Source: Paenibacillus thiaminolyticus | GTDB taxonomy: Bacteria > Bacillota > Bacilli > Paenibacillales > Paenibacillaceae | NCBI RefSeq assembly: GCF_007066085.1 | Contig: NZ_CP041405.1 | Span: 2,914,001 to 2,978,000 of the forward strand | Direction of reading: 5' to 3' | DNA: 64,000 bases | Part shown: positions 1-64,000 of the stretch, piece after piece | How the letters are laid out: each line of letters opens with the position of its first letter | Numbering within the stretch: the first letter of the stretch is position 1 | Program-made: the position numbers and the translations under genes | Notes under the pieces: model-generated | Told to the model about the DNA's origin: nothing | Seen by the model: only the letters and a program-made list of their open reading frames with translations | Database searches by the model: none

Positions 1-520
1 CCGAGAAGTTTTTCTCTTTGGAGGCTCGCCCCCAAGTTTCGATACATATGAGGCTTATCTCAAAAGAGCATCGACCTTGAAAGAGGCGGTTCTGCAGCAG
101 CCAACTGACTTGCCGGAGGGCTATACCTTAAGCAAAGCGAATATTTATTTCGTGTTCACTCCTAAGGATTTTGCAGCAGTGAAAGCCGAGGCTAAAAAGC
201 TAGGCAAACAAATATATTCCAAGAAGATGAACGTAACAAAAAGCCACCACATCGGGTTAACGTACACGAATGGAGAAGACTTTATCTCATTTCAGAGTTT
301 TCATTTTGACGAGGAAGATGTAAAAGATAAGAAGAGGAAAGAAAAAGAATACACCTATACATCCGCTAAAGACAGAGAAAAGGAAGATCCGAAGCACGAA
401 GGAAGAAATTCTCTTAGCTGGGGGGAAGGTGAAAAAAGCTTTCAAATCGTAACCAATAAGGGTAATCCGTTGACGGAAGAAGACCTGATCAAGCTGGCGA
501 AAACGGCAGTAAAAAAATAG
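1..520 (+). CDS. DUF4367-like protein, 3' part only
   Basis: The frame is open from the first bases of the window to the stop at 518-520, so only the C-terminal 172 or so residues are present and the start lies outside. The sequence has LPEGYTLSKA, then a very Lys/Glu/Asp-rich charged stretch, and ends NSLSWGEGEKSFQIV...LTEEDLIKLAKT. A Ser-Trp strand followed by 'LTEEDLIKLA' resembles the C-terminal end of DUF4367-type extracytoplasmic domains, often fused to anti-sigma or membrane proteins. Internal TTG or ATG codons could mimic a start, but the open upstream frame argues against using them. The function of the whole protein cannot be stated. Confidence 0.55.
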   Translation, partial: REVFLFGGSPPSFDTYEAYLKRASTLKEAVLQQPTDLPEGYTLSKANIYFVFTPKDFAAVKAEAKKLGKQIYSKKMNVTKSHHIGLTYTNGEDFISFQSFHFDEEDVKDKKRKEKEYTYTSAKDREKEDPKHEGRNSLSWGEGEKSFQIVTNKGNPLTEEDLIKLAKTAVKK

Positions 521-570
521 CTTTGTAAACGGAATGATTGTAGAAATGATGAAGATATAATAGGTCTTGT

Positions 571-606
571 AAAAGCCCATGCAGTCTGAAATTGGATGCA
601 TGGGCT
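571..606. terminator. perfect 10-bp hairpin after the first gene
   Basis: AGCCCATGCA (574-583) pairs perfectly with TGCATGGGCT (597-606). There is no T-run on the + side. On the - side the stem is followed by TTTT, so it may end leftward transcription from the peptide gene and IS remnant better than rightward transcription. Confidence 0.5.
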
Positions 607-850
607 ATCTACTCCCCGGGCAATGGAGCACCATCGCCATCATAGCTAACTCTTCGCTTCGTTGGTATCGAGCCAAAAGTTCCGTAGAGAACTGCCCGTT
701 ACGGTAAGCTGCACGTTCTCTTAGCGCTCATGGTGCCCCGCCCCCAACTGTTCCGTTGCTTATGCCTGCAACACTTGGTTCAGATGGGCCGAGGCTCCTT
801 GCTGTGGCTCTTCTTTTTGCCATTTGCTTTTTACATAAGGATACGCACTT
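605..850 (-). pseudogene. decayed IS256-family transposase fragment
   Basis: Read on the minus strand, one frame gives ...LNQVLQA-stop-ATEQLGAGHHER-stop. A shifted frame then continues AAYRNGQFSTELLARYQRSE and stops at 605. These blocks match the N-terminal third of IS256/Mutator transposases (LNxVLQAEATEQLGAxxxER ... YRNG ... G-FSTELFARYQRSE). The two in-frame stops, the frameshift and the direct joining of the YRNG and GQFSTEL blocks (the sequence normally between them is missing) show a long-dead copy. The left limit is set by the stop; the right limit is approximate. Confidence 0.7.
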
Positions 851-871
851 AGCTAGCTCTCTCTAGCTCTC

Positions 872-970
872 TTACCAAGGGTGGACACTTCCTGAACCGC
901 CAGTAAACGTGGATGCTGTTGTGGTTATTATAACAGTGCTAAGAAGGACATTAAAAGTTAGTTTTTTCAT
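872..970 (-). CDS. putative RRNPP signal-peptide precursor (AloP/AimP/Phr-like), 32 aa
   Basis: A short ORF starts with ATG 8 nt after the stop of the HTH-TPR regulator and ends in TAA. It begins MKKLTFNVLLSTVIITTT, a basic start followed by a hydrophobic export-signal core. It then continues with a small polar segment rich in Thr, Gly and Ser and ends GSGSVHPW. Size, position directly 3' of an RRNPP-type regulator, signal-like N-terminus and distinct C-terminal hexamer all fit a secreted pro-peptide cut to a 5-10 residue pheromone and re-imported by Opp. The mature form, plausibly within SGSVHPW, is inferred only. There is no strong Shine-Dalgarno, so translation may be coupled to the regulator. 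Too short for ordinary gene callers. Confidence 0.7.
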   Translation of the reverse strand: MKKLTFNVLLSTVIITTTASTFTGGSGSVHPW

Positions 971-978
971 TTTGTTTC

Positions 979-2199
979 TCACGCTAATTCCTCCAATTCT
1001 TTAACGATTCGTTGGTAGTAATTGCTTAACAGTTCTAGCGTAAACTGAGGTGAAACGTTATTCGTTAAATGGATATGCATAGCGGTATTGAGAACTTCTT
1101 TTTCCTTGGCTACATCATCTACTTTGGAATACCAAAAGGCAGACTGAACCATATTCGTAATGCCTTTGCCGGTGTCGCCCGCAGCCAAATAATATTCTCC
1201 CTTGACTCGAAGATAATCAGCGTATGTAGCGCAAACTAACGGATTTCTCTCATCAACGACAGCGGGAGTTGCCTTGTCGTTCTCCAAAACAACTTTAGCG
1301 CCTTCGAGGTTGCCCAGCTGTAAGTACAATTGCAGAAGTTGTTTGGTCGCCGGAATAACGGAGGCACTTCTGCACGTATCAAGAAATGATTCGAGCTGTT
1401 TGATTGCTTGGTTGACATTTCCTTTTTTTGCATTGAAGAATGCATCCATAAGTATGACATTATCTTTTGTTTGAGGGTATGTGAAATTTTTGTACTGTAT
1501 AAGATACAGTTCTGACTCTTTATATGCTCCAATACTGAAATAAGCATCTATAAGGACACCGAGCGCATCTGCTTTATATTGGCTTTCTCCGCTTTTCAAT
1601 ACTTCTTTGCAATAATCAATGCACTCGTAATGATTGCTCAGGGTGTATGCATGAATGCCTAATTTATAATACAAACACACACGTTCCTCGGACGATAGGA
1701 AATCAACATAATGCAGAATATACTTTCCAGTCTGGTAAGTTTCCTTCAATCTGCTGAAATCATTTCGTTCAATAAGATAACGTTGGTACATGCTTTTAGC
1801 TATGTAAGGCATAATGCCATGAGAACGTGAGTGATTAAGGATGAGGCCGTACAACGAAAGTTTGATGGAGTCATTATTGATGGAGTCTGTATCACGATAC
1901 AACTTTCCTACTAAATACAGGGTATCTTCATTTGGTGCTTCAAGGAACTTTCCGGCTATTTTTGTTATCAACGACGGGTGCTCAAGTGTTTCCAACTCAT
2001 TTTGCAAAATAGCATATATGACTTCCGATTTATGTCCAATCTCGATGTACTGTTCTACGATGTCACTATGGGGAATGCCTAATACTCCAGCGATGGACAA
2101 GATGGATTGAAAATCAGGACGTTTAACCTCGCCGTTTTCAATTCTCGACAAGCTGCCCTTATCAACGCCGACCGCTTCTTGCAGCTTCGACAGACTCAT
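979..2199 (-). CDS. HTH-TPR quorum-sensing regulator (RRNPP, AimR/AloR-like)
   Basis: 406 aa. Residues 1-45 are most of an Xre-type helix-turn-helix (SLSKLQEAVGVDKGSLSRIE). The rest is an all-helical TPR-type superhelix with repeated pairs of aromatic-rich helices, for example CLYYKLGIHAYTLSNHYECI and KADALGVLIDAYFSIGAY. This is the layout of RRNPP peptide receptors such as PlcR, AimR and the AloR proteins of Paenibacillus. The pheromone-like ORF directly behind it supports that assignment. The usual first HTH helix (about 15 residues) is absent: an in-frame TAG lies 4 codons upstream of this ATG, and the upstream siderophore operon's terminator ends only about 30 nt away. The start is therefore either genuinely short or the product of 5' damage. 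Confidence 0.75.
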   Translation of the reverse strand: MSLSKLQEAVGVDKGSLSRIENGEVKRPDFQSILSIAGVLGIPHSDIVEQYIEIGHKSEVIYAILQNELETLEHPSLITKIAGKFLEAPNEDTLYLVGKLYRDTDSINNDSIKLSLYGLILNHSRSHGIMPYIAKSMYQRYLIERNDFSRLKETYQTGKYILHYVDFLSSEERVCLYYKLGIHAYTLSNHYECIDYCKEVLKSGESQYKADALGVLIDAYFSIGAYKESELYLIQYKNFTYPQTKDNVILMDAFFNAKKGNVNQAIKQLESFLDTCRSASVIPATKQLLQLYLQLGNLEGAKVVLENDKATPAVVDERNPLVCATYADYLRVKGEYYLAAGDTGKGITNMVQSAFWYSKVDDVAKEKEVLNTAMHIHLTNNVSPQFTLELLSNYYQRIVKELEELA

Positions 2200-2221
2200 T
2201 TCTTTCTGCTATCTCTTTCCA

Positions 2222-2260
2222 TCAAATAAAACAACCGGGACGCACGAGGCGCCCCGGTTG
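2222..2260 (-). terminator. rho-independent terminator of the siderophore operon
   Basis: On the minus strand AACCGGG...CCCGGTT (arms 2253-2259 and 2233-2239) is followed by GTTTTATTT. It lies just after the binding-protein gene. Confidence 0.85.
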
Positions 2261-2293
2261 CCGTTATCCGGCTTGCAGCAAGCCGGTGATTGA

Positions 2294-3256
2294 TTATTGA
2301 ATTGCCGCTCCTATTTCTTTTACCATTTCCTCTACGGAGACGAGGCCGCCGCCCGACAGATACCAGTAGCTCGGATCGAGGTAGACGATGTGCCCTTCCT
2401 TGTAGGCCTTGGTCTTCTTGACCAGTTCGTTCTCTACGACTTGCTTCGCTGACGATTCGCCGCCGACGACAGCGCCTCTATCGATAACGAACAGATAGTC
2501 TGGATCCTTCTCCACGATATATTCGAAGGATACAGGGTCTCCGTGAGTCGATGTTTTAATGTCCGGATCAACCGGCGGGAAGCCGAATACGTCATGGATA
2601 ATGCCGAAGCGGGAGCCGGCGCCATAGGCGCTGATTTTGCCGTCGTTCGCCAGAATGATGAGCGCGTTTTTGTTCGACGCCGTCACTTTCTCATTCAATT
2701 GCTTGATATCTCCATCGCTCTTCGCAAGCTCCGCTTGTACTTCGGATTCTTTGTTGAAGATTTTGCCGAGGTTTTCCGCGTTCTCTTTGAAGGACTCCAT
2801 ATAACGGTCCGTGTCAATATCCATGTATATCGTCGGCGCGATGGCCTTGAACTCTTCATACGACGACGCTTGCCGGCCGGCAATGATGATCAGGTCCGGC
2901 TTCAGGGCGTGAATCGCCTCGAAGTCCGGCTCCTTCAAACCGCCCGCATTCACATACTTCTCGTCTTCGAATTTTTTCAAGTAAGGAGGCAGGCTGTTCT
3001 TTGGCAGCGCCGCGATGTCTACACCCAATTTGTCCAGGGAATCGACGACTCCGTAGCTGAATACAACGACTTTAGACGGGTTCTTCTTCACCGTCGTTTC
3101 GTCCAACTCATGCTTAATAACGATTTCTTCCGCTGTGTTGTTCGCTTCGGCTCCAGTAGATGTCGAACCATTGCTGCTGTCTGTCTTATTGGAACCACAT
3201 GCTGCAACGAGGGTTGCCATCATGGCTATAACCAGAATTAGGACTGTTTTCTTCAA
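2294..3256 (-). CDS. yclQ: siderophore ABC transporter, substrate-binding lipoprotein (YclQ-like)
   Basis: 320 aa, TTG start with a GAGGTG ribosome site 8 nt ahead. Residues 1-20 are a lipoprotein signal with lipobox LVAAC, so Cys20 would be lipidated and membrane-anchored. The mature part is a helical-backbone periplasmic-binding fold (PSKVVVFSYGVVDSLDKLGVD near the start, HALKPDLIIIAGRQ in the first lobe, KDPDYLFVIDRG in the second) like FatB/CeuE/YclQ, which bind Fe(III)-petrobactin and related catecholates. It is the last gene of the yclNOPQ-like operon, 122 nt after the ATPase gene. The exact siderophore cannot be read from sequence. Confidence 0.88.
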   Translation of the reverse strand: MKKTVLILVIAMMATLVAACGSNKTDSSNGSTSTGAEANNTAEEIVIKHELDETTVKKNPSKVVVFSYGVVDSLDKLGVDIAALPKNSLPPYLKKFEDEKYVNAGGLKEPDFEAIHALKPDLIIIAGRQASSYEEFKAIAPTIYMDIDTDRYMESFKENAENLGKIFNKESEVQAELAKSDGDIKQLNEKVTASNKNALIILANDGKISAYGAGSRFGIIHDVFGFPPVDPDIKTSTHGDPVSFEYIVEKDPDYLFVIDRGAVVGGESSAKQVVENELVKKTKAYKEGHIVYLDPSYWYLSGGGLVSVEEMVKEIGAAIQ

Positions 3257-3378
3257 TTTCTTTCACCTCTACCATGTCTTTTTATAAATATATTTATCGC
3301 CGTTAATATCACAAATTCGCACTATCATGGCACGACAATGCGATATTACCGAACGGTGTGACCCCTTTTTGTGTTGAG

Positions 3379-4137
3379 CTATGCATAATAAACGCAGATC
3401 TTATTATCATTGAAGTTCTCGATGCTCATGTCCATATCATAAATGTCATGGAGAACCGCGCTGTCGATAATGTCATCGGTCGCGCCCTCCTTGATGACTT
3501 TGCCATTCTTCAATGCCACGATATAGTCGGAATAGCAGGAGGCAAAGTTGATATCGTGAATGACGATGACAATCGTTTTGCCGAGCTCATTGACGAGTCT
3601 GCGCAATATTTTCATAATCTGCACGGAATGCTTCATATCCAGGTTGTTCAGCGGTTCGTCAAGCAATATATACTCTGTATTCTGCGCGATAACCATCGCG
3701 ATATAAGCCCGCTGCTTCTGCCCGCCGCTCAGCTGATCCAGATACTTGTGCTGCATGTCGGCAAGCCCCATATATTCAATCGCTTCATCGACGTACTTCC
3801 AATCTTCGTCGGACAATCTCCCTTGCGAATAAGGGAAGCGCCCGAAGGAGACCAGCTCCCGAATCGTAAGCCGCAGATTGATATGGTTCGACTGCTTCAG
3901 AATCGAGATCTTTTTCGCCAGCTCCTTGCTGTCCCACTGGCTGATTTCTTTCCCGTCAATGATCACTTCTCCGGAATCCTTCGAAATGAGCCTGCTTATG
4001 ATAGACAGCAGCGTACTTTTGCCTGCGCCATTCGGACCGATGAACGACGTGATTTTTCTTTTGGCAATCGTAACCGAGATGTCCTCGATCACGTTTTTGC
4101 CGCCATATTGTTTGGATACGCCTCTTACTTCTACCAT
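3379..4137 (-). CDS. yclP: siderophore ABC transporter ATPase (YclP-like)
   Basis: 252 aa FepC-type ATPase. Walker A GPNGAGKST is at about residues 34-42, the signature LSGGQKQR near 138, Walker B YILLDEPLNNLD near 160, and the switch His in IVIHDINFA. It would drive the two permeases to import ferric siderophore. Its start overlaps the end of the upstream permease by 7 nt, so translation is coupled. The order permease-permease-ATPase-binding protein matches Bacillus yclNOPQ. Confidence 0.9.
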   Translation of the reverse strand: MVEVRGVSKQYGGKNVIEDISVTIAKRKITSFIGPNGAGKSTLLSIISRLISKDSGEVIIDGKEISQWDSKELAKKISILKQSNHINLRLTIRELVSFGRFPYSQGRLSDEDWKYVDEAIEYMGLADMQHKYLDQLSGGQKQRAYIAMVIAQNTEYILLDEPLNNLDMKHSVQIMKILRRLVNELGKTIVIVIHDINFASCYSDYIVALKNGKVIKEGATDDIIDSAVLHDIYDMDMSIENFNDNKICVYYA

Positions 4138-5081
4138 GATTTGTTCTCCTTCATTAGAAGATAAATAAAGTAGACCCCGCCGACGAAATTGATGATGACG
4201 CTAAGCGTCGTGGAGAAGGTGAATATCCGCTCCACAATGAGCTGGCCGCCCACAAGGGCGATAATGCTGATGAGGACGGAGCCGGCGATAAGATAGCTGT
4301 GCCGGTACGTCTTCAGAAATTGATACGTTACGTTCACGACGAGCAAGCCGAGAAAGGTAATCGGCCCGACAAGCGCCGTGGAAATTGAGATAAGTACAGC
4401 GACGATAAAGAGCAGCCGCTTCACGACATAGTCGTAATTGACGCCGAGGTTGATCGCCTGCTCCCTGCCTAGCGCAAGCACATCCAGATACTTGATGAAG
4501 CGCAGAAAGTAGAGCGTGACGAGCAGAAGCAGCACGCCTCCCAGAAGGAGCAGCTTCGTATTGACATGGGTGAAGCTGGCGAACATTTTGTCCTGCACGA
4601 TCATGAACTCTGCCGGGTCAATCAGAACCTGCATGAAGGTGGACATGCTTCCGAAAAAAGTGCCAAATATAATGCCAATAAGCAGCAGGAAGTATATGTT
4701 CTGATTCTCGCCCTTGAATATAAGCTTGAACAGCAGGCCCGAGAACACAACCATCAGTCCGACGGACACCAGGAAGTCCACATTGCTGTTCATCATCATC
4801 AGTGTCTTCGAGCCAAATACGAAGATGACGATGGTCTGAATCAGCATATACAGCGAATCCAGGCCCAATATGCTCGGTGTCAGTATGCGGTTGTTCGTAA
4901 TCGTCTGGAATACGGTTGTGGCAAATGCGATCGAAGCGCCTGTCAGGACAATCGCCAATACTTTGATTGTTCTCTTCGGCAGCACGTAGTCCCAGTTGTC
5001 CCCCAGCTTGAAGAACAGGAACAACCCTATCAGCGTGAGAGCAAGGACAGCAAGAACCCCCGTTTTCGCTTTATAACCCAT
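4131..5081 (-). CDS. yclO: siderophore ABC transporter permease (YclO-like)
   Basis: 316 aa FecCD-family integral membrane protein with about eight to nine hydrophobic helices. The conserved cytoplasmic coupling region is visible as LGREQAINLGVNYDYVVKRLL, followed by the family block ALVGPITFLGLLVVNVTYQFL. It would pair with the YclN-like permease to form the translocation channel. It overlaps the upstream permease gene by 11 nt and the ATPase gene by 7 nt, so the operon is tightly packed. Confidence 0.88.
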   Translation of the reverse strand: MGYKAKTGVLAVLALTLIGLFLFFKLGDNWDYVLPKRTIKVLAIVLTGASIAFATTVFQTITNNRILTPSILGLDSLYMLIQTIVIFVFGSKTLMMMNSNVDFLVSVGLMVVFSGLLFKLIFKGENQNIYFLLLIGIIFGTFFGSMSTFMQVLIDPAEFMIVQDKMFASFTHVNTKLLLLGGVLLLLVTLYFLRFIKYLDVLALGREQAINLGVNYDYVVKRLLFIVAVLISISTALVGPITFLGLLVVNVTYQFLKTYRHSYLIAGSVLISIIALVGGQLIVERIFTFSTTLSVIINFVGGVYFIYLLMKENKSW

Positions 5082-6024
5082 GTGCCCTTCTCCTCATTAA
5101 CATATAGACGAATATGGCACTTCCGATGACGCCGACCGTCAAGCTGATCGACAATTCATACGGGAAGATGATGATGCGTCCCAAAATATCGCAGAACAGA
5201 ACGAATACGGCCCCGAGAAGCGCGGTATGCGACAAGCTATTCTTCAAATTATCGCCTCGGTAAATGGAAACGATATTCGGAATAATGAGACCCAGGAAAG
5301 GAATCGTTCCAACGGTAAGCACGACCGTGCACGTAACGAGCGCCACCAGGATCAAGCCGATGTTGACCACCCGCTTGTAGTTGAGCCCGAGGTTTTTCGA
5401 GAAATCCTCGCCCATCCCCGCTACCGTGAACTTGTTCGCATACAGGTATGCAATCACGAGAAGCGGAATGCTGATATACAGCAGCTCATACCGCCCCTTG
5501 ATAATCATCGAGAAGTCGCCCTGCAGCCACGAGGACATGTTCTGAATCAAATCATACTTATATGCAAAAAAGGTGGAAATGGAACTAATAATATTGCCAA
5601 ACATCAATCCGACGAGCGGAATGAAGATGGTGTCTTTGAATTTGATGCGATCCAATATCTTCATAAACAGCATCGTGCCTGCCAAAGCGAAGACGAACGC
5701 AACGAGCATCTTCACCAGCGGGCTCGCCGTCGTGAACAGCATCAAAGAGACGAGTATCCCCAAGCGGGCCGAGTCAAGCGTCCCTGCCGTCGTGGGCGAG
5801 ACGAACTTGTTCCGGCTAAGCTGCTGCATAATCAGGCCGCATATGCTCATGCTGACCCCGGCGAGAATGATACTGATAAGCCTTGGCACCCGGCTGACGA
5901 GAAAAGTATGAACCTTATCGTCGTTCAGATTGAACAAATCCCATGGCTTAATGTCTATGACCCCGATAAACAGGGAAATGAAGGCAAACAGGATAAGCGC
6001 AATAACCAGATATCTCTTCTTCAT
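5071..6024 (-). CDS. yclN: siderophore ABC transporter permease (YclN-like)
   Basis: 317 aa FecCD permease and first gene of the operon. The chosen ATG (MKKRYLVIALILF) has GGAAAGAGA just ahead of it. A longer in-frame extension to 6120 would run into the Fur box and reads as leader sequence, so it is rejected. Family blocks are FLVSRVPRLISIILAGVSMS near the start, GEDFSKNLGLNYKRVVNIGL for the coupling helix, and GTIPFLGLIIPNIVSIYRG. It would form the importer membrane pore together with the YclO-like partner. Two Fur boxes upstream indicate iron repression. Confidence 0.9.
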   Translation of the reverse strand: MKKRYLVIALILFAFISLFIGVIDIKPWDLFNLNDDKVHTFLVSRVPRLISIILAGVSMSICGLIMQQLSRNKFVSPTTAGTLDSARLGILVSLMLFTTASPLVKMLVAFVFALAGTMLFMKILDRIKFKDTIFIPLVGLMFGNIISSISTFFAYKYDLIQNMSSWLQGDFSMIIKGRYELLYISIPLLVIAYLYANKFTVAGMGEDFSKNLGLNYKRVVNIGLILVALVTCTVVLTVGTIPFLGLIIPNIVSIYRGDNLKNSLSHTALLGAVFVLFCDILGRIIIFPYELSISLTVGVIGSAIFVYMLMRRRAHGL

Positions 6025-6104
6025 GTCTCTTTCCTTACAATTAAGAGTATAGGCGTTCCGGATGTATGGTCTGCATTCCCCATGTTCACCCGCATGCATA
6101 ACAA

Positions 6105-6119
6105 TGATATTCATTATCA
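6105..6119. promoter_or_regulatory. Fur box, proximal
   Basis: TGATATT-C-ATTATCA matches the 7-1-7 Bacillus Fur consensus TGATAAT-N-ATTATCA except for one base. It lies 81 nt upstream of the YclN-like start. Confidence 0.85.
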
Positions 6120-6188
6120 TTAACGCGTTGTAACAGTTATGATTATAACGCTTCCCCCGGGATAGTCAATGGATTTGGCCAAAATAAT

Positions 6189-6203
6189 TGATTATCATTC
6201 TCA
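6189..6203. promoter_or_regulatory. Fur box, distal
   Basis: On the minus strand TGAGAAT-G-ATAATCA is a second 7-1-7 Fur-type site about 80 bp further upstream. The surrounding AT-rich stretch (6176-6245) probably holds the operon promoter. The rest of the gap up to 6425 shows nothing recognisable. Confidence 0.75.
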
Positions 6204-6424
6204 ATTAGAATCATTATTATAATGAAATTATTTGATAAAAACGATTAGATCGGCTGCGGATAGAGTGATGCTTCAACAGGACGCCGCGCTGCCAGTTCAT
6301 GAACGATGCTGTGGCGCCTCGGCGCTGCAAAGGGTAGCCCGACCAGCCTGTCCCGACTCGCGTGGATACCGGCCAAAAGGAGCCGAGTAACTGACATTCC
6401 CGCTTGTGAGGCCGGATTCATCTA

Positions 6425-6455
6425 AGAAAAAAGCCCGGTGAACGCATCACCGGAC
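6425..6455 (-). terminator. terminator of the dicarboxylate symporter gene
   Basis: On the minus strand CCGGTGA-TGCGT-TCACCGG is followed by GCTTTTTT. It is almost the same hairpin as the one after the DUF3886 gene, with compensating stem changes. Confidence 0.9.
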
Positions 6456-6482
6456 TCTCATCTTGTCCGAGCAAGGATAGCA

Positions 6483-7673
6483 TTATGAGTTGGCTGACAG
6501 ACGGTTCTTGGCGGCCCGCTTCTTCTTCACGGCGTGAATGATCTGGGCAATCGCACCGTCTCCGGTTACGTTGGCTGCCGTTCCGAAGCTGTCCTGAGCG
6601 ATGTAGAGCGCGATCGCGAGGCTAACCATGGCTTCATCGAAGCCGAGCATCGACTGGAATAAGCCGATAGCCGCCATCACTCCGCCGCCTGGAACGCTGG
6701 GAGCGGCGATCATCGCGATGCCGAGCATGAATATGAAAGGCACCATAGTGCTCACCGTCAGCGGCACGCCATGAATGTAAAGTATGGCGCTCGCGACCGA
6801 AGTAATCGTAACTGCCGATCCGGTAATATGAATCGTCGCACATAACGGCACGACAAAGTTCGTCACTTCTTCGTCTGTCCCGAGCTTCTTCACTTGCTGC
6901 ATCGTCACCGGAATCGTCGCCGCCGAAGATTGCGTGCCGAGCGCCGTGAGGTATGCCGGGAGCATCGTGCGCAGCAGCGCCAGCGGGTTGCGCTTGTTCA
7001 CTGCTCCTGCGATCGCATACTGGCACAGGATGACCACGAAATGCAACACGAGTATGACGGCGAATACCTTGACGAACACTTGCAGAATGAACGCGACTTC
7101 GCCTGCCTGCGTCATATTCATAAAGAGCCCCGCGATATGAAACGGCAGCAACGGAATAATAATCGCTTGTATCGCCTTGGCTACAATATCCTTGAATTCC
7201 AGCGAAGCGGTAAGAAGCGCATTCGTCTTCACGAAGGTGATGCCAACCCCGAGCAGGAAAGACAACAGCAGCGCCGTCATAATGTCGAACACGGGCGGCA
7301 TAGGCAGCTCGAAGTAGGTGGTCAGCAGCATCTCCTCCGGATTCTTGGCTGCCAGCCCGGAAGCCCCGGACAGCAGCCTGGGAAAAAACGACGACGCAAC
7401 GCCATAAGCGAGCATCCCGGATAATACCGTAGATACATATACGATAAATGTAGTCAATCCGAGGAGCTTCCCGGCTCCCCTGCCAAGCTCCCCGATCCCC
7501 GGAACAATAAAGCCCAAAATAATGAGCGGAATCAGGAAGCTCAGAAACTGACCAAATACATGATTTAATGTCGCAAAAATTCGTATGAACCAGTCCGGCA
7601 TAATAAGCCCTGCTCCAATGCCGAGCATAATCGCAATGACAATGCGCGGAAACAATCCGAATCGCATATTCAT
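6483..7673 (-). CDS. dicarboxylate/amino acid:cation symporter (DAACS family)
   Basis: 396 aa secondary transporter of the GltP/DctA fold that takes up C4-dicarboxylates or acidic amino acids with Na+ or H+. Family hallmarks are the first re-entrant hairpin with the serine-rich motif (TALGTQSSAATIPVT), the second hairpin APSVPGGGVM, and the substrate/cation helix IAQDSFGTAANVTGDGA. The N-terminus starts directly with the first helix (MRFGLFPRIVIAIMLG). It stands alone with its own terminator. Substrate choice cannot be fixed from sequence. Confidence 0.85.
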   Translation of the reverse strand: MNMRFGLFPRIVIAIMLGIGAGLIMPDWFIRIFATLNHVFGQFLSFLIPLIILGFIVPGIGELGRGAGKLLGLTTFIVYVSTVLSGMLAYGVASSFFPRLLSGASGLAAKNPEEMLLTTYFELPMPPVFDIMTALLLSFLLGVGITFVKTNALLTASLEFKDIVAKAIQAIIIPLLPFHIAGLFMNMTQAGEVAFILQVFVKVFAVILVLHFVVILCQYAIAGAVNKRNPLALLRTMLPAYLTALGTQSSAATIPVTMQQVKKLGTDEEVTNFVVPLCATIHITGSAVTITSVASAILYIHGVPLTVSTMVPFIFMLGIAMIAAPSVPGGGVMAAIGLFQSMLGFDEAMVSLAIALYIAQDSFGTAANVTGDGAIAQIIHAVKKKRAAKNRLSANS

Positions 7674-7810
7674 AGACCTTCTCCCCTCTGACTACCTGAG
7701 AAAAACAAGATTACTATTTTGTCTCCCCAGCAAATACAGATGTTCCTCTAGTAAGTACATCTCAATATACTAACATATCATGCATCCACATGACAATTCC
7801 CGTATACAAA

Positions 7811-7837
7811 AAAAGCCCGATGAACGGATCATCGGAC
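7811..7837 (-). terminator. terminator of the DUF3886 gene
   Basis: On the minus strand CCGATGA-TCCGT-TCATCGG is followed by GCTTTTTTT. Confidence 0.9.
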
Positions 7838-7851
7838 CTTCTCTTACCATG

Positions 7852-8130
7852 TTATTTATACTTGCGCCAATCCATGCTGCTGTTGTTCAACAAATAATCG
7901 AAGTCATTGTCCAGCCTCTTCTGCTCTGCCGCCCGGGCTTGCTCCGCCTGGCGTCTCGCGTCTTCCTTCCGCTGCGATTCCTCCGCCTTCAATACAGTAG
8001 CCTGCTCCTTCAGCTGCGCTACGATATCAGGCCGCAGCAGATCCTTGAGCGTCGCCGGCTTATCTTGGGCAGATTGGGCAGTCCCTTCCGGAGCGGCGTT
8101 CCGGCCTCTCTTCTTCGCCATCGCACTCAC
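7852..8130 (-). CDS. DUF3886 protein
   Basis: 92 aa. Composition and layout fit the DUF3886 family (YqkE-type in Bacillus): a basic, disordered N-terminus, then LKDLLRPDIVAQLKEQ, a long charged coiled-coil-like helix rich in Glu, Lys, Arg and Ala (about residues 45-75), and the family C-terminus DFDYLLNNSSMDWRKYK. No function is known for the family. The ATG at 8118 (MAKKRG) is an equally good start. Confidence 0.75.
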   Translation of the reverse strand: MSAMAKKRGRNAAPEGTAQSAQDKPATLKDLLRPDIVAQLKEQATVLKAEESQRKEDARRQAEQARAAEQKRLDNDFDYLLNNSSMDWRKYK

Positions 8131-8309
8131 CTCATCCCCATTATAGCAGAATCTCCCTTATCCGGCACCGTGGCATGAACTGCGGGGAGCCTTGCTGCCT
8201 GCGCGCGTTACGCCTTTCGATCCGTATTCGTTCCACAAATACAATTTGGGCGCCGCTCTCTCCCAATCCACTGCTCAGGAAAATCCCCCTTGCCACCTTT
8301 CAAGCGATG

Positions 8310-8343
8310 ATGTATCCTTATGATATATATCATTATGATACAT
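8310..8343. promoter_or_regulatory. PadR-type operator/promoter
   Basis: An extended inverted repeat runs from ATGTATC (8310-8316) to GATACAT (8337-8343), with an inner ATGATATATATCAT palindrome. The ATGT...ACAT ends are typical of PadR binding sites. It ends 14 nt before the padR start codon and so is a likely autoregulatory site. Confidence 0.7.
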
Positions 8344-8357
8344 TAGAAGGTGAGACA

Positions 8358-8912
8358 ATGGCTGCTAAGCACAGTGACACGACCTATGCGATTCTCGGGC
8401 TGCTGACGACGGACTGCCATACAGGCTACGACATCAAGCAGATGATGGACACCAGCCTCAATCATTTCTGGAAGATTAGCTACGGACAAATCTATCCGAC
8501 GTTGAAAAAGCTGGTCGAGGACGGCTGGGCTGTGGTAACCGATACCGCCCAGGAATCGAAGCCCGACAAAAAAGAGTACCATATTACGCCCCAAGGAATG
8601 CAGGCGCTGCAGGCCTGGCTGCAGGAACCGCTTCAACAGCTCCATACGTACAAAAATGAATTTTTGCTCAAGCTGTTCTTCCACCGTCATCAAGAGCCGG
8701 ACGCAACGCTCGGGCAGATCGAGCGGTTCAAGTCGATGCTCCAGGAGCGGTATCAGATGTACGAAGCGATCGAAAATCAGATCATGACGCATTGTTCGGA
8801 TGAAGAAGATTTGCAATATTGGCTGCTTACGCTCGACTATGGCAAGCGCGTCGTTCGGGCGGAGATGGAATGGAGCGATGCGGCGATCCGGCAGCTTCAA
8901 CAGAATAGATAA
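8358..8912 (+). CDS. PadR-family transcriptional regulator
   Basis: 184 aa. The ATG at 8358 follows AAGGTGAGA; a longer frame from 8175 runs through the operator and is not used. Residues 5-80 form the PadR winged helix (YAILGLLTTDCHTGYDIKQMM ... YGQIYPTLKKLVEDGW ... KEYHITPQGMQALQAWL). The C-terminal half is the Vir-type dimerisation helix pair with LQQLHTYKNEFLLKLFFHRH. It probably represses its own operon, which includes the DUF4188 gene 12 nt downstream; the ligand is unknown. Confidence 0.88.
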   Translation: MAAKHSDTTYAILGLLTTDCHTGYDIKQMMDTSLNHFWKISYGQIYPTLKKLVEDGWAVVTDTAQESKPDKKEYHITPQGMQALQAWLQEPLQQLHTYKNEFLLKLFFHRHQEPDATLGQIERFKSMLQERYQMYEAIENQIMTHCSDEEDLQYWLLTLDYGKRVVRAEMEWSDAAIRQLQQNR

Positions 8913-8924
8913 GGAGGAGACACA

Positions 8925-9398
8925 ATGGGAAAATCAATCTTTGGCGGGCGCTACACGGTAGAGGAGAGAGAGCAGGATATTGTCGTGTTCCTAATCGGAA
9001 TGAGGGTGAACAAATGGCGGGCCGTTCATCAATGGTGGCCGGTCTTTACAGCGATGCCGCCCATGATTCGGGAATTGTATACGAACCCGGAGCTTGGCTT
9101 TCTTTCTTTGGAGACGACCGTCAATCTAAGAACGATATTGATGGTTCAATATTGGCGCTCCTTCGAGGAACTGACAGCCTATGCGCGGGGGCCGGAGCAT
9201 TTGAAGGCCTGGCGGCGATTCTATCAGGCGGTCGGGAAGACGAATGCGGTCGGCATCTATCACGAGACGTATATCGTGCGCGGAGGCCAGTTCGAGGCCG
9301 TCTACGGCAATATGCCGAAGTTCGGCCTGGCCAAGGCGCGGGGACACGCGCCAATCACGCCTCGGACCGATTCCGCGGCGCAGCGGGTCCGGGCTTGA
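8925..9398 (+). CDS. DUF4188 protein (putative monooxygenase-like)
   Basis: 157 aa with AGGAGGAGA ahead of the ATG, co-transcribed with padR. Family features are IVVFLIGMRVNKWRAVHQWWPVFTAMPPM at residues 20-48, then TTVNLRTILMVQYWRSFEELTAYARG, and HETYIVRGGQFEAVYGNMPKFGLAKA. This is a ferredoxin-like alpha+beta barrel related to ABM monooxygenases and phenylacetaldoxime dehydratase-like proteins. PadR-linked copies often respond to toxic small molecules; that role is inference here. Confidence 0.75.
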   Translation: MGKSIFGGRYTVEEREQDIVVFLIGMRVNKWRAVHQWWPVFTAMPPMIRELYTNPELGFLSLETTVNLRTILMVQYWRSFEELTAYARGPEHLKAWRRFYQAVGKTNAVGIYHETYIVRGGQFEAVYGNMPKFGLAKARGHAPITPRTDSAAQRVRA

Positions 9399-9401
9399 GT
9401 G

Positions 9402-9442
9402 AAGACTCCCATCTGTCCAATGCACGGGCGGATGGGAGTCGA
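9402..9442. terminator. convergent 10-bp hairpin
   Basis: GACTCCCATC (9404-9413) pairs with GATGGGAGTC (9431-9440), between the DUF4188 gene and the oppositely oriented infC-like gene. The T-runs are poor. Confidence 0.55.
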
Positions 9443-9456
9443 TTGCATTGCTCAGA

Positions 9457-9945
9457 CTATGCTTCCGCACCTGGCACCGGATCGACCTGTACCATCGCCT
9501 GCTTGCCGCTCAATTGAATGCCGGTGCGCTTCGTTCCCGCCGGACGCAAATCCTGCAACAGCCGTTCGAGGATCTGCTGCGCCAGAGCGCCTTCCTTGCC
9601 CTTGATGCGGATGACGAGCTGCACCGAATCTCCGGCGCGCAGGATCCGTTCCGCCTGATTTTTCTTCGTCTCATAGTCATGATCCTCGATCTGCGGCGTC
9701 AGGCGAATCTCCTTCACCTTCGGCTGCCGCTCCGCCTTGCGGGCCTGCTGCGTCTCCTGCTTGGCCGCTCCCGCTCCAATCAGCTTGCAGGGAGGCGGGC
9801 TGCTCATCAGCGACAGGCAGACGAGATCCACCTTCAGCTTTTTCGCCATCGCGAGCGCCTCCGAGGTCGGCACGATGCCGAGCTGTTCCCCGTTCAGACC
9901 GGTCAATTCGACTTCGGCAGCCCGTATCTTCTCGTTCTTAATCAT
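9457..9945 (-). CDS. infC: translation initiation factor IF-3 paralogue, isolated and diverged
   Basis: 162 aa. Residues 1-60 keep the IF-3 N-domain (IRAAEVELTGLNGEQLGIVPTSEALAMAKK) and residues 80-150 the C-domain (PKVKEIRLTPQIEDHDYETKKNQAERIL). The linker differs strongly: the usual PPVCRIMDYGKF-type block reads PPPCKLIGAGAAKQ, and the C-domain basic RG region is VIRIKGKEG. The gene starts with an ordinary ATG behind AGGAGG, unlike the rare AUU/AUA start of normal infC. It also lacks rpmI and rplT neighbours. It is therefore probably a second copy with an altered or regulatory role. Confidence 0.8.
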   Translation of the reverse strand: MIKNEKIRAAEVELTGLNGEQLGIVPTSEALAMAKKLKVDLVCLSLMSSPPPCKLIGAGAAKQETQQARKAERQPKVKEIRLTPQIEDHDYETKKNQAERILRAGDSVQLVIRIKGKEGALAQQILERLLQDLRPAGTKRTGIQLSGKQAMVQVDPVPGAEA

Positions 9946-10008
9946 TGTGAATCCTCCTGCCCATTCGCTATAATGAACCCATATTACCGCCTGGAAGGAG
10001 ATATATCA

Positions 10009-10341
10009 ATGTCTCGCAAAGAAATCGAAGAACAGATTATCCGCAACTATGAACGGGACGAGCAGATGATGATCCTGGTGTTCGCCCAGTGGTGCGTCAA
10101 TCACCAGCTTGATCCGGCCGAGCTCTATCAGCAGGCCTATCCGCAGCAGGGCGTCAACCCGGCGCTGCAGCAGGCCATCGGCCTCACGGTGCCGAAGGAA
10201 GAGGCCGGCGACATTCCGGACGACACGGTGCTCGGCGTCCTCGCGCTCTACGGCAACGATGATCTGGCCTTCGTCGTGACGGAGGCCATCAAGCATCGGG
10301 CCGCACGCGCCAAGGCTGCCGGCGGCAGCGGAGCCTCCTGA
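10009..10341 (+). CDS. conserved hypothetical protein, 110 aa
   Basis: The ATG follows GGAAGGAG at good spacing; a longer frame from 9448 lies antisense to infC and is not real. The protein starts MSRKEIEEQIIRNYERDEQMM, is acidic and helical, has DDTVLGVLALYGNDDLAFVV in the centre and ends in an Ala/Lys/Gly tail. No signal peptide or membrane segment. It is divergent from the IF-3 paralogue and shares its 63-bp upstream region. I do not recognise a function. Confidence 0.65.
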   Translation: MSRKEIEEQIIRNYERDEQMMILVFAQWCVNHQLDPAELYQQAYPQQGVNPALQQAIGLTVPKEEAGDIPDDTVLGVLALYGNDDLAFVVTEAIKHRAARAKAAGGSGAS

Positions 10342-10411
10342 CAGACGCCGGACGCGGGACGCTGGTTGGGCAATAGCCACCCGCCAATTCGCGCCGCTAA
10401 CGCCGCTCGGC

Positions 10412-10520
10412 TGATGCAGCACGGGCCTGACCGTCGTACTGCGCGTATTGGACGTCCGCTGTGCAGCACAGCCCAGACGTTGTCCTGCGCATGACTGACG
10501 ACCGCTGTGCAGCAGCGCTA
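10412..10520. repeat. about 47-bp imperfect tandem repeat with TGCAGCA core
   Basis: Two full copies and one partial copy: from 10412, from 10460 (both ending GAC(G/A)(T/A)CCGC) and from 10506. Each begins TG(A/T)TGCAGCA or similar. The clearest shared block is GACGtCCGCTGTGCAGCA at 10451-10468 against GACGaCCGCTGTGCAGCA at 10497-10514. The rest of the 10342-10643 gap holds no gene that I can support. Confidence 0.5.
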
Positions 10521-10643
10521 TCCCCGCCTAGCCCAGCGGGAGAGGCGAACATTTTCAGCAAGAAAAGGAAATGTGCGAAGCCGCCCCGAAGTAGGAAGTA
10601 GATAATGATAGATCAGTTTGTTGCACCAAAGGAGAACAATACT

Positions 10644-11096
10644 ATGCAGATTCGAAAATGGAAAACGGAGGAACAGCCTCCGATGGAATTGCTGCTGCTG
10701 GCAGACCCTTCTGCCGAGCTCGTGCACGAATACCTCGGGCGGGGAACATGCTTCCTTGCAGAGCAGGAAGGGGAAGTCATCGGCGTCTATGTGCTGCTGC
10801 CGACCCGGCCGGGCACAATCGAGCTGGTCAACGTGGCCGTCGCAGAGAGCCATCAAGGACAGGGCATCGGCAAGCAGCTCGTCCTTCACGCGATCGAGAC
10901 CGCCAAGGCGCTCGGCTGCCAGACGATAGAAGTAGGTACAGGCAGCACCAGCATAAGCCAACTCGCGCTCTACCAGAAATGCGGGTTCCGAATGACGGGC
11001 ATTGACCGCGATTTCTTCGTTCGCCATTATGAGGAGGAAATCTACGAGAACGGCATGCTGCTGCGGGACATGGTGCGTCTGGGTCAAGATCTGTAA
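10644..11096 (+). CDS. GNAT-family N-acetyltransferase
   Basis: 150 aa. The start is the ATG with AAAGGAGA 9 nt before it; an upstream in-frame ATG at 10605 lacks a ribosome site. The acetyl-CoA pyrophosphate loop is visible as VAVAESHQGQGIGKQLV (Q-x-x-G-x-G, about residues 66-82), preceded by the beta-bulge strand IELVNV and followed by LALYQKCGFRMTG. It would transfer an acetyl group to an unknown amine. It stands alone. Confidence 0.8.
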   Translation: MQIRKWKTEEQPPMELLLLADPSAELVHEYLGRGTCFLAEQEGEVIGVYVLLPTRPGTIELVNVAVAESHQGQGIGKQLVLHAIETAKALGCQTIEVGTGSTSISQLALYQKCGFRMTGIDRDFFVRHYEEEIYENGMLLRDMVRLGQDL

Positions 11097-11210
11097 CAGT
11101 CGAGCAGAGAACAAGATGCCGTGTTCCGGCTACCCTGCCGCAGCAGAGCGGGAATGCGATGCATGCGACTGCCACCATGTCCGCTCGCCGCTGCCGGCAA
11201 TGAGGCGGGC

Positions 11211-11239
11211 TGGTCAAGTAACCGATCCCACAGTATAAT
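11211..11239 (+). promoter_or_regulatory. promoter of the DUF559-like nuclease gene
   Basis: TGGTCA (11211-11216), a 17-bp spacer and a perfect TATAAT (11234-11239). The predicted transcript starts around 11246, only a few bases before a terminator hairpin. Confidence 0.6.
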
Positions 11240-11257
11240 CAACGTAAGAGACGAAGA

Positions 11258-11302
11258 ACGTCCCGATCCTTTCCGCGCGAAAGGAATCGGGACGTTTTTA
11301 TT
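11258..11302 (+). terminator. leader terminator / possible attenuator
   Basis: ACGTCCCGATCCTTTC-CGCGC-GAAAGGAATCGGGACGT forms a long, nearly perfect stem followed by TTTTATTTT. It sits between a promoter and the next ribosome site, 21 nt before the GTG start. Confidence 0.8.
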
Positions 11303-11322
11303 TTGTGGAAGGAGGAGGTAAG

Positions 11323-11991
11323 GTGAGTTTTGAAAAGGCGCATGAGGCGTTTATTCAGCACCATTTGCAGAGAAGGACGGGAGAGCGAAGGGGGCGGCTG
11401 GAGCGGGGACATCGTGAGGCCGAGAAGCTGTTTTGCCGCAACGTATGGTGGCCCCTTCGGGGCAGCTTTGACCAGTTGCATCCGGAATACGAAGTGCTTG
11501 ATTGGCGGGGCCTGTCCTATTTCTGCGATTTTGCCTGGCTGTCGCCGCAGGTCAAGCTGATCATCGAGATCAAAGGCTTCGTACCGCACGTCCGAAATAT
11601 GGACAGGCAAAAGTACTGCAATGAGCTGAACCGGGAGACGTTTTTGTCCGCTATTGGTTTTCAAGTCATCTCCTTCGCTTATGACGATGTCGCTGACCGC
11701 CCTGAACTGTGTGTGGCGCTGCTGCGCATGGTGATTAGCCGCTATCACGCGGACTCCGTGCCTGTCAGTCTGCACAGTCTCGTGGAACGGGAGACCATCC
11801 GGCTCGCTTGCATGCTCGGCCGTCCGATCCGTCCCATCGACGTGGAGGCGCATTTATGCGTAAACCATCGCAAAGCGGTGGGAACGCTGCAGTCGCTCTG
11901 CTCCAAGGGATGGTTTACGGCTGTGACCGGAGGGGCAGGCAAATATGTCGTGCGTTATGAGCTAAGGCCGGGCGCGCTGCAGTATTTGTAG
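11323..11991 (+). CDS. DUF559/Vsr-like PD-(D/E)XK endonuclease with C-terminal winged helix
   Basis: 222 aa. The GTG start follows AAGGAGGAGG. Residues 60-140 carry a restriction-type core: DFAW supplies the Asp, and LIIEIKGF supplies E-x-K. Then NRETFLSAIGFQVISFAYDDV matches the DUF559/Vsr layout in which the end of the domain reads G-x-V-I-x-F. The last 70 residues (LGRPIRPIDVEAHLCVNHRKAVGTLQSLCSKGWFTAV) look like a winged-helix DNA-binding module. Expression is likely limited by the leader terminator. A degenerate repeat array starts 2 nt after the stop codon. Target unknown. Confidence 0.65.
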   Translation: MSFEKAHEAFIQHHLQRRTGERRGRLERGHREAEKLFCRNVWWPLRGSFDQLHPEYEVLDWRGLSYFCDFAWLSPQVKLIIEIKGFVPHVRNMDRQKYCNELNRETFLSAIGFQVISFAYDDVADRPELCVALLRMVISRYHADSVPVSLHSLVERETIRLACMLGRPIRPIDVEAHLCVNHRKAVGTLQSLCSKGWFTAVTGGAGKYVVRYELRPGALQYL

Positions 11992-11992
11992 A

Positions 11993-12176
11993 AATCCTGC
12001 ATTTCTACATCATTTCTGATCGCCGATATGGTGCTCTGAACGATTCCTGCAAAAATACATCATTTTCGCGCTCAAAGTGAAGTCGAGCTAGTCAGAGGGT
12101 GAATATCCTGCATCCCTGCAGTATTTTTCCTCAAACCGACGTTTTCTGGTGAAAAATACTGTAGTTTTGCAGCTTT
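11993..12176. repeat. degenerate ~50-bp-period repeat array (locus A)
   Basis: Copies of a roughly 22-bp motif, consensus like A-T-CCTGCA-AAA-TACA-CAATTT, begin at 11993, 12043 and 12103. A reverse copy occupies 12151-12175 (GAAAAATACTGTAGTTTTGCAGC). Starts are 50, 60 and 48 bp apart with unrelated sequence between. The same motif recurs at 22.3-22.75 kb. Confidence 0.65.
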
Positions 12177-12186
12177 GGTCTGTCGG

Positions 12187-12246
12187 GGGGACGTTCAGGG
12201 GGACGTTCAGGGGGACGTTCAGGGAGACGGTCAGAGGTACGTTCGA
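12187..12246. repeat. 12-bp tandem repeat GGGGACGTTCAG
   Basis: Three perfect 12-bp units (12187-12222), one close copy (12223-12234, GGAGACGGTCAG) and a decayed fifth. The following 80 bp contain further short ACGAATGC and AAGACGTA repeats. No gene is supported in 11992-12405. Confidence 0.85.
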
Positions 12247-12342
12247 TGACACGAATGCGGGGGTACGCAAATGCAAGACGTATGCAAGACGTACACGAAT
12301 GCGGGCGTTCCCGAATGCCGGTGTACGCGAAAGTAATGCCAA

Positions 12343-12378
12343 GCAAGAGACCGCATCGCCGACAGCGATACGGTCTTA
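12343..12378 (-). terminator. putative terminator of the secA2-like gene
   Basis: On the minus strand GACCGTATCGC-TGTCG-GCGATGCGGTC is followed by TCTTGCTT, a weak T-rich tail. Confidence 0.55.
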
Positions 12379-12405
12379 GGCATTCTCGCTCCCCCGCCTT
12401 GCGGC

Positions 12406-14724
12406 TTAGAACAGCGAGAATCGGTTCGGCACCACATGTTCGTGCAATAAATAGGTCCAGGTCGACTGCCGCGGCGGCGCGCCCTCCAGCCCGATGGCTC
12501 GAGCAACAGCATCCCCGTCGTCCTGCCGGGTCTCAAAATCGAGCGCGCGCAGCTCCTGCCGAATGCCGTCCTCGATGTGCTGCGGCAAGTCCGCGAAGGC
12601 CCCGATAAGCCGCTGATGGTACAGATCGAGCGGATCCTGGCGGCTCAGCCCCTCCAGGTGCAGCCCTTCCCTTACCGCGGACACATATTCCACATAATCG
12701 GACCAGCTCCGATCGATATGCATCAACGTCACCCGCTTCTCCAGGCGGCGCGCCCGCTCTGCTCCCCACCGCCGGCACAAGCGCTCATGCCGCGCCGCAT
12801 CTTCAGCAAGCTTCAGCGGCGGCGGCCCCTCCTCCATCAGCACGCTCTGGCGCCAGACGGCGATGATGCGCCGCTGCTGCTCCAGCACATCAGCGTAACG
12901 GTTCAACATGCGCCGCCGCTCTGCATTCCGTCCTTCCGCCACCTGCTGAATATGGGAGATCCGGCGGTGGACGGCGGGCGCTCGCAGCGGCTTGTCCGGA
13001 TTCGCGGACAGCCAACGCTCCGGGAACGGATACGCTCGGCCATAGCGATGGAGCAGCGAATCCTCCAGGCTGACGAAAAAGCGGGACGCCCCCGGATCGC
13101 CCTGCCTGCCCGCGCGCCCCCGGAGCTGATCGTCGAGGCGGCGGCTGTCATGCAGATTCGTGCCGATGACGTACAAGCCCCCTAGCTGTGCGATCTTGGC
13201 ATATTGGGCCGGATCCCCGCCGCCGAGCACGATGTCGACGCCCCGGCCAGCCATGTTCGTCGAGATGGTAACCGCGCCCCAGGTCCCTGCCCGCGCGATC
13301 AGCTCCGCTTCCTCCGCGTCATGCTTCGCATTCAGCACGCAGCAAGGCACACCAGCCTGCTCCAATTCGCACGCCAACCGGTCCGATTCCGCCACGCTTG
13401 CCGTTCCTACCAGAATCGGCCGGCCTGTGCGGTGGACCGAGGCGATCTCGGCCAGCAGCGCCTGCTGCTTGCCCAGCAAGCTCGGACATACGAGCGGGGG
13501 CTCATCCTGCCTCCGGCATGGCCGGTTCGAAGGAATGACGGCCACCTCCAGCTGATAGGTGTCCCGCAACTCGTCCGCCGCGGAGCGGAGGGTGCCCGAC
13601 ATGCCGCAGAACGACGGATAGAGGCTCAGCAAATGCTGCAGCGTAATCATGCCGAGAATGCGGCCGCCAGGCTGCGGAGCTAGGCCCTCCTTCGCCTCTA
13701 CGGCCGCCTGCATCCCGTCCGGCCACCGGCGCTTGTCTGCGATCCGGCCAGTGAATTCGTCCACCAGCTCAATCCGCCCCTCCCGGACGATATAATCGAC
13801 ATCGCGCCGCAGCAGCACTTCCGCGTGAAGCGCATGATGGAGACCCGCCAGGAGGCTGGACTGATCCGGATGGTACAGACTCCCGCACCCCAGGAGCGCT
13901 TCCGCCCGATCCGCCCCCTCCTCCGTCAAATAGACCTGCGCGCCGGCGTCATCCACATCATAATCAAGCCCCGGCCGCAGCCGCTTCGCCAAGGCGGCCA
14001 TCCACTCTGCATCGGCGCGGTTCCCGGACGGCTTCCCCTCGCCCGCGATGACGAGCGGCACTCTCGCCTCATCAATCAGGATGGAATCGGCCTCGTCGAT
14101 CAGCGCCAAATAGAAGGGACGCTGCACGAGTGAATCCGAATCCATGCAGAGGCCGTCCCGCAAATAATCGAAGCCCGCCTCCTTCGCCGTCACATACGTA
14201 ACATCCGCCGCATAGGCCGCTCTTCGTTCGGCCAACGGCATCGCTTCGCGGACACAACCCGCCGTAAGGCCGAGGTATTCATACACCGGCCCCATCCAGG
14301 CGGCATCCCTGCCCGCCAAATAATCATTGAAGGTCATCACGTGCACGCCCTTGCCATATAAGGCATGCAGACAGGCCGGCAGCACGGCGGCCAATGTCTT
14401 CCCTTCCCCGGTCTGCATCTCGACCAGCTTCCCCTCATGCAAGGCCATGCCGGCAAGAAGCTGGACATCGTACAAGCGGATATTCAGCATGCGACGCACC
14501 GCCTCGTACGTCAGAGCGAATGATTCGATGAGCAGATCATCGGCGCAGGCTCCGCCCCGTGCCGCTTGAAGCAGCAGGCAGGCACGTCTCCGCAACCGGG
14601 CATCCGTCTCCTGTTCCAACGCGAGAGCACGTATCGCTTGGAGCCGTTCCGCATAAGGCTTGAGCTTCCGGAACTGGAGCGCGCGCTCCAATCGGTTCCG
14701 CAAGCGATATTGAATAGAATCCAT
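12406..14724 (-). CDS. secA2: accessory preprotein translocase ATPase (SecA2-like)
   Basis: 772 aa, shorter than housekeeping SecA (about 835-900 aa). Walker A MQTGEGKT is at residues 103-110; the DEAD-type box LIDEADSILIDEARVPLVI and the motor motif ESDRLACELEQAGVPCCVLNAK follow. The second RecA domain has TNMAGRGVDIVLGGG and RRLDDQLRGRAGRQGDPG. Preprotein-crosslinking, scaffold and wing regions are present. The C-terminal Cys-rich zinc tail of SecA1 is absent; the protein ends HEHVVPNRFSLF. It would power export of a subset of proteins through SecYEG. No secY2 or asp genes are nearby. The start has GGGAGGA 6 nt ahead and lies inside the upstream membrane-protein frame. Confidence 0.85.
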   Translation of the reverse strand: MDSIQYRLRNRLERALQFRKLKPYAERLQAIRALALEQETDARLRRRACLLLQAARGGACADDLLIESFALTYEAVRRMLNIRLYDVQLLAGMALHEGKLVEMQTGEGKTLAAVLPACLHALYGKGVHVMTFNDYLAGRDAAWMGPVYEYLGLTAGCVREAMPLAERRAAYAADVTYVTAKEAGFDYLRDGLCMDSDSLVQRPFYLALIDEADSILIDEARVPLVIAGEGKPSGNRADAEWMAALAKRLRPGLDYDVDDAGAQVYLTEEGADRAEALLGCGSLYHPDQSSLLAGLHHALHAEVLLRRDVDYIVREGRIELVDEFTGRIADKRRWPDGMQAAVEAKEGLAPQPGGRILGMITLQHLLSLYPSFCGMSGTLRSAADELRDTYQLEVAVIPSNRPCRRQDEPPLVCPSLLGKQQALLAEIASVHRTGRPILVGTASVAESDRLACELEQAGVPCCVLNAKHDAEEAELIARAGTWGAVTISTNMAGRGVDIVLGGGDPAQYAKIAQLGGLYVIGTNLHDSRRLDDQLRGRAGRQGDPGASRFFVSLEDSLLHRYGRAYPFPERWLSANPDKPLRAPAVHRRISHIQQVAEGRNAERRRMLNRYADVLEQQRRIIAVWRQSVLMEEGPPPLKLAEDAARHERLCRRWGAERARRLEKRVTLMHIDRSWSDYVEYVSAVREGLHLEGLSRQDPLDLYHQRLIGAFADLPQHIEDGIRQELRALDFETRQDDGDAVARAIGLEGAPPRQSTWTYLLHEHVVPNRFSLF

Positions 14725-15196
14725 GGAAATCCTCCCTTGTCTGTACGATCACCGTATCGATTGAATCGGAGTGTCGTGCGACAAGACGGTTTTCCGGATC
14801 TTTGATCATCCGAAGCCAAATAACCCGCAGGGCGCTCATCCTGCTCACATAACGCAGAGATTGCACCCCATGGTTGCAGAGCGCGGCCTGCGGCCGGAGC
14901 AGCATGATCGATAAGGACAGCATTTCCTGGCGCTGAGCCGTATTTTCCACCAGCAGCAGGACACAGAGCGGCACTCTGGTTCCCATCTTTTCCAGACAAC
15001 GAGAGAAGAAGCCCGCCACTCCGAACAGCCCCGCCGCTGCGGCGGCCATCCAGAGCAGCATCCGGACGGCAGCGCCCAATAGGATGGCAGCGCCCACTAT
15101 CCCCTGCCAAATATCCGCTTCCATTGAGTGCACCCATAGCCACAACCGCTTCCCGATCTGTAAAGGGTTCATCCCCATTTCCGTCATAGGCTCCAT
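14537..15196 (-). CDS. putative membrane protein overlapping secA2
   Basis: 219 aa as an open frame. Residues 30-85 contain two or three hydrophobic segments (GIVGAAILLGAAVRMLLWMAAAAAGLFGVAGFF and VPLCVLLLVE). A soluble part follows with ALRVIWLRMIKDPENRLVARHSDSIDTVIV. The last 63 codons run 188 nt into secA2 in another frame and look like out-of-frame SecA2 sequence, so the true gene may have lost its original stop or contain a frameshift. The secA2 ribosome site lies inside it, which suggests translational coupling. Function not recognised. Confidence 0.5.
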   Translation of the reverse strand: MEPMTEMGMNPLQIGKRLWLWVHSMEADIWQGIVGAAILLGAAVRMLLWMAAAAAGLFGVAGFFSRCLEKMGTRVPLCVLLLVENTAQRQEMLSLSIMLLRPQAALCNHGVQSLRYVSRMSALRVIWLRMIKDPENRLVARHSDSIDTVIVQTREDFHGFYSISLAEPIGARAPVPEAQALCGTAPSDTCSRVGTGDGCPVAETCLPAASSGTGRSLRR

Positions 15197-15239
15197 CCTT
15201 CGCTTCCCGCAGGTTTACATATTTAATAGGTATGTACGG

Positions 15240-15274
15240 CAAAAAGAGCCTTCCGTTCCATCACGGAAGACTCC
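15240..15274 (-). terminator. terminator of the flavodoxin gene
   Basis: On the minus strand AGTCTTCCG-TGATGGAA-CGGAAGGCT is followed by CTTTTTG. Confidence 0.85.
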
Positions 15275-15300
15275 TTTCCATAACTCTCACATGTATCCAA

Positions 15301-15765
15301 CTATTGCTGCAAGGCCTTCCCCTGAACGACACTCTTCGCAAAATTCCTTCCGAACGCCCGGCATAATTCCCTGTCCGGCTCAGACGGGGTCAGTTCGACT
15401 TTCAAGCCGTCCTGGACGATGTCGCTCCCCAATTCCCGCAGCCGATCCATCAGAATATCGACCGCTTTGCCGACCTGGGCATAGCATGAATCGCATGAGC
15501 CGAACACAGCTGCTTGAGTGCCGCTCAGATCAAGGTCTTCCATATCATCGTAAAAATCGAGAAATTCGTACGGCAGCTCCCCATCTCCCCAAGTGTAGGC
15601 GCCAAGCAGGATTCCATCATATCCGGACAACTCGGATGCAGTCGCATCCATAACCTCCATGACCGTGAGATCCTCACCCGCTTCGCGAACCCCTGCTGCA
15701 ATCGCATCAGCCATCTCCTCGGTATTCCCGCTCATACTGGCATATATCAAAATGATCTTCGCCAT
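15301..15765 (-). CDS. flavodoxin
   Basis: 154 aa short-chain flavodoxin (YkuN/YkuP type). The FMN phosphate loop is YASMSGNTEEMA (residues 8-19), and the isoalloxazine loops are LLGAYTWGDGELPYEF (about 53-68) and VFGSCDSCYAQVGKA. It carries low-potential electrons and replaces ferredoxin when iron is scarce. It follows, by 125 nt, a gene with a perfect Fur box, so iron-repressed co-transcription is likely. Confidence 0.9.
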   Translation of the reverse strand: MAKIILIYASMSGNTEEMADAIAAGVREAGEDLTVMEVMDATASELSGYDGILLGAYTWGDGELPYEFLDFYDDMEDLDLSGTQAAVFGSCDSCYAQVGKAVDILMDRLRELGSDIVQDGLKVELTPSEPDRELCRAFGRNFAKSVVQGKALQQ

Positions 15766-15890
15766 CCTTCATCCCATCCTTTCCTTATCTCGACCCATAA
15801 TCACCCTGGCATCGCCAACGGCGATATAGGACCTGAGCTGTCACAGCTCTACATTTCCTTTTCCAGCAAAAATCCCGCAAGTGAACTAAG

Positions 15891-16568
15891 TTAGTGATAC
15901 AGCCCGCTGCCCGCCGGCCCCTCATTCATGACCCCGAGCATCAAGCGCACAAAATCAAGCGAAGAATGATAATGCTCCTCCTTCGGGCGGAAGGCATACG
16001 CCGAGCCATTCATCAAGGCATAAATTTCGATTCGGTCCGGCAGCCGGCCAAAAGCCTTGTATGCGAAGACGAGCGCAAATTGAACGTAGGCTTTAAATAC
16101 TTGCGGCTCATCGGCGACCACATACTTCCGTATGACGAGGGACGAATCCGAGCACTCGGCCACCTGGAGCGTCATCGACAGGTCTGCTCCCAATTCCACA
16201 GCCTGGACGTTCAGCCTCTCCCCTATGAGCAGCGCATGTCCGGGGGCTTCCTCAGTCAAGTATTCATCCAAAAAGTGAAATACCGAACGCTTGATTCGCA
16301 AATAATGCTGCTCCGACGGGAAACGCTCCCGCTCCGGCGTCCAATAGCTCTCCATATCGGACAGGACGGAAGCGGCCATTCTTGCCTCGGGAGCACGTGA
16401 ATAATACGCATGCACGATCTGATTGACCGACGCTTGCGCCGCATACACCCAGCTCGATTCATGAGCATTCCGGCACTTGCGATAATAACAATGCCGGCAG
16501 CGGACGAACCGTTCGATGTCCTCATCACTTAGCCGTTCCTTCGGCACCGGTATTCCCGGCAATGACAT
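15891..16568 (-). CDS. Fur-controlled Cys-rich protein resembling a degenerate PD-(D/E)XK (RecB/Cas4-like) fold
   Basis: 225 aa, ATG behind TTAGGAGGAA. The N-terminus LSDEDIERFVRCRHCYYRKCRNAHES recalls the opening helix and Cys cluster of RecB/Cas4-type nucleases. It is followed by a 'VNQIVHAYYS' helix and, near residues 120-150, a strand pair ADLSMTLQV...DSSLVIRKYVV where the catalytic Asp and E-x-K would lie; here the triplet reads I-R-K, so the acidic residue seems lost. The QFALVFAYKAFGR helix also fits the fold. RecB-fold membership is inference. The perfect Fur box upstream and flavodoxin downstream point to an iron-starvation role. Confidence 0.5.
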   Translation of the reverse strand: MSLPGIPVPKERLSDEDIERFVRCRHCYYRKCRNAHESSWVYAAQASVNQIVHAYYSRAPEARMAASVLSDMESYWTPERERFPSEQHYLRIKRSVFHFLDEYLTEEAPGHALLIGERLNVQAVELGADLSMTLQVAECSDSSLVIRKYVVADEPQVFKAYVQFALVFAYKAFGRLPDRIEIYALMNGSAYAFRPKEEHYHSSLDFVRLMLGVMNEGPAGSGLYH

Positions 16569-16596
16569 GGGATTCCTCCTAACTGCTCAATCTATT

Positions 16597-16611
16597 TGAT
16601 AATGATTATCA
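16597..16611. promoter_or_regulatory. perfect Fur box
   Basis: TGATAAT-G-ATTATCA is an exact 7-1-7 Fur inverted repeat, 28 nt upstream of the Cys-rich protein's ATG and probably overlapping its promoter. Confidence 0.92.
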
Positions 16612-16686
16612 TTATTAATCACAGCTCTATTTTATTACAACCTAAGCTCCGCTTCAACCCGCAAAATCGCAAATTAGCTATACACA

Positions 16687-16719
16687 GCAAAAAACACAGG
16701 CGGTCCACCGCCTGTGTCT
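16687..16719 (-). terminator. terminator of the GNAT gene
   Basis: On the minus strand ACACAGGCGG-TGGA-CCGCCTGTGT is followed by TTTTTTG. Confidence 0.92.
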
Positions 16720-16758
16720 ATCCCTTCTATGTCCCACATTTAAAATAATACTGGGCGC

Positions 16759-17274
16759 TTATCCTAGCTTCTTTTCATACAAATTGGCGCTCCAGCCTTC
16801 TCCAGCTGCGGTCCGCACAAAAGCAAAACCAACCTCCGCATAATATTGGTTCAGGCCTTCGTTTTCGGTCATGCAATCCAGGCGGAAGAATCGTTTTCCT
16901 TGGTTTTTCACATAGTTCTCGGCCCATTCCAGCAGCCTGTATCCTATTCTCATCCCGCTATATTTTCTAGTGACGACGAGCCGATGCAGGTAGCCCGATT
17001 CTTCATTGTCAAGCTCTCGCCATATCGCCGGATCGCTCCACTGGATGGCAAAGCACCCGATTCCGTCTCCGCCTGCCAAGGCAATGAACACTTCCCTCTC
17101 TTGCATGAAGCGCTCTATATACTCGTTGGTAAAGGCGTGCTCATCCCAGAGCATAATGCCGCGCGCGGCTCTCCAGCGGGCAGCTTCCACATACAGCTCT
17201 TGCAGCAGGGCAACGTGCTCCGAAGCGGCTCGTTGAATCACAAGGGAACGGGCGGCGTCATTCGCGGCAGCCAT
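16759..17274 (-). CDS. GNAT-family N-acetyltransferase
   Basis: 171 aa. The acetyl-CoA-binding core is LHRLVVTRKYSGMRIGYRLLEWAENYVKNQG (about residues 96-126; Y-S-G-M-R-I-G replaces the usual Q/R-x-x-G-x-G/A). It is followed by FFRLDCMTENEGLNQYYAEVGFAFV, the typical Asn-containing beta5-alpha4 region. The substrate is unknown. No strong ribosome site precedes the ATG. It has its own terminator. Confidence 0.78.
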   Translation of the reverse strand: MAAANDAARSLVIQRAASEHVALLQELYVEAARWRAARGIMLWDEHAFTNEYIERFMQEREVFIALAGGDGIGCFAIQWSDPAIWRELDNEESGYLHRLVVTRKYSGMRIGYRLLEWAENYVKNQGKRFFRLDCMTENEGLNQYYAEVGFAFVRTAAGEGWSANLYEKKLG

Positions 17275-17337
17275 CGATCCATTCGCCTGCCTTTCTGATG
17301 ATAATGAAGGGCGGAGGAGGTTGCTAGAGGAATGGCC

Positions 17338-18021
17338 TCATCCTTGGGCGGCAGCCCGGGACTGCTCCAACGTGCAGATGATCTCCTCCAGACTCATATC
17401 GGCCAATGAGGCCAATTGCAGATCGACATGCTCGAACGAGAAAAGGCCGGTCACCCGGTTCGGCACGGCGACGCAAGACAGACCGGCTGCCTTCGCCGCG
17501 AGCGTCCCGACAAGGGAATCCTCGAATGCAATCGTCTCCTCCGGCTTCACGCCAAGCTTCTCCACCGCCTTCCGGTATATCTCCGGATCCGGCTTCACCT
17601 TGGCGGCATCGTCCCGCGTCTGCAGCACATCGAAATAATCAATAAGCCCGCAGCGCTTAATATGCTCTACGGCCCAGGCGGCCGAGGCGCTGGAAGCGAG
17701 GGCCACGCGCAGGCCGATGCGGCACGCATCCTCCAGCAGCTGCTTCACGCCCGGCATCACATCCAATTCCTCGATTAGGGCGGTGTACATTTCCCGGTGA
17801 CGGCGGTGCAGCGCCTCCCGATCGACAGGCTTGCCGAGCTGTTCATCCAAGTAATCACAGGCCAGCTGCCATGTCTGAATGCCGCCGGCCCACTCCTTCC
17901 ATACCTCCAGCGGCATGTCCAGATCGAAGCTCCGGACGAGCTCGCAGAAGGAATCGTAGCTGGCCGTCTCCGTATCTACAATGAGTCCGTCAAAATCCAA
18001 CGCAATCGCCTTGATCGGCAT
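17338..18021 (-). CDS. HAD-superfamily hydrolase (beta-phosphoglucomutase/phosphatase-like)
   Basis: 227 aa from the ATG with GGGAAGGAGG ahead; an upstream in-frame extension lacks a ribosome site. Motif I is LDFDGLIVDTE (nucleophile Asp in the first DxD), motif II is VALASSASAAW, motif III is the Lys in AAKVKPDPEIYRKA, and motif IV is IAFEDSLVGTLAAKAAG. The cap between motifs I and II is the four-helix type of class I HADs (PGMB, YcjU, GS1-like). It hydrolyses or isomerises a small phosphate ester; specificity unknown. Confidence 0.82.
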   Translation of the reverse strand: MPIKAIALDFDGLIVDTETASYDSFCELVRSFDLDMPLEVWKEWAGGIQTWQLACDYLDEQLGKPVDREALHRRHREMYTALIEELDVMPGVKQLLEDACRIGLRVALASSASAAWAVEHIKRCGLIDYFDVLQTRDDAAKVKPDPEIYRKAVEKLGVKPEETIAFEDSLVGTLAAKAAGLSCVAVPNRVTGLFSFEHVDLQLASLADMSLEEIICTLEQSRAAAQG

Positions 18022-18138
18022 AACTCCGCCTCCTTCCCAATCCACTCCGTTGTTTTCCGTTATACAGAACATACTTCCATACTGCGCGGCTTATTTCCTT
18101 CTACGGCCGCTGATTTCGAACAGGATCGCTCAGGATTG

Positions 18139-19020
18139 TCAGCTCGTAAGGTATTCTTGCTTGGATTTCGGCTTCCACAGCGAACCGGCCATCCCGGCAA
18201 AAATAAGCACGATACCGGCAACCTGCAGCAAAGTCGGACGGAATCCGGTAAAGACCGTGTCCAGCAAAATGGCGACCGCCGGATCGACAAAGATGAGTGC
18301 GGATATAATCCGGGCCGACAAATTGCGGAGGCTATCAAAAAACAAATAATAGACAAAACCGGTATGAATCAGCCCGGTTGCCGCAATATACGCCCAATTC
18401 TCCAGCGTCAGGCTGTTGAATGCGCTGAAGTCCACAAAAGGCAGCAGCAAAAACACGCCCAACAGCGTCTGCAGCACCGTCATCAAGTACGCGCTCATGA
18501 TGTTGATGCCTTTGCCCAGCAGCGTCGTCCCGGCATAGAACAGCGCGGCCAGCAGCGCCCAGCCGGCACCCGTAGACCACACCTCCCGCCACGACAATCC
18601 CTGGTCGATGCCGATGACGAACAGCGTGCCGACGAAGCAGACGAGGATGGAGAGTGCCGCCAGCAGCGTCATTTTCTCACGGAACAGGAAGCTTCCCAGG
18701 ATGAGGACGAAGACAGGCGCAAGATGATAGATCGAAATCGAAATGGTGACCGACATCGTCTCAAAGGATCGGAACAGAAAGACCCAGTTCAGGACGAGGA
18801 ACACGCCGCACGCCAGAACCTGAATCACTTCTCTTCCGATAAGCCGCTCCCGCTTGGCCTGGCCGGTCAGCACCCAGCACAGGCTGAGGAACAAGGTCGC
18901 GCAGATACAGCGGACGAATACCAATTCAAGCGCGGGCAAGCCCGTCTGCTGCGAGAAAAAGCCGACAGAGCCGAAGATAGCCATCGACAGCGTCAACTTC
19001 AATTTGGGGAATGAATTCAT
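18139..19020 (-). CDS. EamA/DMT-family exporter
   Basis: 293 aa with ten predicted membrane helices in two EamA halves (for example LALSILVCFVGTLFVIGIDQGLS ends half one; ISALIFVDPAVAILLDTVF lies in half two). The drug/metabolite transporter fold with the conserved Pro-rich helix end is clear. The ATG start is used, but TTG codons at 19026 and 19032 sit nearer to the GCGGAG ribosome site and cannot be excluded. Substrate, probably an amino acid or metabolite, is not predictable. Confidence 0.8.
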   Translation of the reverse strand: MNSFPKLKLTLSMAIFGSVGFFSQQTGLPALELVFVRCICATLFLSLCWVLTGQAKRERLIGREVIQVLACGVFLVLNWVFLFRSFETMSVTISISIYHLAPVFVLILGSFLFREKMTLLAALSILVCFVGTLFVIGIDQGLSWREVWSTGAGWALLAALFYAGTTLLGKGINIMSAYLMTVLQTLLGVFLLLPFVDFSAFNSLTLENWAYIAATGLIHTGFVYYLFFDSLRNLSARIISALIFVDPAVAILLDTVFTGFRPTLLQVAGIVLIFAGMAGSLWKPKSKQEYLTS

Positions 19021-19124
19021 ATGCAAGTTCAACTCCGCTATAAAGACTGATGTATTTCCCCATCATACCTGTTCTTATGCGAGGCGGCAATGGTAAGGTG
19101 TTATCGCGCGATTCTCCGCGATCG

Positions 19125-19508
19125 TCAAGCCTGCGGCTTCACCTGCTTCACGAGGCGCTTCGGGGCTGCGCGCAAATAAGCCTCCTCGATCAGGTCGCCC
19201 AGCTCATCCCAATCCAAAGGTTCATCCGTCTTGACCGATACCCAACCATGATGGCCGATATAAGGCGTCTTGATGAAGCCGCCCTGCTGAAGCAAAATGT
19301 CCTGCGTCTCCCGATCCGACTTGAAGGACAGGCCGGGCACTTTGCCGTGCTCCCCCATAATGACGAATGATTTGCCCCTCACCTTGAAGGTGTTGTGGCC
19401 GAATCCGTCAATGATCTCGTCCACTTCCGGCAGCGTGCCGCAGATGCGGCGCACCCGCTCCAGCATCGCCAGCCCTTCCGGCGATGTCATGCCTTCTCTT
19501 GGTTCCAT
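19125..19508 (-). CDS. MmcQ/YjbR family protein
   Basis: 127 aa from the ATG with GGAAGGGG ahead (an earlier ATG at 19529 is weaker). CyaY-like double-wing fold: LPEVDEIIDGFGHNTFKVRGKSFVIMGE, then PGLSFKSDRETQDILLQQGGFIKTPYIGHHGWVSVK, then a C-terminal helix EELIEEAYLRAAPKRLVKQ-like. Such proteins are small, cytosolic and possibly DNA-binding. No operon partner. Confidence 0.8.
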   Translation of the reverse strand: MEPREGMTSPEGLAMLERVRRICGTLPEVDEIIDGFGHNTFKVRGKSFVIMGEHGKVPGLSFKSDRETQDILLQQGGFIKTPYIGHHGWVSVKTDEPLDWDELGDLIEEAYLRAAPKRLVKQVKPQA

Positions 19509-19657
19509 ACCGTCATGCCCCTTCCACATTCCTGCAGTCGTTCAATGTTGTCCCCGATTATAGCACAAGGCGAGCGCAGCATGAAGAACAGCCCCTCGCC
19601 CGCCGTTCCGGCCAAGCAAGAGGCTGCAAGAAGCTGCACCGTATGATGCTGCTGTCG

Positions 19658-21907
19658 TTACCGCTTCACGGACACCGGGTCCGAGTTGTTCCGCGTACCG
19701 ACCGCTTTAATAATGAACTCATAGGAATGGCCCGAATCGAGATTGTTCACGGAATACGTATACTGGGTCTGTCCTGCGGCCGCCGGAATATAGGCGCTCC
19801 AGTTGGTGCCGGCCTGGCCGTTCTTCTCATAGATGCGGAAGCCTCGGACCGGCTCGGAGCTGGCAGAAGGCAGCTTCCACGAGAGGCCGGCCCGCTTGCC
19901 GCTGAAGGCGAGCTTCGCCTGCTCGACCTTGTCCGGCTTGCCGTCCGTCCGCTTAATGGCGTACTCGTCATAGACGGCCGGCTTCGCCTTGTCCGCCGTA
20001 TAGGCCGTCAGCTTGAGCACCTCATCCGCGATCGAGACATCGACGAACATTTTCTTGAACGGCTGTTCATTTATAGCTGCAAAATAATCATTATAGCCCG
20101 GATACTTTGTGTAAAATTTCTCGCCGAGAGAATTCGGCATCAGATAGATGCTCCCCGGCGGGTTCAGCACGCGGCCTTGCCCATCCTTCTGCACGTTCTT
20201 CACCGGCACATCGTTCAGCATCTGGTACGAACGCATATACATATGGTCGTGCGCCTCGAACACGATGTCGATGCCCATCTCATCGAACACCGGAACAAGA
20301 TATTTTTTATAAAATTGAATCCGGCCGTCCTCCCACTGGCCTGCGTTGTCGCCGGCCGAATAAGGCCCTTTGTGAAGCGACACGAACTTCCACTTCTTAT
20401 CCGTCTTGGCAACCTGAAGCCGCATCCAATCCAATTGGGCCCAGAATTCGTCATCCGCCCAAGCGACATCCTTGCCGTTGGACTTCAGTTCGCCTTCGAA
20501 CTGCGAATTGATGACGAGGAAGAGCGCGTCGCCATATTCGAACGAATAGATCGAGCCTTCATGGGCCCCGGTCACGCCGGCGCTTAGCGGCACGTTGAAA
20601 TGATTATAGAAGTTCCGGTTCGGCGTCGTCTCGTCGCCGTCATAATCCTGTACTTCATGCCCTCCGAGCACCGGAACAAAAGGAACCTGGGCCAATTCGT
20701 CCTGAGCGGCGCCCAGCATCCACTGCCACTGCTCCTCCAGATCGCCGTTGTCGACCAGATCGCCGACGTTGATCAGGAACTTCGGATCGCCGATCTGATC
20801 AATCGCTTTGCGGAACGTGTCCTGCCACTTCTCGAAGGCGGACAGCTTCGAGGCCTGGGAATCCGACCCGACGATGAAATGGTACGGCTGATGATTGTCC
20901 GCCGCATCGGTCGTGAAGCTTCCAATCCGGCTCCAGCCTGCGCCATCCCCGTTGCCAACCCGGTACTTGTAGGCGGTGCCTGGCTTCAAGTTATCGGCGG
21001 AGGCGCGGTGGCTGATGAAGGTCGTATACTTTTGCTTGTCGCGATCCTTGGCGCTCATGAACGTCTTGATCGCTTCCGCGCTGCCGTGGAAGACTAACGC
21101 CTCATGCGCCGGGAATTCGCTTCCCTGCATTTTGGACGCTTCCACGACCTGCAGCACCGTGCCCGTCATCTGATCCGTATACCAGGCGAGCGCAATGCTT
21201 GTCTTCGGATCGCCGTTGAACGTCATATTGACGAGCCGCGGCGTATGCCCCGAACCGTCAATGCGCTCGCCCGCGATTCGCACGTCTTTGATGCGGCTGG
21301 AGCCGGCGCTGCCGACGCCGCCCGACTCGCCGGATGTTCTTGCATCCGAGTTGACCACCCACCGGACATAGAGCAGCGGCTGGTTGTTCGCCTCCTGCGG
21401 AAGCGGCTTGTTGATCAGCTTGCATGCGTTGTTTTTACAGTTAAAATTATGGGTCTCCATCTTAAGTACGCCGCCCTGAATGTCTGTCCATGTCCCGTTA
21501 TCGAGACTGAATTGCGCCTTGAAATCCCGCGGCCCCGTGCCTGAAGAGGTCTGGGTCGACGATACCGTAATATTTTTGAAGCCGGTGGTCGGCACCGTCG
21601 CGAGCCAATATTTCGTCCCTACCCCGCGATCCCAGCCTTGGTACGTAATCGCGTTGTCGCTGTAGTACTCGTAGGTCCCGCCCACATTCTTGAACAAAGC
21701 AGCATTCTTGTAAGCCCCGGATGCCGCGGGGAAAATTCCGTTCTCTCCCGCATCCTTGAACACCCATTGGGCAATCGCCTCCTGCTGCGCCAGCAGCTGT
21801 TGCTGATCCCCTTCCGCCGCGGCGGATCCCGGGACATGGATGACAGCCAGCAGGAATGCCATCAGCAGGCATAGCATGCGATTTCCTGTTCGTCTCAATT
21901 CCTTCAC
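19658..21907 (-). CDS. secreted purple-acid-phosphatase-like metallophosphoesterase with C-terminal Fn3
   Basis: 749 aa. Signal peptide at residues 1-31 (LCLLMAFLLAVIHVPGSAAA), a discoidin/galactose-binding-like region to about 215, a PAP-type N-terminal Fn3 (PRLVNMTFNGDPKTSIALAWYTD), the phosphoesterase core and a C-terminal Fn3. Metal motifs are FIVGSDSQ, NVGDLVDNGDLEEQW, LGGHEVQD, FVSLHKGPY and FEAHDHMYMRS. The third motif is GGHE instead of GNH(D/E), which removes the usual Asn ligand. It probably acts on extracellular phosphate esters. The start is a GTG; a TTG three codons later is also possible. Confidence 0.82.
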   Translation of the reverse strand: MKELRRTGNRMLCLLMAFLLAVIHVPGSAAAEGDQQQLLAQQEAIAQWVFKDAGENGIFPAASGAYKNAALFKNVGGTYEYYSDNAITYQGWDRGVGTKYWLATVPTTGFKNITVSSTQTSSGTGPRDFKAQFSLDNGTWTDIQGGVLKMETHNFNCKNNACKLINKPLPQEANNQPLLYVRWVVNSDARTSGESGGVGSAGSSRIKDVRIAGERIDGSGHTPRLVNMTFNGDPKTSIALAWYTDQMTGTVLQVVEASKMQGSEFPAHEALVFHGSAEAIKTFMSAKDRDKQKYTTFISHRASADNLKPGTAYKYRVGNGDGAGWSRIGSFTTDAADNHQPYHFIVGSDSQASKLSAFEKWQDTFRKAIDQIGDPKFLINVGDLVDNGDLEEQWQWMLGAAQDELAQVPFVPVLGGHEVQDYDGDETTPNRNFYNHFNVPLSAGVTGAHEGSIYSFEYGDALFLVINSQFEGELKSNGKDVAWADDEFWAQLDWMRLQVAKTDKKWKFVSLHKGPYSAGDNAGQWEDGRIQFYKKYLVPVFDEMGIDIVFEAHDHMYMRSYQMLNDVPVKNVQKDGQGRVLNPPGSIYLMPNSLGEKFYTKYPGYNDYFAAINEQPFKKMFVDVSIADEVLKLTAYTADKAKPAVYDEYAIKRTDGKPDKVEQAKLAFSGKRAGLSWKLPSASSEPVRGFRIYEKNGQAGTNWSAYIPAAAGQTQYTYSVNNLDSGHSYEFIIKAVGTRNNSDPVSVKR

Positions 21908-22197
21908 CTCTCTCGCTCATGTGCACAACTTCTGACTTCGCTCGATGTAAGGATGACGCAGCAGTTTCTACTGCAGGAAATAATCCACAGCTCCTCCCCT
22001 CCACGGTTCGGTTCCTATTCGCTTTTAGCCTACAACATAGGATTCATTGATTTCCAGAACGTATCTTATCTAATTTCCGGAATTTCAACATATCTTCTTG
22101 TCATTTTCGATGTAAGCAGCCATATCTAGAAAGGGAATGCCCCCTACTTCATTAAATCATGACGAGAGACAAAGACGGGATTGCGACGAAGGCGGGA

Positions 22198-22321
22198 AAT
22201 GCCACGGAAAACGGTGGCCGGGAATGCCACGGAAAGCGGTGGCCGTTAATGCCACGGAAAGCGGTGGCCGGGAATGCCACGGAAAGCGGTGGCCGGGAAT
22301 GCCGCGGAAAACGGATGCTGC
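22198..22321. repeat. 25-bp tandem repeat, five copies
   Basis: Unit AATGCCACGGAAAGCGGTGG followed by CCGGG. Four full copies start at 22198, 22223, 22248 and 22273, and a diverged fifth at 22298. Period 25 is not a multiple of three, so the open frames across it on both strands are not genes. Confidence 0.95.
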
Positions 22322-22326
22322 AGCGT

Positions 22327-22748
22327 AATCCTGCGTAAACGCAGCAATTTTCTCCAGCTGAGTTGCGATTGGATGAGATTCCTGCAAAAGCCAGGCTGTT
22401 GAGAAAGTCCAAAGGATTTTTGGGCACTTCATCAGGACTTATCTCTCAGTAGAAAAATTTTATCTGATCGAAGTGCCTGAAAACTGCACAATGAAATGTC
22501 TATCCGATAGGCGAAGTCCTCAAAACTGCACGGTTTCTCAAGACACGTTGATTCAATGGCAAAATCCTGCACCAATACAGCAATTCGGTAGGGACGACTT
22601 CACCAGAAAGGGAATCCTGTGAAACTGCAGCAATTTCACCCGTTTCTCTTCGACTTAGCTCAAAAGGGCCTAAAATGATGTAGCTGTGCAGCAATTCCTC
22701 GAAATGTGGACTCATTGAGCCGAAATTCCTGTAAAATGGCAGCAATTC
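22327..22748. repeat. degenerate ~50-bp-period repeat array (locus B)
   Basis: At least seven copies of a 22-24 bp motif, consensus near AATTCCTGTAAAACTGCAGC plus AATTT, start at about 22327, 22375 (partial), 22470, 22513, 22562, 22612, 22675 and 22723. Most spacings are 42-62 bp (one about 95, twice the period). Two further inverted or partial copies follow at about 22930 and 22973. The rest of 22750-23255 shows no gene. Confidence 0.7.
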
Positions 22749-23255
22749 ACTCCACACGTTAAAACCCCAGGAGATAATGATGCCTCCAGAAGGCAATGAC
22801 GCTCTGAATGCCAAGTTTCGATTAGGTACTCACCCCTCCAAAAAAACAGGGGTTTTCCAACAGCCTGAAAAGCGCATCATTTTCGCCGATTTTTGCTTTC
22901 AATCCATTGGCATGGCTCAAATTAATGTTGTTTTGCAGGAATTCCTCCAACGGAATAAATGTTAGAAGGGAAAACTGCATTTTCGCAGTTTTTTTGGGAA
23001 GTCGAGCCGTGGAAGGCAGGTTGGGCCGAAGGCACCAGACAAGTTAGAACGAACAAAGCGAACCAACCGTCACATCAAAGAGTTGGAATGATGAATACTC
23101 GGACATATCCGGCAAAATGCGCGACTCTTTTACACAGAGCGGGACCGGATCACCGTAGCGAAGAACTGCTTGTGAGGCGTGCAGCGATAACAAAAAAAGC
23201 CCTCCGCTATGGACAATGTCATTAAGATAAGGCGTGGAAACCATAATCAAGCACA

Positions 23256-23294
23256 AGAGCAGGTTATCGAAAAGATAGCCCGCTCTTTTTTTGA
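23256..23294 (+). terminator. terminator hairpin just inside the IS4 element
   Basis: AGAGCAGGTTATC-GAAAA-GATAGCCCGCTCT followed by TTTTTTT. It sits upstream of the transposase gene and would stop incoming transcription. Confidence 0.85.
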
Positions 23295-23366
23295 AAGAAA
23301 ATCAAGACTTAACAGGTAGATGGATATGTGTGGCGAAGACCCTTGAAACACGAGGAGGCCACGTCC

Positions 23367-24689
23367 ATGAATGAGTATGCGAATTCGCTAAAAAAAACGC
23401 TGACATCCCTCATACGAGAAATGGCAGCCGCACCAGCTCCTTATGTCAAAAACCCTGAAAAAGATTTTACCCGAAAGAAAAAGCTGCCCTTTGAAACGGT
23501 GATGCAACTCCTGATCTCCATGGGGGGCAACAGCATATATAAGGAACTTTGGGAATCACAAGGCTATGACGTAAACACCGCAACCACTTCCGCTTTTGTC
23601 CAACAGAGGAATAAAGTGCTGCCGTCTGCTGTGGAATTCTTGTTTCACGCATTTACGCAATCGGTTACGGATATCAAGGACTACCGAGGGTATCGGCTAC
23701 TTGCCGTTGACGGTTCGGATTTGCATATCGCAACTGACTCTGCGGACACGGACACCTATTTTCAAAGTCAACCGAACACGAAAGGCTATAACCTTCTGCA
23801 TTTGAACGCTGCCTATGACTTGTGCAACAGACTGTACGTGGATGCCATTGTTCAGCCACGAAGGTTGTGCAACGAGGGAAGGGCGCTGGCTGCTATGGTT
23901 CACCGTTCTCCAATCAAGGGCAAAACCATTGTGATTGCCGATAGAGGTTATGAAAGTTACAACAATTTCGCGCATCTTGAACGCAAAGGGTGGAACTATG
24001 TCATACGGGTAAAGGATTTGGATTCCAATGGTATTCTTTCGGGCTTGCGTTTGCCCTCTAGCGGAGAGTTTGATAGGAACGTTCATCTGACACTCACCAA
24101 AAAACAAACCAAAGAGGTCAAGGCTAATCCCGAGATTTACAAGTTCGTTCCTTCCACGTCTACCTTTGATTTTTTGGATTTGCATGAGAACTTGTTTTAT
24201 CCGATTTCCTTTCGGGTGGTTCGTTTCGTCCTGCCGAGTGGCGCTTTTGAGACCGTCATTACGAATCTTACCGCCACGGATTTCCCACCGGGTGAAATCA
24301 TGTCAATGTATAACATGCGATGGGGCATTGAAACCTCATTCCGGGCATTAAAGTACACTGTCGGTCTGACGAATTTTCATGCAAAGAAACGAGAGTCCAT
24401 CACCCAGGAGATATTCGCAAGAATGATCCTGTACAATTTCGCTGAAATGATGACCTCGCACGTCGTCATTTCCCAAATGGAGAAACGGCACCCCTATCAA
24501 GTTAACTTCACGGTTGCCGTTCACGTGTGTAGACACTTCCTGCGCTCAAGGGACGATGAACCCCCGCCTGATGTTGAAGCGCTGATTCGCAAAAACATTT
24601 TGCCGATTCGACCCATTCGCCCAGGGCAGCAGAATACGCGCAAAATACGCTACAAATCAGTGGTTAGCTTCGTCTATAGAGTAGCATAA
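23367..24689 (+). CDS. IS4-family transposase
   Basis: 440 aa from the ATG behind CGAGGAGG. The DDE catalytic core is seen as LLAVDGSDLH (first Asp), IVIADRGYESY (second Asp) and YNMRWGIETSFRALKY, which fits the Y-(2)-R-(3)-E-(6)-K signature of the IS4 family and supplies the Glu. The frame is intact over its whole length, so the element may be active. It catalyses cut-and-paste movement of its own element. Confidence 0.92.
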   Translation: MNEYANSLKKTLTSLIREMAAAPAPYVKNPEKDFTRKKKLPFETVMQLLISMGGNSIYKELWESQGYDVNTATTSAFVQQRNKVLPSAVEFLFHAFTQSVTDIKDYRGYRLLAVDGSDLHIATDSADTDTYFQSQPNTKGYNLLHLNAAYDLCNRLYVDAIVQPRRLCNEGRALAAMVHRSPIKGKTIVIADRGYESYNNFAHLERKGWNYVIRVKDLDSNGILSGLRLPSSGEFDRNVHLTLTKKQTKEVKANPEIYKFVPSTSTFDFLDLHENLFYPISFRVVRFVLPSGAFETVITNLTATDFPPGEIMSMYNMRWGIETSFRALKYTVGLTNFHAKKRESITQEIFARMILYNFAEMMTSHVVISQMEKRHPYQVNFTVAVHVCRHFLRSRDDEPPPDVEALIRKNILPIRPIRPGQQNTRKIRYKSVVSFVYRVA

Positions 24690-24762
24690 TTTGTTTCATA
24701 TGAACATTTTTTTAAGCGGATCTTCCCTCCGCTTTGTTTGCCGTGCACTTTTTTCCTTGCTT

Positions 24763-24808
24763 GTATAAAAAAAGAAACGGCACAGGGTCTTTCCCATGCC
24801 GTTTTAGA
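24763..24808. terminator. bidirectional terminator
   Basis: AACGGCA...TGCCGTT stem with AAAAAAAG on one side and TTTTAG on the other. It terminates the esterase transcript on the minus strand. Confidence 0.8.
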
Positions 24809-24871
24809 TTCCTATGTTTTCGGCTCTTGTCTTTGAGCTAAACTTAATGACATTGCCGCTATGGAGGGCCG

Positions 24872-25033
24872 CTTGGTCTGCTTGGCCAGCTTGGTCTGCT
24901 TGGGCCGCTTGGCCAGCTTGGTCTGCTTGGGCCGCTTCGTCTGCTTGGCCAGCTTGGTCTGCTTGGTCTATCTCTTGGTCTTACTCTTGGTCTATCTCTT
25001 GGTCTATCTCTTGGCCTATCTCTTGGTCTATCT
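24872..25033. repeat. compound 9-bp and 12-bp tandem array behind the esterase gene
   Basis: Ten 9-bp units of the CTTGGTCTG / CTTGGCCAG / CTTGGGCCG type (24872-24961) lead straight into six 12-bp units of CTTGGTCTATCT (24962-25033). The last 12-bp unit contains the esterase stop codon (25028-25030). On the minus strand the array is therefore transcribed as the 3' untranslated end of the esterase mRNA. Confidence 0.93.
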
Positions 25034-25696
25034 CTCAGCCCTGCTGCGCAGCGAATGCTGCAGCAGCCAGTCGTAGAGCCCGTCACTGTTATACGTCTCG
25101 GTCCACGAATCATGACCGGCCTCGGGGTACACGGTCAGCTTCACATCGCCGCCCGCTTCCCGCAGCGCTTCAACCATCGCTTCCGATTGGCTCAGCGGGA
25201 CGACCGTATCCTTCGCCCCGTGGAATACCCACACCGGAACCTGCTTCAGCAGCGAGACCTGCTGCGGATTATGGCCCCCGCAGATCGGCACCAGCGCGGC
25301 GAACCGATCCGGGTAAGCGATTCCGAGGCTCCAGGTTCCAAATCCGCCCATGCTTAAGCCCGTCACATAGATTCGATCCGTATCCGCCCGGTAAGCGGCC
25401 GTCACCTCATCAAGCAATGCGATCACCGCGTCCATCTCCACTTGCCAGTGCGAATGCTCCGGGCATTGCGGCGCGATGATGATGAACGGCAGATCGGTAT
25501 GCTCCGCCAGCTTGGGAGGACCGTGAACCTTCACCTTCTCCAGATCGTTCCCCCGCTCGCCTGCCCCGTGAAGGAACAGAAGGACCGGCCATTTTTGGTC
25601 GGAAGAGGCATCATACTGCGCCGGCAAATGCAGCAAGTATTGAATATGTACCGTTTTGCGAATCTGTGTATTCAGGGTATGCGCGGTTAGAGCCAT
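25028..25696 (-). CDS. alpha/beta-hydrolase esterase (phospholipase/depolymerase-like)
   Basis: 222 aa cytosolic serine hydrolase. The oxyanion loop is LLFLHGAGERGND (about residues 38-50), the nucleophile elbow GLSMGGFG, the acid FHGAKDTVVP, and the catalytic His YPEAGHDSW. It resembles the small COG4099 (predicted peptidase/PHB-depolymerase-like) carboxylesterases. AGGTGA precedes the ATG. The gene's stop codon lies in a tandem repeat, so the last residues (RSRAER) may vary by repeat slippage. Confidence 0.83.
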   Translation of the reverse strand: MALTAHTLNTQIRKTVHIQYLLHLPAQYDASSDQKWPVLLFLHGAGERGNDLEKVKVHGPPKLAEHTDLPFIIIAPQCPEHSHWQVEMDAVIALLDEVTAAYRADTDRIYVTGLSMGGFGTWSLGIAYPDRFAALVPICGGHNPQQVSLLKQVPVWVFHGAKDTVVPLSQSEAMVEALREAGGDVKLTVYPEAGHDSWTETYNSDGLYDWLLQHSLRSRAER

Positions 25697-25811
25697 TATG
25701 CGTCACCTCATGTGTTCGAATTCCGCCGCAGCGGCATTGCTCCCTTCATTGTATCATGAATGCGTTCACAATGGCTGTGCTGTAAGGTGCGGCCCGCGCT
25801 CTCGTTCCCGG

Positions 25812-26360
25812 CTACCTCGTCCCTTCGCTCCGGCCTGCGACGCTCCAGCGATGCGCATATTGCCGCAGCCGCGGATGCGTCTCCTCCGGCTCGGACGCCA
25901 ACAGGAGGCGGAGCTTCCCGATCCATGCCGCGAAGGAAGAGAAGGAGGCCAGCTGGTTGGCTGTCTCCGGCGTCACATATAAGAAATAAGGAGAGGGATA
26001 CTTCTCCGTCAGATGGCGAAGGGCGGCATCAAGCGGCGTATACTTCTTGCGCTTGCCTTCCCAATCTTCGATGGCCACCTTTGCACTGTCTCTGCCGCCC
26101 CGCTCCCGGGCCCATTGCTCCAACCGGTTCACCCGCTTATAATAGGCGGTCGCGGTTCCCTTCGCCATTCGCTTCAACGTCTCCTCGTGGATCGGATACA
26201 GCACTAACATTTTGAAGGCATACATCGCGGCATATTCCGCGGCCCGATCGAGTTCTTCCGCTGTGGCGCGTTCAAAAGAATCGTAGTAAATCAGCGTTCC
26301 TTTCTCCTTCTCGACCGGCGGCTCATAGCCATACGGTACGGTGATGTTGCTGCGTCCCAT
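25812..26360 (-). CDS. conserved hypothetical protein, 182 aa
   Basis: The ATG follows GGGAG. A soluble, charged alpha/beta protein. Blocks that look conserved are MYAFKMLVLYPIHEETLKRMAKGTATAYYKRV and YTPLDAALRHLTEKYPSPYFLYVTPETANQLASFSSFAAWIGKLRL. It has no signal peptide or membrane segment. It heads a run of three small genes in the same direction (28 nt to the next upstream gene). Function not recognised. Confidence 0.68.
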   Translation of the reverse strand: MGRSNITVPYGYEPPVEKEKGTLIYYDSFERATAEELDRAAEYAAMYAFKMLVLYPIHEETLKRMAKGTATAYYKRVNRLEQWARERGGRDSAKVAIEDWEGKRKKYTPLDAALRHLTEKYPSPYFLYVTPETANQLASFSSFAAWIGKLRLLLASEPEETHPRLRQYAHRWSVAGRSEGTR

Positions 26361-26387
26361 GGCTGCTCCCTTCTGGGCGGAGATTCG

Positions 26388-26684
26388 TTATTCGTCCGCC
26401 TCGGCATAATGCTCGCTGCAGAACAAGTTCACCGCCGCTATCTCATTGTCTTCCAGATCGAACTCCAGATAGCGTTCGGTCGTCCGCTCATAGAGCTCGT
26501 GCTTCACAATATAGGCCCGCTCCGCCTCGACGGCATAGATAACTCGGACGTAGACGCCGTGTTCCGAATACAGTTCATCTTCCTCGGACACTTCGATATC
26601 GAGTCTGAATTCATAGCGCCGTCCGGCCAAAATATGGAACGGATCCTTTACTAATTCTATGCTATAGTCTGTGATGTTCAACAT
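26388..26684 (-). CDS. small conserved protein (DUF6509-like)
   Basis: 98 aa, ATG with AAGGGATGAG ahead. Mostly beta, acidic: ITDYSIELVKDPFHILAGRRYEFRLDIEVSEEDELYSEHGVYVRVIYAVE, then IVKHELYERTTERYLEFDLEDNEI and NLFCSEHY. This pattern matches the short proteins labelled DUF6509 in Paenibacillaceae as I recall them. No catalytic motif is evident. It lies 27 nt upstream of the 182-aa protein gene and is probably co-transcribed. Confidence 0.68.
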   Translation of the reverse strand: MLNITDYSIELVKDPFHILAGRRYEFRLDIEVSEEDELYSEHGVYVRVIYAVEAERAYIVKHELYERTTERYLEFDLEDNEIAAVNLFCSEHYAEADE

Positions 26685-26771
26685 GATCTCATCCCTTCGC
26701 TAGATTGCCTGCCAGGCAGCTTCCTGCCAACGCTTCAGTTCCTGCGACAGAGCCCGAGAGCTTCAGCAAAA

Positions 26772-27131
26772 TTACTCTATCGGCTCCACATGATCCAGGG
26801 GCACCCAGCCCCATTCTTCTTCCCCTTCCCGCCGGCACCACACCCACTTGTTCAGCTCCCGGTGCACATTCACGATATCGCCGGGGTCGACATTCAATTC
26901 ATGGGCGCAATACGCTTCGAGAATGATGCCTTCCTGATCCCGCTTCTCGATAATCTGCTCGGGCACCCAGCCCTCCAGCTTCCGATCGAGTGTATAACAG
27001 TAGCGCCAGTTGCGCCAGCCTTCCGGACCATCATCCAATCTCCCCAGAATTACCCGCTGTCCGGCTGACAACCGGATCGGCTGAGGATAATTGGAACGAT
27101 GGGCCTTGATCACTCGATAGGGACGGCTCAT
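26772..27131 (-). CDS. tandem SH3-like domain protein
   Basis: 119 aa from the ATG with AAGGAGGAGA 7 nt ahead. Two bacterial SH3-like repeats: residues 1-55 (PYRVIKAHRSNYPQPIRLSAGQRVILGRLDDGPEGWRNWRYC...EGWVPEQIIE) and 60-119 (GIILEAYCAHELNVDPGDIVNVHRELNKWVWCRREGEEEWGWVPLDHVEPI). No signal peptide, so an intracellular ligand-binding or adaptor role is likely. It is the first of the three small genes in this run. Confidence 0.78.
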   Translation of the reverse strand: MSRPYRVIKAHRSNYPQPIRLSAGQRVILGRLDDGPEGWRNWRYCYTLDRKLEGWVPEQIIEKRDQEGIILEAYCAHELNVDPGDIVNVHRELNKWVWCRREGEEEWGWVPLDHVEPIE

Positions 27132-27234
27132 CCCGCTCTCCTCCTTCATTCAAGAACATACATTCCTATCATAGCAGAAATCGTCTCTTCTAAAAAATCC
27201 CGGCGGCCCAAGCGGACCGTCGGGGAACAAAGCT

Positions 27235-29685
27235 TTATTTCGAGAAACGAATCGTCTGCGCCGTATTATAGTTCGCGCGCGTACCGTTCCCCAGCTGGCC
27301 ATAATCATTATTCGTTCCGTAGGCCCATAGCTGCCCGTTCGAGATGACGAACACATTGCTGTTGGCCGCAGCGGCGTAATCGGCCTTCTGATACAGATTG
27401 CCTGTCCGGAACGGATTGGATAAATAACCGAAGAAGAGCATCTCCTTATGTTTCGTCAGCAGAATGGCCCCATGGGAGCCCGCCGTGACGGAGGCATAGG
27501 TTGGCTTGTCCCGCTTGCCGAGCGGCCCGTTGGAATAAGCGTCGAAGTTCCGGGTCGGCGCAGCGGACGCATCCGTTCCCTTCTGCATCTTGAAGGGCAG
27601 CCCGAATCCGAGAGTGCGGGCGGAATTGTCGCCCCAGGCCCACGGATTCCCCTTCTCATCCAATCCGACCGCGAAGTCTCCGTTCCGGCTCCCGGCCGCA
27701 ATCGTCGTCATTTTCGCAAATCCCGGCAGCTGCGCCGCCGCATATTTCTTCTTCTGCACGATATTTTTCCATGACCAGACCGTACCGTCCTTCAGCACCG
27801 CATAGCTTCGCATATTCCCCGCCGCGATCGCCTTCGCTCGGCCAATGTCCAGCTTCCACATAAAATCCTCGGGATCAACTACCGTGCCATAGTAAAGGAT
27901 GCCGCCCATCTGGTATACATCCCCGTTCGCCGTCAAGATGACGGCGCCGCGCTCATATGCGCTGATATCGGCAACCTTGTCCTGCCCGAACCGTTCGATT
28001 AAGGTTGGCGCACCCGCATTCTCCAGCCCAAGCCGCTGCAGATTCCCCCAGCCATACAGCTGTCCGTTGTTCAGGAGCAGCAGCGAGAAGTCTTCCCCGG
28101 CCTGCAGCTTCTTGACGCCGTTGTACGTGCCGATGAGGCGCGGCGTTATATATTGCTCTGCGGACTCTGCGTTGATCTGGTGCGCGCGGTTGCTGCCCCA
28201 TCCGTACAGCTTCCCGTCCTTCGTCACGGCCAACGTGTGGTTGTCCCCCGCTGCCACCAGCTCCGTCTGAGTCATTCCCTTGATGGGCTCCGGATCGAAC
28301 AGAAGCGGATAGGGCTGCCCATTGCCGAGCTGCCCGTACGCATTATTGCCCCAGGCCAGCAGCCTGCCGTCCGCCCCGATCGCGATCGTATGGCCGTCCC
28401 GGAAGCCGAGCGCCGCATGCTCGGCTGCGATGACGCCGCTCAGATTGCGGTCCGGCTCGGCATTGAAGGCAGATTGGCTATAATAGCTGAAGCTTCCGTC
28501 CGCCAGCTTCACTTCCGGCAAGTTCTTGAAGATGCCAATCACATGGGAGTCGGTGTTGACTATCTTGGGCACTTTAGGAGATGAAATATCATCGTTAAGC
28601 ATCCACAGATCGAATTGCTCGCTGATCAACAAAGCGCCGCGGTAGTAAGGCTCGAGATCAACGATTTTGGGCAGGCCCTTCACCTGCTCCGGCATCGAAT
28701 CTTTATCGTATACATTTCTTGTCCATAGCCATACCGCCCCGTCAGATGTCAATGCCATATGCTGCCCATCATTGCCGATGCGGATTTTCTCGACCTTCTG
28801 CAGCTGGGGAAGCTTCTTCAGCTTCACTTGCTTGGGGGACTGTTGGCCGCTCGCCGCTTCCGGCTTGTCCCACGCATATACCGTCCCGTCCTGCTTCAAC
28901 ACCAAGCCCCCGGCAACCGAGAGCTGAATCTGCTTCGCCCCGGGCACCTTGGCAATCCGCAGCGGGGATGTCCGCTCCTCATGGGTGTACCAGTACCAGA
29001 TCTGGCCGTCATCGGTCAGGGCCGCCCCTTCATAGAAATCAGCCACGACCTGCACGGCGCCGGGGATGGCGGAGATCAGCTTCGGCGTTCTCACATACAG
29101 CGCTTCCCGCGTCCCGGGAACGGCTCCGTGCAATGCCGGGCTCAGCTCGCCGAAGGCCCACAGCCGCTTCTTGTCGTCAATATAATAAGAAGCGGATGAC
29201 GTGACCGCGATTCTCGCCTTATACGGCTCAAGCTCCTTCATTGTGCTCAGCAGCTTCGCCCTTTCACCCGCAGTCATCATGCCATTGATCAACTCGAAGC
29301 TGCCTTCTCGCTTAATATCCGTCCAATGGGTGTTATCACCCCATTCGACGGACACATACCGGGCTTCCTCGACCTCCCCCATGGACGTCCTGATGAAGCC
29401 CTTCTCGTCGAACTCGCGAAATGTGGCTTGCATCGCCTCTCCATCGCGCTGGAGATAGGCGCCGATGACGACATACTGTCCATCTGGCAAAGGCTTGCCG
29501 GCATACTCCGGCGCCAAGACTTCCACATATAGCGTCCGATCCGGCGCCAGGAAGGCATTGATCGAGACCGTGCCTCCCTCCGCCGCGCTTGCCGGTTCCG
29601 CATGCAGCACGGCCGCCACCGACCACAGCAGCGCGATCAGCAACATCAGCGCTGCCGTTCCGCTTCTTTTTCTCATGCCCGTCAT
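27235..29685 (-). CDS. secreted RCC1-type beta-propeller protein
   Basis: 816 aa. Signal peptide at residues 1-35 (ALMLLIALLWSVAAVLHAEPASA). A short N-terminal beta domain follows to about 145, then a long run of RCC1/ATS1 repeats, best seen in LLAWGNNAYGQLGNGQPY, KLYGWGSNRAHQINAES, LYGWGNLQRLG, PWAWGDNSARTLGFG and LWAYGTNNDYGQLGNGT. The repeats probably form one or two seven-bladed propellers used for extracellular binding. No cell-wall anchor is seen. Monocistronic. Confidence 0.82.
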   Translation of the reverse strand: MTGMRKRSGTAALMLLIALLWSVAAVLHAEPASAAEGGTVSINAFLAPDRTLYVEVLAPEYAGKPLPDGQYVVIGAYLQRDGEAMQATFREFDEKGFIRTSMGEVEEARYVSVEWGDNTHWTDIKREGSFELINGMMTAGERAKLLSTMKELEPYKARIAVTSSASYYIDDKKRLWAFGELSPALHGAVPGTREALYVRTPKLISAIPGAVQVVADFYEGAALTDDGQIWYWYTHEERTSPLRIAKVPGAKQIQLSVAGGLVLKQDGTVYAWDKPEAASGQQSPKQVKLKKLPQLQKVEKIRIGNDGQHMALTSDGAVWLWTRNVYDKDSMPEQVKGLPKIVDLEPYYRGALLISEQFDLWMLNDDISSPKVPKIVNTDSHVIGIFKNLPEVKLADGSFSYYSQSAFNAEPDRNLSGVIAAEHAALGFRDGHTIAIGADGRLLAWGNNAYGQLGNGQPYPLLFDPEPIKGMTQTELVAAGDNHTLAVTKDGKLYGWGSNRAHQINAESAEQYITPRLIGTYNGVKKLQAGEDFSLLLLNNGQLYGWGNLQRLGLENAGAPTLIERFGQDKVADISAYERGAVILTANGDVYQMGGILYYGTVVDPEDFMWKLDIGRAKAIAAGNMRSYAVLKDGTVWSWKNIVQKKKYAAAQLPGFAKMTTIAAGSRNGDFAVGLDEKGNPWAWGDNSARTLGFGLPFKMQKGTDASAAPTRNFDAYSNGPLGKRDKPTYASVTAGSHGAILLTKHKEMLFFGYLSNPFRTGNLYQKADYAAAANSNVFVISNGQLWAYGTNNDYGQLGNGTRANYNTAQTIRFSK

Positions 29686-29844
29686 TCCGCAACCCCCCGG
29701 TATATAGGTATATAGTCACAATTTCTTTATCGTGAAAAAATGCCTAGGTGATGAGACGTTAAGCCCCTTCCAAGCACAAAATTCAGCAGAGTTAATTTAC
29801 CACAGTATGGGTTCATGGAAGATTCGCATTGATTTATGGTGACC

Positions 29845-30801
29845 TTAGCATTTCGATAGGATATTACGAGGGTGAGACAGAATGCCCTCCCCTTCCCGTT
29901 CGACAATCTGAATAAAGACATCAGCGATGTCGGGATCGAATTGCGTGCCTTTATGCTTGCGAATCTCATCAAGGGCATAGCGGATATCGGCCTCATGCCG
30001 GTAGACCCGCCTTGACGTCATCACGTCGAAGGAGTCGGCCACAGCCATAATGCGGGCCGCCAACGGAATATCGGTACCCTGCAATCCATGCGGATATCCG
30101 GTCCCGTCATAGCGTTCGTGATGGAATAGAATCATGTCGAGAACGCCGTTTTTTTCAAAAAAGGAAATATGCTTCACCATCTCATAGCCGATGACGGGAT
30201 GCTGCTTAATCACCTCGTACTCTTCCTTCGTCAGCTTGGACGGCTTGTTCAAAATCGCTTCGGGCACGCCTATTTTTCCGATATCATGCAAAAGTCCGCC
30301 GATATAAATATGTCCGCACTGTTTGCGCTTCAGCCTCATCTCCATCGCAATGCATACGGCATAATAAGCTACATTGTCCGAATGGTAAGCCGTGTACGGA
30401 TCTCTCGAATCCAGCGATTTGGCTAAGGTCAACGTCAAGTTCAGCGTATTCTCTTTTTCCCGGTTGTAATATTTAATGGCTAACGATATCGATAAGATCG
30501 CCAATAAATGAATGAGGGCTTGGGATAGAAACACATTGACATGCGGGAACGGAAAGGGCGCCAACGCGTAATGGAGCCATGTAATGACAGCGGCGGCGAG
30601 AACCTGCAGCATCGCATTGCGCCAGAATACAAATCCGGCAAACACCGTATCGACGAGATACCAGATGAACATATCCCGCTCCGGATACAGGAATACGTCA
30701 ATCCATATCGTAAAGGATAAACATAATCCGTACAGCACAATAAACAGGGTAGGCCGCTCCCACCATATTTTCAGTAATCTTTTTTGCTCAAAATAAACCA
30801 T
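29845..30801 (-). CDS. membrane HD-GYP domain protein (putative c-di-GMP phosphodiesterase)
   Basis: 318 aa from the ATG with AAGGTGG 3 nt ahead. Residues 1-125 hold about five membrane helices. The HD-GYP domain runs from about 135 to 310: YHSDNVAYYAVCIAMEM, HDIGKIGVPEAILNKPSKLT, KQHPVIGYEMV, HHERYDGTGYPHGLQGTDIPLAARIMAVAD and KGTQFDPDIADVF. All metal-ligand His/Asp residues of the HD and GYP motifs appear present, so hydrolysis of c-di-GMP is plausible. The N-terminal module probably senses a membrane or small-molecule cue. Confidence 0.87.
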   Translation of the reverse strand: MVYFEQKRLLKIWWERPTLFIVLYGLCLSFTIWIDVFLYPERDMFIWYLVDTVFAGFVFWRNAMLQVLAAAVITWLHYALAPFPFPHVNVFLSQALIHLLAILSISLAIKYYNREKENTLNLTLTLAKSLDSRDPYTAYHSDNVAYYAVCIAMEMRLKRKQCGHIYIGGLLHDIGKIGVPEAILNKPSKLTKEEYEVIKQHPVIGYEMVKHISFFEKNGVLDMILFHHERYDGTGYPHGLQGTDIPLAARIMAVADSFDVMTSRRVYRHEADIRYALDEIRKHKGTQFDPDIADVFIQIVEREGEGILSHPRNILSKC

Positions 30802-30971
30802 AATCCACCTTATCTCGGGATTCGAGGTTGAACGGATAACGTACCCGGCCCCCTTACCCTTCATTGCCTGGCATCCGACTCAGGCCGCATGCTGCAACCC
30901 TGATGTCACACCAAGCGATTCCCGAATGATAATACCTGCTTGTTCATACCTTCATATCGTAAAGCCGTTAA

Positions 30972-31433
30972 TTACTCCAAAGTCCAATCGGCGAACTGTT
31001 CCTCCGATATCACTTCGATTCCGTGCCTTCTCAGGAGCGCAGCGGTCACGCCGAGGCCAGCCTTCGCCTTGCCTGCGAATTCTCCATTATAAATCATCGA
31101 GCTTCCGCAAGATGGGCTGTATTCTTTGAGCACGACCAGCGTGGCCTTCATCGCTTGGGCCTGTCTCAGCGTCTCGAAGGCTCCCTCGACATACATGGCG
31201 GTCACGTCTCTGCCTGATCGCTCGATCACCTGGGCCTTTCCGCCTAGGACATCCTCCCCATCTCCGCCGATAATCTCGGCCGGCTCCCGGGGCGTCGCGA
31301 AGCCTCCCAGCAGCTCCGGGCATGCGGTAACGGCTTTGCCTTCCTCCAGCAGCTTCGTGATGTGATGATCGAGACGGTGGGTACCATCATATCTTACTTC
31401 CAATCCGGCCAGACAAGCACTGACGATAATCAC
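30972..31433 (-). CDS. DUF523 / TudS-like thiouracil desulfurase
   Basis: 153 aa from a GTG with GAGGAAG ahead. Three Cys motifs that bind the [4Fe-4S] cluster in TudS are present: VSACLAGLEVRYDG (Cys7), TACPELLGGFATPREPAEI (Cys about 38) and LKEYSPSCGSSMIYNG (Cys about 108). The family removes sulfur from 2-thiouracil and related bases in tRNA degradation products. It stands alone. Confidence 0.85.
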   Translation of the reverse strand: MIIVSACLAGLEVRYDGTHRLDHHITKLLEEGKAVTACPELLGGFATPREPAEIIGGDGEDVLGGKAQVIERSGRDVTAMYVEGAFETLRQAQAMKATLVVLKEYSPSCGSSMIYNGEFAGKAKAGLGVTAALLRRHGIEVISEEQFADWTLE

Positions 31434-31604
31434 GTTTCTTCCTCTTTTCTATTCGATTCGAATCTGCAGCTACCAATTGCCTATCTATTTTACCTCGACA
31501 ACCTGCAGGAATAAACAAAAAACCGAGAAAAAACAGGAGAAATTTCCTAAATTCCGCTCGGTAAATCGCTTTTTCTAGTTATGGACGCGGACATGGGTAC
31601 AAAA

Positions 31605-31655
31605 AAGAAGCCGAGGGGCCTCAGGCTCAACGCCCGAGGCTGTCTCGGCTTCCGC
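31605..31655 (-). terminator. terminator of the tetR gene
   Basis: On the minus strand GAAGCCGAGACAGCCTCGGG...CCTGAGGCCCCTCGGCTTC is a branched stem followed by TTTTTT. Confidence 0.8.
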
Positions 31656-31673
31656 TGCGTTATGGCTGCTTCG

Positions 31674-32276
31674 TCACCTTGACGCAAGCAAATGATAAAG
31701 AGCCTTCTTATATAAATGGGGAGGCATGCTCTCATCGCCAATATAGCTGAATATGGCCAGGCCATTTTCCAAGGACAGAATCGTCCATGCGATATCATCC
31801 GCCGATAACGCCGTACCGTCCTTCTCCCTCGACATCAGCTGCTTAATGGACCCCGAAATTTGCGTGACGGATTCCGTGAGCATGCGCGACCATTGGTGGC
31901 GCACCGCTTCTTCGCGCATCGCGTACAGCAAAAACTCGATATATAGCATATTCCAAGTCCGGTTTCTCTTCTTCACCGAACCGAAGCAGGCATCCATCGC
32001 GTCAATGAATTGGGAGATGGAATGCTGCCGCTCGATGACTTGCCGAATATTATCAACTTGCAGCTTCATCTGCTGCTCCAGTATGGCGAGAAAAAGCTCC
32101 TCTTTCGACTTGAAATGAGCATACACGGCCCCCTTGCTGAAGCCCGCATGCTCTGCGATTTTATCTACAGAAGCGCCGTGGAGGCCGAGTTGGGCAAAGA
32201 TCTCGATTGCCGACTCGATAAGCAAATGCCGCGTTTCCTGTTTTCGTTGTTCCTGGGTTAATCTCCGTCTGCCCAT
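31674..32276 (-). CDS. TetR-family transcriptional regulator
   Basis: 200 aa from the ATG with GGGAGG ahead. The N-terminal HTH is LLIESAIEIFAQLGLHGASVDKIAEHAGFSKGAVYAHFKSKEELFLAIL (about residues 17-65). The C-terminal helical ligand domain includes WNMLYIEFLLYAMREEAVRHQW. It is divergent from the heme O synthase gene, and the 107-bp spacer carries two direct TAGTATATAAA copies, so it probably represses that gene and itself. Confidence 0.85.
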   Translation of the reverse strand: MGRRRLTQEQRKQETRHLLIESAIEIFAQLGLHGASVDKIAEHAGFSKGAVYAHFKSKEELFLAILEQQMKLQVDNIRQVIERQHSISQFIDAMDACFGSVKKRNRTWNMLYIEFLLYAMREEAVRHQWSRMLTESVTQISGSIKQLMSREKDGTALSADDIAWTILSLENGLAIFSYIGDESMPPHLYKKALYHLLASR

Positions 32277-32293
32277 GGTTCTTCCTCCCTCAC

Positions 32294-32358
32294 TTGACAA
32301 TGATACCACACCCCATTAACATACCACATAGTATATAAATTCTGATTAGTATATAAAA
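32294..32358 (+). promoter_or_regulatory. ctaB promoter and candidate TetR sites
   Basis: TTGACA (32294-32299), 17 bp, TAACAT (32317-32322). Two TAGTATATAAA copies start at 32329 and 32347, 18 bp apart, just downstream of the predicted start site, where a repressor would block. Confidence 0.5.
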
Positions 32359-32383
32359 TTCATCATAAGGGGAGAGGTTCATC

Positions 32384-33295
32384 ATGCGAAGGGCGCTTGA
32401 CGTTCCACAGCGAGAGCGGACGCGGACGGCCATCTTGGCGCAGACAGTAAAGAGCGGAATTATCAAATCCAACCTGATTCCGATGTTCGCCGGGTTGACG
32501 TTGGCCTTATACACCTATGATCTGAGCTTGGTGGAGAAGCTGCCAGAAATGGTACTGGCCTTGATGGGATCGGTGTTCATCATGGGCGCGGCCGGAGCCT
32601 TCAATAACCTGTATGACCGGGATATCGACTCCGTCATGGAGAGAACCAAAAACAGGCCAACGGTGACCGGGGAAATCAAGCCGGCGGCCGTGCTCTGGCT
32701 TGGCATCTCCGCGTCTATTCTTGGTCTGGCGTCTTTATATTTGGCCACGCCGCTGGCCGCATTGCTCGGTTTTCTCGGTTTGTTCTTTTACGCGGTTCCC
32801 TATACGATGTGGAGCAAAAGAAAGACGGTCTACAATACGGAGATAGGCAGCATTGCCGGAGCCATGCCTCCGCTTATCGGATGGGCCGCGATCTATCCGG
32901 ATCTGACCCATCCTGCGATTATCGGACTTTTTGTACACGCTGTCATCTGGCAGATGCCCCACTTCTATGCGATCGCGATCCGCAAGCATGAAGAGTACAG
33001 GGCCGCTAACATTCCGATGCTTCCCGTCGTCAAAGGCATCCAGAGAACCTGCATGCAAACGAATCTTTATTTGACGGCTTTAATTGTGGCAAGCTGTCTG
33101 TTCTGGTCGCTAAGCCTCGGCCTGATGCTGGTCGCATTGCTGTCGAGCGTCTCCTGGCTGTTGCTCAGCATTGTCGGGTATCGAAAAATGGACTCCGAGA
33201 AATGGGCCAAATTCATGTTCTTGTTCTCGCTTTTTCATATGACCGTGTTGTTCTCCACCGTAATTATCTATTCTTTGATCGGCATATTGCTTTAA
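32384..33295 (+). CDS. ctaB: protoheme IX farnesyltransferase (heme O synthase)
   Basis: 303 aa UbiA-family prenyltransferase with about nine membrane helices. The first Asp-rich site is NNLYDRDIDSVMERTKNRP (about residues 75-93; N-x-x-x-D-x-x-x-D for Mg-farnesyl-PP), and the second region is HAVIWQMPHFYAIAIRKHEEYRAANIPMLP, typical of CyoE/CtaB. It adds a farnesyl group to heme B to make heme O for heme-copper oxidases. It is not next to ctaA or oxidase genes but to a tetR gene, so it may be a conditional second copy. Confidence 0.9.
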   Translation: MRRALDVPQRERTRTAILAQTVKSGIIKSNLIPMFAGLTLALYTYDLSLVEKLPEMVLALMGSVFIMGAAGAFNNLYDRDIDSVMERTKNRPTVTGEIKPAAVLWLGISASILGLASLYLATPLAALLGFLGLFFYAVPYTMWSKRKTVYNTEIGSIAGAMPPLIGWAAIYPDLTHPAIIGLFVHAVIWQMPHFYAIAIRKHEEYRAANIPMLPVVKGIQRTCMQTNLYLTALIVASCLFWSLSLGLMLVALLSSVSWLLLSIVGYRKMDSEKWAKFMFLFSLFHMTVLFSTVIIYSLIGILL

Positions 33296-33357
33296 GCGCC
33301 CACGCATAGGCAAAACTCTGACGCCGCAGTTCTTCATAGCTGGCGCGGATGACGCCG

Positions 33358-34167
33358 CTAGCCGTGATTTTGATGGTATTCGCGATGGCGCGGCAGCGCC
33401 ATCTTCACCTGGCCGCGTCCTGCTTGAACCATTGGGCTGCGGCCGGCATATGGCTGCGCTTGAAGCTCGTCTACACGCACGCATTGGTATCCTTGCAAGC
33501 GCAGCTTGGCAAGAACCTCCCGCAGACTCTTCAGCATTTGCTGCGGAGCATCCTCGTCCGCGCCGGCCGTATCGCCGCTGTCATGCAGCAGCACGATCGA
33601 TCCGGGCTTGATGCTCCGCATCAGCCTCCGCGTCAACCGCTCCGCATCCGTACCGCGCGTCCAATCCCACCCCATGACGGACCAGAGCACGATCCGGTAT
33701 GATTGGCGCAATGAGAACAAATCCCCGGCGTTCACGATTCCCCATGGCGGCCGATAAAACACAGGGCGTTCTCCGACGATGCCCTCGACAATATCGGCCG
33801 TTCGCTCCACATGCCGCTCCCTCACCTGCCCGGGCGTCATCAACCAATTGGACAGATGTGTATAGTTGTGTATCCCGATCTGATGGCCTTCAAGATATAT
33901 TCGCCTCGTCAAATCCGAGTACTGCTCCGCCTTGCTGCCCAGCACGAAAAAGGTGGCCTTGACTCCATGATCCTGCAGCAAATCAAGCAGTTGAGGCGTG
34001 TACCGCGGATCAGGACCATCATCAAAGGTAAGGGCAATCCTGGCCGTCGGCCTCCCTTTCCGCAACACGCCAACCCCGCATATTCTCGTGATCAGAAAGG
34101 GAATCCCCATGTAGCAGACGATCAGCAACAGGATCAACAGGACTCCGCCAAGCATCAGCTTTTGCAT
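33358..34167 (-). CDS. membrane-anchored polysaccharide deacetylase
   Basis: 269 aa from the ATG (MQKLMLGGVLLILLLIVCYMG), which overlaps the YkoP-like gene's end by 13 nt; the longer frame to 34329 is antisense-like coding in the ykoP region. One N-terminal membrane helix, then a NodB domain: LTFDDGPDPRYTPQLL (motif 1, catalytic Asp pair), GIHNYTHLS (motif 2, H-x(3)-H type), VFYRPPWGIVNAG (motif 3), DWTRG (motif 4) and IVLLHDSGD (motif 5). It should remove N- or O-acetyl groups from wall polysaccharide. Confidence 0.85.
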   Translation of the reverse strand: MQKLMLGGVLLILLLIVCYMGIPFLITRICGVGVLRKGRPTARIALTFDDGPDPRYTPQLLDLLQDHGVKATFFVLGSKAEQYSDLTRRIYLEGHQIGIHNYTHLSNWLMTPGQVRERHVERTADIVEGIVGERPVFYRPPWGIVNAGDLFSLRQSYRIVLWSVMGWDWTRGTDAERLTRRLMRSIKPGSIVLLHDSGDTAGADEDAPQQMLKSLREVLAKLRLQGYQCVRVDELQAQPYAGRSPMVQAGRGQVKMALPRHREYHQNHG

Positions 34168-34757
34168 GAAATCACATCTTGGCGGTAACGCTCCAGTAAA
34201 GACTGCTTCGTCATCATCAATACCATCGGATTGAGCTTCTCGCTGCTCTGCTTCACTCTTCGCGTTCCGTGTGGATGCATCACCGCCAGCAGAAGGCGAA
34301 GATAGTGCGTTGTCGTCCAGCGGAGCCATTTGGAGTTCATCGGGTGCAGCTCAAAGCCAAGGCCATAAATAATTCCGCGATGGAGCAAGGTGATGCCCGT
34401 CAGCGCTGTGACCCTCGCAAGCTCGGGCGTGCTCTCCATAGCCCGGCTTATCTGGTTGAGCGCATCACGCAGCTGCCGCGCCGTCATCAAGGCCGCCCGA
34501 TTCGGCCCAAGGGAACGGGACAGCTCCAGCACCTGCCTGTTATCCAGATGGAGCTCCCCTACCCAATCTCCGGAATGCACCCATTGTCCGTCATTGCATT
34601 GCATGCTGCGCCCATGATACCGTCTTACGACAAGCTTGCATATTCCATATTGGGTTACGGATACGCTTCTTGCCTTCGTGATCAAGTCAAACACGCGCTC
34701 CCACATCATCCATAGCGATTGCAGGCATACTTTCGAAGTTGATGCCAACACACTCAT
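34155..34757 (-). CDS. YkoP-like protein
   Basis: 200 aa, soluble. The central block VSVTQYGICKLVVRRYHGRSMQCNDGQWVHSGDWVGELHLDNRQVLEL matches the YkoP pattern (W-x-H-x-G-D-x-x-x-x-L-H-L). It is followed by LARVTALTGITLLHRGIIYGLGFELHP and the basic tail. In Bacillus ykoP also lies beside a polysaccharide deacetylase. The 13-nt overlap with the deacetylase gene implies coupled expression and a joint wall-modification role; biochemical function unknown. Confidence 0.75.
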   Translation of the reverse strand: MSVLASTSKVCLQSLWMMWERVFDLITKARSVSVTQYGICKLVVRRYHGRSMQCNDGQWVHSGDWVGELHLDNRQVLELSRSLGPNRAALMTARQLRDALNQISRAMESTPELARVTALTGITLLHRGIIYGLGFELHPMNSKWLRWTTTHYLRLLLAVMHPHGTRRVKQSSEKLNPMVLMMTKQSLLERYRQDVISCKS

Positions 34758-34873
34758 CCCGTCACCTGTTTCCTTTGTAAAATAGGTTCATTTCCTTCTT
34801 TCCTTGCCCCCAGTCATCATCGACTTCAGCGACAGCCCCGTTTCCGTTATTCTTTTGACGCTTCGATTCCCGG

Positions 34874-35047
34874 TTACCCCTTTTTCCTCGTGGCCAGCAA
34901 TCCGATTCCGCTTACGATCCCGAGTCCAACAGCGCTGCACAGGCTGATAAGCACCTTCTGACTTCCCGTTCCCATAAAAAGAAGACCATTTACGATGATT
35001 GAGGCAACACTAAGCAAACAGATCCATTTCAACACTTGCTTCGCCAT
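34874..35047 (-). CDS. small two-helix membrane protein, 57 aa
   Basis: Starts ATG with AGAGGGGGAGGG 1-12 nt ahead and ends TAA. Two hydrophobic helices (residues 7-26, WICLLSVASIIVNGLLF, and 33-52, LISLCSAVGLGIVSGIGLLA) are joined by a short GTGSQK turn; the end is TRKKG, giving a positive cytosolic tail. It lies 27 nt downstream of the orphan ABC permease in the same direction and is probably co-transcribed with it. It is below common length cut-offs. Function unknown; an immunity-type accessory role is only a guess. Confidence 0.65.
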   Translation of the reverse strand: MAKQVLKWICLLSVASIIVNGLLFMGTGSQKVLISLCSAVGLGIVSGIGLLATRKKG

Positions 35048-35074
35048 CCCTCTCCCCCTCTCTGCTTCGTGATG

Positions 35075-35764
35075 TCACACATCGGCATGCTCGATATGGC
35101 GTATCGACATATAGGCCACAGCGATTCCGAGAAGCGCCAACCCGATAGGCACGGCAACGATAGAATACAGCGAGAAGCCGTCAATACTTTGACAGACGAG
35201 CATCACCACGATAAGCGACGATAAGATGGTGGCCGAGACGGAATGCTTCCGCATGCCGAAGTACAACGGAATCAAGCTCAAAAAACTGGTCGCCAAGGCG
35301 CTCATCACCATAGTTAGCAGGGAATGGGCCGCCACAGATACGGTTAACGGCACCGGAACGATAGGCGTGACCAGATTCAATACATAGAAGCCGATCCCGA
35401 CGAACAAATTCCCCGCAATATCCGCACACAGCGTGAACACCACCACGATAAGCAGCTTGGCTGCAAGGAGCTTTTTGCGGTTGATGGGGTACATGAACAG
35501 AAGCGCAATCGATTTGGTGCGGAACTCATCAATGACGATTCGTGACAGCAGCACCGCCGCGAACACGATGTAAGTCGCCCGCGTAAGCGTATCGATGATG
35601 GCAAAAGCCATTCCGTAGTCCGTCAGAGGCATCTTTTCCTTCACTTCGCCAAAGAAACTAATCAGGCATAGGAAAGCTAAAATCATCACATTGGCTATGA
35701 GTGCCGCGCGAATATAAGGGCCGATGCGAAATTTGCGCATTTCGAGTCTCATCAGTTCAACCAA
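35075..35764 (-). CDS. orphan ABC-2 permease (bacitracin/lantibiotic-immunity type)
   Basis: 229 aa from the TTG with GGAGGTG 6 nt ahead; this start aligns with the paralogue at 49-50 kb (VELMRLEMRKF against LELMRLEWEKS). Six membrane helices with the typical cytoplasmic loop VLLSRIVIDEFRTKSIALLFMYPINRKKLLAAKL. It matches BcrB/EpiE-like permeases, but no ATPase gene is next to it, so it must borrow one or is a remnant. Three 11-bp-spaced TTCTTAC repeats upstream suggest response-regulator control. Confidence 0.82.
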   Translation of the reverse strand: MVELMRLEMRKFRIGPYIRAALIANVMILAFLCLISFFGEVKEKMPLTDYGMAFAIIDTLTRATYIVFAAVLLSRIVIDEFRTKSIALLFMYPINRKKLLAAKLLIVVVFTLCADIAGNLFVGIGFYVLNLVTPIVPVPLTVSVAAHSLLTMVMSALATSFLSLIPLYFGMRKHSVSATILSSLIVVMLVCQSIDGFSLYSIVAVPIGLALLGIAVAYMSIRHIEHADV

Positions 35765-35819
35765 TGACGCCACCTCCATGTCTTTACAAGCTCCATTATA
35801 AGAATCGATGTTTGCATAA

Positions 35820-35848
35820 TTCTTACCCGATTCTTACAAATTTCTTAT
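35820..35848. promoter_or_regulatory. triple 11-bp-period direct repeat (response-regulator site)
   Basis: TTCTTAC-CCGA-TTCTTAC-AAAT-TTCTTAT at 35820, 35831 and 35842, 56 bp upstream of the orphan permease. Seven-base half-sites every 11 bp are typical for OmpR/PhoB-class regulators. Confidence 0.7.
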
Positions 35849-35945
35849 ATTGCGTTGTACAGTTACGGCAGATAATAAAAAAATAAAAAAAATGTGATCT
35901 AGTTCACGGAAATGCGCGCTATCGATCCGTAAACTAAAAATCAAG

Positions 35946-35959
35946 CAAGTACTTACTTG
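35946..35959. promoter_or_regulatory. CAAGTA-CT-TACTTG operator
   Basis: Perfect 6-2-6 inverted repeat 25 bp before the start of the following TetR-family gene, so probably its own operator. Confidence 0.7.
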
Positions 35960-35983
35960 ACGAAAAGAAAGGAGACCCTATTC

Positions 35984-36559
35984 GTGAAACAGACGGTAAG
36001 AGAAAAAATGCTGTCAGCCGCCTTGGAGAATATGGCGTTGCATGGCTTCAAGGGTACGACAACCAAGTGTATCGCCCGGCAAGCAGATATTAATGAAGCG
36101 ACGATATTCAAGCATTTCAAAGGCAAAGATGATCTCATTCATGAATCATTAGCGCAGCAAATGACCATGATAAAAACAAAAATCGATACCTTTTTCCACA
36201 CCGATCATGAAAACATCCGTGAACTGCTGCTGGCGAAGATTGAATTTATCAATGAGATATATGAACAGCATAAAGCTTTCTTCTTAGTCACCATTAGAGA
36301 AATGGGCAGCAAAGAGCTCGAATTTATGTATCCTTCGATTTTCGAATATATTACGGAGGAACTCAAAAAAGAGATTGCCAAGATGGCGGACGATTCAATC
36401 ACAGAGGATGAAATCAGCGGCATCGCGCTCATCGCGAACAGTGTGCTGCTGACCATTATTCTTGAAAAAGTGAAGGCAGAGAGTTTTGGGCATCCCGTAC
36501 GTCTGGATATGAAAAAGGAAATGCTCGTTGAATTTTTGCTTCGCCTCTGGGGCGGATAG
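35984..36559 (+). CDS. TetR/AcrR-family regulator of the cation ATPase operon
   Basis: 191 aa. The GTG at 35984 has AAAGGAG 9 nt ahead; upstream in-frame codons cross the operator. HTH at residues 8-50 (MLSAALENMALHGFKGTTTKCIARQADINEATIFKHFKGKDDLI), helical C-terminal domain with FINEIYEQHKAFFLVTIREMGSKELEFMYPSIFEYI. It is 23 nt upstream of the P-type ATPase gene and almost certainly controls it; the inducer could be Ca2+ or a membrane stress, which sequence cannot tell. Confidence 0.85.
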   Translation: MKQTVREKMLSAALENMALHGFKGTTTKCIARQADINEATIFKHFKGKDDLIHESLAQQMTMIKTKIDTFFHTDHENIRELLLAKIEFINEIYEQHKAFFLVTIREMGSKELEFMYPSIFEYITEELKKEIAKMADDSITEDEISGIALIANSVLLTIILEKVKAESFGHPVRLDMKKEMLVEFLLRLWGG

Positions 36560-36582
36560 ACTACACAAGTGAGGTGCATTGA

Positions 36583-39231
36583 ATGAAATGGATGGAGAGA
36601 ACACTGGAAGATATCTTTAAGACGCTTCGAACAAATAGAGAGAACGGACTCAGCAGTAAGCAAGCAGCGGAGATGCTGGAGCAAAAGGGCTACAATGAGT
36701 TCGAAGAAGAGAAGAAAGAGAGCATCTGGGCGAAGCTCCTGCATCAGTTAACAGAGGTTACGACATTAATCTTGATTGTCGCCGCCATCATTTCCACTTA
36801 TCTTGCGGTGACAGAGGGGCATGACTATGCGGAGCCGATCGTTATCATCGCCATTGTCGTTCTGAATGCGGTGCTCGGCATCCGTCAGGAGCTTAGCGCG
36901 GAAAAAGCGCTCGACGCTCTTAAAAATATGAATGCTCCACTGGCCAAGGTTGTGCGTGATGGAATGCTGCAGCCAATCAGTGCGAAAGAACTCGTGCCTG
37001 GTGATATTATCGTGGTCGAAGCTGGAGATATGGTTCCGGCGGATGCCCGTATTATAGAGGGTTCCAATCTGCTTGTTGAAGAGTCTGCCCTGACGGGCGA
37101 GAGTGTGCCTTCGGAGAAAAACGCAAATGCCGAGGTCAAAGAATCCGCTCCGCTCGGAGACCGGGTGAATATGCTCTTCTCCGGCTGTCTGGTCACCAAT
37201 GGACGCGGCAGAGCGGTTGTCGTAGCTACCGGGATGGAGACGGAGATGGGCAAGATCGCTTCCCTTCTCAACAATACGAAAAAGAGCAAGACTCCGCTTC
37301 AAAATCGCCTCATGGAGCTCGGGAAGAAGCTAAGCGTCGTGGCTGTTGCATCTGGTGCGCTTGTCTTCTTCATTGGCCTCATGTATGGCGAGACGATGAT
37401 GGAAATGCTGATGACCGCCGTATCCTTGGCTGTCGCTGCCGTACCGGAGACACTGCCTGTTATCGTCACCATCACCTTGGCATTCGGCATTCAAAATATG
37501 GTGAAGAAAAATGCAATCATTCGCCGTATCCCGGCGGTGGAGGCGCTTGGCAGCGCATCAGTTATCTGTTCCGACAAGACGGGAACACTGACCCAGAATA
37601 AGATGACGATTCAGCAGATCTGGGCGGTCTCTCATGAGCCGAAGGGCGCCGGTGCTGAATTCAATGAGACGGAGAACGATCTCCTCGTCATGTTCAGCCT
37701 GGCAAGCAACGCATCCATCGAAGAAAAGGATGGAGAAGAGACGGTTATCGGCGATCCGACCGAGTCCGCGATTATTCGTCTCATGCTGAATAAAGGGATG
37801 ACCAAGGCGGAACTGGAAGCGAAATATCCGCGTGTGCATGAGCTTCCCTTTGATTCTTCCCGGAAGCTGATGACGACGGTGCACCGCACCCCAGATGGCT
37901 ATATCTCCATTACCAAGGGCGCCTTCGACCGTATTCCGTTGGATCCGAATGCAGCCTGCACGATACAGCATCAAGCGCAGGCGAATCATGTTCACGATCA
38001 ATTCGCTGAGCAAGCCCTTCGCGTCCTGGCGTTGGGGTACAAGCACTATGATGAGCTGCCTGAGAAGCTCGACGCAGAAGAGTTGGAGCAGGGCCTTCGC
38101 TTCGCCGGTCTCGTAGGGATGATTGATCCGCCGCGTCCGGAGAGCAAGGCTGCGGTGCAAGCCGCGAAGGATGCAGGAATTAAGACGGTCATGATCACGG
38201 GAGACCATATGGCTACCGCATCGGCCATTGCCCGCGAGATCGGCATTCTCGAAGAGGGCGACCTCGCGATATCGGGTGAAGAGCTTGCGCGCATGTCCGA
38301 TGAGGAACTCACGCACAAGGTCAAAGATATTGCGGTATATGGCCGGGTATCCCCGGAGGACAAGATTCGTATCGTACAAGCTTGGCAGGCAAATGATGCT
38401 GTCGTCGCGATGACTGGTGACGGGGTGAATGACGCTCCTGCCTTGAAGGCGGCGGATGTCGGCACGGCTATGGGCATCACGGGTACCGATGTAGCGAAGA
38501 GCGCTTCGGATATGGTATTGACCGACGATAACTTCGCAACGATCGTCGATGCCGTTGGAGAAGGAAGACGCGTCTACGAAAATATACGCAAGACGATCTA
38601 CTTCCTGCTAAGCTGCAACTTCTCTGAGATCATGATTATGATTATTGCGATTCTGCTCGGATGGGGAGCGCCGGTCATCGCGATTCAATTGCTCTTGATC
38701 AACGTCGTCGCTGACGGTATCCCAGGCTTCTGCTTGAGCCGCGAGAAGATGGAGCCTGATGCGATGAAGCAGAAGCCAATCGCGAAGAATGCCGGCATTT
38801 TCTCCAATGGCTTGGGCAAGAAGATTGCTTATCAAGCAATAGTTTACACAATTCTGACGTTAATTGGCTTCTATGTAGGGAACTTTGTACAAATCTCTGA
38901 TCAAATCGGACCTTCCTACGAAGTTGGACAAACGATGGCCTTTATCATCCTGGGCTGGTCCTCTGTCGTTCATATTTTCAATGTGCGCAGCAACACCTTG
39001 TCGATCTTCACGATCGGGTTCATGTCCAACCGGCCATTGTTCTGGTGTGCGATGCTGTCACTGGCGATTGTATTCGGCGTAGCCGTGATCCCGGCGCTGA
39101 TGGACATCTTCCACCTCGTGCCGCTGAGCTTGGCCCACTGGGTTCTGGTTACGGTGCTGTCCGTCATCCCGCTCGCCGTGGTCGAGCTTGTCAAGCTGCA
39201 GAAGCGTGCGCAGCTCAGAGCGCAAGGATAG
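36583..39231 (+). CDS. P-type Ca2+-transporting ATPase (SERCA/PMCA-like)
   Basis: 882 aa, complete PIIA-type pump. A-domain LVEESALTGESVPSEK, phosphorylation site ICSDKTGTLTQNKM, hinge TGDGVNDAPALKAADVGTAMG. M4 reads AAVPETLPVIVTITLAFG (Glu kept, PEGL changed to PETL), M5 LLSCNFSEIMIMI keeps the Asn and Glu ligands, and M6 INVVADGIPGFCLSREKMEPD keeps Asn and Asp but has Ala for the usual Thr. These changes leave Ca2+ most likely but Mn2+ or another divalent cation possible. It exports the cation from the cytoplasm. Confidence 0.87.
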   Translation: MKWMERTLEDIFKTLRTNRENGLSSKQAAEMLEQKGYNEFEEEKKESIWAKLLHQLTEVTTLILIVAAIISTYLAVTEGHDYAEPIVIIAIVVLNAVLGIRQELSAEKALDALKNMNAPLAKVVRDGMLQPISAKELVPGDIIVVEAGDMVPADARIIEGSNLLVEESALTGESVPSEKNANAEVKESAPLGDRVNMLFSGCLVTNGRGRAVVVATGMETEMGKIASLLNNTKKSKTPLQNRLMELGKKLSVVAVASGALVFFIGLMYGETMMEMLMTAVSLAVAAVPETLPVIVTITLAFGIQNMVKKNAIIRRIPAVEALGSASVICSDKTGTLTQNKMTIQQIWAVSHEPKGAGAEFNETENDLLVMFSLASNASIEEKDGEETVIGDPTESAIIRLMLNKGMTKAELEAKYPRVHELPFDSSRKLMTTVHRTPDGYISITKGAFDRIPLDPNAACTIQHQAQANHVHDQFAEQALRVLALGYKHYDELPEKLDAEELEQGLRFAGLVGMIDPPRPESKAAVQAAKDAGIKTVMITGDHMATASAIAREIGILEEGDLAISGEELARMSDEELTHKVKDIAVYGRVSPEDKIRIVQAWQANDAVVAMTGDGVNDAPALKAADVGTAMGITGTDVAKSASDMVLTDDNFATIVDAVGEGRRVYENIRKTIYFLLSCNFSEIMIMIIAILLGWGAPVIAIQLLLINVVADGIPGFCLSREKMEPDAMKQKPIAKNAGIFSNGLGKKIAYQAIVYTILTLIGFYVGNFVQISDQIGPSYEVGQTMAFIILGWSSVVHIFNVRSNTLSIFTIGFMSNRPLFWCAMLSLAIVFGVAVIPALMDIFHLVPLSLAHWVLVTVLSVIPLAVVELVKLQKRAQLRAQG

Positions 39232-39284
39232 ATCGAATGCGGGGCGGCCTGGGGCCGCCCCGATATTCGTATAGATGCTTGATT

Positions 39285-39716
39285 TTAATGGCCGTCCAGA
39301 TGAGATGAAGCGGCAGCATAGTTCCTCAAGTAAGAAATGACAGGGGTTGCGATGTAGCGGTACTTAATCGCTCCCTCTCCCCTAACCTTCCACGTATATC
39401 CGTCGAAGTAGATTAACAGCTCAATATTATCCTTGATCGTCACCACATATTGATGATTCGAAATAACACGTATGCTGATGTGCTCCCCGTCGATTACGAC
39501 GGGAAACTCGTTGAAATCGCGTTGGTTCAGTTGCTTGATAGCTTCTGAGAGGACAGGCAGTAACGTGCTTTTCCGTTTCGTTTCCATTCTCCAGGAATAA
39601 GGAGTTCGATAAAAGGTTGCAATCTTTACTTTTTGATATTTCACAATCCATCTGTTATTCCCGTCTTGCGTCATCTCTAAATAATACGTCTTCCCGTCCC
39701 GCCTAATCGTAATCAT
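39285..39716 (-). CDS. hypothetical protein, 143 aa
   Basis: ATG start after a G-rich leader. Mostly beta-strand: MITIRRDGKTYYLEMTQDGNNRWIVKYQKVKIATFY, then a helix LLPVLSEAIKQLNQRDF and strands FPVVIDGEHISIRVISNHQYVVTIKDNIELLIYFDGYTW. No signal or membrane segment. It lies convergently with the ATPase gene and 80 nt downstream of the EAL gene. Function not recognised. Confidence 0.6.
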   Translation of the reverse strand: MITIRRDGKTYYLEMTQDGNNRWIVKYQKVKIATFYRTPYSWRMETKRKSTLLPVLSEAIKQLNQRDFNEFPVVIDGEHISIRVISNHQYVVTIKDNIELLIYFDGYTWKVRGEGAIKYRYIATPVISYLRNYAAASSHLDGH

Positions 39717-39797
39717 GGCCGCCTACCCCCAGCCTCGCGCAATGATGTACAAAAAAACAGGCCAAAGCTTCGGTTTGACCTGTTGATATGGGCCACT

Positions 39798-40454
39798 TTA
39801 CAAAAATGAAGCCTTCGGCTCCGATATCCAATATCCTTGAAATCCATCTGCCAACCGTTGCATGCGCTGAAATTGCTGTTCCGTCTCAATACCTTCTGCG
39901 ATAATCTGAATCCCCATATCCTGAAAGGGATGCATGAGTTTTTCTGTGAATTTCAGGATGCTGTCGTCTTCACAGGCTCGCACGACTTCCTTCGCCAGCT
40001 TGATATACTTGGGTCTCAACCTCAGAATGAAGGGAAGCGATATATGCCCAAATCCAAAATCATCGATGGCAAACTGAATCCCTGCGGCTGAGAGTCGGGT
40101 TATATGGCTTAATATCAATTGCTCATCTTGGATCGCCGTATGTTCGGTTAATTCAATAATGAGCGGATACTGGTTATGGTATGGCAACGATTCCGGTAAC
40201 GGGTCACTTGAGAACGGATGGGAATTGAGAAATAGTGGCAGGTGTCCCGAGTACTGTTCGAGGGCCATTGCCTTGCACTGCAGATCAATGGCGTTGATGC
40301 ACTCCATGTCTTCGTGAGAACTGGAGAGGAGCTTGGCCAATGCCTTCCCGGAATCTGTTCCTCGAATGAACGACTCGTATCCGATAATGGATAGCTGCTT
40401 ATCAACAATGGGTTGGAATACCGGATATATCTCCAACGTTCGTCTAAGGGGCAT
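39798..40454 (-). CDS. EAL-domain protein, last gene of the WxL operon
   Basis: 218 aa, essentially a stand-alone EAL domain. Metal and catalytic motifs: YESFIRG in place of E-A-L (Glu kept), FLNSHP (Asn), LIIELTE (Glu), FAIDDFGFGH (Asp-Asp), YIKLAK (Lys), AEGIETEQQ (Glu) and GFQGYWI (Gln). With these residues kept, c-di-GMP hydrolysis is possible, though the domain is compact and the first motif altered. The ATG overlaps the end of the giant WxL gene by 11 nt without its own clear ribosome site, so translation is coupled. Confidence 0.82.
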   Translation of the reverse strand: MPLRRTLEIYPVFQPIVDKQLSIIGYESFIRGTDSGKALAKLLSSSHEDMECINAIDLQCKAMALEQYSGHLPLFLNSHPFSSDPLPESLPYHNQYPLIIELTEHTAIQDEQLILSHITRLSAAGIQFAIDDFGFGHISLPFILRLRPKYIKLAKEVVRACEDDSILKFTEKLMHPFQDMGIQIIAEGIETEQQFQRMQRLADGFQGYWISEPKASFL

Positions 40455-42867
40455 CCACTAAATCCCAACGAATCAGTCCCCTATAATTTCCCGCATAAGC
40501 ATAGGGATTGATTTTCATTAAAATGCCTTGGTTCTCTTCCCAGTCAATGGATATCTCTTGATCGCCCTGGGTAACATTGGTGTAGACATCCGCAGCAATT
40601 CCCGGTTCCATCGTTATTTCATGTCCATGCTCGTCAACATATATCAATGCATCCTTCAACTCATTCCCCCGGTCATCGGTAAATGGTTCGGCCAACGTCG
40701 CCGAGAGCCGCCACGAACTTCCATTACCGCGGGTATCTTTCACGCGAAAATCCCAATCCTGATTTCGTGCGGACAAGGAAGGTTGGCTTGCTATTTTTGC
40801 TTGTTCAAAGCTTATATTTTGTGCAGCACTAGTAAAAACCAATTTCCCCGTAACCTGTAGCGTTACCATTTCCACATTAGATGTCCGGCCCGAATCATCT
40901 ACGGCATAGACTGTAATTGGATACGTGCCCACTGGCAATTGTTCTGCCGGAATCGCGTATTGATAAGCGACTTCTTCCCCTTTGTTAGCGGAATTGGCCG
41001 CTTGTGAAGTGAAAATTACCGGTTCATTCCCGTCGATGGCATAGTATAAATCAACGGAGTCACTATCCAGGTCGCTCCAATATCCGCTTATGGTATAGTC
41101 AGCGCCGGCATCAATGGAAATTTCCTCGCCTGTATCCCGCAACGTTATCGCGGGCGGATGTCCAACCATAATCTTGACCGAAGCTGTATTGGAAATCAGG
41201 CCGTCATCATTCGTTGCATAGACTTCAAACGTATTTTCGCCAAGCCGGAATAGTTGATGGATCAAGTGATATCTCCATTCAACCGGTTCGGAAGATTGTC
41301 CGCCCTCCAGTTGCTCCTTTTGAAGCAGTGAAGAATTGATGATGAAATGCAGCGTGCCTGTGGGATTATCAAAATCTTGCCAGGTTCCTGTCACCACATA
41401 GTCCTCACCGGCATTTAACAGGATAGGTCCTTCATCAAGTATTTTTACTTCCGGCGGACGGCTGGCTTGAATCACATAAGTAACGGCATCGCTGCTGTTT
41501 ATATAGTTGTTTCCTGCCACGGTGAATTTTTCGGTCACGGGTGTGTTTAGCGGTAAGCTATTCACTTTAACCCGAAAAGAAATCGTCTGCTCGTCATAAT
41601 CGGCGCTCATATCGCGAAGGGGAACGGCCAACGTTTGCCCTGACCAGTAACTATCATTCACCGGTGTCGTCCCGTTGCGATCGGTGAACGTTAATGAATT
41701 CGGAACGTAGGTGACATGCTCATTAATCGTTGTCAGCCCGAATATGTTTTTCCAGTTCTGTTTGCCGGAGAGGTAGTTCGCGGTGATTGTATAGGTTAAT
41801 TCCTCTCCCTTGTAGACGAAGTCGCCTTGGTCAACAACACTTCCGTCTTCTCTCGTTATCGTTTCGGTGACTTTGCCATTGACGAGTCCCGGAACGCTTT
41901 CGAACACAACCCGATTCTGTGCATATTTACCTCCGGTGGAACCGGTAAATCCCCAATAGACCTGGTTCGTCCCGAACACATCTTGAACATCGATCGGAAT
42001 GACTACCGGATTGGTTCCTTCCAGATGATATGTCAATTGACTATTCGCCGCATCCCACTTCACTTCGAATCTACGCCACGTATCATTCGATAATGTCCCC
42101 GTATATTGGAGATCATTGTGAATCATTTTTCTTGCCCGCTCAAGCACTGTATGCTGATAATCTACATAAGTACTCGGTTTTCCCGGATAGTTCCAGGCAA
42201 CGTGGTTCCCGGCGGCACTATCGGTATCAAACCGGCTATCGCTTGAAGTATTGTTTACGTACGTATCAAATTCTATCGCCAGACTATTTTGGATTCCATT
42301 GTACAGACCATTATATTTACCTTCGGCCCACACTCCGAGTCCTCCGCCTCCGTTAGGGGACAGCGCGTTTGTGCCTTTAGGGTCATTGTGCATGACAAAC
42401 GCAATGCCATCCGCCGCGTTCGTTCCTTGATTGCCGAAATATACATACATGGACGCCGTAAAATCTTGGGTTAAATCCATTAAATTGTTGGGAGTCGACC
42501 AAATTCCACCCTTTTTCGATTTCGCATTCGGCGTAATTTCTACAATAGAACCGTCAATAATGGAACTGTTCGAGCCTGCTGGCGTCGTAAATATATTTTC
42601 CAAATCAATCTTGGCCGGCGGAAGATTCGCATTGCGAGGCATCGCGCGATTATAGGTGGCATACGTCACATAAGTTACGTCCGTTACGGAACGGTAATTA
42701 TCCGGCAACGCCACCAAAATATCTGGTTCAATCCCGTCGACGGAAGTATTCGCATTTGCTTCTTCCCCATGGACTGGAGCCAGCCACACGAAGCTCGGAA
42801 GCAGTAAACACAAGATTAACAGCAGCACCAACTCAGGACGAGGAAATTTTGTGTTCATCATTTTCAT
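40444..42867 (-). CDS. giant secreted lectin-like protein with C-terminal WxL domain
   Basis: 807 aa from the ATG with GAGGAAACGA ahead. Signal peptide at residues 8-35. Residues 60-330 are an L-type (legume-like) lectin domain (DGIAFVMHNDPKG, LAIEFDTYVNN, HVAWNYPG, WGFTGSTGG). Next come a DUF11/isopeptide-like beta domain (VTETITREDGSVVDQGDFVYKGEELTYTITANY) and two Ig-like repeats with the block 'LNAGEDYVVTGTW.DFDN' and 'IDAGADYTISGYWSDLDS'. The C-terminal WxL domain has SSWRLSATL and the end IRWDLVDAP. It should bind surface glycans and attach to peptidoglycan through WxL. It overlaps the DUF916 gene by 35 nt. Confidence 0.85.
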   Translation of the reverse strand: MKMMNTKFPRPELVLLLILCLLLPSFVWLAPVHGEEANANTSVDGIEPDILVALPDNYRSVTDVTYVTYATYNRAMPRNANLPPAKIDLENIFTTPAGSNSSIIDGSIVEITPNAKSKKGGIWSTPNNLMDLTQDFTASMYVYFGNQGTNAADGIAFVMHNDPKGTNALSPNGGGGLGVWAEGKYNGLYNGIQNSLAIEFDTYVNNTSSDSRFDTDSAAGNHVAWNYPGKPSTYVDYQHTVLERARKMIHNDLQYTGTLSNDTWRRFEVKWDAANSQLTYHLEGTNPVVIPIDVQDVFGTNQVYWGFTGSTGGKYAQNRVVFESVPGLVNGKVTETITREDGSVVDQGDFVYKGEELTYTITANYLSGKQNWKNIFGLTTINEHVTYVPNSLTFTDRNGTTPVNDSYWSGQTLAVPLRDMSADYDEQTISFRVKVNSLPLNTPVTEKFTVAGNNYINSSDAVTYVIQASRPPEVKILDEGPILLNAGEDYVVTGTWQDFDNPTGTLHFIINSSLLQKEQLEGGQSSEPVEWRYHLIHQLFRLGENTFEVYATNDDGLISNTASVKIMVGHPPAITLRDTGEEISIDAGADYTISGYWSDLDSDSVDLYYAIDGNEPVIFTSQAANSANKGEEVAYQYAIPAEQLPVGTYPITVYAVDDSGRTSNVEMVTLQVTGKLVFTSAAQNISFEQAKIASQPSLSARNQDWDFRVKDTRGNGSSWRLSATLAEPFTDDRGNELKDALIYVDEHGHEITMEPGIAADVYTNVTQGDQEISIDWEENQGILMKINPYAYAGNYRGLIRWDLVDAP

Positions 42868-43894
42868 TCGTTTCCTCTCTTTTTTTCTTAAGCAGCAGCA
42901 CGATAATGATAACGAGCGCTGCAATGATCACGCCCATTCCGAGGAAAATCATCGTATTGTTATGATTAACGGCGGTTTCTCCGGCGACTGCAACGGCGGA
43001 TTCGTTGATTACCTTCGCTTCTTCGGATTTAATTTCGAACATGTTATCGAATTCCCACGTTTGGTTGCCGTCCGTAGCCGTTAGATATAAATGATATTTC
43101 CCGGGTTCAAGCCGCCGGCCCTCCCAACGAATCGGAAAATCAAAATTAGAATTCGGGGCCATCGACATTTGGCTTTTTTTCGTTTCGTATAGCGTTTCTT
43201 TTTGGCCTTCCTTTGTAATTCTGGCGCCCACTTCCAAATCGCTTACGATAACGGATTTAATATTTTGCAGATTGGCGGTAACTACCGGACGATAGTTCAT
43301 TAAGCCTGCCTGAACTTCATTTAGCTCTAGCTCCGGCTGTACCGTATTTTCCGTCTCGGTTAATTTCACGCCAATCACGTAAGAAAATTCATTTTTTAAT
43401 TGAACATTAGCATTTTCTTCGATTTCATCAGCTTGACTCATTTTATAGATATAGAACCCGCCTAAAATGACTCCATCGTACGACTCTTCGGGCATTTGAA
43501 TCGTAAACGGCACTTCCTTGGTTTCATTTCCATGTAACGTTACTTTCTGTTTGGGAGTAATCAAATCAGAAAATGCATACTTCAATGAACTGTCTTTTTC
43601 ATATTCATGTTTGCTATAATCAATCACGCCATTTTGATTCGTTATCGCGGTATTGGGTTCAATCATTAACTCGATTGGTTCGGTCGAGCCGTTCTTGACG
43701 GTTAACGATATCGTTTGTTTTGAACCGGGGCTCATTTTCAAGTCGAAATAGGTAAGATTTTTATTGATTTGATTTTCGGGGATATTCGCTTTAACCGAGT
43801 AATTCATCGATCCGGCAAAGACCATATCAGAGCTAGTGACGAGTCCCAGTCCAATCCATAATGAAGCTATCAGCATCCATAAACCTTTTTTCAT
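42833..43894 (-). CDS. DUF916/DUF3324 membrane anchor of the WxL system
   Basis: 353 aa. Signal peptide (residues 1-28). The DUF916 (peptidoglycan-binding) part has YFDLKMSPGSKQTISLTVKNGS and EESYDGVILGGFYIYK; the DUF3324 (WxL-binding) part follows from about 185 (LNEVQAGLMNYRPVVTANLQNIKSVIVSDLEVGARI). A C-terminal membrane helix (MIFLGMGVIIAALVIIIVLLL) and a basic tail close the protein. In WxL loci this protein anchors WxL proteins to membrane and wall. Its presence confirms that the neighbours are true WxL proteins. Confidence 0.9.
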   Translation of the reverse strand: MKKGLWMLIASLWIGLGLVTSSDMVFAGSMNYSVKANIPENQINKNLTYFDLKMSPGSKQTISLTVKNGSTEPIELMIEPNTAITNQNGVIDYSKHEYEKDSSLKYAFSDLITPKQKVTLHGNETKEVPFTIQMPEESYDGVILGGFYIYKMSQADEIEENANVQLKNEFSYVIGVKLTETENTVQPELELNEVQAGLMNYRPVVTANLQNIKSVIVSDLEVGARITKEGQKETLYETKKSQMSMAPNSNFDFPIRWEGRRLEPGKYHLYLTATDGNQTWEFDNMFEIKSEEAKVINESAVAVAGETAVNHNNTMIFLGMGVIIAALVIIIVLLLKKKREETNENDEHKISSS

Positions 43895-43948
43895 TCGCTA
43901 TTCCTTTCCTCACCCTCGTGGAACACATGTTCATACGGTATTGTAAGG

Positions 43949-43988
43949 TTGAACTTGGCTTGTCTAACCTGTTTACCGCCAAGTTCAA
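43949..43988. terminator. intra-operon hairpin between WxL and DUF916 genes
   Basis: TTGAACTTGG (43949-43958) and CCAAGTTCAA (43979-43988) form a perfect 10-bp stem with a 20-nt loop and no T-run. It more likely stabilises the upstream WxL mRNA or attenuates than fully terminates. Confidence 0.6.
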
Positions 43989-44002
43989 CGAATGGAACGA
44001 TG

Positions 44003-44683
44003 TTAACTTGGCGCGTTAGACAATTCCCACGTAATTACGGCACTGTAATCGGCAAGGGCATCCGCCGAACCCGCCAACACCTGAAGCTGGACATTGGTTC
44101 CCGGGAACACGCTAATCCAGGTCCCGCGGCCGCCGCCCTCCTTCGCAACCATCACCAATTGCGCATCCTTATTATCGAAGACCACATCATGGGCTGCTGG
44201 AGGAGAAGACACATTGCCGGACTGAGATTTGACTTGTCCGTTGCGCAATGATAATACGGCGCCTGCCAGCAATTTTCCATCTTCGCTTTGGAATTCGGAA
44301 GCCGTTGCTTTGAGCGTCCATCCTTCGCCAGTACCGCGCTTGTCCGACACTTGGACGAACGGACTTTTATTTTGGGCGTGATACGACATGGTCCCGCTTC
44401 CGATTGTCTGCGTTCCGAATTGAAAATTGGTGACATAGTCAAGCGTCAATGCGCCGCTGTTTCCCGTGCCTCCATTGCCCGGATCTTCGGGATCAATAGG
44501 TTCGCCTGGATTGGGATTGTCCGGATCGTCCGGATCGACCGGGTTCGTCGGTCCCTCATCCGCCGTAAAACGAATCGAACTGGTGGAAGAGGCGGTACTG
44601 CTGTCTGCCGCTTCGACCGTATAGCTTAACGGCATCGTCCCGGCCAGAATGATCCCCAGTGCCAGTATTCTAAGTACCTTCAT
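44003..44683 (-). CDS. small WxL-domain surface protein
   Basis: 226 aa from the ATG with AGGAGGG ahead. Signal peptide at residues 1-25, then a Pro/Asp/Gly-rich linker (PVDPDDPDNPNPGEPIDPED) and a WxL domain: first motif GEGWTLKATASEF, second motif AVITWELSNAPS at the extreme C-terminus. Such proteins bind peptidoglycan non-covalently. 22 nt separate it from the first WxL gene, so it belongs to the same transcript. Confidence 0.88.
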   Translation of the reverse strand: MKVLRILALGIILAGTMPLSYTVEAADSSTASSTSSIRFTADEGPTNPVDPDDPDNPNPGEPIDPEDPGNGGTGNSGALTLDYVTNFQFGTQTIGSGTMSYHAQNKSPFVQVSDKRGTGEGWTLKATASEFQSEDGKLLAGAVLSLRNGQVKSQSGNVSSPPAAHDVVFDNKDAQLVMVAKEGGGRGTWISVFPGTNVQLQVLAGSADALADYSAVITWELSNAPS

Positions 44684-44705
44684 CTCTTTGCCCTCCTGAA
44701 TTTCT

Positions 44706-45368
44706 TTATTGCGGCGCGTCCAGCAGGCTCCAGTACAATGTAGATACATAATCACCGGTCAAGTTACCGGCAGGAACCTGAATCGTCACTTCGCTGGCGT
44801 CGAATTTATCGACCCATGTTCCCAAGCCCGTGTCTGCTTTTGCTACCATCAAGTTCTGTGGAGCAGTTACATCTGAATCGGTGCTCAATTGCACTTGTTT
44901 TGCTGTTGGAGCTGTGGATACATTATCTTGCGATGTTATTAGCATACCAACCGGAAGCGTTACAATGGCTCCTTTCAGGACTTTGGTGTTGTCCGTCTTA
45001 TCTTTGAACGGAGTAGCCGATACTTGCAATGTCCAACCCGCTCCTGTACCGCGAATATCCGTGACTTGAACGTTTGGATTTTTCGTTGTTGTTGTGTAAT
45101 TTACATCTCCGCCTGACAGTGTATGGGAAGCAAAAAGGAGCGGCGAGACATTGTCGATCGTTAGTGTCCCTTCATTCCCTGTTTCCCCGCCCGGTTCACT
45201 TGGCTCGATCGGCGGCGTTACCGTGTCTTCTGACGTTATCGTAATGCTGCCTTGAGAAGTGGCGGTGGAGCTTGACGCTTCTTCCGCGCTTACCGCTGCA
45301 GGAGTCACGAATAACAGAATCGCTGCGAATAATAAGAAACCTTTCTTTACACCTTTTTTAGTCATCAT
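44706..45368 (-). CDS. small WxL-domain surface protein, first of operon
   Basis: 220 aa, ATG with AAAGGAG ahead. Signal peptide at residues 1-28, short Ser/Thr-rich region, Pro/Glu linker (PPIEPSEPGGETG), then the WxL domain: RGTGAGWTLQVSATPF and the C-terminal LYWSLLDAPQ. It is paralogous to the next gene. It heads the WxL operon, whose promoter must lie in the AT-rich 45369-45680 spacer downstream of the Mga-type regulator's terminator. Confidence 0.88.
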   Translation of the reverse strand: MMTKKGVKKGFLLFAAILLFVTPAAVSAEEASSSTATSQGSITITSEDTVTPPIEPSEPGGETGNEGTLTIDNVSPLLFASHTLSGGDVNYTTTTKNPNVQVTDIRGTGAGWTLQVSATPFKDKTDNTKVLKGAIVTLPVGMLITSQDNVSTAPTAKQVQLSTDSDVTAPQNLMVAKADTGLGTWVDKFDASEVTIQVPAGNLTGDYVSTLYWSLLDAPQ

Positions 45369-45684
45369 TTTTCACTACTCCTTTATTTTTTGTGATTTGT
45401 CGATTAACGACTTTCAGGACACCATCATTCTTGTCCAACAGCCCCCTTTCTACGAATCATTTCTCCCGTCTCTGAGCGTCTGTTTTTCCATTTACCGTCT
45501 TATTCGTACGGCCGATTCAGACTTAATCTATTTTAGGGCAACATGAGACCGCTAACTTCCTCATTTTTTCCGTTGCAAAGCGAAACAAATGGTAGGAAAG
45601 TACTAGAAAATGAAAAGTCGTTTCTAATAAAGAGACAGGAGCGAGCGTCCGCCTATAGACGGATTGCCTATCTAGTGAACAACA

Positions 45685-45712
45685 AAAAAAAGGATACTAT
45701 CCAGTATCCTGT
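45685..45712 (-). terminator. terminator of the Mga-type regulator gene
   Basis: On the minus strand GGATACTGGATAGTATCC is followed by TTTTTTTG. It separates the regulator from the WxL operon; the remaining spacer (45369-45684) holds no further gene that I can see. Confidence 0.88.
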
Positions 45713-45725
45713 TGACATGAGCCCG

Positions 45726-47141
45726 CTATAGTTGCAGCGTATCTTTAATCATATTGATTTCATAGTTGGAGAGTAATGGGCTAACTTGAATGACAGGGAC
45801 CTCATTCGTGAGGAGAGCCTCGTTATGCTTGTAGGTTGTAACAATGACATCGACATATTGATGAGCAACAAGATGGGCCATTTCTTGAGCTTGGTTGGTT
45901 GTAACTATTTTTATTTGTCCCTGTAAATGATCCAGCAGCTTCAGCATGGCATATCTCATGACGCCGGGATCACTCATATACAGTAAAATGGTTTTTTCTT
46001 TTAATTGCAGATGATGACCTTTCCTGCTGGCCACGAAGTACATCGTAAAATCCGCAATGTCATCCTCCCTGATCGAGTCCGCATACTTGGAGTAGAGTTG
46101 GACGGCTTCTTGAATCGAGTGATACAGCACAGGTTTTCTGCTTTTAATGACTTCTTTGTGCAGGTTTACGTAGCTGTGTACCCGAGTCACCCACCTTACT
46201 CTCGCAGATAGACAATATTCATGTATTTGCTGCACTAAAATATGATCCTGCGAAAACGGCAATCGGGTCTGCTCCTCTATATATCGTATCGATTTCGCCA
46301 CCGTATCCCATTGATGATCCACAATGATTCTTCTTGAATGATTATGTGTAATTCTGGAAGCCCCCAGGATCAGCGCTGCGCCATAATACAGTTCATGAGG
46401 GGGATACGTAATGTGCAATGACTCCAGATACCCCTCGATAAGCGGAAGAAGCCAGTCAATGGTTTCGCCCAATTCAGCAAGAAGATCAGGATAAACAAAT
46501 TCAGTGATATACTTTTTTTTGGCCATCCGGCTCTGCCAGACCGACAACATGATCGGGAGTTGTATATACGTATTATCTGAAAAAGAAAACTCGCCTTCAT
46601 TTTCAATCCTTTTCATAAAAGAATACATGGAATCCAAAGATTGAGTTTGAATCCAGTCCGTTCTGTTTTTACGTACGTAATAATCATAATAAAATTGACG
46701 TAAATGAAATTCATCTCCGTTGATTTTAAGCGGCTTCATGTCTAACCGCAGATAGTATTTTTTCAGCTCTTTCCTTACCAACTTTAATAATTTGCTGACT
46801 GTGCTTACGCTATAAAATAGCGCGCGGCTGACTTCGACCAAAGAACAGCCTGAATCATTCTGAATCAAGAAACTCATCAAATTTTGCATCTTATCTGTTT
46901 GATTGATCATATGTTCAAGATATACATCCGAGGAATTGTCGGGCCGCTGCAGACAAACGCCCTTACCTCTTTGGCTTATGATAAACCAATTCTCCGGCAG
47001 CAAAGATTTCAGAAGTTCCAGATCTTTCCTAACCGTTTTGGCAGAGCAATCCATTTTCACCGCTAATTCTTGAGTCGTGACCCACTCTGCATGATCTACT
47101 AAATATTGGCATAATTTGATTAATCTGTTTGGAGTTTTCAT
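45726..47141 (-). CDS. Mga/AtxA-type transcriptional regulator of the WxL locus
   Basis: 471 aa from the ATG behind GGGGGGCGAGG; a longer frame to 47240 is not needed. Two N-terminal HTH units: LIKLCQYLVDHAEWVTTQELAVKMDCSAKTVRKDLELL (residues 5-42) and CSLVEVSRALFYSVSTVSKLLKLVRKELKKY (about 98-128). A PRD-like helical region follows, and a PTS EIIB-like end (KTILLYMSDPGVMRYAMLKLLDHLQGQIKIVTTNQAQEM). This is the Mga/AtxA layout. Such regulators often sit beside WxL clusters in Enterococcus and Lactobacillus. It probably activates the downstream surface genes. Confidence 0.83.
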   Translation of the reverse strand: MKTPNRLIKLCQYLVDHAEWVTTQELAVKMDCSAKTVRKDLELLKSLLPENWFIISQRGKGVCLQRPDNSSDVYLEHMINQTDKMQNLMSFLIQNDSGCSLVEVSRALFYSVSTVSKLLKLVRKELKKYYLRLDMKPLKINGDEFHLRQFYYDYYVRKNRTDWIQTQSLDSMYSFMKRIENEGEFSFSDNTYIQLPIMLSVWQSRMAKKKYITEFVYPDLLAELGETIDWLLPLIEGYLESLHITYPPHELYYGAALILGASRITHNHSRRIIVDHQWDTVAKSIRYIEEQTRLPFSQDHILVQQIHEYCLSARVRWVTRVHSYVNLHKEVIKSRKPVLYHSIQEAVQLYSKYADSIREDDIADFTMYFVASRKGHHLQLKEKTILLYMSDPGVMRYAMLKLLDHLQGQIKIVTTNQAQEMAHLVAHQYVDVIVTTYKHNEALLTNEVPVIQVSPLLSNYEINMIKDTLQL

Positions 47142-47466
47142 TGACCTCGCCCCCCTTGACTTTAAATCTCCCTGGAGATTCATATCGCAATATGTACCTC
47201 GTTCAACCCAAAATATGAATTCGTACATTGCTGCTTCCATAGAGTTAGGAATGTAGGCGCCTGGTAAATTAACAATTTAAATTAAAATTTAATATTTCTA
47301 TACATAAAATAGTATAATCATACTAAAAAACTTTGTTTATATCATACTCTGCTCAGTTTTAATGTCAACTTTCTCCTCTTATTTGCTCTCCGATTTCGTT
47401 CACCTTCATAAGCATTTTATTATTGTAACCGCCGCAGTTTTTGAAGGGGAGGGAGCGAGTAAAATG
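47142..47466. other. AT-rich upstream region of the Mga-type regulator
   Basis: About 320 bp without a gene. It contains a long AT-rich stretch (47262-47345, with AATTTAAATTAAAATTTAATATT and ATAGTATAATCATACTA), suitable for a promoter and curved DNA, but no single site can be assigned with confidence. Confidence 0.4.
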
Positions 47467-47503
47467 CAAAAAACACAGAGACCCTCATCTCTGTGTTTTT
47501 CCC
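47467..47503. terminator. bidirectional terminator of the FNT gene
   Basis: ACACAGAGA-CCCTCA-TCTCTGTGT with AAAAAA before and TTTTT after. Confidence 0.92.
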
Positions 47504-47516
47504 GCTTCCAAAGACG

Positions 47517-48293
47517 TTATGTTTTCACTTTTTCCAGGTAAAAATATACCAATCCCATAAAGACGCTTCCCCCGATGATATTGCCAAAGGTGACGGGGAT
47601 CAGATTATGCAGGGCGCCGTGTACGGAGATGCCGGGCCGGTGCTCCATGATCAAGGCGATCGCAAATGAGGTCATATTGGCGATGCTGTGCTCAAATCCG
47701 GAAATGAAAAAACAGTACACAAACAGAATCATGGCAAACAGCTTCGGCCCGTCCCCCTTGAGGCTCATCGGGATAAAGAACGCCATGCAGACCAGCCAAT
47801 TGCACAGGATTGCCCTGAAAAATAACTGAAGCGTTGGAGCGTCCATCTTATGTGCAACGACATCATAGAAAAACACATTGCTGTGCGGTTGACGGAATAA
47901 TCCGGTGCCCCATAAGAGGACAGCGAAGAGGATCGCGCCAATAAAGTTGCCCGCATAACTGGCCCCCCACATCTTAAGTGCGTCCCCCCAGGTCGTCGCT
48001 CCGCGCAGCGTAGAGAAGGTAAAGTAAAAGGTATTTCCCGTGAACAAATCGCCGCCCGCGTAACCGATCAAAATAATAGCCGCGCCAAATGTGACAGCCG
48101 CTGCCGTATAGGCAAACGGCGAAGCGCCTTCGTCGAACAGATTGCCGGTCTTAAACGCAACAACAATGCCGAACCCGATAAACATACTTGCCAGGATAGA
48201 ACGAAGCAGATACTGGAACTTGCCGGAGTCCCACGCCGCCTTCTTTTTTAATGCCAAGGCCTCCACCTGATCTAATGCATGCTGCTGTTCCAT
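47517..48293 (-). CDS. formate/nitrite transporter family channel
   Basis: 258 aa from the ATG with AAGGAGCAGG ahead (longer starts lack ribosome sites). Six membrane helices with FNT signatures: KTGNLFDEG (half-helix region), GGDLFTGNTFYFTFSTLRG, ILCNWLVCMAFFIP and GFEHSIANM (central pore His). The family conducts formate, nitrite, lactate or hydrosulfide with protons. There are no pfl, nir or asr neighbours, so the substrate is open. Confidence 0.87.
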   Translation of the reverse strand: MEQQHALDQVEALALKKKAAWDSGKFQYLLRSILASMFIGFGIVVAFKTGNLFDEGASPFAYTAAAVTFGAAIILIGYAGGDLFTGNTFYFTFSTLRGATTWGDALKMWGASYAGNFIGAILFAVLLWGTGLFRQPHSNVFFYDVVAHKMDAPTLQLFFRAILCNWLVCMAFFIPMSLKGDGPKLFAMILFVYCFFISGFEHSIANMTSFAIALIMEHRPGISVHGALHNLIPVTFGNIIGGSVFMGLVYFYLEKVKT

Positions 48294-48474
48294 AACCTGC
48301 TCCTTGTCCCGCTTCTTTTCCTGTAGCATGCCTCTAATTCTTATCTCCCATACGTGAATATCCATTCATGCGAGCCGAGTCGCAACCAAGGCTTCGTTCT
48401 TCCAGCATGCGGCCCACAAAAAGTCCGATGCCGAAAATATGCACTGGAGCCCAATATTCTCGTTTCTGTCCCAT

Positions 48475-49335
48475 CTAATTTACCTGAATCGTTCCATTCT
48501 TACTGATGAGCTCTAGTTTATTGGCTGCATCCCCAATCATGCCTGCTTTTGTTTTTTCCGTGCTCTCTTTCTCCCTGAAGCCATCTAGATCAACGTTAAT
48601 ATCCGACGAGTCGCTGTTCGCGGTAAGCATTAAGGAAGCGGGAGCGGCTTTATAAGACACCGCGATATCTCCTGACTTGGTTTCTACGCGCAATGATTTT
48701 CCTTCTTGTAACTCTCGGATTGAGACTTCACCATCGGTTGAGGTAATGTTCATCTCCGGCCTAGTCACACCGGTAATATAGCTGTCCCCGCTAGTGGAGG
48801 TTACGATTAATTCGTGCAGCAAGCTGTTTTTCAAGTTCAATTCCCCGTCTTTGGATGAAAATTCCCCCTTGTCTGCGGACAGTCCTTCCATGATTTGCAT
48901 GCCCGAATCGTTGGAAATAACTATGTTTGTGGCCGTTACGTCCTTCATCTTGATGTCACCCGAGCCATTATTCACTGTAATCATTTGTACCTCATTGTCA
49001 GGGATGGATATATAGATAGTGCCTCTCTTGCCGAAACTGAATCCTTCCATGCCCCCTTGATCTTGCTGTGTGACAACAAGTTTATTCCCGTTATGGGTAA
49101 GGGTCACAGGGTCGCTCTTCTTGTCATGCCGCTTCCCTTCACAAGCGATGGTTATTTGTTCGGATTCCGTATTTTTGAACTCAATATCCCAAGAATCATT
49201 GTTAATTTCGATGGCTTGAAGGCCGTTTGCCGCAAAGGAAGTTTTGCTGTCAAAGTTCTGCCCTCCTCCTTGGCAGCCAGCAGCTAACCCGCCAACCGTA
49301 ATCAAGATAAGCGAAGCAAATATCATTTTTTTCAA
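48475..49335 (-). CDS. DUF4097 beta-repeat lipoprotein
   Basis: 286 aa. A TTG start is preferred because GGAGGGAAAAAC precedes it; an ATG five codons earlier lacks a site. Signal with lipobox GGLAAGC, then a right-handed beta-solenoid-like adhesin fold of DUF4097 type made of repeated G-D/S-G-D/E-I/V-x-I/L turns (NNGSGDIKMKDV, SKDGELNLKN, STSGDSYITGV, STDGEVSIREL, TKSGDIAVSY). It is downstream of a BcrAB-type transporter and its two-component system, so it is likely part of envelope-stress sensing or defence. Confidence 0.8.
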   Translation of the reverse strand: MKKMIFASLILITVGGLAAGCQGGGQNFDSKTSFAANGLQAIEINNDSWDIEFKNTESEQITIACEGKRHDKKSDPVTLTHNGNKLVVTQQDQGGMEGFSFGKRGTIYISIPDNEVQMITVNNGSGDIKMKDVTATNIVISNDSGMQIMEGLSADKGEFSSKDGELNLKNSLLHELIVTSTSGDSYITGVTRPEMNITSTDGEVSIRELQEGKSLRVETKSGDIAVSYKAAPASLMLTANSDSSDINVDLDGFREKESTEKTKAGMIGDAANKLELISKNGTIQVN

Positions 49336-49368
49336 AGTTTTTCCCTCCATTCATTTCAAATGGGTATA

Positions 49369-50073
49369 TTAAGCGACATCGATTTGGTCCACTTTGTAAA
49401 AAGAAAGATAGCCAATGATAAGGCCAAGCAGACAGAGCGCAATCGGGATTCCAATGAATTGGAACAGGCTGGTCGAACTGCCCCCATCAGACACCGTGGC
49501 GTTAATCACAAATCCAATGACGACAGCCGAGGTAATGGTGGAAGCCGCCGATTTTTTTCTCATGCCAAAAGATAGAGGAATTAGGCTGATTCCTGCAATC
49601 ATAAATGCGTTCAACAACGTAGCTGGAACGGTAGCCGCTATTTCATCGACACGAACGGATGCTTCAAATAAACCTATCATCGGATTCAAGAAGAAAATGA
49701 ATAGATTGATGATCACCGTAGTTAGGAGGATGCTGAAAAAACAGAATCCAAACACAATGGATAGCTTGGCTTGCATGATTTTTTTCCGTTGCTGCGGATA
49801 GGTAAACAGCACTTGAATCATGTTGCTCTTGTATTCCTCAATCACTACACGCGATAAGATAACGCTGGAGAAAATGATATAGACGATTCGAATCAAAATA
49901 TTCGTTAAAGACATGAAGGCGGCATAATCCGGAAACATCGGTTCACCTTCCCCGTGAGAGCCCCGCGCCATCAGCGCAACGGCAGCGAAAATCGCCACAA
50001 TACAAATGGCTAATCCTCTAAAATAACTGGATACATTACTTTTTTCCCACTCTAGTCTCATCAGTTCAAGCAT
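49369..50073 (-). CDS. ABC-2 permease of a bacitracin/lantibiotic-type transporter
   Basis: 234 aa from the ATG with GGAGG 8 nt ahead. Six membrane helices; the conserved loop is VILSRVVIEEYKSNMIQVLFTYPQQRKKIMQAKL. It is clearly paralogous to the orphan permease at 35 kb. It overlaps the ATPase gene's end by 8 nt. Together with the ATPase it should remove or displace peptide antibiotics from the membrane. Confidence 0.87.
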   Translation of the reverse strand: MLELMRLEWEKSNVSSYFRGLAICIVAIFAAVALMARGSHGEGEPMFPDYAAFMSLTNILIRIVYIIFSSVILSRVVIEEYKSNMIQVLFTYPQQRKKIMQAKLSIVFGFCFFSILLTTVIINLFIFFLNPMIGLFEASVRVDEIAATVPATLLNAFMIAGISLIPLSFGMRKKSAASTITSAVVIGFVINATVSDGGSSTSLFQFIGIPIALCLLGLIIGYLSFYKVDQIDVA

Positions 50074-50797
50074 ATAGATTGCCTCCATGAATTAGATTGA
50101 TGAAGTACTCTTCTAACGAGCCGGCATGTTGTCTGCGGATGGATTCCATCTTCACTTCTTTCAATAATTTCCCGTGATGAATAATGCCAATCGTATCGGC
50201 GATAGATTCAATTTCTGACACGATATGACTTGAAATTAAAATGGTAACTCCGTAGTTCTCTTTTAAAAGCAAAAGAAGCTCGCGAATGTCCTTAATCCCG
50301 ATAGGATCAAGGCCATTGATTGGTTCATCCAGAATAAGTATCTCCGGTTTCGTAACCATCGCCCGCGCAATCCCTAATCGCTGCTTCATGCCTAAAGAAA
50401 ATTCATGGATTTTTTTGTTCTCCACGCCGTGAAGACCCACGATATCCAGCGCTTCCTTGATCGCAGTCTTATCGTGATAACCAACGTATTTACAATGAAA
50501 TTCCAAATTTTTTTTGGCTGTTAGCCGGTCATAAAACACGGGATATTCAATGATGCTGCCTATCCTTTTTAAGTATTGATAAGATGTTGGCAGAATAGGT
50601 TGATTGAAGACTTTGATTTCACCGGAAGATGGTTTTACTAGATTTAATATCATTTTCATGATAGTTGTTTTTCCAGCCCCATTCGGACCTAAAAACCCAT
50701 AAATTTCTCCCTTGTTGACGTTCATATCGACCTTCGAAATCGTCTCCGTACCCTTGAATGTCTTGCTTACTTGATTGAGTTGAATGACGGCTTCCAC
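50066..50797 (-). CDS. ABC ATPase of a bacitracin/lantibiotic-type transporter (BcrA-like)
   Basis: 243 aa from a GTG with GGGAGGAA ahead. Walker A GPNGAGKTT (about residues 34-42), Q-loop region, signature FSLGMKQRLGIARA, Walker B EILILDEPINGLDPIG, switch His ILISSHIVSEIE. The LGMKQR signature is typical of BcrA/CcmA-type exporters. It is divergent from the response regulator gene. Confidence 0.9.
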   Translation of the reverse strand: MEAVIQLNQVSKTFKGTETISKVDMNVNKGEIYGFLGPNGAGKTTIMKMILNLVKPSSGEIKVFNQPILPTSYQYLKRIGSIIEYPVFYDRLTAKKNLEFHCKYVGYHDKTAIKEALDIVGLHGVENKKIHEFSLGMKQRLGIARAMVTKPEILILDEPINGLDPIGIKDIRELLLLLKENYGVTILISSHIVSEIESIADTIGIIHHGKLLKEVKMESIRRQHAGSLEEYFINLIHGGNLYA

Positions 50798-50831
50798 TCT
50801 GATTTCCTCCCGATTTCTTATTGATGTGCTA

Positions 50832-50867
50832 CACTAAGTGTAAGGAATGAAAGTAAAATCAAAGTAA
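50832..50867. promoter_or_regulatory. response-regulator direct repeats in the shared intergenic region
   Basis: AAAGTAA-AATC-AAAGTAA (50850-50856, 50861-50867; 11-bp period) lies upstream of a TACACT -10-like hexamer that points to the ABC genes, the arrangement of an OmpR-class activator site replacing a -35. Confidence 0.65.
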
Positions 50868-50954
50868 ATACTGCGGAAAATGCTCGTAATCTTTTTGATA
50901 GGGTAAGCTAGAAAATGAATGGGCAGGATAAGCTTGAAAAGAGGGAAAAGCACA

Positions 50955-51674
50955 ATGGAATCTGCAAATATATTAGCGGTCGATGATGAAATCGGCATTT
51001 TGAAGTTATTGGAGATTACACTCAGGAAAGAAAATTTCACTCATATCGACACCGCATCAACGGGCAAAGGCGCGCTGCAGCGCATCAAAGAAAAAGCATA
51101 TGATATTATTTTGCTCGATATTATGCTCCCGGATATAAGCGGCTTTGAACTATGCACGGAGATGCGGAAGCATACCAATGCACCGATCATTTTTATCAGT
51201 GCGCGTTCTACCGATTTCGACAAATTAACGGGGTTAGGGATCGGTGGAGATGATTATATTACAAAGCCTTTTAATCCGATGGAGGTCGTTGCACGCATCA
51301 AAGCGATCCTTCGCCGTCAAAGGATGGCTGAGCATTCACATCATCAGAACACGGCGTACGATTATGGGTACTTCGCTTTTCATCCGGAATCGGCAACGTT
51401 AACCGTGAAGCATCAACCTGTTGATTGTACAGCCAAGGAGCTAGAGCTGCTTCATTTCTTCTGCAAGCATCCGAATCACATCTTCACGACGGCTCAGCTC
51501 TACGAATTGGTATGGGGAAATGATGTGTTCGGGGAAGAAAAAACGGTTACGATCCATATCTCCAAGCTGCGAAAAAAACTCGGTGATGATACCCGTAAAC
51601 CAAAAATCATTGTGAATTTGCGAGGAATCGGCTATAAATTCATCCCTCCGAATGAGGCGTTACGATGCGAATAA
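50955..51674 (+). CDS. OmpR-family response regulator
   Basis: 239 aa from the ATG behind GAGGGAAAAG. Receiver domain: DDEIGIL acid pair, phospho-Asp in ILLDIMLPDISG (about residue 54), Lys in YITKPFNPMEVVARI. Winged-helix effector domain: LTVKHQPVDCTAKELELLHFFCKHPNHIFTTAQLYELVWGNDVFGEEKTVTIHISKLRKKLGD. It should bind the 11-bp repeats upstream of the BcrA-like gene and induce the transporter. Confidence 0.9.
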   Translation: MESANILAVDDEIGILKLLEITLRKENFTHIDTASTGKGALQRIKEKAYDIILLDIMLPDISGFELCTEMRKHTNAPIIFISARSTDFDKLTGLGIGGDDYITKPFNPMEVVARIKAILRRQRMAEHSHHQNTAYDYGYFAFHPESATLTVKHQPVDCTAKELELLHFFCKHPNHIFTTAQLYELVWGNDVFGEEKTVTIHISKLRKKLGDDTRKPKIIVNLRGIGYKFIPPNEALRCE

Positions 51675-52768
51675 AAACTCGATTCACTCTTCATTTCGCG
51701 CTGGGACTTATTCTTTGGATGCTAGGGACGGGATTCGTCATTGTCATGTTGTTCGAAGGCCTTCTTCCCTTGCTCGACATCCATGTCAGTCCAGATGATG
51801 AAGGTTTGCTCGTTGGATGGATTTTTGTGATAAGCACGCTGCTTTGCATTGGCCTGTTTGGCTGGTATTTTGGCGGTCCGATCGGATTCATCATGGCCTG
51901 GATTCATCAACTCTCGCAAGACAACTACAAGCAGCCTGCCGGGTTGCCCCGCATGTATACCCGCAAAGGGAAGCTTCGCATGCGATACCGTCTATATCAG
52001 GAGGTGCTCCAACACCTGCAATCGTTGGGGGGCACATTGCAAGCGAATGAAGCGGAGAGAACCAAAATCGAACAAGCCAAACAGGATTGGATTGCAGGAA
52101 TTTCCCATGACTTGAAAACGCCTTTAACCTATATCAAAGGCTACTCCACCCTTTTATTGAATGATCAGTATGAGTGGTCGAAGGAAGAAGCTGTTTCTTT
52201 TATCCAGGAAATTGGTGACAAAGGTAAGCATATGGAAGAATTAATTCAAGATCTAAGCCTCGTCATCCAGCTCAATCGCGCGGACAGCGCCTTGCCATTA
52301 CAGAAGACGAGCCAGGATGTGGTCGAATTTACAAAAAGGGTTGTTGCCGATATCAGCAATAACCCGCAAGCAAGCACCTATCATCTGCACTTTCAAACGG
52401 ATACGCCTGCCATTCACGTTGAGTTTGATCCGAAATACATGCAGCGCATCTTGCAAAATATAGTAATGAATTCCATTATCCACAATCCTGAGGATACGGA
52501 TATCTATGTACAGCTTGCGGACAAAGGGGAACATGCAGCTATCCGCATCATGGACAATGGCGTTGGCATGCCCGCTCATACAGTAGAACATCTGTTTCAA
52601 CAGTATTACCGCGGCACCACCACGGATTCCTCCTCGGATGGCACCGGACTGGGCATGGCTATTGTCTACAAGCTGATTCAAGCCCATGAGGGCACCATTA
52701 CGGTCGAGAGCGAGCCTTCGCAAGGAACAGCGTTCGATATTATGCTGCCGAAAAAAGGACGGTCATAA
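51665..52768 (+). CDS. membrane sensor histidine kinase
   Basis: 367 aa, start overlaps the regulator's end by 10 nt. Two N-terminal membrane helices (residues 8-35 and 48-78) enclose only a very short outside loop, as in intramembrane-sensing kinases that read the state of their partner transporter. H-box WIAGISHDLKTPLTYIKGY, N-box ILQNIVMNSIIHN, G1 IMDNGVGMPAHTV, G2 GTGLGMAIVYKLIQAH. Cognate to the adjacent regulator. Confidence 0.9.
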   Translation: MRIKTRFTLHFALGLILWMLGTGFVIVMLFEGLLPLLDIHVSPDDEGLLVGWIFVISTLLCIGLFGWYFGGPIGFIMAWIHQLSQDNYKQPAGLPRMYTRKGKLRMRYRLYQEVLQHLQSLGGTLQANEAERTKIEQAKQDWIAGISHDLKTPLTYIKGYSTLLLNDQYEWSKEEAVSFIQEIGDKGKHMEELIQDLSLVIQLNRADSALPLQKTSQDVVEFTKRVVADISNNPQASTYHLHFQTDTPAIHVEFDPKYMQRILQNIVMNSIIHNPEDTDIYVQLADKGEHAAIRIMDNGVGMPAHTVEHLFQQYYRGTTTDSSSDGTGLGMAIVYKLIQAHEGTITVESEPSQGTAFDIMLPKKGRS

Positions 52769-53120
52769 AAAGGAGCGGGGCGTATCAGGGTTATTGTTCC
52801 GATAGGCCCCAGATCCTTGGACAACTCTTCTTATAGCCCATACGTATTCCTTCGTTTACATTGCTTGTGTTTATTCATCGTCCCACTTTCTTTACTCTTA
52901 CCGAAAATGGGTAGATTCAGCGCTAATCTAGTATTACATCTTATAATGCGAATACTGATACACCTCACAACTCAATCAGTTTCATCGTAACACTACACGT
53001 TATAGCCTTCACGCCAGTAATGGTGGATCGAAAAAGCGCTAATTCAAACGAAAAATATCCCTTACTAGAGCCTATGCGAAATGTATAATTCCGATGGGAC
53101 AAAAAAGGAGGTAACAAGAA
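52769..53120. other. intergenic region
   Basis: 350 bp with no gene. A GTATAAT near 53080 could be the -10 of the next lipoprotein gene; no good -35 is visible. No terminator with a T-run was found behind the kinase gene. Confidence 0.35.
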
Positions 53121-53534
53121 ATGAAGGGATTTAGATTTTTAATAGTCTTTTTATTAGTCGTAATGGTTGTGTCTGGATGCTCTAAATCTAGTGAAGTGGC
53201 GAGAGAAAAAGGAAAAAGTGACCATTGGAAAGCTGAGTATATCATAACTCATGAAGAAGATGCCGACAGTTACATGATACTATTCAATCTTTCATTTACC
53301 GACCCTTCTCAAGTTGTTTATGAAATGTCTTATGATATAACTAGCGAAGGGATTGGTCCTCAACTAAGTGGATCGTCAACTTCTTCAGATAAAAGTGGTA
53401 AAACTTCAACATTAATAAACAATACAATTTCAACTTCAATTAGTATGTATAGATTGCCAGAAGAAGGTAAGAAAATTACGCTCACGATCAAATGGAATGG
53501 TGATAAGCAGGAAAAAATAATACTTATCCCTTAA
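53121..53534 (+). CDS. small putative lipoprotein, 137 aa
   Basis: ATG with AAAGGAGGTAAC ahead, a near-perfect ribosome site. Signal peptide with lipobox VVSGC (Cys20). The mature part is a predicted beta-sandwich: HWKAEYIITHEEDADSYMILFNLSFTD, a Ser/Thr-rich centre, and KKITLTIKWNGDKQEKIILIP. Its base composition is markedly AT-richer than its neighbours, suggesting transfer. Function unknown. Confidence 0.72.
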   Translation: MKGFRFLIVFLLVVMVVSGCSKSSEVAREKGKSDHWKAEYIITHEEDADSYMILFNLSFTDPSQVVYEMSYDITSEGIGPQLSGSSTSSDKSGKTSTLINNTISTSISMYRLPEEGKKITLTIKWNGDKQEKIILIP

Positions 53535-53964
53535 TAAACTTCAAATAATAGTAATAAAAAGGTTACCCTGATGAGAGAAGAAATTGAACAGAGCATTGTG
53601 CTCAATTTTATAAGTGGAACCCTTAATACTGGAATACACTAAATATTAGCTCCAAAAAATAGATACAATAAAAGAATTCTAAGCAACGTATACTAGAATA
53701 AAGAGCTGACTGAGTTCTTATCAAACAACTCTTTAATACTCAAGATTCCTATGTCAGCTACCTTCTGTTCTCAGCGCATTTTCGATTATTACCACTAGAA
53801 GGAGATTTACGAAAACACAAAAAGCCCCGATGCAATCCATCGGGACTTTTATTATTGAATAATGAATAGAATCTATAACTATCCGTTACCATTAAGCCAA
53901 GCAACATAGTGCTTGTCCGCCATTCCATCTGGGTGATCGCGAGCAGACATCTGATCTTTTCATG
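53535..53964. other. intergenic region with a bidirectional terminator
   Basis: CCCGATG-CAATC-CATCGGG (about 53826-53844) with AAAAAG before and CTTTTATT after terminates both flanking genes. A 23-codon frame at 53572-53643 (MREEIEQSIVLNF...) may be a gene scrap. Nothing else is recognisable. Confidence 0.6.
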
Positions 53965-55347
53965 CTACCCTACCGTTATGCGCAGGGTTGCTTTTTTGCC
54001 GCCATATGTAAAGGTAATGACGCCCTTGCCTTTGCTCACGGCGGTAACCGTGCCCTGATTGGCGGTCGCCTTGCCGTTCGACTTGGATTGGGCGAGCGAC
54101 GTTACATCGCTGATGTTCCCACTGCTGGACACAGCCTGTACCCGGTAAGTCGTCGTTTGATATGGAGCAAGCTTCGAGTTCGATGCCGTGACCGTCAGCT
54201 TCTTCAGCTTAGGTGTGACCTGAACCGGGATTTCAAAGGTGCGATCGCCGTAAACGCCGACGATTTTTGTCGTGCCTTCCTTCAGCCCCTTTACGCTGGC
54301 ACCTGCTGCTTTGGCGATTTGCGCGTTTTCGGATGTCCATGCCACCTTGCCTGCAAGCGACACCTTTTTACCGTTGGAATAGGTGCCGATCACTTTGACG
54401 GGTTTGGAGGATCCCGCTCCAATCACGAGAGAGGTAGGCTGCACCTCGATGCTAGCCAAGCTTTCCTGGAAGACGACTGGAAGCGACACCCCTTTTCCTC
54501 CATAATACAGTTTTACGCTGGCACGCCCCTGGGACTGGCCCACCGCCGTAACTGTGCCGTTGCTCACTTGAATGCCTTTGCCGGCCGCTTTTGCCGTCAC
54601 CTGTGAGGAGACATCCACCGTGCGCCCGCCTTCATACACCGCCTGAACGGAATAAGTGGCCGGCTTACCGGGAGTCAGCACCAGCTTCGCAGGTGTTACG
54701 GTGAGTTTTTTAATCTTCGGTGTAACCTGCACGGGAATTTCGAAACTTTGCTGGCCGACAACGCCCGTAACGGTCGTACTGCCTTCCGCCACTCCCTTTA
54801 TCGTTCCGTTGCTCACCCTCGCAACTTGATCATTTCCGGATTTCCATTGGATTTTCGTTCCGATCGATGCTTTTTTTCCATTGGAGTAATAACCCGTTAC
54901 TTTAATCGGCTTAGAGGAACCCGCACTTAATGTGACGGTAGTCGTCGGTTCTACATCATATTTCACGAAATCCTCTTGTATACGAACGGGAACGGTAACC
55001 GTCTGATTGCCGTACTTGCCTTTCAGCTTCGCCGAGGCGCCATATCTGCCGCTCACCTTGCCTCCGCTGATAGTCAACACATCCGAACTGGACTGCCACG
55101 TGACAGAGCCAGTCACGTCCTCGATTCTGCCGTCCTTATGTATAGCATTCACCTTAGGAAGATCGGCTTCCTTTCCAATGACAAGATATAGTGATTTGGC
55201 CGCAGGTTTCAATTTAAAGGAAGCGGCTGCGGCATTACTCTTGGCTTGTATGCTTGCCGGCCACGATAGGGTAAGGATAAGTATGGCACACACAACGAAC
55301 ACCCCAAAACCGAAGCGGCCTTTTCCTGATTCAAATACTGACCTCAT
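53965..55347 (-). CDS. secreted protein with Big2-type Ig-like repeats
   Basis: 460 aa from the ATG with GAGAGGAGAAG ahead. Signal peptide to about residue 36. Five to six bacterial Ig-like (Big2-like) domains in an internal duplication: the blocks 'SAGSSKPIKVTGYYSNGKKASIG' and 'GAGSSKPVKVIGTYSNGKKVSLAG' are followed in each half by FEIPVQVTPK.KKLTVT. All-beta, Lys/Ser/Thr-rich, no LPxTG motif or S-layer domain seen. Likely an extracellular structural or adhesive protein. Confidence 0.8.
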   Translation of the reverse strand: MRSVFESGKGRFGFGVFVVCAILILTLSWPASIQAKSNAAAASFKLKPAAKSLYLVIGKEADLPKVNAIHKDGRIEDVTGSVTWQSSSDVLTISGGKVSGRYGASAKLKGKYGNQTVTVPVRIQEDFVKYDVEPTTTVTLSAGSSKPIKVTGYYSNGKKASIGTKIQWKSGNDQVARVSNGTIKGVAEGSTTVTGVVGQQSFEIPVQVTPKIKKLTVTPAKLVLTPGKPATYSVQAVYEGGRTVDVSSQVTAKAAGKGIQVSNGTVTAVGQSQGRASVKLYYGGKGVSLPVVFQESLASIEVQPTSLVIGAGSSKPVKVIGTYSNGKKVSLAGKVAWTSENAQIAKAAGASVKGLKEGTTKIVGVYGDRTFEIPVQVTPKLKKLTVTASNSKLAPYQTTTYRVQAVSSSGNISDVTSLAQSKSNGKATANQGTVTAVSKGKGVITFTYGGKKATLRITVG

Positions 55348-55587
55348 AAGCTTCTCCTCTCTCAACTGCCTGGTTGCAACATTTCAATGGTCTTATTCCG
55401 ATCCCTAATGAATAGACTGTGCTCCTATCCGGAAATGTTCATATGATCGTGAAAGGCCCTACTTCTTTTATCGGCTGTTGATGGGAAAAGTGTTGCTTTT
55501 TCTTACAATATATTCTTTGGATTGATCTGAACGCCAAATTAGGCATCGATGTCCTCTGTGAAAATTTGAACAAATTGGACTATTGAT

Positions 55588-55605
55588 TTGTGAAATAAAT
55601 CACAG
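55588..55605. promoter_or_regulatory. Rex operator 1
   Basis: TTGTGAAATAAATCACAG, close to the Rex consensus TTGTGAA-N4-TTCACAA. Confidence 0.8.
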
Positions 55606-55615
55606 TAAACTGTAA

Positions 55616-55633
55616 GTGTGAAATAATTCACAA
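55616..55633. promoter_or_regulatory. Rex operator 2
   Basis: GTGTGAAATAATTCACAA matches the Rex consensus at all but one base and lies 28 bp from the first site, 53 bp before the nox start. Confidence 0.88.
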
Positions 55634-55685
55634 CTGCATTCAACCATTTGGTTCACCTAGTTTTTACACTCGAGGAGGAATAAAG

Positions 55686-57047
55686 ATGAAAATGGCAGTG
55701 ATTGGATGTACTCATGCCGGAACAGCAGCGGTGGTCAATGCCGCCAAGCTGTACCCCGATGCCCGGATTACCGTTTACGAACGCAACGACAACATATCGT
55801 TTTTATCTTGCGGGATCGCTTTGTATGTGGGCGGTGTCGTGAAGGATCCGGAAGGGCTCTTTTACTCCTCCCCGCAGCAGTTGGCGGATTTGGGCGTCGT
55901 GACTCACATGCGTCATGAGGTCCTCTCTGTCGATACGGATGCGAAAATCATTCAGGTACGCAACCTGATAACCGGAGAGGAATTCAAAGATTGTTACGAT
56001 AAGCTGATTGTCACGACGGGCTCTTGGCCGGTCATTCCACAGCTTCTAGGCATGGAGCTTGGCAACATTCTGATGTGCAAAAACTACGAACATGCCAATA
56101 CCATCATCGAAAAGGCAAAACACGCGAACCATATTACGGTAGTCGGTGCGGGATACATCGGCGTAGAGCTTGTGGAGGCGTTCCAGCAAAGCGGTAAGCA
56201 GGTGACGTTGATTGACAGCGCAGACCGAATTCTGAACCGGTATCTGGATACCGAATTCAGTAGCCGGATCGAGGATGCGTTCCGCAGCAAAGGCATCGAG
56301 CTTGCGCTTGGGCAGACCGTGAAAGCTTGTGAAGGCAAGGACGGTCTTGTAAACCTCGTCATCACCGACAAGGGTGAAATCGAAACCGATATGGTCATTC
56401 TTTGTATCGGATTCCGCCCGAATACCGAGCTGCTTACAGGTCAGGTAGATATGCTGCCGAATGGCGCGATCATCGTGGATCAATATATGCAGACCAGCAA
56501 GCAGGACGTGTTCGCCGCCGGGGACAGCTGTGCCGTACATTACAATCCGACCGGCAAGGCTGCTTACATTCCGCTGGCCACCAATGCAGTGCGGATGGGA
56601 ATGCTGGCGGCCCGCAATCTGATGGGGCCAACGACAAAGTATTTGGGCACGCAGGGCACGTCGGGCCTCAAAATATACGATCTCAACCTGGCTTCGACGG
56701 GACTTACCGAAATCGCATGCGCCGACGAGAACATCAATGCCGAGGCGGTTACGGTAACCGACGCCTACCGGCCGGAATTTATGCCTACGGCAGAAACGGC
56801 GACCTTAAAAGTTGTGTATGACCAAGAAAGCCGCTCTCTGCTGGGTGCGCAAATCATGTCCAAAGTCGATCTGACCCAAGCGATGAATACCTTGTCGGTA
56901 TGTATTCAACACGGGATGACGATCGACGAGCTAGCTTTCGTCGACTTCTTCTTCCAGCCTCACTTTAACAAGCCTTGGAACTTGCTGAATACGGCCGGCC
57001 TTGCCGCGCTTCCCAAGATCATAGACGGGGAACTGCAGCACGCATGA
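55686..57047 (+). CDS. nox: NADH oxidase (FAD/Cys-dependent, probably water-forming)
   Basis: 453 aa. FAD fold at the N-terminus, redox-active Cys42 in FLSCGIALYVGG (the Cys sulfenic-acid site of water-forming Nox and CoA-disulfide reductases), NAD site ITVVGAGYIGVELVEAF (about residues 152-168), FAD site DVFAAGDSCAVHYN, and a dimerisation domain. It re-oxidises NADH with O2. Two Rex boxes upstream mean induction when NADH/NAD+ is high, which fits that role. Strong AGGAGGAATAAAG ribosome site. Confidence 0.9.
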   Translation: MKMAVIGCTHAGTAAVVNAAKLYPDARITVYERNDNISFLSCGIALYVGGVVKDPEGLFYSSPQQLADLGVVTHMRHEVLSVDTDAKIIQVRNLITGEEFKDCYDKLIVTTGSWPVIPQLLGMELGNILMCKNYEHANTIIEKAKHANHITVVGAGYIGVELVEAFQQSGKQVTLIDSADRILNRYLDTEFSSRIEDAFRSKGIELALGQTVKACEGKDGLVNLVITDKGEIETDMVILCIGFRPNTELLTGQVDMLPNGAIIVDQYMQTSKQDVFAAGDSCAVHYNPTGKAAYIPLATNAVRMGMLAARNLMGPTTKYLGTQGTSGLKIYDLNLASTGLTEIACADENINAEAVTVTDAYRPEFMPTAETATLKVVYDQESRSLLGAQIMSKVDLTQAMNTLSVCIQHGMTIDELAFVDFFFQPHFNKPWNLLNTAGLAALPKIIDGELQHA

Positions 57048-57105
57048 ATGGACTAGCATCTATTTATCCTCCTCGAGCAATACTGGATGAGGACAACAGT
57101 TAAGA

Positions 57106-57132
57106 AGGCGTGCCCTGCTGGGCACGCCTCTT
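57106..57132. terminator. hairpin between nox and the convergent ABC operon
   Basis: AGGCGTGCC-CTGCT-GGCACGCCT, perfect 9-bp stem with weak T-tails. Confidence 0.7.
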
Positions 57133-57141
57133 GACGAATCC

Positions 57142-57498
57142 TTAATTATCATTTTTCTGAAACCACGTGTCAAAATCATCTTCGTCGGTTTCATGCTTAC
57201 GTACGGAAGAAGCGGCTTGATCACTACGGTTACGATGTCCTGCATGAAGAGATGAATTCATATGCAAGATCCACCCTAATGTAAATAGGATAACGGCAAA
57301 CAGCATATATTGTGCACAGTTTGTCATAAAGAAATTTACAATTTCATATCTATTTTCGCTGGCCACCAACTGATTCATTGCTATCATCTCGGAAATATAA
57401 CCATAACTGTGGGACGCTGACCAAGCCGTATAGAGCATGAGCAACCCGGCGAGAGCATATAGAACCATACTCAAAATGGGAATCTTCTTTTTTCTCAT
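57142..57498 (-). CDS. small membrane protein of the ABC operon
   Basis: 118 aa. Two membrane helices (residues 7-29, ILSMVLYALAGLLMLYTAWSA, and 60-80, CAQYMLFAVILFTLGWIL), short outside loop with SENRYEIVNFFMTNCAQY and an acidic cytosolic tail (DEDDFDTWFQKNDN). It follows the ATPase gene by 55 nt and ends the operon. Function unknown; accessory to the exporter is likely by position. Confidence 0.65.
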   Translation of the reverse strand: MRKKKIPILSMVLYALAGLLMLYTAWSASHSYGYISEMIAMNQLVASENRYEIVNFFMTNCAQYMLFAVILFTLGWILHMNSSLHAGHRNRSDQAASSVRKHETDEDDFDTWFQKNDN

Positions 57499-57553
57499 GT
57501 TTTCCTTCTCTTTTCGCTAGATTTTTTAAATGTTCGATCCTCACGGCCACGAC

Positions 57554-58237
57554 TTAGTCAGTTTCTCCAACTAAAAACAGTCTTCCCGCATGTATCCCCA
57601 AGACCTCATCGGCAATCGATGTAACCTTCTTTGAGTGGGTAACGATAATGACGCATTTGCCTTCATCATGGGCAAGCGAAGTGAAAATCTTTAAAATCTC
57701 AACTTCCGTATCTTTGTCCAAATTTCCGGTTGGCTCGTCGGCTATGATAAGGTCTGGATGATGCGACAGCGCCCTTGCGATTCCAACGCGCTGCTGTTCG
57801 CCGCCCGATAACTTCAGTACCGGCCGATCGGCTGTTTCACGGTCAATCCCGACTTTTTCAAGAATTTCATAGGCAAATGCCTTCTTATCCTTTTCAGGGC
57901 TCTTGCTGATGTTCATCGACAGCACAATATTTTGAACCGCCGTAGCGTTTGTAAGCAGGTTATACGCCTGAAAGATAACGCCGATGCTTTTCGCCCTATA
58001 ATCGTCGCGGTCGATTTTTTTCAGATCATCGCCCCGATAATAAATCGCACCTTCCTTGCAAGTGTCAAGACCTGACATCAGCGACAGCAGGGTGGACTTG
58101 CCAGAACCCGACTTGCCAATAATCGTATATACCTTCCCTGGCTCGAACGCGGTGCTTACCTCTTTAAGAACGTGTTTTTTGGCGCCATCATATTTGTAGG
58201 AGACGTTTTTTAATGTCAATACACTCATATTTATCAC
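57554..58237 (-). CDS. ABC exporter ATPase (MacB/LolD/Vex-like)
   Basis: 227 aa. GTG start directly after the permease stop (TAAGTG) with AAAGGAA ahead; an ATG three codons later is the alternative. Walker A IGKSGSGKSTLL, signature LSGGEQQRVGIARAL, Walker B LIIADEPTGNLDKDTE, switch His VTHSKKVTSIA. Works with the FtsX-type permease to move or sense antimicrobial peptides or lipoproteins. Confidence 0.88.
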   Translation of the reverse strand: MINMSVLTLKNVSYKYDGAKKHVLKEVSTAFEPGKVYTIIGKSGSGKSTLLSLMSGLDTCKEGAIYYRGDDLKKIDRDDYRAKSIGVIFQAYNLLTNATAVQNIVLSMNISKSPEKDKKAFAYEILEKVGIDRETADRPVLKLSGGEQQRVGIARALSHHPDLIIADEPTGNLDKDTEVEILKIFTSLAHDEGKCVIIVTHSKKVTSIADEVLGIHAGRLFLVGETD

Positions 58238-59671
58238 TTAGTTCCTTTCCATAAGAATTTTGATCGGTTCGTATTTGGTAATTCGGCTGATAGATATGAG
58301 ACTGGCGACAGATACAAGCAGCAGCGCGATACCTATAATTTGAAGAGCCGCGTTCATATTTAAGGACAGATCGATGCTGCTGAGCGGTTCCACGTCGGTG
58401 CTGGAAAAGGAGCTCTGCGGGGCCATCATCATCATGCCTCCGCTTGGCTGCTGATTCGCCGCCTCTTCTGCCAATTCAATCTGGTTGGCAAGCAAGGCAT
58501 TGGTGACAGGCTGCGCAGACAGGCTGCCCACGCCAAGTCCGACCGCCAAACATACACAGGTGATTATCATGATTTCAGACCATAAGCCAAATGCGACCTT
58601 CCCTTTTTTCAGCCCCATGGCCCGAAGAACGCCGATTTCATATTTGCGCTCTCGGATAGACATCGAGGACAGAAGTGCGATAATGATGCCCCCGAGAATT
58701 AACACGACCGCCATGAATGTCACGGCCACGCCTTTGAGTCCCTCCACGGGACCGATGATTTTGTTATAGGAAGCCTCATCCGTAGTAACGTTAAAGGTTT
58801 GCTCCAACCCTTTATCATATACTTCCTCAGCGAACGCATCCAACATGTCGGGTTGCTTCAAATAATAGGTCGCTTCAACCTTGATACCCGACATTTCTGG
58901 TTGGATTTCCTGTACAACCGTATCATAGGTCGTAAGTATTTCATTGCGGCGGTTGGTAAAAGCGTTTTTCATTGAGCCTTCAGCGTATTCATCCGTCACG
59001 TCATAATAGGTTCCCACTACGGTCAATTCATATGATATATCCGCGCGTTCCCCCTCCGCTTTATTGGTCAATTCACTATATAACGATAGCTTATCCCCGA
59101 TTTGAATCCCGTTTTGCTCCGCCAAATCCGTACTAATGATAGCCTCGTTACGTTCTCCCGGCATTCTCCCTTCCGCAAGCTCCCGCATTCCACCCTCGAA
59201 TTCAGTAAATTGATTTCCGAGAAGACTCAGCATGAACTGCATCGGTTCATCCTGGGACATACCTGGACCGCCACCCATCCTCATCATGCCGCTTCCCGGG
59301 CCAAGCTCCGCGTCAATCGCGGTTATATTTTCGCTATTTACACCGGTTCTGGCCGTATATACGCTGTTTTGCAGATATTCCGATTCACCGAACGCAATAT
59401 ATTGGTCAGCAGGGATCGACGGAATGGTTATCATCACCCGCCCATCTTTGCTGTTTGCCATTGCCTCCTCTCGTATTTTCTGCATGTCAGGTTCAAGACG
59501 CACTTCCGCTCCAAAACGGCCTTTATAATCTTCTATGATGCCATTTGCGGTGTTGCTGATCATTATCGCAATCACGGTAGTCACGATAACGCCCAAAATG
59601 ATTGCGCCGATTAGAATGTTTCTGCCTCTATTTTGCCTAACATTGTGAAGCGCATTTTTTAAAATATACAT
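58238..59671 (-). CDS. FtsX/MacB-type ABC permease
   Basis: 477 aa from the ATG with AGGAGGAGAG ahead; the longer frame to 59773 runs into the regulatory repeats. One N-terminal helix (NILIGAIILGVIVTTVIAIM), a large outside domain of about 280 residues, then three helices in the FtsX domain (GVAVTFMAVVLILGGIIIALLSS, WSEIMIITCVCLAVGLGVGS, LQIIGIALLLVSVASLISI), ending KYEPIKILMERN as in MacB/Vex permeases. First gene of the operon, with response-regulator repeats upstream. Confidence 0.87.
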   Translation of the reverse strand: MYILKNALHNVRQNRGRNILIGAIILGVIVTTVIAIMISNTANGIIEDYKGRFGAEVRLEPDMQKIREEAMANSKDGRVMITIPSIPADQYIAFGESEYLQNSVYTARTGVNSENITAIDAELGPGSGMMRMGGGPGMSQDEPMQFMLSLLGNQFTEFEGGMRELAEGRMPGERNEAIISTDLAEQNGIQIGDKLSLYSELTNKAEGERADISYELTVVGTYYDVTDEYAEGSMKNAFTNRRNEILTTYDTVVQEIQPEMSGIKVEATYYLKQPDMLDAFAEEVYDKGLEQTFNVTTDEASYNKIIGPVEGLKGVAVTFMAVVLILGGIIIALLSSMSIRERKYEIGVLRAMGLKKGKVAFGLWSEIMIITCVCLAVGLGVGSLSAQPVTNALLANQIELAEEAANQQPSGGMMMMAPQSSFSSTDVEPLSSIDLSLNMNAALQIIGIALLLVSVASLISISRITKYEPIKILMERN

Positions 59672-59740
59672 GTTCTCTCCTCCTGAAAATCCTTTTGCGA
59701 CGAGCCCCGGCTTCTCATCGGAATACAGCATACCGTCCCA

Positions 59741-59758
59741 ATCTAACTTTAATCTAAC
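59741..59758 (-). promoter_or_regulatory. response-regulator direct repeats upstream of the ABC exporter
   Basis: On the minus strand GTTAGAT-TAAA-GTTAGAT, 11-bp period. The identical half-site pair lies in front of the response regulator gene (61938-61955). Confidence 0.78.
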
Positions 59759-59821
59759 TTTGGATTTCAACATAAAAAATAACCGGCAGATTCATCTGCC
59801 GGTTAATCGGTTAGACCTCTT

Positions 59822-61273
59822 CTATTCGTGTGGTAGATCCATGCGAAATAACACGCCATTATCCACATTATCAAGCGCAAACGGGATTCCCATTAAATCG
59901 AGAGCTTTTTTCACAATGGTAAGGCCCAGGCCGCTGCGCCCCTGACTCCGCCTTCTCGCTTTATCCTCTCGGTAAAAAGGCTCAAAGAGCTTAGGCAGCA
60001 TTTCCCCTTGAATCCTCACTCCGTTGTTGAAGACACAAAGACGAACGCATTTTTTCATTTCCTGCGTATAGATATGGATTCTTCCGCCTTCCGGCGTATT
60101 TTGAACCGCGTTCATGACAATGTTGGACAACGCTTTGCGGAACAGCTTCGGATCCAAGGTGCAGCACAGGTTCTCTGGAATGTCCACATCGATGCGCTGC
60201 TCTCTTACATCGGCTAACGTGCGGTAGGAAGAAAGAATCCCGGTCACCAACTCATTTAACTGGATGCGCTCTTGTTCCTGTCCTCCCATGTCATTGCTCA
60301 ACGTCACAATTTCTAAGATCTCCGAGACCAGTTTATTTTGTTCATTCATCATTTTCAAGCATTCTCGTACATATCTTGGATATTCCGCAGGCGGAATCAC
60401 ATTTTCCAGCATCCCCTCCAGCAATGCACTGGTGGCCGCGATGGGCGTTTTTAACTCATGCGAAGCCGCAGAGAAAAAATATCGCTGATTTTCTTCCATC
60501 TCTTTTTCCCGTTCAATTTCGATTTCCAATTGCTGAATCGTAACCTGCAATGTTTTATACATTTTGTAGACGTCTCCGGCAAGCTGGCCGATCTCGTCTT
60601 TGCGGGGTTCTGGAGCAATAACCGGCTCCAAATCAGACATTTTCTTCGTATCTTGCGCGATCTTTTCAATAGGCTTTGCGATTTGTCTGGCAAATAGGGC
60701 AGCGGCAAGGAGACTTGCCATGAATATCATCAAAAAAGCGAAAACCATTTTTTCTATAAATTCGTGGTATACGGAAGCTCCAGATATCGTCCCGGTAACA
60801 TATAAGGTTACGCCTCCGGAAGCCTTCACCAGGAATTGAAACCGTTCGCTGGAATCGGCGGTTATAAAATGAAAATTGCGCTCCGTGAAAGCATTTCCTT
60901 TGATGATTACATTGCTTGATGGCGGTAAGCCGATATCAGTTCTAATCATGCTAAAATTTTCAGTTTGATATAAAATTTGTCCGTCGGAAGCCTCCAAGCA
61001 AAATTCAAAGGAGGTGTTTTTTTCGTGAAAATTTTTAGCCATAGTTATTATTTCATCATCAGATTTTCCATGCAGACGATTGAGAAGAGGTTGAAATACA
61101 TCTGATAATTGCTGTCGCTGCGTTGACTCAACGACTGATTTGACCTGGTCGAAGAAAAAGACGAACATGAAAAAGATAACAAAAAGCAATATCAATGCGG
61201 TATAGAAAAACACTTTTCCATAAATTCCAAAAAATCTACGCTTGATAATCCTCGACCTCCAAACAATAGCCAA
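59822..61273 (-). CDS. sensor histidine kinase of the ABC exporter
   Basis: 483 aa as an open frame. Helix 1 at residues 17-40, outside sensor domain to about 165, helix 2 (MVFAFLMIFMASLLAAALFARQ), HAMP, H-box FFSAASHELKTPIAATSALLEG, N-box KALSNIVMNAVQNTPEGG, G-box LCVFNNGVRIQGEML and GRSGLGLTIVKKAL. The start is unclear: no ATG lies near the N-terminus. The frame opens with a TTG at 61273 but has GGAGG 6 nt before an ATT codon at 61249, inside the end of the regulator gene, so translation is coupled and may use a non-standard start. Confidence 0.85.
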   Translation of the reverse strand: MAIVWRSRIIKRRFFGIYGKVFFYTALILLFVIFFMFVFFFDQVKSVVESTQRQQLSDVFQPLLNRLHGKSDDEIITMAKNFHEKNTSFEFCLEASDGQILYQTENFSMIRTDIGLPPSSNVIIKGNAFTERNFHFITADSSERFQFLVKASGGVTLYVTGTISGASVYHEFIEKMVFAFLMIFMASLLAAALFARQIAKPIEKIAQDTKKMSDLEPVIAPEPRKDEIGQLAGDVYKMYKTLQVTIQQLEIEIEREKEMEENQRYFFSAASHELKTPIAATSALLEGMLENVIPPAEYPRYVRECLKMMNEQNKLVSEILEIVTLSNDMGGQEQERIQLNELVTGILSSYRTLADVREQRIDVDIPENLCCTLDPKLFRKALSNIVMNAVQNTPEGGRIHIYTQEMKKCVRLCVFNNGVRIQGEMLPKLFEPFYREDKARRRSQGRSGLGLTIVKKALDLMGIPFALDNVDNGVLFRMDLPHE

Positions 61274-61907
61274 TCCCCTTTACGGTCTTAATGAGGTTTT
61301 TAGGCAATTTATCCCTCAGCTTTTTGATGCTCGCGTGAATAATTCCCTCGTTGCCGTCAAAATCATATCCCCAAATCTTAATCAGTAACGTTTCATGTGA
61401 CACAATTTTATGTCTGTTTTGCGCAAGCAGCATCAATATCTCGAATTCCTTAGGCGATAACTGAATTTTGTCGCCGCTATATTCGACTCCGTAGGTTTCG
61501 GGGAATAAGGTCAGCTTGCCCGCAGTAATTTCTTTTTTGATGGCCCCGCTGCGTCGTAGAAGAGCTTCAACACGTTTGACAAGAATCGGCATAGAGAACG
61601 GCTTGGTAACGTAATCGTCCACTTCATTGGTAAAAGCGGTCAGTTGATTCCGATCATCGCTCAATGCGGTCATCATCAATACCGGGGTGTCGTTTATTTT
61701 ACGAAACTCCTTCAAAAGCTCCTGCCCGTTCGTGCCGGGCAGCATAATGTCCAGTATGATGAGGTGATACTGTGTGTTATAAAATTGCTCTAGCGCGTCA
61801 TCGCCATCCGAACACGTATCGATGCGGTAACCCGCGTTTTGCAAAAATTTTTGCACCATCGTTCTGATATGCTCATCATCCTCGACAACCAAGATTCTAA
61901 TCTCCAT
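61236..61907 (-). CDS. OmpR-family response regulator of the ABC exporter
   Basis: 223 aa from the ATG with GGTGAG ahead. Receiver: VVEDDEHIRTMV, phospho-Asp in LIILDIMLPGTNG (about residue 52), Lys in DDYVTKPFSMPILV. Winged helix: YSGDKIQLSPKEFEILMLLAQNRHKIVSHETLLIKIWGYDFDGNEGIIHASIKKLRDKLPKN. Identical TTAGAT-based repeats in front of this gene and of the exporter operon indicate that it regulates both. Confidence 0.92.
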   Translation of the reverse strand: MEIRILVVEDDEHIRTMVQKFLQNAGYRIDTCSDGDDALEQFYNTQYHLIILDIMLPGTNGQELLKEFRKINDTPVLMMTALSDDRNQLTAFTNEVDDYVTKPFSMPILVKRVEALLRRSGAIKKEITAGKLTLFPETYGVEYSGDKIQLSPKEFEILMLLAQNRHKIVSHETLLIKIWGYDFDGNEGIIHASIKKLRDKLPKNLIKTVKGIGYCLEVEDYQA

Positions 61908-61937
61908 AATCTCACCCGACACCACTATAACATGATC

Positions 61938-61955
61938 ATCTAACTTTCATCTAAC
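61938..61955 (-). promoter_or_regulatory. response-regulator direct repeats upstream of the two-component genes
   Basis: On the minus strand GTTAGAT-GAAA-GTTAGAT, the same half-sites and spacing as at 59741-59758, placed where a -35 would be, with TATAGT downstream. Confidence 0.78.
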
Positions 61956-62101
61956 TACGATGTAACATCATCACCCTGAATCATTTTCCAGAACGCATAA
62001 GATAAATATAATTTTCAACTGTAAATTACTGTACATGCCAAAAGTTCACTATAATTAAATGCAAAAAAGAGACAAACTTTAGAACAATTTGAAAAGCCCC
62101 C

Positions 62102-62138
62102 TTGACACTTCTTATGTGTTGTAACTATAATGGTTACA
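62102..62138 (+). promoter_or_regulatory. rrf2 promoter with overlapping operator
   Basis: TTGACA (62102-62107), 18 bp, TATAAT (62126-62131). The perfect inverted repeat TGTAAC-N7-GTTACA (62120-62138) covers the -10. Confidence 0.82.
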
Positions 62139-62155
62139 CCGTGATGGTGTTAGTA

Positions 62156-62242
62156 ATGAAACTAAGCAGCAGATTTTCCAAACCGGTTCACATTCTTTCA
62201 TTGCTTGTTCCAGTTCCGAACTTACGGTATATATCAACATGA
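62156..62242 (+). pseudogene. truncated Rrf2-family regulator (N-terminal 28 codons)
   Basis: MKLSSRFSKPVHILSLL is the opening of Rrf2-family regulators (M-K-x-S-S-R-F-x-x-A-V-H-I-L-x-L). The frame then stops after 28 codons, before the recognition helix, so the gene is a remnant. Its promoter and operator are intact. Only the start of the family is visible, so the type (NsrR-, IscR- or SaiR-like) cannot be told. Confidence 0.6.
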
Positions 62243-62269
62243 AAAAGTGAACCCATTTTTTTTGGAATA

Positions 62270-62292
62270 GTTGTAATAAGGTTAGTTACAAC
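62270..62292. promoter_or_regulatory. second Rrf2-type operator
   Basis: TGTAAT-AAGGTTA-GTTACA (62272-62290) repeats the TGTAA-N8-GTTACA design of the first site. Outer arms extend to GTTGTAA/TTACAAC. It precedes an AAGGAGAG ribosome site and a short broken frame (VHDMLVAKYGISRDQAMKLL..., ending at 62423) that looks like the 3' scrap of another gene. Confidence 0.6.
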
Positions 62293-62495
62293 ACCAAATC
62301 TTGAAATCCACTGGAAGGAGAGACGTTGATTACGACGTGCATGACATGCTGGTAGCCAAGTACGGCATAAGCCGGGATCAAGCGATGAAGCTGTTGGACA
62401 AAGCCGGGAGCGAATCGGAGTGAGCGGCTTGTGCTGGCAGCGTTACGTTACTGTTTCCATAATTTTAATCCATATAAGGAAGAAGGAGATTTGCG

Positions 62496-63425
62496 ATGTT
62501 TAGTAAGAAATCATCGATGGGAATTATTTTGTTGCTTTGTATCACGTTATTGCTGAGCGCATGCTCCGGCGAGGCGAGTACGACGAATACCGAGAGCGAA
62601 GAAACTCAGAAGCCAGCGGTGGACCTCAAGATCACGCCGTTCAACCCTGGAGAAAAGGGCCTCTTCCCCGTCACCTCTAGCCTGATCGAAGGACCGAACG
62701 AGGTACTGCTCGTCGATGCTCAGATCGAAAAGAACAACGCCGAGCAACTGGTCAAGATGATCCGCGACACCGGAAAGAAACTGACTACGGTATATATCAG
62801 CCACAAGGATCCGGATTTCTACTTCGGCCTGTCGACGATCCGCGAGGCATTTCCTGACGTGAAGATCGTTGCCACCCCGGCCACTGTGGAAGAGATCAAG
62901 GCAACCATCCAGCTCAAAAGCGATTACTGGAGTCCGATTCTAAAAGAAAACGCCCCAACCGCGCTGATCGTCCCTGATGTCCTGGACGGGGACAAACTGA
63001 CGGTCGATGGCGAAATCGTGCAGGTGATCGGTCTCGACGGTTCGGCTCCAACTCATACCGTCCTGTGGGTTCCGTCGAAAAAGACCATCCTGGGTGGTGT
63101 GCCGATCTACGAGAACCTGCATGTCTGGATGGCAGACAACCAGACCCCGGAGAGCCGTGACCAATGGCGGGAGATTCTGGAGCGGATTCTTGCCCTGAAG
63201 CCGGAACGGGTTATCCCGGGCCATTATCTGGACAAGAGCTCCGAAGATACATCCAGCGTCGTATTTACCCGTGACTACATTGCAGAATTTGAAGCTGCGG
63301 CGAAGCAGGCCAAAAATTCCGCTGAGCTGACTGCAGCGATGCAGAAGGCCTATCCAGATTTAAAGAACACAAGTGATCTGGAAATGGGCGCCCAGGTGAT
63401 CAAGGGTGAACTGTCCTGGCCATGA
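62496..63425 (+). CDS. MBL-fold lipoprotein with degenerate metal site
   Basis: 309 aa, ATG with AAGAAGGAG ahead. Lipobox LLLSAC (Cys23). Metallo-beta-lactamase fold: FPVTSSLIEGPNEVLLVDAQ, LTTVYISHKDPDFYFGL in the place of H-x-H-x-D-H (only the first His and one Asp remain), GLDGSAPTHTVLWVPSKKTILGG and ERVIPGHYLD. A C-terminal helical part follows. The substrate is unknown; loss of ligands suggests one-metal or non-catalytic function. Neighbouring Rhs and IS3 remnants suggest a rearranged region. Confidence 0.8.
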   Translation: MFSKKSSMGIILLLCITLLLSACSGEASTTNTESEETQKPAVDLKITPFNPGEKGLFPVTSSLIEGPNEVLLVDAQIEKNNAEQLVKMIRDTGKKLTTVYISHKDPDFYFGLSTIREAFPDVKIVATPATVEEIKATIQLKSDYWSPILKENAPTALIVPDVLDGDKLTVDGEIVQVIGLDGSAPTHTVLWVPSKKTILGGVPIYENLHVWMADNQTPESRDQWREILERILALKPERVIPGHYLDKSSEDTSSVVFTRDYIAEFEAAAKQAKNSAELTAAMQKAYPDLKNTSDLEMGAQVIKGELSWP

Positions 63426-63477
63426 TATAACGCCGACGCCGCACGTTAGGTGCGAAGATGGTTAAGCCGTAATGGTG

Positions 63478-63616
63478 ACACTTCACCTGCTTCGACCTTA
63501 TCTTCCGCTACGATTCGCTCGGTCGTCATCGTAATAGCGGGTCGTTACGCCGCCTGTGGAGCGTACCACCATCAGGTTATCTCCATTGTAACGGTTGCTG
63601 ACGGCCTTGAACTGTG
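63478..63616 (-). pseudogene. frameshifted Rhs/YD-repeat fragment
   Basis: On the minus strand one frame reads FKAVSNRYNGDNLMVVRSTGGVTTRYYDDDRA. After a shift it continues IVAEDKVEAGEV. This is the YD-repeat pattern (YNGDGLxVERTxxGVTTRYYYDGDxIVAE) of Rhs/wall-associated toxins. Only about 45 codons remain. Confidence 0.68.
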
Positions 63617-63646
63617 GCCCTTAACGTGGACAGTATAAAAAAAGCA

Positions 63647-63815
63647 CTACGTTGCCAGAAGATGATTCCTATATTCGTTAGGGGTCATCTTCTTTAATGT
63701 CCACTGATACCGCTCAGTGTCGTAAAAGGGTATGTACTCATTAATGCGGGTACGAAGCTCGTCAAGTGCAGTAACAGAGTGGTTGTTAGAATACCGCGTG
63801 AAAAAAATAGTAAAA
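63647..63815 (-). pseudogene. IS3-family transposase OrfB, C-terminal fragment
   Basis: The minus-strand frame ends LRTRINEYIPFYDTERYQWTLKKMTPNEYRNHLLAT-stop. This matches the C-terminus of IS3 OrfB integrases (I-x-x-Y-I-x-F-Y-N-x-x-R-x-Q-x-x-L-x-x-M-T-P-x-E-Y-R). The catalytic DDE part is missing, so the element is dead. Confidence 0.78.
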
Positions 63816-63820
63816 ACGTA

Positions 63821-63850
63821 TTGACATTGGAGTTTACTCCAATGTTATTT
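63821..63850 (+). promoter_or_regulatory. MerR-type promoter/operator
   Basis: TTGACA (63821-63826) followed by the perfect inverted repeat TTGGAGT-TT-ACTCCAA (63827-63842) and TTATTT about 18 bp after the -35. This is the layout of MerR-regulated promoters with the operator inside the spacer. Confidence 0.82.
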
Positions 63851-63861
63851 TTGATGTATAA

Positions 63862-64000
63862 GAAAAACAATATTCTATAAAAGAGGTTTCACGGATACTT
63901 GGTATCCCGAAGGATACGCTTCGGTACTATGACCGTATTGGACTCGTATCACCGTCCAGGGAACACAATTCTTACCGCAGTTATTCTAAGGAGGACCTCA
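63862..64000 (+). CDS. MerR-family regulator, 5' part only
   Basis: The frame reads SIKEVSRILGIPKDTLRYYDRIGLVSPSREHNSYRSYSKEDL and runs off the window: a MerR winged-helix N-terminus with the classic TLRYYD-x-x-GL-x-x-P block. Upstream it is open only to a TAA at 63859-63861 and contains no ATG, GTG or TTG before the conserved region. An ATG at 63854 is in another frame (MYKKNNIL-stop). The start is therefore unresolved, and a one-base frameshift near 63875 is possible. The promoter ahead suggests autoregulation. Confidence 0.75.

Follow-up and report, generated by a model that had tools for sequence, protein, structure and literature searches.

The window analysed here is a stretch of 64,000 nucleotides of Paenibacillus thiaminolyticus (contig NZ_CP041405.1, positions 2,914,001 to 2,978,000). 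Near its start, a gene for an HTH-TPR receptor is followed on the minus strand by a short ORF for a candidate propeptide. The features of the locus are as follows:

979..2199, minus strand: receptor gene, 406 aa left from ATG 2199, with an HTH without helix 1 and a TPR-like helical domain (ORF, Pfam, comparison with the orthologue P0001)
872..982, minus strand: candidate propeptide gene, 36 aa, GTG start at 982, MRNKMKKLTFNVLLSTVIITTTASTFTGGSGSVHPW (ORF list and a -4 start that recurs in the family)
605..721, minus strand: short remnant with resemblance to transposases of the Mutator/IS256 type, behind the propeptide gene (Pfam, E 0.001, below the cut-off)
2205..2210, no strand: junction at which about 0.21 kb of genome G007 is missing (two BLAST segments, reversed coordinates)
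2209..2211, minus strand: in-frame TAG stop, 4 codons upstream of ATG 2199 (read directly)
2230..2262, minus strand: terminator-like hairpin that separates the receptor from the upstream gene, with 14 pairs and a T-rich tail (terminator scan)

Upstream of the receptor, genes resembling those for ferric-catechol siderophore uptake occupy window positions 2294-6120 on the minus strand. They comprise an SstD-like binding protein, together with two permease-like ORFs and a gene for an ABC ATPase that were recognised from their translations. A search of window positions 1-6000 for RNA families gave none at the gathering threshold.

A sequence-only reading of this DNA had proposed an RRNPP-type pair, made up of an HTH-TPR regulator and a short ORF with an export-like start. 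Both were present (979-2199 and 872-982), and the adjacent small propeptide gene, with an N-terminus that is export-like by our hydropathy rule, is an RRNPP feature. The arrangement was compared across the loci examined, a part of the family. These contained 104 recognisable receptor ORFs or fragments, of which 96, the window copy among them, were at least 330 aa long. A signal-like short ORF (by the hydropathy rule of this analysis) lay between -60 and +150 nt from the stop of 75/96 receptor ORFs, between -4 and +20 in 59/96 and exactly at -4 in 30/96, and none was found by this filter behind the other 21. A short ORF behind orthologues, a check set beforehand, was thus present behind most family receptors. 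As a control, the same filter was applied to the 47 remaining window ORFs with 150 aa or more: a signal-like short ORF followed 13/47 with the loose filter, which is therefore weak evidence on its own, and 2/47 at -4 to +20.

The control result is what one would cite for a short ORF that arose by chance and is no signal gene, but divergent receptors are likewise followed by an ORF in this position, with a basic start and an HPW end, and the last 12 codons are kept better than the first 24. Between the window copy (L001) and L028, the last 12 propeptide codons differed by 6 synonymous and 5 non-synonymous changes and the first 24 by 3 and 26; between L001 and L016, the counts were 6 and 4 against 4 and 26. 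These counts make the C-terminal end the better conserved part of the propeptide, and we regard a chance origin as highly improbable. The family-wide repeat of the arrangement supports a putative RRNPP-type pair, and the predicted HTH-TPR fold is consistent with it. The type proposed earlier is supported on these grounds, with the correction that this particular copy is truncated.

The start of the propeptide was revised. ATG 970, chosen previously, would give 32 aa after a gap of 8 nt. The -4 start is kept in the relatives (GTG in L012, L013 and L028; ATG in L016), so GTG 982, which gives 36 aa and a 4-nt overlap (GTGA) with the receptor stop, is most likely the better one. As read from the ORF, the propeptide has a basic and hydrophobic N-terminus and the C-terminus GGSGSVHPW, and its gene looks intact. 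SVHPW was identical in the window copy, L012 (genome G007) and L013 (genome G009, Paenibacillus sp. 2.1), and the ends of paralogue peptides included IIHPW, SIHPW, VIHPW, GIFPW and GHHPW; in the loci examined, 29 of the 96 longer receptor ORFs (330 aa or more) had a PW-ending peptide. The impression that this C-terminus is unlike known pheromones gives way to an HPW end that is common in the family, and the variability expected of it across copies was replaced, near the window copy, by conservation. Two propeptides in tandem were observed behind the L003 receptor of the window genome (G000:C1:2308637-2309863; GGIFPW and GSIHPW) and behind the L029 receptor (GSIHPW and GSIYPW).

The receptor had been taken for half of a working pair, and its truncation was missed: HTH helix 1 and the original start are lost, and so is the upstream region. 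Against G007 in reversed coordinates, the window contig aligned in two BLAST segments (1063-9796 with 1-8689, and 9791-12000 with 8900-11109). G007 has the same neighbour genes and the missing segment, which comprises the upstream region together with the receptor start and the N-terminal part of the HTH; the deletion was compared between species, with one genome per species. The open frame of the receptor begins just 3 codons before ATG 2199, and the deletion together with the in-frame TAG restricts the start to ATG 2199 or later. Among the proteins listed, the intact P. thiaminolyticus orthologue P0001 has 429 aa and is 99% identical to the window receptor, whose first Met is residue 24 of P0001; residues 1-23 are missing. 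In Pfam, HTH_3 begins at profile position 10 in the window receptor (31.3 bits vs a cut-off of 23) and at position 2 in P0001. In the model of P0001, which is all-helical and confident (pLDDT 90.9, pTM 0.81), HTH helix 1 comprises residues 11-21 and is wholly absent from the window receptor. The TPR matches of the window receptor in Pfam were weak and below the cut-offs, and phrog_32768, a phage protein family of unknown function, matched nearly the entire protein (E 1.8e-67). Structural matches of the receptor model included NprR, Rap and AimR, but unrelated TPR proteins scored about as high.

An ATGGTAA-type element was found upstream of the receptor in 8/8 close relatives aligned, and it is absent upstream of ATG 2199 in the window. 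Terminator-like sites in 850-2420 numbered 2, against 1.1 expected by shuffling. The promoter scan, which was limited to sigma-70-type sites, gave no promoter-like match on the minus strand between the hairpin and ATG 2199, and 4 sites in the scanned region as a whole vs 4.1 expected. The window pair is probably without a promoter of its own. A perfect palindrome, AAACAAATGTTTGTTT, was noticed upstream of the intact G007 receptor, with near copies upstream of L028 and L030. It was rejected as a family operator, not being general among relatives, and no regulon is proposed from it (5 near-matches in the window genome vs 2 for the reversed control); three clustered near-matches sit inside predicted ORFs of a sugar/glycosyltransferase region.

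Loss of helix 1 alone is no proof of lost DNA binding, and the pair might still work, the 406-aa protein binding DNA well enough and answering an SVHPW-type peptide. The frame is open, the 99% identity to the intact orthologue extends along its length, and HTH_3 is still above the Pfam cut-off, but helix 1 and the ATGGTAA-type upstream element are absent and the hairpin stands ahead of the receptor. We consider a working pair unlikely, and to the same degree its transcription, whether a new promoter drives it or the siderophore operon reads through into it. A receptor dead for DNA binding could also serve as a peptide sink or dominant-negative partner that damps the HPW systems of the same genome. 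Its TPR part is retained (Pfam; model of the orthologue), and paralogues in the window genome have IIHPW, GIFPW/SIHPW and GHHPW peptides; the lack of a promoter-like site ahead of the receptor speaks against such a role, to which we give very little credence. The window copy is read as probably a dead receiver. Since the remaining receptor frame is open and near that of G007 and the peptide ORF is intact, its decay would be very recent or incomplete. Between the window and G007, the receptor showed 4 synonymous and 6 non-synonymous changes, too few for a selection test, as were the changes in the peptide.

On the other side of the pair, an IS256 remnant had been interpreted as a sign of a rearranged locus edge. 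A weak Transposase_mut match does lie behind the propeptide gene (28 aa, E 0.001, 18.5 bits vs the Pfam cut-off of 21); the remnant lies within DNA common to the window and G007. Window 1-2210 was 97.9% identical to G007 and the 8.7 kb upstream 93.0%, and a recent exchange between lineages may have taken place. Further broken copies were found. In G009 (L013/L040), the same receptor end is lost, there is an internal stop too, and the peptide ORF is whole; by eye, its breaks differ from those of the window on both sides, with more of the upstream part kept and the sequence resuming deeper in the gene. The receptor of L028 is interrupted, and its peptide ORF is whole. Among the loci examined, damaged receptors occurred in 3/5 loci of the window subclade (L001, L013 and L028; not L012 and L016), and we infer that these three arose as independent events.

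Taken together, the window locus very probably represents a copy in decay from a receptor-propeptide family of RRNPP type that has expanded in the P. thiaminolyticus/dendritiformis/alvei group; its receptor was probably disabled by a deletion. In intact members, the receptor HTH would bind DNA, and the propeptide would be exported and trimmed to a C-terminal 5-8-mer, e.g. GSVHPW. The mature peptide would be re-imported and bind the TPR domain, and the peptide-bound receptor would alter transcription from its own promoter and of its neighbours. For some members, the regulated genes nearby would include one for a Spo0E-like phosphatase, through which the system would act on sporulation. In the window strain, the deletion of about 0.21 kb would have run from the upstream region past the original start and through HTH helix 1, leaving the receptor behind a terminator-like hairpin with DNA binding and own-promoter transcription of the pair probably lost. 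The locus advises caution, since an open TPR frame with a seemingly complete peptide after it can be no more than a relic.

Members of the family occur as several paralogues in one genome, and a candidate pheromone end containing W recurs among them. A search with the window receptor gave 11 matches in its own genome, the query and a fragment of 70 residues among them; of the 19 genomes of the genus, 17 had matches, the window genome being one of these. With profile A1 (51 proteins from 120 of 155 listed, plus the window receptor) at E<=1e-30, 17/197 genomes of the bacterial family matched, all within 1 of 19 genera; about 8 candidates were scored per genome in this survey, and its copy numbers are lower bounds. 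Relatives were also found in 5 Brevibacillus phage records and 7 plasmid records (5 Brevibacillus, 1 P. larvae, 1 P. thiaminolyticus). Among the matches listed in the protein search, a few Paenibacillus species outside the group were also named, e.g. P. donghaensis and P. azoreducens. On the plasmid of P. thiaminolyticus SY20 (NZ_CP106993.1, L160), a family receptor is accompanied by a Spo0E family gene and by a propeptide that starts at -4 and ends in GGIHPW.

In the loci examined, a Spo0E-like ORF, recognised by motif, lay downstream of 34/104 family ORFs or fragments. By a looser motif, 6/96 receptors had a Spo0E-like C-terminus, and 0/6 of these had a peptide ORF by our filter; the stricter first motif for fused Spo0E gave 0/104. 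Pfam confirmed PF09388 in 3/3 database relatives (P0109, P0115 and P0117), chosen as their listing showed the domain. In the window genome, 7/8 Spo0E-like matches stood beside or inside RRNPP-type receptors among the loci found, two of them inside receptor frames of 465 and 467 aa and one beside an AloR-type receptor:

G000:C1, positions 218330, 605886, 925038, 1706961, 1708487, 2310322 and 3795770: Spo0E-like matches with a receptor
G000:C1, about 605886-607211 (L006): receptor-Spo0E fusion, no peptide ORF behind
G000:C1, about 1707287-1708615 (L007): receptor-Spo0E fusion, no peptide ORF behind

No receptor was found near the match at 2148007, and the window locus has no Spo0E-like neighbour, the listing for the genome being empty between 2310447 and 3795770. 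The L007 fusion comes directly after the receptor-peptide-Spo0E set L005. The Brevibacillus phages Sundance (L049, KT151959.1) and SecTim467 (L050, KT151957.1) both encode a family receptor with a short ORF behind it, whose end is TDNPGY or TDDPGY, as well as a Spo0E-like gene. An AloR-type receptor, gp69, is present in SecTim467 too; phage Jenst (L051) has a short receptor frame. Tentatively, and as a reading we think somewhat doubtful, the family could be wired to sporulation via Spo0E, with the pheromone of a neighbour controlling Spo0A dephosphorylation by the fusion directly and not by transcription; the window copy would then have lost the receiver and kept the signal. Relatives with a Spo0E-like domain beside or fused to the receptor are more interesting than the window copy, and the fusions would make the link between peptide signal and sporulation directly testable.

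The layout of the window family is also that of AloR-AloP of P. polymyxa. In the available text of PMC7425212, an HTH-TPR receptor is followed directly by a signal-like propeptide of 32-50 aa, there are many paralogues per genome, a Spo0E-like gene lies behind part of the systems, and the AloP13 peptide SHGRGG and its receptor control a downstream spo0E-like gene. The peptide ends differ, being SHGRGG in AloP13 and xHPW in the window family. Classing the window family as Alo was rejected, as the receptors of AloP13 orthologues (n = 4), which here represent the AloR side in place of AloR1-16 by name, gave no phmmer or hmmsearch match. Cross-family hmmsearch of A1 against A2, the AloR-type profile (39 proteins from 120 of 422 listed, plus one orthologue), gave matches for 6/40 and 17/52 proteins at no more than 26.8 bits, against at least 528 bits within families. 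Profile-profile comparison of the window family with AloR-type receptors gave a probability of 95.3% with 13% identity over 384 columns, a similarity expected for distant members of one superfamily. The SHGRGG pattern occurred in 56/394 genomes; the reversed-pattern control was similar in size, so most of these matches are due to chance, and 4/30 loci examined encode an AloP13-like propeptide. Seven genomes picked by SHGRGG (four with AloP13 orthologues) matched A1 only up to query residue 110. Receptors of AloR type occur in the window genome as a second, separate family, one at 514 bits and one more distant; they lie at G000:C1:925571-926929 and 3382664-3383911. The window family is Alo-like in layout, yet distinct from AloR by sequence.

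For NprR-NprX, Rap-Phr, PlcR-PapR and AimR-AimP, unrelated TPR proteins score about as high against the window family, and among PDB sequences, HTH fragments alone matched the window receptor (E 0.048 or worse). Figures and supplements aside, the available texts of PMC7425212, PMC10075063, PMC9765709 and PMC4909266 name neither the window locus nor a receptor-Spo0E fusion. A candidate for the family as a whole is RRNPP_Detector cluster 8, presented in 2023 as a novel candidate subfamily of Paenibacillaceae; according to the text available from that paper (PMC10075063), it occurs in Paenibacillaceae chromosomes, plasmids and phages, and in B. laterosporus LMG 15441 a cluster-8 system shares a plasmid with an AloR-AloP system, one of each. 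The LMG 15441 plasmid that we examined, pBRLA33, has one A1-type and one AloR-type (A2) receptor, each then followed by a short ORF, and the window family also occurs on plasmids and phages, matching the description of cluster 8. From the two receptors of pBRLA33 we strongly infer that the window family is cluster 8, catalogued and uncharacterised. The pair once called hidden has abundant homologues that in all likelihood were catalogued in 2023, and the window locus itself is a damaged copy of this candidate signalling family, which would already stand in a public catalogue.
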